Part shown: piece after piece, positions 1-32,248 of the stretch
Numbering within the stretch: position 1 is the stretch's first letter
How the letters are laid out: each line of letters begins with the position of its first letter
Virus record (IMG/VR): IMGVR_UViG_3300047994_000491
Location: 1 to 32,248 of that record
DNA: 32,248 nucleotides
Direction: 5' to 3' (one strand)
Source of the DNA: a virus
Made by a program: the position numbers and the translations under genes
Notes under the pieces: generated by a model
The model's database searches: none
Told to the model about the DNA's origin: nothing
Seen by the model: only the letters and a program-made list of their open reading frames with translations

Positions 1-165
1 TCCCACCCCCAGCGGCGGCGCCCTCGCTTCAACACGCGGCGGGGGCGCCGCCGTCCCCTTCCTCGAGGCGCCATGGTCTCTCCTCCCCCTCCCCCGGCTC
101 CCCCGCCGCCGTTCATGGACCCGCGCTTCCGCGTCCGTACCAGCGTCGGCCGCCCCTACCGGTGA
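1..165 (+). CDS. Pro/Arg-rich ORF, 3' end only or 30-aa micro-ORF
   Basis: The frame is open from the first base of the window to a TGA at 163-165, so this may be the tail of a gene that begins outside. If it begins inside, the only ATG early enough is at 73, giving 30 residues with a polyproline run and a basic end (RVRTSVGRPYR). No domain is recognisable. Five bases separate its stop from the next start, consistent with the same transcription unit. In Mu-like phages this place, upstream of the portal, usually holds lysis or terminase genes, but nothing in the residues shows either. Confidence is low because GC-rich DNA produces such frames by chance. Confidence 0.3.
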   Translation, partial: SHPQRRRPRFNTRRGRRRPLPRGAMVSPPPPPAPPPPFMDPRFRVRTSVGRPYR

Positions 166-170
166 TCCCC

Positions 171-287
171 ATGGACGAGCTGCTCTGGATCCTCGCCCTC
201 GTGGGCGTGATGGCCTGGCTCGCGCGCGCCGCCTACCTCCGGCAACGTCGCGCCATCGCACAGCTCGGCGGGCCCGCATCCTCGTGA
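171..287 (+). CDS. Small single-span membrane protein (38 aa)
   Basis: A 38-residue protein starting MDELLWILALVGVMAWLARA. It has one hydrophobic stretch at about residues 4-20, followed by a basic, Arg-rich segment (YLRQRRAIAQ). That pattern predicts a single inner-membrane helix with a short acidic N-terminus outside and a positive C-terminal tail in the cytoplasm. Its TGA (285-287) overlaps the GTG start of the next gene at 284, a coupling that supports it being translated. The size and position would fit a small holin-like or spanin-associated phage protein, but no family signature is visible and the function is not assigned. Confidence 0.5.
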   Translation: MDELLWILALVGVMAWLARAAYLRQRRAIAQLGGPASS

Positions 288-649
288 ACGCTCCCGAGCT
301 CGCGGCCCTCCTGTTCGATGCGGAGCGAGCGCTCGCCGCGGCCGAGCGCTCGCGCGACACGCTGCGCGCGAAGCTGCTCGCCGAGATGGAAGGCGAGATG
401 GCCGCCGCGACCGCCGCCGGCGACGCCGAGCGCGCCAAGGCCGCGCGGAAGCTCGATCTCCTCGGCCAGGGCAGCGTCACCTACCTCGAGGCCGGGAGCT
501 CCGACCGCCTCGACCAGACCGCCGCCATCGAGAAGATCGCGACGCTCGGCGCCCGCCTCCGCGACCTCGGGGAGACCGAGGTCGACGACGCGGCCCCCTT
601 CAAGTCCATCCCGCGGCGCGCCTCACTGCGCGTCACCCCACGCCCCTGA
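284..649 (+). CDS. Small alpha-helical protein, phage head-module position
   Basis: A 121-residue protein starting at GTG 284, inside the stop of the preceding gene. Residues 1-60 are Ala/Glu/Arg-rich with heptad-like spacing, predicting a long helix or coiled coil (LLFDAERALAAAERSRD, AERAKAARKLDLL). A shorter second helix follows at about 77-97. The C-terminal 20 residues are basic and Pro-rich. I do not recognise a family. Its place directly before the portal gene would suit a small packaging protein such as a small terminase subunit or a Mu gp26/gp27-type protein, but no helix-turn-helix is evident, so this is only a positional idea. The 81-base gap to the portal start shows nothing beyond a ribosome binding site. 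Confidence 0.6.
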   Translation: MNAPELAALLFDAERALAAAERSRDTLRAKLLAEMEGEMAAATAAGDAERAKAARKLDLLGQGSVTYLEAGSSDRLDQTAAIEKIATLGARLRDLGETEVDDAAPFKSIPRRASLRVTPRP

Positions 650-730
650 TCCTGCGCCGCCGGATGCGCGCCCGCGCGCCCTGACGCAGGCCCACGCGCC
701 CCTCCTCGGCGCTCACCCGCCGGAGCCACC

Positions 731-2626
731 ATGGCGCGCGCCTCGAAGGGCCCGAAGGGCATCAGCCCGAGAGGCGACCCGGCGCGGAACACCGCGCGCG
801 TCGCCAACGGCAACAGCGGTCTCAAGCGCACGGTCGCGCCGTGGCCGCTCATCGATCGCTGGCCGATCCTCCTCGGGTCGAACCTCTCGCTCCAGTACCT
901 GGCGAGCGTCTACCGCGTCTGCCAGAACGGCTACCGGCAGCAATACGTCGACGCCCTCGACGAGCTGCTCGAGCGCGACCCCCATACCCAATCGGTCCTC
1001 GAGCAGCGGACCCTCGCCGTCGCCGGCGGCCGCGTCGAGCTGACGCCAGCGCCGGACCCCAACCCGAAGAGCGCGAGGGCCAAGCGCGCCAAGGAGATCA
1101 CCGAAGACCTCCAGCGTCGCATCGACGCGATCCCGGCCCGCACGCAGGCATTCTACGGCCTCTGCTTCTCGGCGCTCTACTACGGGGCCGGCGCGAGCGA
1201 GGTCCACTGGGCGCTCGGCGCCGACGGCTGGAACGTCGTCGGCCTGGGCTTCATCCACAGCCGGCGCGTCGCCTGGCCTGACCAGAACGACTGGAGCGCC
1301 CACATCTGGGACCAGGGCGCGGTGATGCCGACGATGATCGGCCTCTACCCGACCGAGAACTTCTTCGGTCTCCGGGTCCGGGACGCGCCGGGCAAGATCC
1401 TCCTCCACACCCCCACGCATCGGGCGGACTACCCGACGCGCGATGGCCTCGGCCGGACGATCGGCTTCTGGCAGGTCATCAAGAACATGGCCATCCGGGG
1501 GGCCGCTCAGTACGTCGAGCGGTTCGGCAAGCCCTGGGCGATCGGCACCTACAGCACGGTCGAGGCCTCGACCGACAAGCCCCGCGCCGCCGACGACAAC
1601 GACATCAAGGCGCTCGAGGCCGCGCTCGCCGCGCTCGGGGTCGGCTCCCTGTCCGGAGCCTCGCTCCCGGACAGCGTGAAGATCACGCTGCTCGGACCGG
1701 GAATCAGCGGCACCACCAACGGGATCAACCACGAGAAGCTCATCGCCCTCTGCGACGAGCAGATCTCCAAGGCCATCCGCGGCGGCACGCTCCAGGTCGA
1801 CGCCGGCGACAAGGGCGCCAGGAGCCTCGGCGAGGTCCACGCCGAGAGCGACGTCCGCAACGCCCGCTACGACGCCTGCTGCCTCGCCGACACGCTACGC
1901 GGCGGCAACAACGAGGCATCTGGAGGCATCGTGTGGTGGCTCTGCCACCTCAACTACCCCGGCGAGGAGGACCTGTGCCCGGGCGTCACGGTCCACGTCG
2001 AGCAGATCTCGCCCGACCAGATGCTCGACCGCGCGGTCAAGCTCGCGGCCGTCTGCGGCGCCATCGACGCCAAGCCTCTCGCCGAGATGCTCGGGATCAA
2101 GCTGGTCGACCCGGCGGACCCCGACGCCGTTCGCCTCGCGCCGCTAAAGCCGACGGACCTCTTCGCGCTCCTGCCGGCGACCTCCACCAGCCTCACCACC
2201 GCCGTCGAGGCCCTCGCATCCATGGTGGGCGTCAACTTGAGCCCGGCGCTCAAGTCCTCGCTCGCCAGCATGGACCGCGACGGCGCTGCCCGGCTTGTCC
2301 AGGAGCTCCTCGGGCGCGCCAAGGCCATCGCCGAGGGCGCCTCGGCCGAGGGCGCCTCGGCCGAGGGTGCGGCGGAAGGCGGCCCGCAAGGCGGCTCTCC
2401 CGGAGACGGGTCCGCCGAGACCGACGAAGCCTCCGCGGCGGAGCCCTCCCAACCGACCGCGCCGAAACGCGCCTCGAAGACGGGGCCCGCGAAGGCGCCC
2501 GCTCACAAGCCCCCGCGCCCCTCCGGCGCTTCCAAAGGCGCCGCAGGCGCCCCCAAAGGCGCCGCAGGCGCCCCCAAGCGCGCCCCCTCGGCGCCTCCCA
2601 AGCCGGCGGTCGCCGCCGAGAGCTGA
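731..2626 (+). CDS. Phage portal protein, DUF935 / Mu gp29 type
   Basis: Predicted portal of 631 residues: the ring at one capsid vertex through which DNA is packaged and to which the tail joins. Features typical of the DUF935 family are visible: an early segment listing the expected oligomer partner positions (LERDPHTQSVLEQRTLAVAG), a central aromatic region (FYGLCFSALYYGAGASEVHW), and the conserved motif around VIKNMAIRGAAQYVERFGKP, followed by GxxGTYS-like residues. Mu gp29 is about 510 residues. The extra length here is a low-complexity C-terminal tail from about residue 533, rich in Ala, Ser, Pro and Lys and built partly from DNA microrepeats. GGAG at 722-725 lies five bases before the ATG. 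The next gene starts seven bases after the stop. Unusually for a Mu-like phage, no MuF-like gene follows. Confidence 0.9.
   Translation: MARASKGPKGISPRGDPARNTARVANGNSGLKRTVAPWPLIDRWPILLGSNLSLQYLASVYRVCQNGYRQQYVDALDELLERDPHTQSVLEQRTLAVAGGRVELTPAPDPNPKSARAKRAKEITEDLQRRIDAIPARTQAFYGLCFSALYYGAGASEVHWALGADGWNVVGLGFIHSRRVAWPDQNDWSAHIWDQGAVMPTMIGLYPTENFFGLRVRDAPGKILLHTPTHRADYPTRDGLGRTIGFWQVIKNMAIRGAAQYVERFGKPWAIGTYSTVEASTDKPRAADDNDIKALEAALAALGVGSLSGASLPDSVKITLLGPGISGTTNGINHEKLIALCDEQISKAIRGGTLQVDAGDKGARSLGEVHAESDVRNARYDACCLADTLRGGNNEASGGIVWWLCHLNYPGEEDLCPGVTVHVEQISPDQMLDRAVKLAAVCGAIDAKPLAEMLGIKLVDPADPDAVRLAPLKPTDLFALLPATSTSLTTAVEALASMVGVNLSPALKSSLASMDRDGAARLVQELLGRAKAIAEGASAEGASAEGAAEGGPQGGSPGDGSAETDEASAAEPSQPTAPKRASKTGPAKAPAHKPPRPSGASKGAAGAPKGAAGAPKRAPSAPPKPAVAAES
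2330..2374 (+). repeat. Three tandem 15-bp repeats in the portal tail
   Basis: The 15-bp unit gccgagggcgcctcg occurs at 2330-2344 and 2345-2359, with a third, diverged copy at 2360-2374. It encodes AEGAS-type pentapeptides in the portal's low-complexity tail. In-frame units of this sort are typical of slippage expansions and should vary between strains. Confidence 0.85.
2533..2574 (+). repeat. Two tandem 21-bp repeats in the portal tail
   Basis: Two identical 21-bp units sit at 2533-2553 and 2554-2574. Each encodes the heptapeptide KGAAGAP in the basic, Pro-rich end of the portal protein. The perfect identity suggests a recent duplication. Confidence 0.85.
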
Positions 2627-2632
2627 GCACCC

Positions 2633-4144
2633 ATGGGAAACCCCGCTCCCCCGCCGAACCCTGCCCAGTTCGGAAACTACCCGCCGTCCATCGGCGTCGA
2701 CCTCTACCAGTACCAGACGCAGACGACCCACAAGGAGCCGGTGCGGCTTGCGACGGGAGCGAGCGTCGCCAACCTGGGGTCGATCACGGTCGCCAACTTC
2801 GACGGCGCCGGCCAGGGCGTGACCCTGGTCCAGGGCGACCGCGTCCTCGTCCGGCACAACTCCAGCCTCGACGGCGTGGAGTCCACCAACGCGAAGCGGA
2901 TGGGGATCTGGGTCGTGGGGGTCGTCACCTCCGGGACGGCCGCGCTCACCCGCGACACCGACGCGAACACGAGCGCGATGGTCACGAGCGGGATGACCAC
3001 CCGCGTGATGGAGGGCACCTACGCGGGCCAGTCCTTCGGCCTCACGACCGCGAACCCCATCACCCTCGACACCACCGCGCTCGCGTTCGCGGCGCCGCTC
3101 AGCGCGAGCGTCAACGGGATCTCCATCCCCGCTTCCCCCGCGGCCGCCTCGACCCTCGTCGCGACCAGCGCCACCACGACGGCGTGGGTCCCGGAGGTCT
3201 CCTACGGCGTCCGCGGCGTCGTCACCGCGAACGTCTCCAGCCTCTCGGCGTTCACGGTCGCGAGCGCGGACGGCCCGACCTACACGGCAGGGCAGACCGT
3301 ACTGCTGGTCGGTCAGTCGACCGCGAGCCAGAACGGGCCGTACATCGTCGGCACCGTCACCACCGGCACCGCGCCGCTCACTCGGCCGGCGTGGTGGGCC
3401 ACCGGCATGGTGGTCAACGGCGGGAGCACCTTCGTGGCGTCCGAGGGGACCAGCGCCCTCGGCACGCTGTGGATGCTCACCACCGCGGCGCCGATCACGG
3501 TCGACACCACCTCCGTCACCATCGCCTGCGTCATCTCGCAGCCGACGGTGGAGCCCTCGGTCTACAAGGCACGCGCCGTCGTCGCGTCCAACATCGCGAG
3601 CCTCGCCGCCTTCACGGTCGCGGGCAACGACGGCGTGACCCTCATCCAGGGCGACATCGTTCTCCTGGTCTCCCAAACCACCACGAGCCAGAACGGGCCC
3701 TACGTGGTGGGCCCGGTCACCACGGGCTCCGCAGCCCTGTCCCGCCCCGTCTGGTGGCAAACCGGGACCACCCAGCCCGGCGGGCAGCTCATCACCTTGA
3801 GCGGTGAGGGCACGCACTGGAAGAACAGCACGTGGAAGGCCTGCGTTGCGGCGAGCACGCTGGTGGTCGACACCACCGACCCGGCCTTCTACCCCCAGTT
3901 CGACTTCGTGACGACGACGGCCTTCTCCGCCGGCGTCTCCCCCACGCAGACCGGACTCTGGGTGCTCAGCGGTCTCGCCGGGCCCACCAACATCACGGCC
4001 ACGCCGGTCACGCCGGGCGGTACCGCGGGCATCCTGCGCATCTCGACGCAGACCGCCGGCAAGGGAGGCTCGAGCTCCGTCATCTGCACCTCGAGCTCCG
4101 GCTCCGACACCACGACCGCCAAGCTCGTCGTCCAGAACTTCTGA
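2633..4144 (+). CDS. Virion protein with three tandem fibre-type domains
   Basis: A 503-residue protein with three copies of one domain of about 110 residues, at roughly residues 37-155, 189-302 and 310-420. Each begins with a V(R/K)xxxxxNxxSLxxFTVA-like strand. Each continues through DGVTLxQGDxVLL and a QNGPYxVGxVTTG turn, then an aromatic RPxWW patch (absent from copy 1), and ends in xITVDTTxxxF. I know this domain from tail-fibre and surface proteins of many phages. The last 80 residues are Ser/Thr/Gly-rich and beta-like (AGKGGSSSVICTSSSGSDTT). It has no signal peptide. Its position between portal and protease suggests a capsid-attached fibre or decoration rather than a tail fibre, but that is inference from gene order. 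The start at ATG 2633 has only a weak GAG-rich site upstream. Confidence 0.8.
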   Translation: MGNPAPPPNPAQFGNYPPSIGVDLYQYQTQTTHKEPVRLATGASVANLGSITVANFDGAGQGVTLVQGDRVLVRHNSSLDGVESTNAKRMGIWVVGVVTSGTAALTRDTDANTSAMVTSGMTTRVMEGTYAGQSFGLTTANPITLDTTALAFAAPLSASVNGISIPASPAAASTLVATSATTTAWVPEVSYGVRGVVTANVSSLSAFTVASADGPTYTAGQTVLLVGQSTASQNGPYIVGTVTTGTAPLTRPAWWATGMVVNGGSTFVASEGTSALGTLWMLTTAAPITVDTTSVTIACVISQPTVEPSVYKARAVVASNIASLAAFTVAGNDGVTLIQGDIVLLVSQTTTSQNGPYVVGPVTTGSAALSRPVWWQTGTTQPGGQLITLSGEGTHWKNSTWKACVAASTLVVDTTDPAFYPQFDFVTTTAFSAGVSPTQTGLWVLSGLAGPTNITATPVTPGGTAGILRISTQTAGKGGSSSVICTSSSGSDTTTAKLVVQNF

Positions 4145-4162
4145 CGCACCGACCCACCCCGC

Positions 4163-4197
4163 CGGCGCGCGCCCATCTCGGGTGGGGCGCGCGCGCC
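4163..4197 (+). other. GC-rich inverted repeat between two head genes
   Basis: In the 74-base gap after the fibre-domain gene, a GGCGCGCGCCC arm (from 4164) faces a GGGGCGCGCGCGCC arm (4184-4197) across a short loop, giving a stem of about 11 pairs with small bulges. There is no T-run, so it is not a standard intrinsic terminator. It might attenuate transcription or shape the mRNA. The rest of the gap shows only a weak GAGG before the next start. Confidence 0.4.
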
Positions 4198-4218
4198 GCG
4201 CGTCTCACGAGGCTCACC

Positions 4219-4905
4219 GTGTCTCACGACCAACCGCAGGGCCCCCAGGGCCTCGTCCACTACCCGGGGCTCCGCGTCGAGCTGGACATCACGCCCGAGT
4301 GGTTCGTCTACGGCGAGCACGTCTTCGAGGACCAGGCCGACATCGCGCGTGCCTTCGGCCTCTACGAGGGGGAGGCCCGCCGGCTCGCCGACGACCTCGC
4401 CGTCGGAAGGACCGGCGCACGCCTGGTCCTGCTCGTCCCCCCCAACAACCCCACGGACGCCTTCGAGGCCGAGCGCCTCGTGATCCGGCGCCTGCTGGAC
4501 GCGCTCGCCATCACGTGCCCTCGCCGGGCCCGGATCGTCGCGCAGCGTAGGGCGGCCGCCGCGGCCGCGGCGAAGGCCGAGCAGGAGCGGCAGAAGGCCG
4601 CCGCGGACGCCGAGGCCGAGGCTGCGCAGCAGCGCGCCGCCGACGCCGAGAACGCCCGCCTCGAGGCCGAGGTGCAGGCCAAGCGCGCCGCCGCAGAGGC
4701 ACCTCCTCGCCCGCTCGAGGTGCTGCGCAGGTACGGCGTCGCCGGCGGCACGGACGAGACCCTCACCCTCTTCGCCGACCTCGCGACCGGACAGCGCTTC
4801 GAGGTCTCCGACGGAGCCCTCTTGGCGGTGCTCGAGCCGCCGCCCGCGCCCGCCCCCCATGCCCCTCCGCAAGCTCGACCTCGGTCCCGCCGACGTCCAC
4901 GTTGA
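4219..4905 (+). CDS. Coiled-coil protein of the head module, function unknown
   Basis: A 228-residue protein. I place the start at GTG 4219 because the frame upstream only mirrors the preceding gene, and the residues become protein-like from here (GLVHYPGLRVELDITPEWFV). Residues 1-100 form a compact mixed domain, probably alpha/beta (ARLVLLVPPNNPTDAFEAER). Residues 107-162 are almost pure Ala/Glu/Lys/Arg/Gln with heptads, predicting a long coiled coil. Residues 163-206 form a second small domain (TDETLTLFADLATGQRFEVS), and the end is Pro/Arg-rich. Its 3' end overlaps the start of the protease gene by 47 bases. No known family is recognised. A role in head assembly is suggested by position only. 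Confidence 0.7.
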   Translation: MSHDQPQGPQGLVHYPGLRVELDITPEWFVYGEHVFEDQADIARAFGLYEGEARRLADDLAVGRTGARLVLLVPPNNPTDAFEAERLVIRRLLDALAITCPRRARIVAQRRAAAAAAAKAEQERQKAAADAEAEAAQQRAADAENARLEAEVQAKRAAAEAPPRPLEVLRRYGVAGGTDETLTLFADLATGQRFEVSDGALLAVLEPPPAPAPHAPPQARPRSRRRPR

Positions 4906-6901
4906 CGGCGCGCCGCCGGCGAGGCGGCCACCGCGCTGCGTCTCCTGTCGCAGTGGACGGCGCTGGAGCCTCGACGACGCGCGCACGTGCGCGACCTGCG
5001 GCGCGCCCTTCTTCCAGAGCCCCAGCGACCAGCGGCAGCGCATCCCGACCGGGGTTGTCCCGCCAGCGTCCACCGAGAACCCGGGCACGTGGGTCTCGCT
5101 CACCCCCAACCCTACCGGAGCCCACGTGGCCACAAGCATCAAGGCTGCCAGCCCCAAGGCCGGCGGCCCCACGCCCCGGAAACGCACGCCTCTCCGGCCG
5201 GCGAAGAAGCCCGCGGTGGCCAGGAAGCCAGCCTCTCGCCCCGGCGCCGCACCCATCCCCGGCTTGCGGGTGACCGTGCAGAGCCACCCGAGCGGCCACC
5301 GGCGCGTCGAGATCCTCCACGCGTCGGACGCCGCCGGCCGGGAGCGCACCGTCACCCTGAGCGACCAGCCCATCGGCTTCGACCCCGCGCCCCTCGCAGA
5401 GGTGGCGCGCCAGCTCGAGGCCGTCGAGAAGGACCTCGCCAGCTTCGTGGGCAACAGCCCCGACCGGGCTGCCGTCGAGGCGAAGGCGCTGAAGCTCCGC
5501 GCGGAGCTGGTGGCGCCACGCTGGAACCAGGTGGCCCGCGTGGGCCAGTTCCGGGGGCACCCGGCCGGAGCGTTCGAGCTCAATCCGGCCGTCTTCGACC
5601 AGATCGTCCGCAACTACCGCGAGGTCGACAAGGGCGCGGTCGGGATCGACTTCGAGCACGCCTCCGAAGCGGACGAGTCGAGCGGCACCATCCCGGTGAC
5701 GGGCGCACCTCTCCAGGGCCGGATCCTCGACCTCGAGAATCGCGGGCAGGACGGGCTCTGGGGCCTCTGCGAATTCTTCGAGCCCGCGCTCACCTACGTG
5801 CGCGAGGGCCGATACCCCTTCTTCAGCCCCGCGATCCGCTTCGGCGCGAAACACCCCGAGACGGCGCAGCCGATCGGGGCGCGCCTCACCAGCGTCGCGC
5901 TCGTCACGCGGCCGTTCCTGCGCGGCCTGCAACCCCTCGCGGCGCGGGACCCCGCCGCGCCCGGAGCCACGACCATGAGCCTGCCCTCGACGCACCACGA
6001 GATGATGAAGAGCCTGAAGGCCTGCATGAAGCTGCCCGACATCGCGACGGGCGCCGACATGAAGGATCACCTCGGAAAGCTGCGCGAGCACGCCAAGGCC
6101 ATCCTGGACAAGCCCGCCATCCACGCCACGGGCCACTACTCGGCGGGAGGCGTCCACTGCGGCGACTACATCCCGCAGCTCGCCGAGGCGATCAACGCGC
6201 CGGCGCACATGCCCGTGTCCGAGATCCTGGATGCGGTCGAGGAGATGATCGACGCCGCCATCGAGCGGCACGTCGAGGAGATGCACATGAGCGACGTCAC
6301 CCCCACCACCGACGATCCCGCCGCCCTCGCCGAGGCCCTCGGCAAGACCAAGGAGCAGCTCCGCATGCGGGACGGCGAGGCCCGGAGCCTGGCCACCGAG
6401 AAGAGCGCGCTCTCCCTGTCCCTGAAGGACGAGCAGGCCGCGCGGGCGGCGGCCGAGCAGAAGCTCGCCACGGTCGAGGCCGAGCTCAAGACCCTGCGCG
6501 ACGCCGACGCCCAGCGCCTGGAGCAGGCCATCGTCGACCGCGTCGAGGAGGCGTTCGCGACCTACAAGGACGCGCGCAAGCTCACCGACGACGACAAGGG
6601 CGACATGATGATCCTCGCCCGGGCCGACTTCGAGCGCTTCCACAAGCGATATCCCCGGCTCGCCGGCAAGGAGTACCTCCTCCGCAACCTCACCACGACC
6701 CGCACGCCCGTCGGCGCGCCGCCCGTCACCGCCCCCGGGCCCGGTCCGTCGGCGCCCGGCCAGGCCGCGCTGAGCCTCGCCGACCAGGCCAAGCTCTGCG
6801 ACAAGCTGGTTTCCGAGCACAAGATGAGCCGCGAGGCCGCGACGTCGTACGCCTTCCAGGTCGCGACCGGCCAGCGGGCCATGCCGCAGCTCGGCGCCTG
6901 A
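4859..6901 (+). CDS. Head maturation protease (Mu gpI-like) with zinc ribbon and scaffold region
   Basis: A 680-residue polyprotein-like gene. Residues 27-47 form a CxxC-x13-CxxC zinc-ribbon pattern (CVSC, CATC). A basic linker runs to about residue 135. Residues about 215-370 match the Mu gpI-type prohead protease: GxFELNPAVFDQIVRNYREV, then VGIDFEHAS with His267, then RYPFFSPAIRF with Ser323, and a final LTSVALVTRPFLRGLQPLAA segment. His267 and Ser323 are the likely catalytic pair, by analogy with the family. The C-terminal 300 residues are helical with a coiled coil at about 490-570, as in scaffolds. The ATG at 4859 overlaps the previous gene and has no good ribosome site. An in-frame GTG at 5126, with GGAG five bases away, would drop the ribbon. 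The protease would cut the scaffold and mature the capsid. Confidence 0.88.
   Translation: MPLRKLDLGPADVHVDGAPPARRPPRCVSCRSGRRWSLDDARTCATCGAPFFQSPSDQRQRIPTGVVPPASTENPGTWVSLTPNPTGAHVATSIKAASPKAGGPTPRKRTPLRPAKKPAVARKPASRPGAAPIPGLRVTVQSHPSGHRRVEILHASDAAGRERTVTLSDQPIGFDPAPLAEVARQLEAVEKDLASFVGNSPDRAAVEAKALKLRAELVAPRWNQVARVGQFRGHPAGAFELNPAVFDQIVRNYREVDKGAVGIDFEHASEADESSGTIPVTGAPLQGRILDLENRGQDGLWGLCEFFEPALTYVREGRYPFFSPAIRFGAKHPETAQPIGARLTSVALVTRPFLRGLQPLAARDPAAPGATTMSLPSTHHEMMKSLKACMKLPDIATGADMKDHLGKLREHAKAILDKPAIHATGHYSAGGVHCGDYIPQLAEAINAPAHMPVSEILDAVEEMIDAAIERHVEEMHMSDVTPTTDDPAALAEALGKTKEQLRMRDGEARSLATEKSALSLSLKDEQAARAAAEQKLATVEAELKTLRDADAQRLEQAIVDRVEEAFATYKDARKLTDDDKGDMMILARADFERFHKRYPRLAGKEYLLRNLTTTRTPVGAPPVTAPGPGPSAPGQAALSLADQAKLCDKLVSEHKMSREAATSYAFQVATGQRAMPQLGA
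5975..6901 (+). CDS. Nested in-frame scaffold protein (internal start of protease gene)
   Basis: Predicted 308-residue product made from the 3' part of the protease gene in the same frame. The internal ATG at 5975 (residue 373 of the long product) lies immediately after the protease domain ends, and GGAG at 5963-5966 sits eight bases upstream, better than the site of the full-length gene. The product is largely helical, has a coiled coil in its middle (KSALSLSLKDEQAARAAAEQ), a Pro/Gly linker, and a short basic-helical C-terminus that would suit capsid binding. Nested scaffolds sharing frame and stop with the protease are established in Mu (I/Z) and lambda (C/Nu3). That it happens here is inferred from the ribosome site and domain boundary. 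Confidence 0.65.
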   Translation: MSLPSTHHEMMKSLKACMKLPDIATGADMKDHLGKLREHAKAILDKPAIHATGHYSAGGVHCGDYIPQLAEAINAPAHMPVSEILDAVEEMIDAAIERHVEEMHMSDVTPTTDDPAALAEALGKTKEQLRMRDGEARSLATEKSALSLSLKDEQAARAAAEQKLATVEAELKTLRDADAQRLEQAIVDRVEEAFATYKDARKLTDDDKGDMMILARADFERFHKRYPRLAGKEYLLRNLTTTRTPVGAPPVTAPGPGPSAPGQAALSLADQAKLCDKLVSEHKMSREAATSYAFQVATGQRAMPQLGA

Positions 6902-7048
6902 TTCGCGCCACCGACTGATTCCAGCGCTCCTGTCTCGCGCGGCCGTGCGCTGCGCCGGGGACAGCCGTGCGCTGCCTGATTCCTCCGCTGCACGCACGCC
7001 CCTTGGTCGGCGGTCGGCGGTCCTTCCACGCCTTCCAGGAGCGATCTC

Positions 7049-7471
7049 ATGAGCTCGTCCGTGCAGCTCGGGTCCGTCGACACCCTCGTTCTCACGTATC
7101 ACAACTTCGGCGCCAGCGACATCGCGGCGGGCCTCGGGGTGCTCACCGACACCGCGAACCCTCCGGTCGGGGACTACGCCGGCGGCATCGTCCTGCCCAC
7201 GGTCTCGGGCAGCGTCGCCGGCACGCTCGGAGTCACGGTCGAGCGCATCCCCGCGGGGCGCAGCGGGCGCGTCCGCGTCTCTGGCGTCTCGGTCATGACG
7301 GCCGACGGAACCATCGCTTACGGCGCCAACGTCCAGATCGCCACCGACAGCGGCAAGCTCGGTTACGCGAAGACCTGCGCCGCCGCCACGGAGCAGCTCG
7401 GCATCGCCCTCGACGCCGCCACCGACGGGCAGCTCGTCCGCGTGGCCCACGCGCTCGCCAACAACGCCTGA
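7049..7471 (+). CDS. Head decoration / capsid-stabilising-like protein
   Basis: A 140-residue, beta-rich, Gly/Ala-rich protein directly upstream of the major capsid gene. The pattern resembles DUF2190-type small head proteins: alternating strands and a closing segment with AAATEQLGIALDAATDGQLV followed by an RVAH strand, where such proteins read as 'value, time-dependent state, effective property'. It has no signal peptide or membrane segment. AGGAG at 7037-7041 lies seven bases before the ATG, one of the best ribosome sites in the window, which suits a protein needed in hundreds of copies. The 147-base gap upstream has a repeated 12-mer (6942, 6964) but no gene that I can support. A cement or decoration role is likely but not proven by sequence. 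Confidence 0.75.
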   Translation: MSSSVQLGSVDTLVLTYHNFGASDIAAGLGVLTDTANPPVGDYAGGIVLPTVSGSVAGTLGVTVERIPAGRSGRVRVSGVSVMTADGTIAYGANVQIATDSGKLGYAKTCAAATEQLGIALDAATDGQLVRVAHALANNA

Positions 7472-7496
7472 GCGCCGCCCCAACTCCCTTCCCAGC

Positions 7497-7509
7497 AGAG
7501 GAATCCTCT
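7497..7509 (+). promoter_or_regulatory. Capsid ribosome binding site inside a small palindrome
   Basis: The Shine-Dalgarno AGAGGA, ten bases before the capsid ATG, is the left arm of the perfect 13-base palindrome at 7497-7509 (AGAGG, loop AAT, CCTCT). Pairing would hide the ribosome site. The stem is only five pairs long, so the effect may be small. Confidence 0.4.
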
Positions 7510-7511
7510 CC

Positions 7512-8636
7512 ATGCCTCCCTATCAGGATTTCGGCGGCCTCGAGCGCACGATCGTCGGCGCCGAGGACTTCGACCTCGTGCAGCACACCATCACGCTGCG
7601 CGACCCGAGCGGCACGCTCGTCACCATGGACCTCGGCACGGGCGACGTCCACATCGACGCGGCCCTGAGCAACTACATCTCCGGCTTCCGCAACGCGGAG
7701 TTCGGGGCCGACGCGGTGGCGCCTCCGGTGGTCGTCAACAAGGCGAGCGACTTCTACTTCGAGTTCAACCCGGACAACGCCTTCGCGCCCGTCGGCGGGA
7801 TCGAGGTCGCACCCGGCGCCGACGTGCCCGAGGTGAACCCTCTGGTCACCAACGACCGCTTCGCCACCAAGGGCTACGCGCTCGCCTCGGTGCTGCCCAC
7901 GGAGCTCATCGCCAACCAGGACGCGCCGCTCAACCTGGAGATGGCCGCCACGCGGATGCTGATGGAGAAGCTGCTCGTGAGCCGCGAGCTCCGCGTGCAG
8001 GCGATGGCCACCACCTCGGCCAACTTCTCCTCGGCGCAGAGCCTCGTCACCACGATCGCCGCCGGCTCCCAGTGGAACGGCGGCGCCAACGCCAACCCGG
8101 TCCGCGACATCAAGAACCTGATGGAGCGGTCGCTCATGCTCCCGACGGACATGGGCATGTCCTACAACACCTGGAACGCCTTCTGCGAGAGCCCGGCGGT
8201 CCAGAAGTACGTCTTCGCCAAGTCGGGTGTCCGGCCGCTCCCCGAGAAGAGCCGTTACGACGAGTGGTCGGCGCTCCTCGAGCTGCCGCGCCCCAACATC
8301 TTCGCGGCCCGTACGAAGACGGCGGCCAACACCTACCCCTACATCTGGCAGAGCCACGTCACGCTCTTCCGGCGCCCGCCGGGCGACGCCGTGTCGATGT
8401 TCGACGTCTCGACGTTCAAGACGATGCGCTGGAACGGGGCTGGCCAGAACGCGCTGCCCACCGAGTTCGGCGGCCGCGTGCAAGGTGGGTTCACCGTCCG
8501 GTCCTTCTTCAACCCCTTCAAGGGGAAGCGGGGCTGCCGGGTCATCATCGTCGCGCACGACGACGCCGAGATCGTGACCGGCGGCACGGGCCAGGTCTCG
8601 CTCGTCGGCGGCCTGCTCCTCAACGCGTTCCAGTGA
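7512..8636 (+). CDS. Major capsid protein, HK97-fold type
   Basis: A 374-residue protein in the classic place after protease/scaffold and decoration protein. The composition fits an HK97-fold capsid subunit: an N-terminal arm, a long helical region at about residues 130-175 (MAATRMLMEKLLVSRELRVQ) resembling the spine helix, an A-domain stretch (MGMSYNTWNAFCESPAVQKY), and a C-terminal beta region with GKRGCRVIIVAHDDAEIV. The segment NPVRDIKNLMERSLMLPTDM is the helix-plus-loop commonly seen before the A-domain in Mu-like capsid proteins. No N-terminal delta domain of HK97 length is visible, which agrees with a separate scaffold. No lysine/asparagine cross-link can be asserted. It is followed after 27 bases by the connector gene. 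Confidence 0.88.
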   Translation: MPPYQDFGGLERTIVGAEDFDLVQHTITLRDPSGTLVTMDLGTGDVHIDAALSNYISGFRNAEFGADAVAPPVVVNKASDFYFEFNPDNAFAPVGGIEVAPGADVPEVNPLVTNDRFATKGYALASVLPTELIANQDAPLNLEMAATRMLMEKLLVSRELRVQAMATTSANFSSAQSLVTTIAAGSQWNGGANANPVRDIKNLMERSLMLPTDMGMSYNTWNAFCESPAVQKYVFAKSGVRPLPEKSRYDEWSALLELPRPNIFAARTKTAANTYPYIWQSHVTLFRRPPGDAVSMFDVSTFKTMRWNGAGQNALPTEFGGRVQGGFTVRSFFNPFKGKRGCRVIIVAHDDAEIVTGGTGQVSLVGGLLLNAFQ

Positions 8637-8663
8637 ACCGCTGAGCTCGGCGCTGGAGGATCG

Positions 8664-9131
8664 GTGGGGAAGTGGCTGACGCAGCTCGACGTGGAGAACC
8701 GTCTCTCCGCGTCGAGCGTGGGCTACATCTTCACCGACCAAGGCTCGAACACGCTCAACGTCGACGCCCTCAACGCCTGCATCGACGACGCCGAGGCGGA
8801 GGTCGAGTCTTGGCTCCTCGGGGACATCGACACGACCTCGACGGCCTTCAACCGCGCCGACCGTCTGATCCGCCGCTGCGCGATCGACTTCTTCTGCGTC
8901 TTCGCCTACGAGCGCCGTCCCGAGTACGAGAAGACCTTCGGGGAGGAGCCGCGGACCGGCGGGCGCTGGAAGCGAGCGCAGGAGCGCATGGAGCGGATCC
9001 AGGCCTCGCTCCAGAAGCTCCCCGACCAGCCGTCGGTGAAGCCGGTCAACAGCGGCGGCATCATCCGCGACGGGGGGCCACGCACCTGCATCACGAGCGC
9101 GGACGGTCGGCAGAACGGCGACGGCTTCTGA
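8664..9131 (+). CDS. Head-tail connector, Mu gp36-like (DUF1320)
   Basis: A 155-residue helical protein. The opening pattern (WLTQLDVENRLSASSV) and the central ALNACIDDAEAEVESWLLG, followed by RADRLIRRCAIDFFCVFAYE, match the DUF1320 / Mu gp36 family, which sits between capsid and tail terminator genes and forms part of the neck. The helix with AEAEVESWL is the family's most characteristic part. GTG 8664 is chosen because GGAGG lies just upstream (8655-8659). Residues after about 105 form a charged, flexible end (RWKRAQERMERIQASLQKLP) and are longer than in typical members. It is expressed with its neighbours, the next start being 23 bases away. Confidence 0.8.
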   Translation: MGKWLTQLDVENRLSASSVGYIFTDQGSNTLNVDALNACIDDAEAEVESWLLGDIDTTSTAFNRADRLIRRCAIDFFCVFAYERRPEYEKTFGEEPRTGGRWKRAQERMERIQASLQKLPDQPSVKPVNSGGIIRDGGPRTCITSADGRQNGDGF

Positions 9132-9154
9132 CCGGCTCCTGACGGGAGGTCTCC

Positions 9155-9700
9155 GTGTTCGACTGCGAGATCGACACCAGCGACATGGAGCGCGCCTGGG
9201 ACGCCGCCGCCGGCGCGCTCGCTGAGGGCATCACCCGGGGCGTCGAACGCGGTGTCGAGGCGGGCGCCGACGAGGCCCGGTCGCGCCATCCCTACAAGGA
9301 AGGCACAGGCGCGCTTACGGGCTCGATCCGGGGCTATCTGGAGCGGGCAGCGGTCCGTGGCGCCGGCGGCGAGGCCGTCGGCGTCCTCGAGGCAGGCGCC
9401 AAGCACGCCTCGTGGGTGGAGAGCGGGACGCAGCCCCACGACATCTACCCGAAGCAGGGCCAGGGCTTCGTCGGGCCACTCCCGAAGGGGCAGGGCCGGC
9501 GCAACAAAAAGGACATCGGGACGCACCGCGTGGCCCTCCGCTGGCAAGCCGACGGCCAGACGCACTTCGCGAGCATGGTTCATCACCCCGGCGGCAAGCC
9601 GTACCCGTTCATGGGCCCCGCCGTCCTGAAGGCCGAGCGCGTCATCGAGGTCGAGGTCGAGCTCGCCGCCGAACGCGTCGCCGAGATCATGGAGAGATAG
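9155..9700 (+). CDS. HK97 gp10-like neck / head completion protein
   Basis: A 181-residue protein with the usual features of the HK97-gp10 family: an N-terminal helix (AAAGALAEGITRGVERGVEA), then YKEGTGALTGSIRGYLE, the strongly conserved centre HASWVESGTQPHDIYPK, and a C-terminal MGPAVLKAERVIEVEVELAA helix preceded by HHPGGKPYPF. HK97 gp10-like proteins act at the head-tail joint; in Mu the corresponding protein is gpG. The GTG start at 9155 is preceded by GGGAGG at 9144-9149, five bases away. The stop codon touches the next gene's ATG (9701) without a gap, so the two are translationally coupled. Confidence 0.85.
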   Translation: MFDCEIDTSDMERAWDAAAGALAEGITRGVERGVEAGADEARSRHPYKEGTGALTGSIRGYLERAAVRGAGGEAVGVLEAGAKHASWVESGTQPHDIYPKQGQGFVGPLPKGQGRRNKKDIGTHRVALRWQADGQTHFASMVHHPGGKPYPFMGPAVLKAERVIEVEVELAAERVAEIMER

Positions 9701-10090
9701 ATGCTGACGCAGAACCTCCTCGCGGACATCGGCTTCGAGGCGCGGTCCATCGACACGGCCCGCCGCCACCTCGACGACATCCGGCACTGCGCCGACGCCG
9801 ACTACGCGGTGAAGTGGTTTGACGATGGATTCGGCCGTAAGGTCCCCTCCCTCATCGTCGCCTTCAACCTGCCCGAGACGCGCCACCAGCCGGCCTGCGC
9901 GATCTCCCTCTCTTCGGTCAGCCGCTCGACCGGCGCCTGGAGCCTGCTCGAGGGCGACCGGCTCCGGGCCCACGTGCGCCGGTCCGTGGAGCACTACCTG
10001 AAGGAGTGCGGCGTCGTGCTGGATCAGCCGGCCCTGGCGGCCCCCTGGCTCCTCGGCGCGCCACAGGCGGCCGCCGCGCTCGCGAGCTGA
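9701..10090 (+). CDS. Unassigned neck-position protein (129 aa)
   Basis: A 129-residue protein starting at the base after the previous stop. It is mixed alpha/beta: a helical N-terminus (LLADIGFEARSIDTARRHLD), a strand region (KWFDDGFGRKVPSLIVAFNL), a polar centre (ACAISLSSVSRSTGAWSLLE) and a helix with RAHVRRSVEHYLKECGVVLD, ending in an Ala-rich tail. No family is recognised. Its place between the gp10-like protein and the accessory block makes a head completion or tail-joining role plausible, and it may have been next to the terminator-like gene at 13880 before the block between them was inserted. That history is an inference. Three Cys (residues 30, 66 and 103, approximately) do not form a metal motif. 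Confidence 0.65.
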   Translation: MLTQNLLADIGFEARSIDTARRHLDDIRHCADADYAVKWFDDGFGRKVPSLIVAFNLPETRHQPACAISLSSVSRSTGAWSLLEGDRLRAHVRRSVEHYLKECGVVLDQPALAAPWLLGAPQAAAALAS

Positions 10091-10182
10091 TCGCTCGCGC
10101 CCCTCGCGCTGCGCACCGCGCGCGCCCACCGATTCTCGCCGATCAGCGCCACGAGCGCGGCGGCTCTTCCGCAGGAGATCCC

Positions 10183-10626
10183 ATGCCCACGTTCACCGCC
10201 GCGACCACCCAAAGCTCCGGGACCGGGAGCGCTGCCGCCTACGTCACCCTCAACACCACGTCGGCCCGCCGCGCGCTCATCCGCGAGGTCGGCGTTTTCA
10301 ACGGCGCCGCGACGAGCTCTTCGGTCGGCATGGGCACGCCGGCCAACACGCCGGCGACCTCGGCCACCGTCACCCCGGTCGCGCACGACCTCGCCGACGC
10401 GAGCGCCACCGCGCTGCTCGGCACGGCCTGGGGCACCGCCCCCACCGCGCCCACCGTGTTCCAGCGTCAGACCATCCTCGGCGCCGCCGTCGGCGCGGGG
10501 ACGATCTGGAAGCTCGCCCTCGACGAGCGCATCATCATCGCGAAGAGCGCGTGGAACGTGCTCTGGAACTTCGGCGCGGCCACCAGCTCCGCGAACATGG
10601 CCTTCTACTACGAGTACGACGAGTAG
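10183..10626 (+). CDS. Small phage structural protein, decoration-like (147 aa)
   Basis: The ATG at 10183 is selected because CAGGAG ends five bases upstream; the frame before it lacks protein character. The 147-residue product is Thr/Ala/Ser-rich and beta-type: AAYVTLNTTSARRALIREVG, then GVFNGAATSSSVGMGTPANT, and ALLGTAWGTAPTAPTVFQRQ, then GAGTIWKLALDERIIIAKS and the ending VLWNFGAATSSANMAFYYEY. I recall small virion proteins of the same general plan (a strand with LELGLF, a 'P-A-N-T' turn, and a final LWNFGAA) in many phages, where they are annotated as structural without a settled function. No membrane segment or signal. Upstream gap 10091-10182 shows nothing else. Confidence 0.7.
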   Translation: MPTFTAATTQSSGTGSAAAYVTLNTTSARRALIREVGVFNGAATSSSVGMGTPANTPATSATVTPVAHDLADASATALLGTAWGTAPTAPTVFQRQTILGAAVGAGTIWKLALDERIIIAKSAWNVLWNFGAATSSANMAFYYEYDE

Positions 10627-10690
10627 AGGGACCGAGGCGCCCGAGTCACGCGGCTCGGCCGCCCTCTCACGCGTCCCAGGAGCCGAGGAG

Positions 10691-11074
10691 ATGTCCATGG
10701 AATGGTCGTTCCACTACTCCGGCCCGAAAGAGCCGGAGATGAACTACAAGTGCGTCACCTGCCTCGCGGGCAAGACGAAGGAGTGTCCCACGCATGGCAC
10801 CCGCTTCGAGAATGCCTGCGCGCACTGCAAGGCGGCCCAGGGAGGGCCCTGCCATGGCCACTGGGGCATCGCCGCCGCGCTCGATGGCCACCCCGTCCCC
10901 GCCGACGCGCGCGGGGCGGCCGACTGGAAGGCCGCCAAGGCGTTCGCTCTCGCCGAGCTCGGCGAGCTCGCCCCCGACAAGTCGCGCGTCCTGGTGAAGC
11001 TCCGCGGTGATGCGCTCGAGGATCCGAGCGGCAACGTGCACCGCGAGTTCCACCTCGAGATCACCGCGCAGTAG
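10691..11074 (+). CDS. Cys/His-rich putative zinc-binding protein
   Basis: A 127-residue protein with Cys at 21, 24, 32, 43, 46 and 54 and His at 35, 55 and 57, arranged as CVTC...CPTH and CAHC...CHGH, enough for two zinc sites. Residues 60-127 look like a small beta/alpha domain (KSRVLVKLRGDALEDPSGNV, then HREFHLEIT). Two starts compete: ATG 10691 has AGGAG eight bases away (10678-10682), while ATG 10697 has GGAG six bases away (10687-10690). I keep the first. No family is recognised. It lies 64 bases after a structural gene and 41 before the repeat protein, within the accessory block. It could be a folding or assembly factor, or a minor virion protein. Confidence 0.65.
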   Translation: MSMEWSFHYSGPKEPEMNYKCVTCLAGKTKECPTHGTRFENACAHCKAAQGGPCHGHWGIAAALDGHPVPADARGAADWKAAKAFALAELGELAPDKSRVLVKLRGDALEDPSGNVHREFHLEITAQ

Positions 11075-11115
11075 CGCGCGCTCGCCACAGCGCGCATCGC
11101 AGACAGGGCACGGCG

Positions 11116-13299
11116 ATGGCGGCGGATCTCTTCGTCGGCGCCGTCGCCGGCGGTCTCCTCATCGTCTCCGGCTGCGTGCCGGGCGCCGGCGTCAACAGCC
11201 TCGTCCCGACACCCGCCCACGTCCTGGTGGGCGCCGGCCAGGGCGCACAAGCCCCTGTCCAACTCACCGCTGCGCCCCCCCAGCGGCCCGGGCTGCCGCC
11301 CGGCGTCGTCGTCGCAGCAGGCGCTGGGCAGGCGGCGCAGGTGGCGGTCCAACTCACCGCTGCGCCCCCGCCTTTCGCCAAGCTCCCCCCCGCGGAGCTG
11401 CTGGCTGCGGGCGTGGGCCAGGGCGCCCAGGTGCCGTTCGTCGCGTCTACCGTCGAGGCGCTCCCGCCGTCGGCAAAGCTGCCCCCCGGGGACAACCTCA
11501 CCGCGGGCGCCGGCGTTTCCGCGTTCCCACCCTTTCAGCTCGCCCAGGTCGGCCTCGTGCCGCCCTCGGTGAAGCTGCCTCCCCTCCCCGTCCGCGCTGC
11601 CGGCGGCGGCGCTCCGGCCTACGCCCCCTTCCAGCTCGCCACCGCGGCGCTCCCTGCGCTTCGGCTCCCTCCCCCTGGCCTCGTGGCGCCTGGCGCCGGC
11701 CAGGGCGCGCAGGTCCCCTTCCAGCTCGCCCAGGTCGGCCTCGTGCCGCCCCGGGCCGGGCTCCCGCCGGGCGAGCTCGTCGTGCTCGGGAGCGGCCAAG
11801 CCGCGCAGATCCCGGTCCAGGTTGCCAGGGCGGTCCCGCCGTTCGGCGCGCTGCCGCCTCGCGAGTTCCTCGCCGCGGGTGCTGGCCAGGCCTCGGCGAT
11901 CACGAGCATCTCCCGGGGCGGCCCTCCGTCCTTCGTCGCCCTTCCGCCGGCAGCGAGGACCGCGGCCGGTACCGGCCAAGGCGCGCAGGCCCCGGCGCTC
12001 GCCTCTACCGTCTCGGCACTCCCGCCGGGGACGAGGCTCCCGCCCGCCGATCTCCTCGCCCTTGGCGCAGGGGTCCCCGCGCAGACGCCGTTCGCGTGCT
12101 CGACGGTCGCCGCGCTCCCGACCTCCGCGAAGCTCCCTCCGGGCGAGGTGGTGGCCGCCGGCGCGGGCCAGGCCGCGCAGGCTCCGCTCCACCTCCACGT
12201 CCCGCCGCCTCCCTTCGCGGGCCTCCCGCCGGCGGAGACGGTGTCCGCGGGCGCGGGCGTGGCCTCCCAAGTCGCGATCCAGCTCCGCGGGTCTCCACCA
12301 GCGACGGCCACCCTGTCGCCCCGCGAGGTCCTTACCGCCGGCGCCGGCCAAGCCGCGGCGCCCGCCCTCCAGCGGGTCGCGATCGTGCCGCCGTTCGTCG
12401 GGCTGCCGCCCCACGAGCAGCTCCTCCTGGGCACCGGCCAGCCCGCGGCGCTCCCGCGCCAGCTCCTCGGCGCGCCTCCGGCGACAGCCAAGCTCCCGCC
12501 CCTGGCCCTGCTCTCAGCGGGGCCGCCGCTCCCCGGGGTGGCGCCCCAACGCGCCGCGGCCCTGCCTCCGGGCGCGAGCCTCCCACCGGTCGAGCAGCTC
12601 GCCGTCGGCGCGGGCCAGGCCGCGGCGGTCCCGGTGGTGCTGCTGAGCGTTCCGCCGGCCTCCGCCAAGCTTCCTCCTGTCGAGCTCGTTCCCACCGGCG
12701 CGGGCAAGCCCGCGGCCGTCGCGGAGCTGGTGGTGCAGGTCAACCTCCTGCCGCCTGCCGCGGCGCTCCCGCCGCCCGAGCTCGTCGCGCTCGGCGCCGG
12801 CGACGTCGCCGGCGCCCCCTTCCAGGTCTCGGCCGTCTTCGCGCTGCCTCCGGGCTTCGCGCTGCCACCCCAGGAGGCGCTCACCTTCCCCCTCATCTGG
12901 GGCCACGACGGCAGGGCATACCCCAAGGCGAGGCTCCGCTACACCGTCACCGCGCGCGCACGAGGCGAGATGGTCATCGGCAACCCCGTCCGCCTCGAGG
13001 TGATCTTCACCGACCAGAGCGTGCCTCAGCCCTTCGGCACCCCGCAGCCACTCGCGGACCCCACGGACGTCACCCTTCGCGTCGCGCCGCTCCCGCCGCT
13101 CACGGGCCCCGTCCAGGTCTTCACCTACTCCGGCGGGCAAGTGGTGCGGGACGGCCAGGGCCTCTACCACTACGACTTCCTGCTCCACCAGGCGGGTCAG
13201 TACGCGGTGCGGTGGGAGGGATCGGGCGCGGTGATCGCCGCGTCGTCCGATCAGAGCCTCCGCGCCGACCCGAGCTCCGTCGTCGGATCGACCGTATGA
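11116..13299 (+). CDS. Repeat-stalk virion protein with C-terminal Ig-like domain
   Basis: A 727-residue protein in three parts. Residues 1-28 are hydrophobic (FVGAVAGGLLIVSGC) without an N-terminal positive charge. Residues 29-582 are 18 consecutive repeats of 29-32 residues on the plan LPPxELLAAGAGQxAQVPxQ, followed by a variable strand and a PPxAK-like end. A Gly at repeat position 10 (11 in the first) is present in every copy. Residues 583-727 contain an Ig-like beta-sandwich with DPTDVTLRVAPLPPLTGPVQ, GLYHYDFLLHQAGQYAVRWE and SGAVIAA, a form I know from phage fibre and decoration proteins. Taken together this resembles a stalk or whisker that carries an Ig-like tip, probably on head or neck. 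No known family covers the repeats as far as I can tell. AGGG lies seven bases before the ATG. The stop overlaps the next start. Confidence 0.8.
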   Translation: MAADLFVGAVAGGLLIVSGCVPGAGVNSLVPTPAHVLVGAGQGAQAPVQLTAAPPQRPGLPPGVVVAAGAGQAAQVAVQLTAAPPPFAKLPPAELLAAGVGQGAQVPFVASTVEALPPSAKLPPGDNLTAGAGVSAFPPFQLAQVGLVPPSVKLPPLPVRAAGGGAPAYAPFQLATAALPALRLPPPGLVAPGAGQGAQVPFQLAQVGLVPPRAGLPPGELVVLGSGQAAQIPVQVARAVPPFGALPPREFLAAGAGQASAITSISRGGPPSFVALPPAARTAAGTGQGAQAPALASTVSALPPGTRLPPADLLALGAGVPAQTPFACSTVAALPTSAKLPPGEVVAAGAGQAAQAPLHLHVPPPPFAGLPPAETVSAGAGVASQVAIQLRGSPPATATLSPREVLTAGAGQAAAPALQRVAIVPPFVGLPPHEQLLLGTGQPAALPRQLLGAPPATAKLPPLALLSAGPPLPGVAPQRAAALPPGASLPPVEQLAVGAGQAAAVPVVLLSVPPASAKLPPVELVPTGAGKPAAVAELVVQVNLLPPAAALPPPELVALGAGDVAGAPFQVSAVFALPPGFALPPQEALTFPLIWGHDGRAYPKARLRYTVTARARGEMVIGNPVRLEVIFTDQSVPQPFGTPQPLADPTDVTLRVAPLPPLTGPVQVFTYSGGQVVRDGQGLYHYDFLLHQAGQYAVRWEGSGAVIAASSDQSLRADPSSVVGSTV
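11200..12861 (+). repeat. 18 coding repeats of 87-96 bp
   Basis: The coding DNA for residues 29-582 of the stalk protein repeats with a period of 90 or 96 bases (31, 30, 32, 32, 30, 32, 30, 30, 32, 32, 30, 30, 30, 30, 29, 30, 32, 32 codons). Copies differ strongly at the DNA level, so the array is old and kept by selection on protein structure, unlike the identical microrepeats in the portal gene. Confidence 0.85.
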
Positions 13300-13514
13300 G
13301 CCTGCGTCGTCTTGCCGCAGACTGGGCGCACAACTGCGTCGCCCACCGGTTGCTCTTCTGGACGGACCCCCTGGCCGCGCTGCGCGTGGACCGGGCGCCC
13401 AGAACCAGGCTGGCAAGGATGGCGCTCCGCTTTCACGACTGGACTGCCACCGTCGCCTACCCCTGTAGCGCGCCCGTCATCGCCACCGGCTCCGGCTCCT
13501 CTTTGGTGCCTTGA
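13296..13514 (+). CDS. Phage micro-protein with HNCVAH...FHDWT motif (72 aa)
   Basis: The ATG at 13296 overlaps the stop of the stalk gene (ATGA). The 72-residue product begins basic (MSLRRLAADW), then AHNCVAHRLLFWTDP, then a basic segment and MALRFHDWTATVAYP. Small phage proteins with an 'HNxxAHPLL' and a 'FHDWTA' portion are familiar to me from other prophages, so this is likely a real conserved micro-protein; its function is not known to me. The hydrophobic and aromatic stretch is short and would not cross a membrane. Its last 38 bases overlap the 3' end of the opposite-strand gene at 13477-13662. Confidence 0.6.
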   Translation: MSLRRLAADWAHNCVAHRLLFWTDPLAALRVDRAPRTRLARMALRFHDWTATVAYPCSAPVIATGSGSSLVP

Positions 13515-13662
13515 GCGCCGCCGGCTCGCGATAGCTGCGGTTCGCCGCACGCACCCACGCGAGGCACTTGCGGCACGTGGGCGCCTCGCCCTCCTGCGCC
13601 GGCACCGCACGGCCCTTCGCGCCGCAGGCCGGCTCAGCGCCGAACATCTTGTGCGTCTTCAT
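13477..13662 (-). CDS. Small Cys-His protein on the opposite strand (61 aa)
   Basis: A 61-residue minus-strand protein from ATG at 13662. The MKTHKM opening, ACG at residues 12-14, and TCRKCLAWVRA at 29-39 are the pattern of small phage and plasmid proteins in which His4, Cys13, Cys30 and Cys33 would hold one zinc ion. The end is basic (KAPKRSRSRWR), suggesting nucleic acid contact. GGGAAG lies eight bases before the start. It overlaps the stop of the upstream minus gene (ATGA-type overlap, 13659-13662). A minus-strand gene within a plus-strand late operon implies separate expression. Function unknown. Confidence 0.6.
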   Translation of the reverse strand: MKTHKMFGAEPACGAKGRAVPAQEGEAPTCRKCLAWVRAANRSYREPAALKAPKRSRSRWR

Positions 13663-13865
13663 CTGTCCGCTTCCCCGCTGCGCCTGTCGGTCCACTTGCT
13701 GCACAACTCGTTGGAGGTCGGCCCCGCACCGTACCTGAGCCAGCAGCGAGACTTGCCGCGAAAGCTGATGCGCCTGCGTCGGCGGTCCACGAGGAGCAGC
13801 CCCAGGACGAGGAAGATCCCTCGATCTGGGCGCAGAGGCACCAGGGCGGGGCCGTTCTTCTCCAT
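13659..13865 (-). CDS. Small basic protein, first of a two-gene minus-strand unit (68 aa)
   Basis: A 68-residue frame running from ATG 13865 to a TGA at 13661-13659 that overlaps the next minus gene by four bases, a gene-like arrangement. The product has a short hydrophobic piece (GIFLVLGLLLVD), five Arg in a row, and a C-terminal part with CWLRYGAGPTSNELCSKWTD, whose Cys, Trp and Gly residues look more like a protein than chance. No family is recognised. It lies just upstream of, and antisense to, the start of the terminator-position gene at 13880, so its promoter would lie inside that gene. It could instead be non-coding; the coupling is the main support. Confidence 0.42.
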   Translation of the reverse strand: MEKNGPALVPLRPDRGIFLVLGLLLVDRRRRRISFRGKSRCWLRYGAGPTSNELCSKWTDRRSGEADR

Positions 13866-13879
13866 CCCGATTGGGTAGC

Positions 13880-14962
13880 ATGGACACCTACGGCGCGATC
13901 CCCTTCCCCCTCACTCCGCCCCTCCCCGGTGTCGAGGTCGCCGACCCCGCGGTCACGCTGGTGTCGCAGTTCGCGCAGGCCGTGCTCAACACGCACGGCC
14001 ACTCGGCCTACAGCGCCGTCGTGCCGGCCATCACCGGACTCCAGACCGGCTCGGGGACCGTGCAGAACCCCGTCGTCCGGAACGCATTCGAGCACGACCC
14101 GGCCGAGGAGGACTTCGCCGAGAGGGATCTCCCGGCCGTCTACGTCTTCCGCAACGGCGGCGACCGGCCCTATTGGCTCGCCGAGGACTACCGCGTCGAG
14201 GAAGACGCCTGGACGCTGCTCTACCTCTTCCAACCGGCCCCGCAGTCGGCACGGACCCGGATCAAGAGCTTCGTCAACGGCGTGGTGAAGATCCTCGACC
14301 GGTCGATCGAGTCGATGCGAGAGCCGTCGTACGTCGCGCCGTGGGACACCGATCCGACGGCGGGGACCACGCTACCGTCGCCGGCGGCGCTCATGCAGGC
14401 CGTCCCGAGCTCGACGAGCGCCCAGGTCTACATGGGCCCCGCGCTCAACGGCACCGCCGGCAGCGCACCCTTCGCCCCGGCGCAGCTCCCCACCGTGACC
14501 GTGACCGGCACGCCCTGCTTCGGCGAGGTTGACGTCGTGGGCGTCGGCTCCGACGGCCAGCCGCGGATCTCGCGCGTCATCCTCGCGGGCACGGGAACCT
14601 TCGTCGGGGACTTCCAGCTCCAGCAGGTGACCGAGATCGACACCCCGGAGCAGGCCGGGACCACGTCGATGCTCTCCTTCGGGCTCGGGGGCTACGTCGG
14701 GCGCGGCACCAACATCCTGCTCCTGGGCCGCCTCATGAGGCTGGAGATCGCCAAGTGGAGGCAGTTCCGCTGGACCCTCCAGATGAGCGACGGGAACCCA
14801 CGCCGGAGCTACCCGCACGCGGTCGAGGTGACCCTGAACGTCCAGGAGCGCTGGATCCGGGACATCTCGGGTGCCCCCGAGAACGCGCTCACCGCGCAGT
14901 ACCCGACCAGCGGCACCTACAACGACCAGGTCCGCGAGACGTCGATCTTCAGCGCTGGCTAG
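13880..14962 (+). CDS. Tail terminator-position protein (Mu gp37 place)
   Basis: A 360-residue protein. ATG 13880 is preferred over an in-frame TTG at 13871; neither has a clear ribosome site. Residues about 20-125 have the layout of tail terminator proteins: an N-terminal helix (AVTLVSQFAQAVLNTHGHSA), the strand LPAVYVFRNGGDRPYWLAED, a second strand with DAWTLLYLFQPA, and a helix (RIKSFVNGVVKILDRSIESM). Residues 150-260 are a beta-rich insertion (GEVDVVGVGSDGQPRISRVI). The last 70 residues include LEIAKWRQFRWTLQMSDGNP and VEVTLNVQERW. Gene order (two genes before sheath) matches Mu gp37, a protein that caps the tail tube. It is much larger than Mu gp37, so the match is by place and the outline of the fold only. 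Confidence 0.7.
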   Translation: MDTYGAIPFPLTPPLPGVEVADPAVTLVSQFAQAVLNTHGHSAYSAVVPAITGLQTGSGTVQNPVVRNAFEHDPAEEDFAERDLPAVYVFRNGGDRPYWLAEDYRVEEDAWTLLYLFQPAPQSARTRIKSFVNGVVKILDRSIESMREPSYVAPWDTDPTAGTTLPSPAALMQAVPSSTSAQVYMGPALNGTAGSAPFAPAQLPTVTVTGTPCFGEVDVVGVGSDGQPRISRVILAGTGTFVGDFQLQQVTEIDTPEQAGTTSMLSFGLGGYVGRGTNILLLGRLMRLEIAKWRQFRWTLQMSDGNPRRSYPHAVEVTLNVQERWIRDISGAPENALTAQYPTSGTYNDQVRETSIFSAG

Positions 14963-15024
14963 CGCGGCTGATCCGTCGCCGTCGATCGCCCTCTCCCCTC
15001 CTCTCCACCCGATCGAGCACCACC

Positions 15025-15618
15025 ATGCCGTTGACCAAGGACGTCCTCCGCGTCCTGCCGAACCCCTTTGCCTTCCTCGACCACGAGGGGCTCCCGGCGG
15101 CGACGTTCCCCTTCGACCCGATCCACCACTCGCCCGACCGGCGATGGGTCGGCGCGAACGTCGATCGCTCGCCGGGAACCGACGGCAAGCCGAAGACGCG
15201 GCACCTCCCCCAGCCCGGCGACCTCACGGCGGCGATCAAGGGCCCGAACGGCACCGTGCGGCGTGTCCACGTCGACCGCGCCCCCCGCAAGCGCATCGTC
15301 TGGGCCCACGCGGTGGAGATCGAGGCGCCGCACCTGCTGCCCGACACCCCGCACTACCGCCTCGGGATTCGCGAGGGGAGCCTGATCCCTGCCGATCCGG
15401 CGAGCGCCAAGGCCGCCGGCGTCCCCTTCGTCGCGCCGCCCGAAGCGCTGCGGAAGGCCGCCAAGAAGGCCATCGCCGACTGGACGACCACCTATGGCGA
15501 GCCGCCGCCCACCAACGAATGGCCCGACAACCTGCGCGCCGCCGCCGACCTCGAGGCCGAGCCCGAGTTCGTCTTGGCCGCGTCCGCGACGCCCGCAGCT
15601 CCGGGAGACGCCTCGTGA
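15025..15618 (+). CDS. Unassigned tail-module protein before the sheath (Mu gp38 place)
   Basis: A 197-residue protein; ATG 15025 is the first good start, since the frame upstream shadows the preceding gene. It opens with LTKDVLRVLPNPFAFLDHEG, then FPFDPIHHSPDRRWVGANVD. The middle has VRRVHVDRAPRKRIVWAHAV and HYRLGIREGSLIPADPASAK. The end is helical and acidic (LRKAAKKAIADWTTTYG, DLEAEPEFVLAA). In Mu the gene here (gp38, DUF2635) is short and describes a value placed before the sheath; the segment REGSLIPADPASAKAAGVPF resembles DUF2635's 'V-x-D-P-x-x-x-x-L-P' style opening only loosely. It may be a tail or baseplate accessory. Its stop overlaps the sheath start (GTGA). Confidence 0.65.
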   Translation: MPLTKDVLRVLPNPFAFLDHEGLPAATFPFDPIHHSPDRRWVGANVDRSPGTDGKPKTRHLPQPGDLTAAIKGPNGTVRRVHVDRAPRKRIVWAHAVEIEAPHLLPDTPHYRLGIREGSLIPADPASAKAAGVPFVAPPEALRKAAKKAIADWTTTYGEPPPTNEWPDNLRAAADLEAEPEFVLAASATPAAPGDAS

Positions 15619-17141
15619 CCATCCAGATCATCGGCTTCGACAGCACGATCAAGATCCCCGGCTACTTCGGCGAGACCGTCTACAACGCCGGCCCGGTCAC
15701 CGCGGGGAGCGTCCCGATCCTGCTGTGCCTCGTCGGCACGATGCTGTCGACCGGCACCGCAACGCCCAACCAGGACGTCAAGTTCATCACCTCGTCCAAC
15801 GACGCCGACAGCTTCTTCGGTGCCGGCTGCGAGCTCGCCGTCATGTGTTACGGCGCCCTCCAGATCCCGGGCGTCACCATCTGGGCCGCGCCGGTCCCCG
15901 AGGCCGGGGGAGCGTCCGCGGCCACGGCGACGATCACGGTCTCGGGCTCCTGGTCGTCCGCAGGCACATGGACGGGCCGGATCGACGGCGTGACGGTCAG
16001 CGCGAACGCGCTCTCCACGGACAACGTGCAGAGCTTCTCGACCACCATCGCCAACGCCATCAACGGGATCCCCCAGCTCTCGGTCACGGCTGTGGTGGGC
16101 GGCGGCCCGACCTACCCCATTACCCTGACCCGCAAGAGCAAGGGCGCGCGCGGCAACCAGGGCGCGCTCTACCAGGACGTCTCGCTCCTGCCCGCGGGGA
16201 TGAGCGTGGCGATCGCCGGCGGCGCGGCCATGACCGGGCCCGGCGTCCACTTCGGGGGCGGCGCGGGGACCGAGAGCGTCTCCACCCTGCTCTCCAGCGT
16301 CATCCAGGCGACCCAGTACGACCGCTTCGCCATCGCCCAGAACGATGCGACCAACGGCGCTCTCTGGCACACCTTCCTGAACAACCAGGCGGCGCCCCTC
16401 ACGGGCCTGCTCGAGCACGCCGTCCTCGCGGTGAACGGCACGTACTCCGCGGCCGTCTCGCTCGCGCAGGCGACGCTGAACGCCGAGCGCATGCAGATGC
16501 TCTGGCAGAACGACGGCGAGACCATCCCGAGCTTCATCGCGGCGACCTTCGCCGCGAGGCGCTGCGCCGTCGAGCAGGGCGACCCCGACGCCTCCTACGA
16601 CAGCTACGTCCTCCCGGGGGTCGCGCCGCAGAGCCAGCAGGCCGACTGGTGCAACTCCGCCACCCTGATCGGCGCGCTCAACTCCGGCGTGACCCCGATC
16701 TGCACCAACGCCACCAAGGGTGCCTACGTCGTGCGGTCCATCACCACGCACTCGCAGGACCAGTTCGGCAACCCCCAGTACACGACGCTCGACACCAGCC
16801 AGGCCGTGGTCCCGGACTACGTGCGTCTCGTGCTCCGGCTCTATTGGGGAACCGACTTCCAGCCGGGTAATCCGCGCGTCGGGCCCGACCCCGACCCGAG
16901 CCAAAAGAAGCCCCCCTCGGGCTTCGCGACCCCCTCGCTCTGGCGCCAGCACGCCGGGCTCCAGCTCCAGCTCCTCGAGGAGACCGCGCCGCCGATCCTG
17001 CTCCCGGGCTCGACGGCCGCGAATCCCATCCTCGCCGAGTACAACGCCTCGGCCCAGCGCCTGATGAGCGTCGTGCCTTGTTACCCCTGCCCGAACGACC
17101 ACCAGATCGGCGTCAGCGTCCGCAACGTCACGCCCGCCTGA
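15615..17141 (+). CDS. Contractile tail sheath protein (Mu gpL-like)
   Basis: A 508-residue protein starting at GTG 15615 within the previous stop, with GGGAG at 15602-15606. The sequence shows the sheath outline: an opening loop with IKIPGYFGETVYNAGP, GTPNQDV-type handshake segment (TPNQDVKFITSSNDADSFFG), ELAVMCYGALQIPGVTIWAA, an inserted beta domain (ATITVSGSWSSAGTWTGRI), the helix-turn with TQYDRFAIAQNDATNGALWH, and a C-terminal part with GAYVVRSITTHSQDQFGNPQ and DTSQAVVPDYVRLVLRLYW. These are typical of Mu gpL-class sheaths, which contract to drive the tube into the host. The following tube gene confirms the call. The 78-base gap downstream contains a small hairpin. Confidence 0.9.
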   Translation: MTIQIIGFDSTIKIPGYFGETVYNAGPVTAGSVPILLCLVGTMLSTGTATPNQDVKFITSSNDADSFFGAGCELAVMCYGALQIPGVTIWAAPVPEAGGASAATATITVSGSWSSAGTWTGRIDGVTVSANALSTDNVQSFSTTIANAINGIPQLSVTAVVGGGPTYPITLTRKSKGARGNQGALYQDVSLLPAGMSVAIAGGAAMTGPGVHFGGGAGTESVSTLLSSVIQATQYDRFAIAQNDATNGALWHTFLNNQAAPLTGLLEHAVLAVNGTYSAAVSLAQATLNAERMQMLWQNDGETIPSFIAATFAARRCAVEQGDPDASYDSYVLPGVAPQSQQADWCNSATLIGALNSGVTPICTNATKGAYVVRSITTHSQDQFGNPQYTTLDTSQAVVPDYVRLVLRLYWGTDFQPGNPRVGPDPDPSQKKPPSGFATPSLWRQHAGLQLQLLEETAPPILLPGSTAANPILAEYNASAQRLMSVVPCYPCPNDHQIGVSVRNVTPA

Positions 17142-17158
17142 ACCCCGCCCGCGTCGTT

Positions 17159-17174
17159 CGGGCGTGCGCGCCCG
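17159..17174 (+). other. Small hairpin between sheath and tube genes
   Basis: CGGGCG (17159-17164) and CGCCCG (17169-17174) pair perfectly around a four-base loop. A second CGCCCG at 17181-17186 offers an alternative partner. There is no T-run. It might shield the mRNA end and help adjust tube against sheath output. Confidence 0.35.
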
Positions 17175-17219
17175 CCGTGACGCCCGACGTCTTCCCCGGA
17201 TTCACCGGACGGAGCCCCC

Positions 17220-17591
17220 ATGGCCCAGTCGATCATCCGACCGCTTCCGCTCTACCTCAACGGCCAGAAGGTCGCCGAGGTCTCGAGCTCGACCGAGACC
17301 CGCGACGTCAACGCCGCCAACCAGTACGGCATCGACGGCGTCATCGGGCAGTCCATCGGCGCCGACGAGATCTCCAGCCTCGAGTTCGACACCATCATTC
17401 CCGTGCTGGGGATGGACATTGACCTCGACAGCCTCATCGGCCAGCCCATCTCGATCGGCAGCTTCCGCAACGGCACGATGATGCTCGCGCAGGGCGTCAT
17501 CAAAGGCTCGACTTACACCAGCGACAGCAAGAGCGGCGAGGCCAAGGGCAAGTACACCTTCATCGGCGGCGCGCCGCAGTTGATCGAGTAG
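17220..17591 (+). CDS. Tail tube protein (Mu gpM-like)
   Basis: A 123-residue protein directly after the sheath, the usual place and length of a contractile-tail tube subunit. The sequence fits the gpM class: LPLYLNGQKVAEVSSSTETR opening, GVIGQSIGADEISSLEFDTI, MDIDLDSLIGQPISIGSFRN and the ending GEAKGKYTFIGGAPQLIE, i.e. a beta-barrel with a 'G..KG.YTF.GG.P' closing strand. It forms the inner tube through which DNA passes. GGAG at 17211-17214 lies five bases before the ATG. The tail assembly chaperone gene starts seven bases after its stop. Confidence 0.88.
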   Translation: MAQSIIRPLPLYLNGQKVAEVSSSTETRDVNAANQYGIDGVIGQSIGADEISSLEFDTIIPVLGMDIDLDSLIGQPISIGSFRNGTMMLAQGVIKGSTYTSDSKSGEAKGKYTFIGGAPQLIE

Positions 17592-17598
17592 GCGCCCC

Positions 17599-18201
17599 AT
17601 GCCCCGCCTCTGCGACATCGCGCGCGGCACACGCGCGACCAAACCCGTCAAGCTGCCGCTCTCCGGCCTCGACGACCCCGTCGACGTGCTGGTGCGTCCC
17701 CTGAACGGGCTCGAGCTCGGCGCCGTGGTGGCGCGGGCGCGCGCCTACGCCCTCGACGAGATGCGAAAGGCGCGGCCGAACGACGATTCGCGTCCGCTGC
17801 CGGAACCGAGGGAGGGCGATCGGCTCTTCGACCTGGGCTCGATGGCCGCGACGCTCCTCCTCGCGTGCCTCGATCCCGAGCACCCCGAGCGCCCCTTCTT
17901 CGGCGACATGGCCGAGATCCTCTCCGAGCTCGACGCTGAACGGATCGTGCTGCTCTACGAGGAGCAGCAGCTCTGGCAGGACGAGTGCGCGCCGAGGCCG
18001 CGAACGATGAATGGGGCAGCCTTCATGGCGCTCGTGATGGGAGAAGCCGCGCTCGAGGAGGAGGCGGCGGACGGCCCTTTTGCGCATTTGCCGCGTACTT
18101 TGCAACGGATCTCTTTTCGTATTTTGGCCAAGCAGCATGTGAGCTCACTCCTGGCCAAATCGGCCTCTTCCTCGGCCGACGGCACCGCTACCTCGATCTG
18201 A
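17599..18201 (+). CDS. Tail assembly chaperone, unshifted product
   Basis: A 200-residue, mainly helical protein between tube and tape measure, where phages encode the tail assembly chaperone that binds the tape measure before tube growth. Visible parts: a beta opening (KPVKLPLSGLDDPVDVLVRP), a helix (GLELGAVVARARAYALDEMR), then SMAATLLLACLDPEHPERPF, FG at 101-102, and ELDAERIVLLYEEQQLWQDE. After residue 161 the zero-frame sequence becomes Ser/Ala-rich (HVSSLLAKSASSSADGTATS), whereas the -1 frame remains protein-like. The unshifted product would correspond to the 'G' form of lambda's G/GT pair. The RPFFG motif recurs in the gene at 18242, suggesting a duplication. Confidence 0.8.
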   Translation: MPRLCDIARGTRATKPVKLPLSGLDDPVDVLVRPLNGLELGAVVARARAYALDEMRKARPNDDSRPLPEPREGDRLFDLGSMAATLLLACLDPEHPERPFFGDMAEILSELDAERIVLLYEEQQLWQDECAPRPRTMNGAAFMALVMGEAALEEEAADGPFAHLPRTLQRISFRILAKQHVSSLLAKSASSSADGTATSI

Positions 18202-18245
18202 TCGAGCGGGCGAGGGCCTCCACGCGGCCGGCATCCACGCCATGA
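17599..18245 (+). CDS. Tail assembly chaperone, -1 frameshift fusion (GT-like)
   Basis: If ribosomes slip one base back at 18075-18081, translation continues in the -1 frame from 18081 to a TGA at 18243-18245, giving 161 + 54 = 215 residues. The added part is well-formed and aromatic (CAFAAYFATDLFSYFGQAAC, then ELTPGQIGLFLGRRHRYLDL, then IERAR). Its TGA overlaps the ATG of the next gene at 18242 by four bases, as at other junctions in this operon; the zero-frame stop at 18201 leaves a 40-base gap instead. Frameshifted tail chaperones, where the fusion domain contacts the tape measure, are established across tailed phages. The event itself is inferred. Confidence 0.72.
18075..18081 (+). promoter_or_regulatory. 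Programmed -1 frameshift slippery heptamer CCCTTTT
   Basis: In the zero frame the codons read GGC CCT TTT GCG, so the heptamer C CCT TTT fits X XXY YYZ exactly: Pro-tRNA can re-pair from CCT to CCC and Phe-tRNA from TTT to TTT. It sits 124 bases before the zero-frame stop, in an unusually T-rich stretch (18078-18140) of an otherwise GC-dominated gene. Confidence 0.72.
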
Positions 18246-19000
18246 GCCTCTTCGAAACCGCTGGGCCGCCAGCCCATCACCAGGCGCAGGCCGGGAGGAC
18301 GCATCCCGCTGGGCCCCGCGGCGGCGCGGGCGTGGCCGCGTCCGCTGCTCGAACGCCGCCAGCGGCGCCTCCTCCGGCCCCGGGGCCCGCCCGCAGCCCC
18401 TTCCGGAACGCCAAGGCCGCAGTGGTCGAGCGGCTCGGCAACGCGCCCCCGCGCGTAGTCGTGCTGCCGGCGACCGCCTGGGCGACAACCTACCCCGACC
18501 GGCCCGCCGGCGACGTCGACGTCGGCCTCCGGCTCTACGCGGAGGCCGACGCCGTCCTGGCGCGCGCCGCGGCGGCACAGCAGGCATGGAGGCTCCACCC
18601 CCAGGACGCCGACGTCGACGAGCGGGTGGCCGCCGGCGACGGCGCCCTGATGGCGTGGCTCGTCGCTCGGTGCACCTGCAAGCCGGACGACGCCGCCCGC
18701 CCGTTCTTCGGTGGGGCCCTCGGCGGCGCCGAGAGCCTGGTGCCGCTGGCGCTCACGCCCAAGGGCATCGAGTGGCTCTTCGACGAGCTCAACCGGCTCC
18801 TACTCGAGGAGAGCCCCACCGTCCCCGAGGCCGACGACGAGGACCTCGCCTGGCTCGCCGAGCAGCTCGGCGGCGGGGAGGTGGAGAACGACGACGCGAG
18901 CGGCGACGTCTGGGCCGGCATCAGCCCCCTCGAGGCCCGGCGCGCGCGGCGGCTGCTCGGGGCCGCGATCGATCTCATGAGGGGCGGGAGCGACGGCTAA
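18242..19000 (+). CDS. Second tail assembly chaperone-like protein
   Basis: A 252-residue protein whose ATG overlaps the -1 frame stop of the previous gene. Residues 1-60 are Pro/Ala-rich and probably disordered. From about residue 68 the fold resembles the first chaperone: VDVGLRLYAEADAVLARAAA against VDVLVRPLNGLELGAVVARA; then LMAWLVARCTCKPDDAARPF-FG against SMAATLLLACLDPEHPERPF-FG; then GIEWLFDELNRLLLEE against ERIVLLYEEQQLWQ. RPFFG stands at 153-157 here and 98-102 there. The C-terminus is acidic with a final helix (EARRARRLLGAAIDLMRG). It probably assists tape-measure assembly too, perhaps as the separate T-like partner. The tape measure frame resumes 21 bases after its TAA, in the same frame. 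Confidence 0.7.
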   Translation: MSLFETAGPPAHHQAQAGRTHPAGPRGGAGVAASAARTPPAAPPPAPGPARSPFRNAKAAVVERLGNAPPRVVVLPATAWATTYPDRPAGDVDVGLRLYAEADAVLARAAAAQQAWRLHPQDADVDERVAAGDGALMAWLVARCTCKPDDAARPFFGGALGGAESLVPLALTPKGIEWLFDELNRLLLEESPTVPEADDEDLAWLAEQLGGGEVENDDASGDVWAGISPLEARRARRLLGAAIDLMRGGSDG

Positions 19001-19021
19001 GGCCAGTTCCGCCGCACCAAA

Positions 19022-21181
19022 ATTAGCAGCATCAAAGTCCGGGTCGGCGCCCAGCTCGACTCGGGGGCAGCGCGCGTCTTCGATCCCTTGGTCGCGGCCG
19101 CGGCGCGCGCGCGCAAGCAGATCGGCGGCCAGGGCAAGGCGGGCGCGGAGGAATACGTCGGGGGGTATCGGAGCGCACCGAGGCACACGCAGAGAGCCTT
19201 CGACGACATCACCAAGCAGGCCGACAGGTCTGCAAAGCAGCAGGCGAAGGCCGCCGAGAAGGCCGCTAAGGATCAGGCGCGTGCCTACGAGTACGTCTAC
19301 CAGATCAAGAAGCGCTACCTCGAAAAGGAGGAGCGCGACGCCGACCGCTCGCTGCACAAGCAGGAGGCCAACCGCCGGAGGATGCTTTCCTCGGCAGGAC
19401 GGACCTTCGGCGGCATCGTCACCCGAGGGATGGGGCTCGCCGGGGACGTCGCGCGCGGCGCCGGCGTCAACTTCGACGTCGCCTCGCTCGTAGGCAAGAA
19501 CGTCAAGACGCAGTCGACGGCGACCGACATCACCGCCAGCGCATACGTCGAGGGGGCCAGCGGCTCGGTCGGCAAGCGGCAGGATCCGAAAGCGGTAATC
19601 GCGGCGGCGAAGGAGGCCGCGAACGCGGCGGCGATCGATGAGGAGAAGGCGCTCTCCGGGCTCCAGAAGTTCGTGGGGAAGTCGACGGACCTCGAGACGG
19701 GGATGCGCATTCTCAAAGAGATGGCGATCCAGTCGAAGGCGACCGGATCGAACCTCGAGGACGTGATGGACGCCGCCGGCGACATCGCCGTCAAGCTCGA
19801 GGACACGCCGGACAAGGCGAAGGTCCTCGCTGGCGTCATGGCGACGGTCGCCAAGCAAGGCCAGCTCGGCGCAAGCGAGCTCCGGACGATGGCGCCGTTC
19901 ATCGGCCGCATCGTCTCCTCCAGCAACCAGTTCGCCGAGGGGTCCGAGAAGGCAGCTCAAGAGCTCGGGGCCGTCTTCCAGATCACGAAGAAGATGCAGG
20001 GACAGACGGTCGGCGCCGCGGCAACGGCGACGAACCGCTTCGTCGAGGCGCTTTCGAGCAAGAGCGGGCTCAAGTCCCTGTACGGGCCCGGCAAGCTCAA
20101 GCAGTCCGACGTCTTCGACGAGCACGGGAAGACGCGGGGGCTCTCGGAGATCATCCCGAAGCTCTTGGCCGTAACGAAGGGCGGCGACCCGCGCGAGGTC
20201 GCGAAGCTCCTCCCGAACGTGAACGCGGCGAAGGTGCTCAAGGCGTTCGCACAGCCGTACCAGGAGGGCGAGAAGCAGGGGAAGGGGGGCGGCAAGAAGG
20301 CCATCGAGGCGCTCTTCGGCGAGTACGGCGGCTCGATGAGCCAGAAGCAGATCTCCGAGTCGCTCGCGGCCGCGCTTCAGACCACGGAGAGCAAGGCGCA
20401 GCTCTTTCAGAACCGGCTCCAGGCCATCGCGGACGACAACCTCCCCAAGGTCATTGGCTCGTTGGAGAAGCTCGCCCCCGTCGCGGCGTCGGCGGCGGAG
20501 GCGTTTGCGAGGTTCGTCGGTTGGGCTGCGGAGAACCCCGGGCAGGCGCTCACGGCCGCCATCGCGGCCAGCATCGCGAAGGCGGCGGTCGGGGAAGCCG
20601 TTGGGAAGGCTCTCGCTGCCTCGCTCGGGTCGCGCGGTGGGCTGATCCTCGGGACGGCGACGATCGCTGTGACGACGGGCATGTTCGCGATCGACGCCTT
20701 CTACGACGCGAAGGGTCACGCCGACGCTGCGACCGAGAACTCGGGGCTCGGGGCGGTCCAAGGCGCGAGCGCTCTCCGCGCTGCCCGGGAGAGCGGGACG
20801 ATCGACCCGGGGGTACTCGCGGCGAAGAACGCGCAGATCACCGCGATGGAGCTTCAGATCTCGAGGGCGGAAGCGGCGAAGGCGAACCCCAACTCGACGA
20901 TCGAGGCACTCGGAGGGATCGACCCGCTTTCTGCCCTCGCCAACTACGTGACGAACGGGGCAGTCGGGAAGAGCTGGGGGGGGCAGGCGAACACGAACGC
21001 AGACGTTGAGCACCTCGGGCAGTTGAAGGCGGACCTCGCGACGCTGAAGGCGGCGATGGACAAGGTCCACTCGGCGCTGACGAGCGGGACGCTGAAGGTC
21101 CACGTCACGAACCAGCCGGGCGGTCCTGGCGGTGCCTCCCCAGGCGCCGGCAGCACGACCAGCCCAATCCCCATCCGGTAG
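19022..21181 (+). CDS. Tail tape measure protein, apparent ATT start
   Basis: A 719-residue protein that sets tail length. N-terminus: SSIKVRVGAQLDSGAARVFD, as in tape measures that open with a strand and a helix. Residues 30-110 are a Lys/Ala/Glu coiled coil. The central region has SGLQKFVGKSTDLETGMRIL and GELSASELRTMAPFIGRIVS-like helices typical of TP901-type tape measures. Two hydrophobic helices follow at about 500-570 (ALTAAIAASIAKAAVGEAVG; GLILGTATIAVTTGMFAIDA), the part thought to enter the host membrane. No ATG, GTG or TTG exists early enough for the N-terminal strand: the frame opens after the TAA at 18998, ATT 19022 is the only plausible start, and TTG 19088 would remove 22 well-formed residues. 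No clear ribosome site precedes ATT. Confidence 0.82.
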   Translation: MSSIKVRVGAQLDSGAARVFDPLVAAAARARKQIGGQGKAGAEEYVGGYRSAPRHTQRAFDDITKQADRSAKQQAKAAEKAAKDQARAYEYVYQIKKRYLEKEERDADRSLHKQEANRRRMLSSAGRTFGGIVTRGMGLAGDVARGAGVNFDVASLVGKNVKTQSTATDITASAYVEGASGSVGKRQDPKAVIAAAKEAANAAAIDEEKALSGLQKFVGKSTDLETGMRILKEMAIQSKATGSNLEDVMDAAGDIAVKLEDTPDKAKVLAGVMATVAKQGQLGASELRTMAPFIGRIVSSSNQFAEGSEKAAQELGAVFQITKKMQGQTVGAAATATNRFVEALSSKSGLKSLYGPGKLKQSDVFDEHGKTRGLSEIIPKLLAVTKGGDPREVAKLLPNVNAAKVLKAFAQPYQEGEKQGKGGGKKAIEALFGEYGGSMSQKQISESLAAALQTTESKAQLFQNRLQAIADDNLPKVIGSLEKLAPVAASAAEAFARFVGWAAENPGQALTAAIAASIAKAAVGEAVGKALAASLGSRGGLILGTATIAVTTGMFAIDAFYDAKGHADAATENSGLGAVQGASALRAARESGTIDPGVLAAKNAQITAMELQISRAEAAKANPNSTIEALGGIDPLSALANYVTNGAVGKSWGGQANTNADVEHLGQLKADLATLKAAMDKVHSALTSGTLKVHVTNQPGGPGGASPGAGSTTSPIPIR

Positions 21182-21185
21182 AACG

Positions 21186-22169
21186 ATGGCCACCCAGGTC
21201 TTCGATACACTCCAGCGTGCGAGCTTCGCAGGCTATGAGTTTGCCGTCTCGCACCTCGACGTGACCGGCGGCCTGCGGGATCACGTCCACGAATACCCGC
21301 ACAGCCCGGGTGGGGCGCCCGAGAAGCTCGGCCGGCGCCTCTACGAGTTCCACTACACGATCCCGCTCTACCAGGGGCAGCCCCGCTACCCGAAGGCGTT
21401 CCCCGAGACGATGCAGTCGCTGCTCATCGTCTTCGAGGGCGGCAAGACGTTCGACCTGGTGGTGCCCATCCTGGGCACCATCTCCGCATACTGCACGAGC
21501 TGGCGGGTCGTGGTGGACCCGAAGGCGGCCCGCAACGGCGTCACGCTCGAGGCGACCTTCCGCGAAGACCAGTCGAACCTCTTCCTCGTCACCGAGCTCG
21601 TCGCCCAGACGGCCTCGGGCTTCTCCGCCGCCCTCGCCGACTACAACCAGGCGCTCGCCGACCAGATCTCGCGTCTCGAGGACGCCGAGGCGCTGATCGA
21701 CGCCCCGGACCCGGTGCTCCTGCTCCAGATCCCACCGGCCGACCTCTCGCTCTTCTACGCGATCGCCACGGCCGCCTCGATCCTCCTCGACGAGATCGCG
21801 GACGCGGACACGTACGGCGCGGCCGTTGCCGGCCTTGCCGACGATGTCGTGACGCTCTGCCTGAATGCCGACGCCACGTGCAGCTCGCTCAACGACTGCA
21901 CGGCGTATCCCCTCCTCTACGCGCTCCAGGGGGTTTGGAGCCAGGCCCAGCAGATCGCCAACGATGCGCTCCAGACCGGGATCACGGTGGTGGAGTACAC
22001 GGTGCCCGAGCCTGGCCAGTCCGTGACTGTGATCTCGACGGCGATCTACGGCGATTCCTCGCACGCGATCGAGCTCATGCAGACCAACCCCATCGAGGAC
22101 CCGTTCCGGGTGCCGCCGGGCACGGTGCTGAAGGCCTACCTGTTCGCCACGACGTCGGCCGCCGCCTGA
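21186..22169 (+). CDS. Baseplate/tail protein, Mu gpN-like (DNA circularisation N-terminal family)
   Basis: A 327-residue protein; ATG 21186, four bases after the tape measure stop, is the first sensible start. The N-terminal 95 residues show the family named 'DNA circularisation protein N-terminus', which includes Mu gpN: ASFAGYEFAVSHLDVTGGLR, HVHEYPHSPGGAPEKLGRRL and YEFHYTIPLYQGQPRYPKAF, then LLIVFEGGKTFDLVVPILGT. The rest is helical (FSAALADYNQALADQISRLE, YGAAVAGLADDVVTLCLNAD) and ends in a beta segment (VVEYTVPEPGQSVTVISTAI). The family name is historical; in Mu it is a tail/baseplate part. Placement after the tape measure and before gpP fits. The next gene starts six bases after its stop. 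Confidence 0.82.
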   Translation: MATQVFDTLQRASFAGYEFAVSHLDVTGGLRDHVHEYPHSPGGAPEKLGRRLYEFHYTIPLYQGQPRYPKAFPETMQSLLIVFEGGKTFDLVVPILGTISAYCTSWRVVVDPKAARNGVTLEATFREDQSNLFLVTELVAQTASGFSAALADYNQALADQISRLEDAEALIDAPDPVLLLQIPPADLSLFYAIATAASILLDEIADADTYGAAVAGLADDVVTLCLNADATCSSLNDCTAYPLLYALQGVWSQAQQIANDALQTGITVVEYTVPEPGQSVTVISTAIYGDSSHAIELMQTNPIEDPFRVPPGTVLKAYLFATTSAAA

Positions 22170-22175
22170 ACACCC

Positions 22176-23396
22176 ATGCCCACCTTCTCCGGCTTCGACC
22201 TCGTGCCCCTCGGGAGCGGGGGCGGTGAAACGTTCGGCGACGTCACGGGCGATCTGGACGACCGGGTCCGCGTCGTGCTCAACGGGGAGGACATCCTCGT
22301 CGCCGAGACCTACGAGGTGCAGCAGTCGATCCTGACGCAGCCGAGCCACTTCACGCTGCGCTTCGGCTGGGGTGACGTCCTGAAGGGCCTGATCGCCAAG
22401 GCGCAGCCCAACACGCCCTTCCAGCTCTTCGTCGGCAACACGCCGCGCTTCACCGGGCAGATCGACGGCTACGAGGCGAGCGGGGACGGGAGCGGGGGCG
22501 GTGTTCTCACCCTCCACGGCCGCGACAACCTCGCGCCAATCCACGACGCCTTCATCACGAAGGAGGAGAGCTTCGACAACGCGACCTACGCCCAGATGGC
22601 TGACCAAGCGATCTCGGAGGTGTCGGCGGACTACGTCATCTACTACTCCAACGACGCCAACCGGAAGCTCACCACCGGCATCGGCGTGAAGCCCACGGCG
22701 GCTTCTGGCGCCGATCCCCAGGAGAACACGACCGGGCCCACGGCGAAGCAGCTCCGCACGCGCATCGGCGAGCGGATGTACGAGTTCCTCAAGCGGGAGT
22801 TCGATCGCGCCGGCCTCTTCCTGTGGGCCGCCGGCGACGGCTCGCTGATCGTCTCGGCCCCCAACGGCAACCAGGTCCCCTTCTTCCGCATCGTTCGCCA
22901 GCGCGGGCTGACGCGGAACGCCGTCAACGTCGTCTCCTTCCAGCATCGAAACGCGACCGAGGGCCGCTACAGCGAGGCGACCGTCTATGCGCGAGGCGGG
23001 GGGAAGAAGTACGGACGCACCAAGCTGCACGGGTCCTTCGTGGACACGGAGATGCAGGGCTACGGCATCCAGCGCCCACTCGTCCTCCGCGACGCCAACG
23101 TCACCAACGCCGAGCAGGCCGAGTTCTACGCGCGGCGGAAGCTCGCGGAGACGCGCCGCGCCGGCTGGAGCCTGGTCTACACCGTCGCCGGGCACACCAT
23201 CCCGAGCCTCGCCACCGGGGCGCGCGCGGTCTGGGCCCCGGACACGGTGGTGGACGTCCGCGACGACGAGCTCGGCCTCTCGGGGAGCTACTACCTCGAG
23301 CGCGTCGTCTTCCGCCGGAACCCCCAGACGACCACCGAGCTCACGCTCATGCGTCCCGAGGACCTGGTCTTCGCGACGGGGGAGAGCGGGTCGTGA
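22176..23396 (+). CDS. Baseplate hub protein, Mu gpP (gp44)-like
   Basis: A 406-residue protein with the layout of the gpP / gp27-like hub. An N-terminal domain has DRVRVVLNGEDILVAETYEV and PSHFTLRFGWGDVLKGLIAK, then NTPFQLFVGNTPRFTGQIDG and a GGGVLTLHGRDNLAPIHDA strand, the 'T/GRD..' motif common in hub proteins. The middle helices include YEFLKREFDRAGLFLWAAGD, GSLIVSAPNGNQV, and a late domain with AEFYARRKLAETRRAGWSLV and ELGLSGSYYLERVVFRR. The hub trimer connects tube and spike. Its stop overlaps the next start by four bases (GTGA at 23393-23396). Confidence 0.85.
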   Translation: MPTFSGFDLVPLGSGGGETFGDVTGDLDDRVRVVLNGEDILVAETYEVQQSILTQPSHFTLRFGWGDVLKGLIAKAQPNTPFQLFVGNTPRFTGQIDGYEASGDGSGGGVLTLHGRDNLAPIHDAFITKEESFDNATYAQMADQAISEVSADYVIYYSNDANRKLTTGIGVKPTAASGADPQENTTGPTAKQLRTRIGERMYEFLKREFDRAGLFLWAAGDGSLIVSAPNGNQVPFFRIVRQRGLTRNAVNVVSFQHRNATEGRYSEATVYARGGGKKYGRTKLHGSFVDTEMQGYGIQRPLVLRDANVTNAEQAEFYARRKLAETRRAGWSLVYTVAGHTIPSLATGARAVWAPDTVVDVRDDELGLSGSYYLERVVFRRNPQTTTELTLMRPEDLVFATGESGS

Positions 23397-23998
23397 GGGC
23401 CTTCCCCCTGCGGCCCGACCTCCAGTCGGCGACGAGCTCGAGCTACGACCCCGACGGCTTCCTCCAGGTCGGCGTCGACGGCGACTCCGCCACCACCAAC
23501 CTCCCGCCACTCGAGGCCCTGCACCCGCTCGGGTTCATCGCTCGGCCGATGGATCCGGGCACGGACGGCGCCGGGAACGTCAACCAGGGTCAGGCCTGCA
23601 CCGTCATCCGGCTCACGGGCGACAACACCGACGACGCGATCGTCCTCTCGGACCCCCGGGCGACCGGCCAGCTCCCGCAGCTCCCCCTGGGCAGCGCGAT
23701 GCTCTACGAGCCCAGCGGCGCCGCCGACCCCGCTCGCGTCCTGGCCTCCGGTGCGGATCACACCCTCACGATCCACGTGACCACCGGCGCCAAGGTCACG
23801 ATCGAGGTCGCCGGCGGCCCGAGCCTCCTCATCGACGGCACCGCCGTCCAGCTCGGCGCGCCGGGCGGGCAGTTCGTCGTGGTGAACCCCGCCGCCCTCA
23901 CCGCGTCCTTCGCGGCCTTGCAGACCGCGCTGGCCGGCATCGGCGTTACGTGGACACCGCCCACGGGCATCGCGGCCACCAAGGCCATGGCCACCTAA
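23393..23998 (+). CDS. Baseplate spike protein, Mu gp45-like
   Basis: A 201-residue protein from GTG 23393, coupled to the hub gene. It has the modular outline of gp45/gpV-class central spikes: a short N-terminal part, an OB-like strand region with HPLGFIARPMDPGTDGAGN and ACTVIRLTGDNTDDAIVLSD, then GSAMLYEPSGAADPARVLA, a beta stretch with HTLTIHVTTGAKVTIEVAGG and PSLLIDGTAVQLGA as in the triple-stranded beta-helix needle, and a C-terminal GGQFVVVNPAALTASFAALQ segment. The last part may bind cargo or a tip. No HxH iron-binding tip motif is visible. The spike would puncture the outer membrane of the host. Confidence 0.8.
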   Translation: MRAFPLRPDLQSATSSSYDPDGFLQVGVDGDSATTNLPPLEALHPLGFIARPMDPGTDGAGNVNQGQACTVIRLTGDNTDDAIVLSDPRATGQLPQLPLGSAMLYEPSGAADPARVLASGADHTLTIHVTTGAKVTIEVAGGPSLLIDGTAVQLGAPGGQFVVVNPAALTASFAALQTALAGIGVTWTPPTGIAATKAMAT

Positions 23999-24027
23999 GC
24001 ACCCCGAAGGGGCCTGAGAGGCAGACG

Positions 24028-24495
24028 ATGGGCGCCGGCAACTACCCCGCGGGGGCAGGGCACTGCGGTCTCGATCCGCTCCCGCCCCCGGTGCCCCCGC
24101 GCGACGTCTCGCCGCCGGCGGCGCTCCGGTTCGACGGCGCGAGCAAGGACTTCCTCCTCGACGCGAACGGGCACTACTACGCGATCCACCCGGTCGACCA
24201 GCAGGTGGCGCTCGTGCTCCTCGTCGGACTTGGAACGATCGCGAGCGCGCCCACGGTCGGCGCGGCCTTCCGGCGGATCCAGCGGATCACGTCGTCGACC
24301 CAGAGCCAGGCGACCGACATGGCGAACGCGGCGCTCCGGAAGCTGGTCACCGCCCAGAAGGTCGCGATCGTCGCCATCGACGTCGAGATCTCGTTGCCCC
24401 AGGGCGCGACCCTGATCGCCGTCACCTACCAGAACCTCGTCACCGGCACGACGCCCACCTTCTCGCTGCCGTCGGGCAACTTCACCGGCCTCTGA
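24028..24495 (+). CDS. Baseplate wedge protein, Mu gp46 / gp25-like
   Basis: A 155-residue protein in the gp46 place. After a Pro-rich opening it shows the gp25-like outline: FDGASKDFLLDANGHYYAIH, VDQQVALVLLVGLGTIASAP, a helix with AFRRIQRITSSTQSQATDM, NAALRKLVTAQKVAIVAIDV and a closing strand (GATLIAVTYQNLVTG). The 'D-Q-x-V-x-x-x-L-x-T' helix and following 'G-x-x-x-x' turn are usual in this family, which links sheath to baseplate. GAGAGG lies upstream (24016-24021). Start ATG 24028 is 29 bases after the previous stop. Confidence 0.78.
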   Translation: MGAGNYPAGAGHCGLDPLPPPVPPRDVSPPAALRFDGASKDFLLDANGHYYAIHPVDQQVALVLLVGLGTIASAPTVGAAFRRIQRITSSTQSQATDMANAALRKLVTAQKVAIVAIDVEISLPQGATLIAVTYQNLVTGTTPTFSLPSGNFTGL

Positions 24496-24516
24496 CGCTT
24501 CCCGCGCACACCCATC

Positions 24517-26019
24517 ATGCCGCTCGACTCGACCCCCGGCGTCGTCCAGACGTTGTCGCGACAGCAGGTCCACGACAACTTCACCCGCGACTACGGCAAC
24601 CGCGTGCCCGCGGCCGACGTGGGGCCGGGCACCCAGCCCGACGTCGACGCCTCGCTCGCGGCGGACACGGTGGCCCCGCTCTACAGCGACGCCGTCACCA
24701 TCGGCCGCGGTACCACGTTGAGCACCAGCGCCGGGAGTTGGCTCGCGACGATCGGACAAGACGAGGGCGTCGTCGCGCGCCCCGCCGTCGGGGCCACCGG
24801 TTTCCTCTCCATCACCACCTCGGCCGGCGGTACCAACCTCCAGCAGGGTGCCGTCGTCCTGTCCAAGCTCGCGCAGAAGCGCTACCAGGTGGCGACCGGC
24901 GGGCTCTACACCACGGCCACGCCGGTCCCCATTGCCGGCGTCGACACGGGTCCGAGCACCAACCTCGCCCCCGGCACGGCGATGCAGTTCCAGGCGCCGC
25001 CTCCGGGGTGCGCGCCGGACTGCGCGGTCCTTGCCGACAGCGAGGGCAACGGGCTCACGGGGGGCCGCAACGCAGACAATGACGCCACCCTCCGGCAGCT
25101 CATTTCCGAGCAGCGCGCCAACCCGCCGGCCTCGGGCAACGACGCCGAGTACCAGTCGACGATCAAGAAGACCCCCGGGCTCTCGGTCCAGCAGGTCTTC
25201 ACCTACCCGGCGACCCTGGGGCCGGGGACGATCGCCTATGTCTTCACGCTGAACCCGGCGGCGCCCGGCCAGAGCCGCATCCCGAACGCGGCGCAGATCG
25301 CCGCGACGCTGGCCTGGGTCACCGGCCAGATGCCCGGCGACGACGGCATCTTCGCCTGCCCGCTGGTGGCTTCGCCCGTCGCCATGGGCTTCCAGATGGT
25401 CTGGGGCGCCGGTGCGAACGACTGGGAGGACGCGAGCCCGTGGCCGAGCTTCATCCCTGGCGACCCTGTGCTGGTCGCCGCGAGCCCCGCGCCGACGCTC
25501 ACGAGCTTCCGCCTCACCACCACGTCGACGGTCATCTCGAACCCCCAGCCGGGCCAGAACATCGGCTTCTGGAACCCCGTGACCGGGCTCTTCGAGCAGA
25601 TCCAGATCCTCACCGTCTCGACGGTCACGGCCGGCAGGACCTGGGACATCACCCCGGACCAGAGCTACGGCGCCTCGGCCCCCTATGTGCCGATCCCCGG
25701 CCAGGCCGCGAGCCCGTGGAGCGATTCGCTGAACAGCGTGGTCCCCGCGGTGGTGAGCTATTTCGACGGGCTCGGGCCCGGAGAGCAGGTGCTCTCCCTG
25801 CCCGACCCGGGGCTCCGCCAGCGACGGCAGCCGCAGAGCCCCCAGCGCTGGACCAGCCTCATCGACGCGCGGATCGTCGTGCCGATCTATGCCCTCGGCA
25901 ACGTCGTCGAGACCGTCACGCCCCTCGCTCCGAAGCTCCCCTTCCAGACGCCCCCGGGAGCGGCCGCGACCCTGAGCTACCTCGCGACGCTGGGCGACCT
26001 CGCTTTCTATTCGCCCTGA
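24517..26019 (+). CDS. Baseplate J-like protein (Mu gp47-like)
   Basis: A 500-residue protein with the J-like layout. N-terminal helices are followed by the conserved VAPLYSDAVTIGRGTTLSTS and SWLATIGQDEGVVARPAVGA segment (the family's 'L..lA...G..R..a..A.G.v.ft' motif). Next comes VLSKLAQKRYQVATGGLYTT (strands that bring the 'g..y.t' motif) and LAPGTAMQFQAPPPGCAPDC. The following GLTGGRNADNDATLRQLISE is the usual 'GG.D.E.de.LR.Ri' motif, then NDAEYQSTIKKTPGLSVQQV and a strand TIAYVFTLNPA, with PNAAQIAATLAWVTGQMPGD. The last part is beta-rich. It forms the baseplate periphery. It is somewhat longer than Mu gp47. Confidence 0.85.
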   Translation: MPLDSTPGVVQTLSRQQVHDNFTRDYGNRVPAADVGPGTQPDVDASLAADTVAPLYSDAVTIGRGTTLSTSAGSWLATIGQDEGVVARPAVGATGFLSITTSAGGTNLQQGAVVLSKLAQKRYQVATGGLYTTATPVPIAGVDTGPSTNLAPGTAMQFQAPPPGCAPDCAVLADSEGNGLTGGRNADNDATLRQLISEQRANPPASGNDAEYQSTIKKTPGLSVQQVFTYPATLGPGTIAYVFTLNPAAPGQSRIPNAAQIAATLAWVTGQMPGDDGIFACPLVASPVAMGFQMVWGAGANDWEDASPWPSFIPGDPVLVAASPAPTLTSFRLTTTSTVISNPQPGQNIGFWNPVTGLFEQIQILTVSTVTAGRTWDITPDQSYGASAPYVPIPGQAASPWSDSLNSVVPAVVSYFDGLGPGEQVLSLPDPGLRQRRQPQSPQRWTSLIDARIVVPIYALGNVVETVTPLAPKLPFQTPPGAAATLSYLATLGDLAFYSP

Positions 26020-26031
26020 GGCCCTTCTTTC

Positions 26032-26541
26032 ATGACCGCCGCCTCGACCTTCACCTGGGACTTCAACCTCGTGCTCGGGGTGCTGGCGCGCGCGGCGTCC
26101 CTCGACGATGTCGGCAGCGCAGCACTCGTCGACGACGCGGCGAACCCGCCGATCCCCCCGCAGATGCCGTACGCGGCGCAGCTCAACCAGTGGGCGCTTC
26201 AGCTCGCCGGCATGAACCGGATTATCCCCGCCCTCGACATCGAGGTGATGTTTACCGGCGGCAACCCCGCGTTCGTGAACGTGCTCGCGATGTCGAGCCT
26301 CATCAACACCACCTGGGCGCAGCAGAACATGACGCTCACCCACGTGAGCACCGGCGTCGTCCTCGTCTCGTGGCCCGCCGGCACCGTGCCGCCGCCGCGC
26401 GCCAAGGCCCGGGCGTGGATCACCGACCCGAACCCCTATCCCCAGCCCGTCGTCCAGCCCGCCGCGAACGGCGTGCAGATCCGCACCTGGAACCTCACCG
26501 GAGCGCCGGCGGACCTGCCGTTCCTGGTGAGCGTGCTCTGA
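26032..26541 (+). CDS. Unassigned baseplate-region protein (169 aa)
   Basis: A 169-residue protein between the gp47-like and gp48-like genes, a spot where Mu has no gene. The start at ATG 26032 is 13 bases after the previous stop, without a clear ribosome site. The N-terminal half is helical (FNLVLGVLARAASLDDVGSA, AAQLNQWALQLAGMNRII); the second half is beta-like with a Pro-rich bend (HVSTGVVLVSWPAGTVPPPR, AWITDPNPYPQPVVQPAANG, VQIRTWNLTGAPADLPFLVS). No family is recognised. A baseplate accessory or fibre-attachment role is plausible from context. Confidence 0.65.
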   Translation: MTAASTFTWDFNLVLGVLARAASLDDVGSAALVDDAANPPIPPQMPYAAQLNQWALQLAGMNRIIPALDIEVMFTGGNPAFVNVLAMSSLINTTWAQQNMTLTHVSTGVVLVSWPAGTVPPPRAKARAWITDPNPYPQPVVQPAANGVQIRTWNLTGAPADLPFLVSVL

Positions 26542-26559
26542 CCTGAGGGGGAGATCCCG

Positions 26560-27513
26560 GTGCCGCTCCTCTCCGCCTTCACACCGCTCGGGGTCCTCCG
26601 CCTCCAGAGCCTGCCGAGCGAGGCGGAGAAGATCTACAACGCGCTCGTCGCCGGCTTGGGGGACGGCAACTACGCCGTTACCCCCGGCTCGCGCGAGGAC
26701 GGCTGGTGCTACGCGTGGGCCCGCTGCCTCGCCGTCGTGCGCCTCACGCTGATCCACGCCGGCAAGCAGATCGAAGCCGACTGCGTGACCGAGTTCATGG
26801 GCGACCGGGAGGCCGAGTGGCAGATCGTCCCCGGCCTGAACGACTCGCTGATCACCCGGCGCCTCACCCTCGCCGCCCGCAAGCTCCTCCCCCGCGGCGC
26901 GCGCTGGGAGGCGGTGGTGGACGCGCTGAGCACGCTGCTCGGGAGCGACTTCGTCTGGTACCGGACGACCAAGCCGGCCGAGATCGACGCCTGGCCGGCG
27001 GGCGGCGCGGGCGCGCAGCCCATGAACCTCCAGCTCCCGGCCGTGGAGCGCAAGCGGATCGTCATCACCCAGCCGATCACGCTGAAGCTCGGGAGCCCGC
27101 AGTTCGTCACGTACCAACTGGCGGACCCAACCCAGCCGGCGCTCCTTGTCGACGACGAGCTCGTGGTGCAGCCCGAGAACGTGGCGCGTGCCGAGAGGGT
27201 GACCGTGACGGCGGTCACGCCGACGAACTTCCAGGCGACCTTCAACGGGGTGCATGACAGCGGGTGCTCGGCCACCACCATGCCCTGGCCAGCCTGGACG
27301 AGCAGCCAGCGGGTCGACCTCGTGATCCTCACGGCGGCCGCGGCGCTCGACCCTGAGACGCGGCGCAAGACGAACGACCTCCTCGAGCGGATCCTCCGCG
27401 GCGTCTCGACGTGGGGTCTCGTGCAGCAGACCGGGCCGAACACCGCGGGGCCGTTCACGCTCGATCTGAGCCCGCTCGATGCGACGCCCCTCGGCACCAT
27501 CACCTTTCCGTAG
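26560..27513 (+). CDS. Baseplate/tail protein, Mu gp48-like (DUF2313)
   Basis: A 317-residue protein, GTG start 26560 with GGGGGAG a few bases upstream (26547-26553). The N-terminal region follows the gp48/DUF2313 pattern: a helix (LPSEAEKIYNALVAGLGDGN), CLAVVRLTLIHAGKQIEADC, DPxTA-like segment (FMGDREAEWQIVPGLNDSLI) and RRLTLAARKLLPRGARWEAV. A beta insertion follows at about 170-250 (RIVITQPITLKLGSPQFVTY, AERVTVTAVTPTNFQATFNG). The C-terminus has ALDPETRRKTNDLLERILRG, then VSTWGLVQQTG, like the family's 'l...l..l.PAHT.v.f' ending. It connects baseplate with tail fibre. Fibre gene follows after 18 bases. The match is stronger in order than in residues. Confidence 0.72.
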   Translation: MPLLSAFTPLGVLRLQSLPSEAEKIYNALVAGLGDGNYAVTPGSREDGWCYAWARCLAVVRLTLIHAGKQIEADCVTEFMGDREAEWQIVPGLNDSLITRRLTLAARKLLPRGARWEAVVDALSTLLGSDFVWYRTTKPAEIDAWPAGGAGAQPMNLQLPAVERKRIVITQPITLKLGSPQFVTYQLADPTQPALLVDDELVVQPENVARAERVTVTAVTPTNFQATFNGVHDSGCSATTMPWPAWTSSQRVDLVILTAAAALDPETRRKTNDLLERILRGVSTWGLVQQTGPNTAGPFTLDLSPLDATPLGTITFP

Positions 27514-27531
27514 CGGAGCAAGAGCCGATCC

Positions 27532-28590
27532 ATGACCTTCCCGAGGATCCGATCCAACTGGACGGCCAACGCGGTCCCCACCCACCAGGAGTTCAACCAG
27601 TGGGACCAGGATCACGCGAACAGCATCGACGGCGCCGCCGGCGGTGCCTACAGCGTGACCTCGCCGATCGTGCTTGGGGCGAGCGGGAGCAACACCACCG
27701 GCCTCCACGTCACGGCGATCCTCCAGGCCGACCAGTTCCAAGGGACGATGACCAGCGGGCAGACGCTGACCGTCGAGACTGGCGCCGCGATCAACATCTC
27801 CGGCAGCCCGGGGCTCCTCCAATTCGGGCTCCTCGCGATCGAGCAGTACGGCCTCCTCGAGGTGCAGGCCGGTGGCAACGCGGTGGTTCAGTCCGACGGG
27901 AACCTCAGCATCTCGCTCGGCGGCGCGCTCACCAACTACGGCACGATCTACAACGCACCGGGAAGCGTGACCGCCTTCGGGGGTGCCTCGGGCAACCCCG
28001 GGCTCCTCCACGTCATCCAGTACGGGCAGTTCCTTGTCGACGCCGGCGCCCTCTGTACCTTCGCGGCTGGGTTGAACGTCGGCGACGCGGCCAACTGGAG
28101 CCACGTCGGGAACCACCAGTTCGGCATCGGCACCGTCACCCTCGAAGGGGCGACCACGCAGACGGGGCCCTACACGAAGAGCGGCGCCAACGCGACGACG
28201 ACGCAGCGGTGGACCACGATCGATCCGGCCTCGGGGACTTACAACGGTCCGGGGTCGGCCGTGGTCTACCTGCCGAACGTGCTCGCCTACGATGAGTACT
28301 CCATCGTCTCGACGGGAGGGATCGTGCTCCCGGACCCCACGCCGATCCCGGTTGGGACCCCGGTCACGTTTTACATCGCGGGGACCCGCCCCGTGTACTG
28401 CAACTTCCTCCCGTATTTTACGGGAGGGGGACAAACGCCGCCGCAGCGTCTCTTTCAGCTCAACTCGCCGGGCACCGCCCCGATCTCCCAAGGCCACGCC
28501 TGTGCGTCGGCGTCGTTCCGGGTCGTCTCCGGGCCGAGCGGGCCGGCGTGGGACTTGGGGCCGGGGAGCGACGGGGCCTTCTCCGCCTAG
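27532..28590 (+). CDS. Tail fibre / receptor-binding protein
   Basis: A 352-residue protein, last in the plus-strand late operon, the usual place of the Mu fibre. Its N-terminal 30 residues (IRSNWTANAVPTHQEFNQWD) resemble the baseplate-binding ends of fibres. Residues 40-210 are many short strands with repeated phrases GLLxxxQYGxLxVxAG (AIEQYGLLEVQAGGNAVVQS; HVIQYGQFLVDAGALCTFAA) and SGSPGLLQFG / ASGNPGLLHV, suggesting a beta-helix built from a duplicated unit. The C-terminal 100 residues are a separate domain that should recognise the host (FYIAGTRPVYCNFLPYFTGG). No chaperone gene follows; instead the next gene is on the other strand and abuts the stop. GGAG lies 13 bases before the start. 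Confidence 0.78.
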   Translation: MTFPRIRSNWTANAVPTHQEFNQWDQDHANSIDGAAGGAYSVTSPIVLGASGSNTTGLHVTAILQADQFQGTMTSGQTLTVETGAAINISGSPGLLQFGLLAIEQYGLLEVQAGGNAVVQSDGNLSISLGGALTNYGTIYNAPGSVTAFGGASGNPGLLHVIQYGQFLVDAGALCTFAAGLNVGDAANWSHVGNHQFGIGTVTLEGATTQTGPYTKSGANATTTQRWTTIDPASGTYNGPGSAVVYLPNVLAYDEYSIVSTGGIVLPDPTPIPVGTPVTFYIAGTRPVYCNFLPYFTGGGQTPPQRLFQLNSPGTAPISQGHACASASFRVVSGPSGPAWDLGPGSDGAFSA

Positions 28591-28902
28591 TCACGGAGCC
28601 GGGCAGCAATAGGCGACCTCCTGATCGGGTCCGCCGATATTAAGCCGGGGGTTGCACGGGGCGGACGCGGGCGGGCCATCGTTCGGACAGATCCATGCGT
28701 AGGGGTACGCCAGGAAATTCGAGCCGTTGCAGTAGCCGTCGTGGTCGGTGTCGTTCGACGGGTCCCTCGTGCATCCGTACTGCTGAAACGCGGCGGAGGG
28801 GTACAGCATGTCGCTTCCGCCGCTCCCGGAATCGGCCCCGCAGGCGCCCGACGAAAGCGCCAGCGCGCCCACGACCAAGAGTAGGAACATCGTCGCCTTC
28901 AT
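28591..28902 (-). CDS. Secreted Cys-rich lipoprotein (103 aa)
   Basis: ATG at 28902 is chosen over an upstream in-frame ATG because GGAAGAGG lies just before it and a signal peptide begins exactly there: MKATMFLLLVVGALALSSGA followed by Cys21, a relaxed lipobox (SGAC), as is common in myxobacteria. The mature part has Cys at 44, 58, 72, 83, 99 and 100, an acidic loop DPSNDTDHDGYC at 47-58 that looks like a calcium-binding loop, and an AYCCP end. The protein would be anchored in the outer membrane or exported. It is the last gene of a minus-strand set and its stop abuts the tail fibre stop with no space for a terminator. It looks like host-surface cargo. Confidence 0.72.
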   Translation of the reverse strand: MKATMFLLLVVGALALSSGACGADSGSGGSDMLYPSAAFQQYGCTRDPSNDTDHDGYCNGSNFLAYPYAWICPNDGPPASAPCNPRLNIGGPDQEVAYCCPAP

Positions 28903-28925
28903 GGCGCCCTCTTCCGCAAAGACCA

Positions 28926-29756
28926 TCACCGGCCACCGGAGCACTTCATCGCGCAGGCGAGATCCCCCGCGGCACAGTTGCAGCCGCCGGATTGAGGCGC
29001 CCGGGGAGGGGGAGCTGGCGCCGGCGAGGGAGCCGGCGGCGGGGATGGCGCAGCACCGGAGCTCGGCTTCCGGTCTACGACCACGCTGCCCGCCTGAGAC
29101 GGCGCCCCCGCTCGACGCGGGGCGGGCGCTGGGGAAGGAGCGGCGGGTCCTCGGTTCTGCGGAAGGTCGAACATCCCGACCACGTCGATCGCGTGGCCTT
29201 CGCCGCCAGCGCTGTTCGCATAATCGTACTTGCCCGTCACGATCCCGCAGAACCTCGCCGAGCTGCGCTCCACGAGATCGCCGCTGCTCTGCACCCCATT
29301 GAAGTGGAAGAGGTTGCCGCCCTCGCTCAGCATCAGACCACCGAACAGCGTCCCGTTGTGTTGCTTGAACGCCTCGATCTGAATGATCGTGCCGGGCACG
29401 CAGAGTCGCTTGGTCCGCTCCGCGTCGATGTCCTTCCTGACTTTCGCGTAGGAGGTTTCGTCGCGGCTCAGGGCCACGTCCTGCCAGCGCAGGTGCTCAA
29501 GCGACCAGAGCGCCAAGAGGAAAGTGCCTGGGCTTGAGTCGCCCGGCTTGTCGATCTCCATCAACGGCTTGGCCACCGCAAGCGCGTCCGCCAGGGTGGT
29601 CTTCGTCGCGATGACGTCGAGCGGGTTCGGCGGCGTCACCGACGGCTCCGGCACCACCGTTCTTTCGGTCACCGTGGACTCGGACCTCTTGCAGGCCATG
29701 GTGGCGAGCGCGCACAGCGCGAACGCGACCGGTAACCCTAGCCTGTTCACCTTCAT
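28926..29756 (-). CDS. Lipoprotein with Pro-rich linker and Cys motif (276 aa)
   Basis: A minus-strand protein with a typical signal (MKVNRLGLPVAFALCALATM, then Ala, then Cys22) and a strong ribosome site GGGAGGGGAG six to eight bases upstream. Residues 50-200 form a folded domain (LADALAVAKPLMEIDKPGDS, ERTKRLCVPGTIIQIEAFKQ, GNLFHFNGVQSSGDLVERSS, RFCGIVTGKYDYANSAGGEG, HAIDVVGMFDLPQ), a beta-type fold of the kind seen in OB-like ligand or regulator proteins, although I cannot name a family. Residues 205-255 are a Pro/Ala linker. The end, CNCAAGDLACAMKC, is a small Cys module that I know from myxobacterial secreted proteins. It may be surface-exposed and change receptor access or cell contact. 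Only 23 bases separate it from the next lipoprotein. Confidence 0.75.
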   Translation of the reverse strand: MKVNRLGLPVAFALCALATMACKRSESTVTERTVVPEPSVTPPNPLDVIATKTTLADALAVAKPLMEIDKPGDSSPGTFLLALWSLEHLRWQDVALSRDETSYAKVRKDIDAERTKRLCVPGTIIQIEAFKQHNGTLFGGLMLSEGGNLFHFNGVQSSGDLVERSSARFCGIVTGKYDYANSAGGEGHAIDVVGMFDLPQNRGPAAPSPAPAPRRAGAPSQAGSVVVDRKPSSGAAPSPPPAPSPAPAPPPRAPQSGGCNCAAGDLACAMKCSGGR

Positions 29757-29772
29757 GGTGTGCTCCCCTCCC

Positions 29773-29789
29773 GGCCCGCGATGCGGGCC
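29773..29789 (-). other. Perfect 7-bp hairpin before the lipoprotein gene
   Basis: GGCCCGC (29773-29779), a three-base loop, and GCGGGCC (29783-29789) lie between the stop of the five-gene minus operon and the ribosome site of the lipoprotein gene. There is no T-run. It may slow or partly end transcription, or protect the mRNA. Confidence 0.45.
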
Positions 29790-30002
29790 TCAGCTCCCCG
29801 TTCGCTGGACCGCCGCCAGTGCCGCGACCGTCCCCTCGTGCAGGTCGTGCCAGATGTGCGCCTCCCCGGCGCCGGTGTCGCTCTTGCGGGCGACGATGAT
29901 CGCGCCGCGGACCTTCATTTGCCAGCTCGGCGGCGCCTCGTTCTCGGCCAGCGTGAGGCGCGGGCCAGGGACGGGATCAAGGCGCGGCACGGCGGCGGTC
30001 AT
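29790..30002 (-). CDS. Small unknown protein, fifth gene of minus operon (70 aa)
   Basis: The ATG at 30002 overlaps the previous stop (ATGA), which defines the start. The 70-residue product begins TAAVPRLDPVPGPRLTLAEN, then PPSWQMKVRGAIIVARKSDT, then AHIWHDLHEGTVAALAAVQR. It shows two or three short strands and a C-terminal helix, without Cys motifs, signal or membrane segment. No family is recognised. Coupling with the zinc-ribbon gene suggests a common function. It ends just before a perfect hairpin. Confidence 0.55.
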   Translation of the reverse strand: MTAAVPRLDPVPGPRLTLAENEAPPSWQMKVRGAIIVARKSDTGAGEAHIWHDLHEGTVAALAAVQRTGS

Positions 30003-30196
30003 GACGCTTCCCCGGCACACGCTGGCACCAAGACCTCTTCGGCGCGCTTCAGGAGGAACTTCGCCTCGCACCGGGGGCTGCATGCGTGGAAGGTCTCCCG
30101 CCTCCAGGCGTGACGGAACACGATCTCCGTGAACTCGTCGTCCTCGCCCTGTGCCTTCCCGCAGCCGTCGCAGATGGTGGTGACGGCCGTGCTCAT
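29999..30196 (-). CDS. Zinc-ribbon-like small protein (65 aa)
   Basis: A 65-residue protein with Cys9, Cys12, Cys39 and Cys43 (ICDGC and HACSPRC), the spacing expected for one structural zinc. His37 is an alternative ligand. The end of the finger runs into a basic helix (EAKFLLKRAEEVLV). Such a fold could bind nucleic acid or a partner protein. Its start (ATG 30196) overlaps the stop of the nucleotidyltransferase gene, and its own stop overlaps the next start, so it is translated with them. No named family. Confidence 0.62.
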   Translation of the reverse strand: MSTAVTTICDGCGKAQGEDDEFTEIVFRHAWRRETFHACSPRCEAKFLLKRAEEVLVPACAGEAS

Positions 30197-30693
30197 CGCG
30201 CGCCTCCCCTTCTCTGCTCCTCCAGCGTGGCGATCAGCACCGGGAGAACCGCCTTGTCCTTCGGCCGTCCGGCGCGCGTCTTCTCGGCGATGAGGCGGGG
30301 GAGGCCTAGAACGCGCAGGGTGATCTCGCCGTTGCTGACGATGGTCGTGTCCGGCAAGAGCTGCTCGTAACCGTCACCCTCGCCCAGCTCGCAAAGCACA
30401 TCGAGCTTGCCCAGATCGGTCTGGAGGAGAACGTGCCCGTGGCCCGAGAGAGCGCCCTCCGTCGGAGGAAGCCGGCGGTTGGCGAGATCCGAGCGGTTGT
30501 AGGCGCGATGCGCGAGGAGCCAAGGTAGGAGGCGCGCCACGTTCTCGGGCGCCCGGCGATGGACGATGTCGACGTCATCGGTGAGCATGGGCACGTCCTG
30601 GACGACAGCGGCGGCGCCGCCAACGAGGACGAACTCCACGCCGATCTCCGTCAGTTCGCGGAGCATGCGCCGCGTCTTTTCGTCAAGCGACAC
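30193..30693 (-). CDS. Predicted nucleotidyltransferase (toxin-antitoxin/Abi-type fold)
   Basis: A 166-residue protein from GTG 30693. The upstream part of the frame is antisense noise, and the chosen start overlaps the previous gene's stop region by 11 bases. The minimal nucleotidyltransferase motif is plain: FVLVGGAAAVVQDVPMLTDD with GG at 25-26, then Asp40 and Asp42 (DDVDIV), and a third acidic residue Asp98 in LGKLDVLCEL. The ending RLIAEKTRAGRPKDKAVLPV is characteristic of a family of stand-alone bacterial nucleotidyltransferases. Members of this superfamily add nucleotides to tRNA or protein and can act as toxins (AbiEii-type) or antitoxins (MNT). All three acidic positions are present, so activity is likely. 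Substrate unknown. Confidence 0.82.
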   Translation of the reverse strand: MSLDEKTRRMLRELTEIGVEFVLVGGAAAVVQDVPMLTDDVDIVHRRAPENVARLLPWLLAHRAYNRSDLANRRLPPTEGALSGHGHVLLQTDLGKLDVLCELGEGDGYEQLLPDTTIVSNGEITLRVLGLPRLIAEKTRAGRPKDKAVLPVLIATLEEQRRGGAR

Positions 30694-30985
30694 GGTGGTA
30701 CCCGCGGAGCGTCTCCATCTGCGCGATCGCAAAGCAGACGCGATCGATCTGCTCCGCCCCGCGGGCAAAATCGGACATGCCCACTCCCTGGAGGTGCCCC
30801 CAGATCAGCGTCCGATCGACTTCGGCCACGGCCTCGATAACCTCCGGATCCTCCGCCGCCAGCCGGCGGAGCGCGGCGCCGCAGACGGGGTCGTCGAACA
30901 GCTCCGGCGACATCGGCCGGAAGATGCGGGCGAGGGTCGCCTCGTCCAGCGGCTTGCCCTCATGGTCGACGATCTTGCGGTTCAT
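30683..30985 (-). CDS. Unknown 100-aa partner of the nucleotidyltransferase
   Basis: A 100-residue helical protein whose ATG (30985) overlaps the stop of the regulator gene (ATGA) and whose stop lies inside the nucleotidyltransferase start region. It begins NRKIVDHEGKPLDEATLARI, then FRPMSPELFDDPVCGAALRR, and continues LAAEDPEVIEAVAEVDRTLI and AEQIDRVCFAIAQMETLRGY. No named family. Placement immediately upstream of a nucleotidyltransferase, and its size and charge, are those of an antitoxin or cognate partner, but this is inferred from context only. Confidence 0.65.
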   Translation of the reverse strand: MNRKIVDHEGKPLDEATLARIFRPMSPELFDDPVCGAALRRLAAEDPEVIEAVAEVDRTLIWGHLQGVGMSDFARGAEQIDRVCFAIAQMETLRGYHRVA

Positions 30986-31302
30986 GGGGAGGCCCTCGAC
31001 CCGGACGCCTTCTTCGGGGGCGCAGGGGTCCCGTTCCTCCGGGGCTTGGAGGACTCGGGGGAGGAAGGGGCCGCGATCGGGGGCTCCATCGTCTTCCTCC
31101 GCCGCTCCGCGGCCTCGAAGACCAGGGCTCGCAGGAAGTCGCTCTCTGTCAGGTCGATGCCTTTGGACCGCAGCGCCGCCGCCTCCTCTTGGCGCATCTC
31201 GCAGAAGACCGCGTACTCCGTGTCGGTCAAGCGGCCCGAAATCACGTGCTTCTTGGGGCTGAGCGACGGCTTCCGCCCCCGGGGATCTTTCTGCGCCGCC
31301 AT
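30982..31302 (-). CDS. Ribbon-helix-helix-like DNA-binding regulator
   Basis: A 106-residue protein, first in the minus operon. Residues 18-70 read as a strand (KKHVISGRLTD), helix (TEYAVFCEMRQEEAAALRSK) and second helix after GIDLTESD (FLRALVFEAAERRRK), the pattern of CopG/MobC-type ribbon-helix-helix repressors. A basic N-terminal arm (DPRGRKPSLSPKK) and a Pro/Ser-rich C-terminal tail frame it. These proteins bind short inverted repeats as dimers, and a perfect inverted repeat lies at 31361-31383, about 60 bases upstream of its ATG. That suggests autoregulation, inferred from position. The start at ATG 31302 has only a weak AGGG. Confidence 0.72.
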   Translation of the reverse strand: MAAQKDPRGRKPSLSPKKHVISGRLTDTEYAVFCEMRQEEAAALRSKGIDLTESDFLRALVFEAAERRRKTMEPPIAAPSSPESSKPRRNGTPAPPKKASGSRASP

Positions 31303-31360
31303 GCCCTAGATGTACCATCCGAGGCGGGGAACCGGCACCAACTATTTTTGAAGCGTTACA

Positions 31361-31383
31361 CTTTTTATGTAGACAATAAAAAG
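31361..31383. promoter_or_regulatory. Perfect 8-bp inverted repeat, candidate operator
   Basis: CTTTTTAT (31361-31368) and ATAAAAAG (31376-31383) are exact reverse complements across a 7-base spacer, so the half-site centres lie 15 bases apart. It overlaps the candidate plus promoter and faces the ribbon-helix-helix gene. The stem is nearly all A/T, so a terminator role is unlikely. Confidence 0.55.
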
Positions 31384-31412
31384 AACGAGGCGCATACTCC
31401 CCAAAGTTGAAC

Positions 31413-31446
31413 GGCTCCCCGGCGCGTTAGGACACGCCGAGGGGCC
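31413..31446 (+). promoter_or_regulatory. Leader hairpin before the 31478 gene
   Basis: Arms at 31413-31424 (GGCTCCCCGGCG) and 31435-31446 (CGCCGAGGGGCC) form 12 pairs with one G-U and one mismatch around a ten-base loop. It would form in the 5' leader of the plus-strand gene, ending 22 bases before its GAGG ribosome site. It may act as an attenuator or stabiliser. Confidence 0.45.
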
Positions 31447-31477
31447 TGGCCCGCAAACCTCTTGCTCCGAGGTCCAC

Positions 31478-32041
31478 ATGGTTACGCTCCCTGTAGCACA
31501 GGCGCCCGCCACCGCGGCGCTGCCCACGCTCACCTCCACCGACGCCGCCCGCATCCAGGCCACGATCGCCTCCCTGACACTTCACGGCGTGGCCTTCATC
31601 GCCGGCATGAAGGTGGAGCGCATCTCCCTCTTCTGGTTCGTCGTCGCCGGGACCTGCCTCCACGTCGACGAGGTCGTTGCCGAGATCGCGTACCTCGTCT
31701 CCGAGCGCGAGGCCATCCAGGACGAGCCCACCCTCCTCAGGGCCGCCGAGGTGGTGCAGCGCCAGCTCGCAAACGGCCCCCTCCATCTCGACGGCAGCTT
31801 CACCGTGCGCACCAGCTTCGGTTGCGGCCACCAGGTGCAGATCGCCACCTGGTCGAGCAAGGACTGGCGCGCCTGCCGTCGCGATGACGTCCGGGCCCTC
31901 GACGAGCTCGTCGAGTGGGCCAACGGCATGGGCTTGGGCTTCCGGGCCACCCGTGTCGGCTGGGAGGTGGTCGCGACCCTCCCTGCCTATGGCCCCGGCG
32001 TCGCGAAGACCTCGGCCCGCGCCCGCGAAGAGGCCGCGTGA
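31478..32041 (+). CDS. Unknown protein (187 aa), first gene of the rightward unit
   Basis: ATG 31478 has GAGG five bases upstream. The 187-residue protein has a Thr/Ala/Pro-rich N-terminus, then a helical region (TSTDAARIQATIASLTLHGV, HVDEVVAEIAYLVSEREAIQ, TLLRAAEVVQRQLANGPLHL). A beta-containing middle (DGSFTVRTSFGCGHQVQIAT) is followed by DDVRALDELVEWANGMGLGF, and the end is polar. No family is recognised; FWFVVAGTCL is too short to be a membrane helix. Read in its divergent position next to a regulator, it may be a phage early/regulatory or accessory gene. Its stop overlaps the next start (GTGA at 32038-32041). Confidence 0.6.
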   Translation: MVTLPVAQAPATAALPTLTSTDAARIQATIASLTLHGVAFIAGMKVERISLFWFVVAGTCLHVDEVVAEIAYLVSEREAIQDEPTLLRAAEVVQRQLANGPLHLDGSFTVRTSFGCGHQVQIATWSSKDWRACRRDDVRALDELVEWANGMGLGFRATRVGWEVVATLPAYGPGVAKTSARAREEAA

Positions 32042-32248
32042 CCGCTCTCCCCGCGCTCCCGGTCGACCCGTCCTCGGTGGCCCCCTCGCCGAGCTCCGAC
32101 ATGTCCCCCGTGAGCCTCGGCCACATGGCCGAGCTCCGGGCGGGCCTGGTGGGTGTCCTCGGCGAGCTCGACGAGCTGCTGGCGGCCGTCGAAGCCTCGG
32201 CGGAGGACGAGGAGACGAAGGAAGAGCTCCGCGAGCTCGCCGCCGGCG
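32038..32248 (+). CDS. Unknown gene, 3' end outside window
   Basis: Begins with GTG 32038 inside the previous stop. The first 70 residues are a Pro/Ser-rich opening (TALPALPVDPSSVAPSPSSD) followed by an acidic amphipathic helix (HMAELRAGLVGVLGELDELL, then AAVEASAEDEETKEELRELA) with heptad spacing. The frame is still open at the last base. Coupling with the preceding gene supports it. No function can be named. Confidence 0.5.
   Translation, partial: MTALPALPVDPSSVAPSPSSDMSPVSLGHMAELRAGLVGVLGELDELLAAVEASAEDEETKEELRELAAG

Follow-up and report, generated by a model that had tools for sequence, protein, structure and literature searches.

Gene organization of the locus

The stretch of DNA analysed here (the window) is an IMG/VR virus record of 32,248 bases. 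According to the ORF list and its translation, it carries on the plus strand a gene encoding a protein of 727 residues that contains a long array of tandem repeats (Table 1). Upstream of this repeat gene lie genes for a Mu-type portal, an I-type protease, a cement protein, the major head protein and gp36- and gp10-like connector or neck proteins, while those for the tail sheath, baseplate hub and baseplate J are found downstream. The first-pass annotation had suggested that the product could be a head or neck fibre, and such a location fits the gene order of the window as well as that of the independent relatives described below.

Table 1. Features of the repeat gene and of its surroundings in the window
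Feature	Position	Strand	Basis
Neck/tail-completion protein, HK97 gp10-like, upstream of the putative cassette	9155..9700	+	phrog_5, E 2e-9
129-aa putative cassette partner	9701..10090	+	41% identity, E 2e-14, to G004 protein encoded between Cys-rich and GDSL genes
147-aa putative cassette partner	10183..10626	+	66% identity, E 3e-59, to product of L143:4740-5177 (G004)
127-aa Cys-rich, zinc-ribbon-like putative cassette partner	10691..11074	+	38% identity, E 2e-12, to L143:4066-4647 product near G004 repeat gene
LPP-repeat protein, probable fibre, whole gene, 727 aa	11116..13299	+	ORF, codon statistics, IMG/VR relatives
N-terminal 28 residues, hydrophobic (MAADLFVGAVAGGLLIVSGCVPGAGVNS)	11116..11199	+	translation
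18 tandem units, consensus LPPxELxAAGAGQxAQxPxQLxxxxPPxxx	11200..12861	+	unit division, profile, autocorrelation
C-terminal 145-aa region, Ig-like signature GLYHYDF...AGQYAVRW	12862..13296	+	Nonomuraea protein match
Tail sheath, downstream limit of neck region	15621..17141	+	phrog_165, E 8e-50

No in-frame alternative start is present between the upstream stop and the ATG at 11116. The GC-rich stretch has long open frames on both strands, as might be expected if the gene were a spurious frame, a low-complexity artefact of very GC-rich DNA, but we give this reading practically no credit. Among the six frames, only this one has codon scores that are clearly positive (GC of 0.83/0.59/0.89 over the three codon positions), and homologues are found at E-values from 1e-15 to 1e-104, the jumbo phage contigs among them having only 62-63% GC. 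A frame artefact is rejected on these two grounds, codon statistics and homologues in contigs of lower GC content.

Elsewhere in the window, a 503-residue protein encoded between portal and protease (2633-4144) contains repeated domains that match the head-decoration/tail-fibre PHROGs phrog_2647 and phrog_11518 in three stretches. At the right end (28591-32248), the opposite strand carries ORFs with lipoprotein-like signal sequences together with a nucleotidyltransferase-like ORF, which suggests that the DNA to the right of ~28.6 kb may belong to a host and hence that the phage is a prophage with a boundary near this point.

The repeat array

Residues 29-582 divide exactly, without remainder, into the 18 units of 29-32 residues proposed in the first-pass annotation (from unit 1 to unit 18: 31, 30, 32, 32, 30, 32, 30, 30, 32, 32, 30, 30, 30, 30, 29, 30, 32 and 32 residues), and LPPQEAL after unit 18 forms the partial start of a nineteenth. 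As was also proposed there, the Gly at position 10 is invariant (position 11 in unit 1) and the initial LPP nearly so; G12 is nearly invariant as well. Length variation between units mostly corresponds to a 2-residue insertion ahead of the second PP, and lengths of 30 and 32 alternate without regular order. Autocorrelation peaks at lags 30, 32 and 62 reach 0.69, 0.45 and 0.37, compared with -0.08 for the best of 500 shuffles, and a degenerate-DNA motif of the unit has six matches in the window, all inside the repeat gene, for an expectation of 0.00. The unit is a real, genuine repeat family.

At the DNA level, the copies share a median identity of 61% (72% for the best pair), and the units differ from one another more at synonymous than at non-synonymous sites (pS 0.51, pN 0.38; 101 of 120 pairs). 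The earlier view of a diverged, ancient array under protein-level selection holds for the divergence and for the excess of synonymous changes, but has to be tempered by two identical DNA tracts, of 30 bases between repeats 4 and 6 and of 23 bases between repeats 1 and 2, which point to a small amount of recent, occasional exchange between units.

Relatives of the repeat protein in uncultivated phages

The first-pass annotation knew no family with this repeat, and neither Pfam, PHROGs, NCBIfam, PDB nor INPHARED yielded a match to the repeat protein; none of the PDB chains matches the 727-residue sequence. With tblastn, where BLAST masks low-complexity sequence, nothing was obtained in phages, and in plasmids only C-terminal matches, of which that to Nonomuraea alone is credible. 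Short-peptide scans, which require exact 8-mers, likewise gave nothing in viral contigs (with the whole protein, its C-terminal domain, portal, major head protein or sheath as query) or in genome contigs (whole protein). Two bacterial phyla, of which ~400 genomes each were searched without a positive control, yielded no relative. The LPP-repeat family is thus absent from the searched libraries, while belonging to a recognisable class of phage structural proteins.

Two successive DNA patterns located the relatives in IMG/VR, a degenerate one for PP-x6-GxGQxAQ and then a stricter one for tandem copies. A profile built from the window units only, a check proposed with the first annotation, picks out three more repeat proteins among IMG/VR contigs, with summed scores of 129, 212 and 87 bits, far above the best shuffled control (7.3 bits; 100 shuffles each), and phmmer with the whole protein matches the three at E-values of 4e-104, 1e-63 and 3e-15. 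The repeat profile rejected the remaining matches of the DNA motif, including all seven genome-contig matches of the tandem pattern. A weak genome match (L150) was discarded as the antisense of a phosphoglucomutase-like gene.

The known relatives are few and all metagenomic. G003 is a jumbo phage contig of 363 kb, to which the 126-kb contig G001 is near-identical, and G002 (41 kb) a fragment from a closely related jumbo phage (accessions listed for G001/G003 and G002: IMGVR_UViG_3300045923_000041, 3300044796_000662, 3300028800_000175); G004 is a contig of 25 kb (IMGVR_UViG_3300043778_000126). The four proteins have in common the consensus L-P-P-x-(D/E)-x-(V/L/I)-x-A-G-x-G-Q-(A/P)-A-Q-x-(P/A), followed by a mostly hydrophobic stretch and P-P, and in all four the units are in tandem, with L1-P2-P3, G10, G12, A15-Q16, P18 and PP25-26.

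The jumbo repeat proteins resemble that of the window in their LPP...GxGQxAQ unit of ~30-32 residues, in a C-terminal Ig-like signature and in their placement before a head-tail connector. They differ by their greater length (~2.8 kaa in G003) and by a more aromatic unit (G-F/Y-G). In addition, G003 (L145, minus strand) has in its N-terminal half, ahead of the repeats, four extra domains of ~220 residues with a VTDxxGNxY motif, without significant Pfam match; this half also contains a second repeat type, LPPFQxLENGxxxGITGAFGGQ. G004 shares with the window the repeat unit and a cassette of small genes, but its units are more irregular, an adhesin-like domain is found at its N-terminus, and a GDSL hydrolase is encoded nearby. 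The Ig-like C-terminus was not found in G004, where a separate ORF of 98 residues follows at the contig end.

The number of units amounts to ~12-14 recognisable ones in G004, 18 in the window, at least 22 in G002, whose 5' end is missing, and ~36 in G003. The comparison of repeat number among relatives suggested earlier reveals a difference, as expected if the count sets the length. The near-identical G003 (L145) and G001 (L032) diverge abruptly where the repeat gene begins, at its 5' end, probably through assembly collapse or a frameshift; the G003 gene may have been collapsed there, and counts taken from these two assemblies are approximate.

A putative cassette of small genes and a slot before the connector

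The repeat gene lies among head or neck genes in the window, G004, G002 and G003. Homologues of the 129-, 147- and 127-residue proteins encoded ahead of it in the window are found close to the repeat gene of G004 (41%, 66% and 38% identity), the GDSL hydrolase gene sitting between cassette and repeat gene. On the other hand, G004 and the window differ in the families of their portal, protease and major head protein. Since these small neighbours are kept while the head genes differ, the repeat gene and its partners appear to form a cassette, combined with head modules that are unrelated to one another.

In G002 and G003, the gene directly or closely downstream of the repeat gene encodes a protein with an Ig-like N-terminal domain. 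Its homologue in the 308-kb Tunturiibacter phage Tunturi_5 is annotated as head-tail connector (E 6e-26), and relatives of the C-terminal part of this connector-like protein exist in phage G and in an uncultured phage of 485 kb. A GP4-fibre-type gene (podophage GP4 fibre I family, PF23140, E 6e-39) is found in G003 as well, ~1-2 kb upstream from its repeat gene. Judged by eye, LamG-like or LamG-plus-repeat proteins occupy the slot before the connector both in a Nonomuraea phage-plasmid and in the 485-kb phage. With fibre-type, LamG-like and repeat proteins alternating in it, this locus looks like a general adhesin or fibre position at the neck.

Other genes of these regions may be recorded here. 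A jumbo phage encodes an actin/Hsp70-like ATPase (GIGLDIGTMN; L141:8699-9712) between neck genes and tail sheath. Two genes past the Tunturi_5 connector, gp321 (L151:16139-20227, 1362 residues, annotated MutT/NUDIX) looks like a multi-enzyme fusion and carries two YHGT-type ADP-ribosyltransferase-like segments. Plasmid III of Nonomuraea gerenzanensis contains phage head and tail genes, as well as a gene for a 586-residue LamG-like/Ala-rich-repeat protein (L002:2232-3992).

The C-terminal region

The C-terminal region is 43% identical over 80 residues (E 2e-3) to the N-terminal domain of a putative connector protein of the Nonomuraea phage-plasmid, the Ig label of both being a matter of sequence signature only. 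The remainder of that protein matches the TIGR01560 connector model at E 7e-4, below the model's cut-off. The jumbo repeat proteins also end in a domain with a VGxFYV...GxWxVRW signature, which is related to the Ig-like part of the jumbo connector (25-26%); an hhalign comparison of the window domain with these jumbo C-termini was not significant (probability 4.7%). The Ig-like character announced for this region is suggested by its signature, and no known-family profile matches it: in Pfam (above chance), PHROGs and NCBIfam nothing was obtained, Ig-like/Big families included. No adhesin or enzyme domain was recognised in the window protein.

Models of the repeats

For units 11-14, an AlphaFold2 monomer model based on 15 aligned rows, with sequences from each of the four proteins, had a mean pLDDT of 36 and no secondary structure, so that the regular repeat packing anticipated in the first-pass annotation was not found. 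The last unit with the C-terminus, as a single sequence, was modelled almost entirely as beta strands with a pLDDT of 34. Such monomer models are compatible alike with an oligomeric stalk and with disorder, and neither show nor exclude the one or the other. A collagen-like fibre is rejected, as glycines are spread evenly over the three phases (23/20/18) instead of occupying every third residue.

Discussion

The repeat gene stands beside head and neck genes in the window and in G004, and just before the connector in the jumbo phages. These positions lead us to favour a neck or head-proximal virion fibre with a covalent repeat spacer, a reading that we hold to be probable; it is from gene position that we infer incorporation into the particle. 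Weighing against it are the low pLDDT of both monomer models, the lack of a significant match between the window's C-terminal domain and those of the jumbo phages, the small number of relatives, all metagenomic, and the failure to recognise an adhesin or enzyme domain in the window protein. The fibre would belong to a Mu-like contractile phage and be located where head and tail join, or close by. Its 18 LPP...GxGQxAQ units would form an extended hydrophobic spacer rich in Pro, Ala and Gly, the length of which would vary with their number. At the C-terminal end, the Ig-like domain most likely serves to dock the fibre to the neck or connector, though this domain could be a distal adhesin instead. 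In the relatives, the function of binding or cleaving a surface would be supplied by adhesin-like domains on the N-terminal side or by the adjacent GDSL hydrolase gene.

Could the protein act elsewhere than on the surface of the particle? Proline-rich spacers are found in envelope proteins, and the hydrophobic N-terminus contains a lipobox-like LIVSGC; the prophage could thus encode a cell-surface lipoprotein or another envelope protein involved in lysogenic conversion, and not a part of the virion. No basic residue precedes the hydrophobic stretch, however, the gene lies inside a late structural operon, and its relatives adjoin connector genes in jumbo phages, which makes this explanation very improbable. 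Hardly more credible is a role in assembly, as a scaffold, chaperone or internal head protein, without exposure on the particle: the placement among head genes agrees with it, but the strong variation in repeat number and the adhesin-like domains of the relatives suit an exposed fibre better.

Within the favoured reading of a neck or head-proximal fibre, polarity and the nature of the spacer are to be considered. Most phage tail fibres are anchored by their N-terminus, as would be the case here if the Ig-like domain were the distal host-binding tip, as first described. The nearest sequence relative of this domain is fused to a putative head-tail connector, and the adhesin-like domains of G003 and G004 come ahead of the repeats. 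These two features argue against a C-terminal tip, which we regard as a less likely but serious option, and the C-terminus may plausibly be the anchor instead. A point in favour of an N-terminal anchor is that the A-1(L) neck fibre is attached through the N-terminal domain of gp82 (PMC10966104). As to the spacer, the repeats could act at the same virion location as an elastin-like, hydrated and disordered hydrophobic tether, a flexible spring-like leash, and not as an ordered stalk. Elastin is hydrophobic yet disordered owing to its Pro and Gly content (PMC5703643). Like elastin and unlike ordinary disordered linkers, the units are hydrophobic and nearly uncharged; three of the four repeat proteins contain 18-20% Pro and 7-11% Gly (18% and 11% being the figures set against elastin-like elastomers), and the model of four repeats showed no structure. 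Nevertheless, L1, P2-3, G10, G12, A15, Q16, P18 and PP25-26 are kept across very distant phages, more strictly than elastomers usually need, and a low pLDDT could also result from modelling an oligomeric fibre as a single chain with an alignment of 15 rows. We consider such a tether a minority option, although one to be taken seriously.

Among known systems, the nearest functional analogue would be the bead-chain neck fibre gp82-gp81-gp80 of the Anabaena myophage A-1(L), ~100 nm long, in which ~14 separate gp81 bead trimers are joined non-covalently and mounted on a pentadecameric neck (PMC10966104). Both would be flexible, repeat-built fibres at the neck of a contractile phage, with a length following the number of beads or units and a distal carbohydrate-binding-like module. 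The fibre proposed here would differ in having covalent repeats in a single chain, for which no sequence relation to A-1(L) and no match in the PDB was found. P0002 of Nonomuraea gerenzanensis plasmid III is also a repeat protein encoded directly before an Ig-like/connector fusion gene, but with an Ala/Ser-rich repeat of ~20 residues and, by eye, a LamG-like N-terminal domain. The neck whiskers of T4, made of fibritin (wac), resemble the protein in the location proposed here; fibritin is a coiled coil, and a heptad structure of this type is rejected for the repeats, since 18% proline at conserved positions of the 30-residue period excludes it.

Because they are flexible and evolve fast, the fibres of neck and head rank with the least understood parts of virions. 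More tentatively, and with somewhat less confidence than the fibre itself, we propose a new kind of fibre-forming repeat in the LPP...GxGQxAQ unit. It would be either a beta stalk of intertwined, oligomeric chains or an elastin-like spring carried by the virus, and phages ranging from Mu-like prophages to the jumbo phages would exchange it as a cassette, thereby making neck fibres whose length can be adjusted. A repeat family common to a Mu-like phage and a 363-kb phage, in a cassette found with non-homologous head genes, offers a searchable signature for neck and head fibres, and the natural series of repeat numbers, from ~12 to 36, gives a means to test whether the count sets fibre length.
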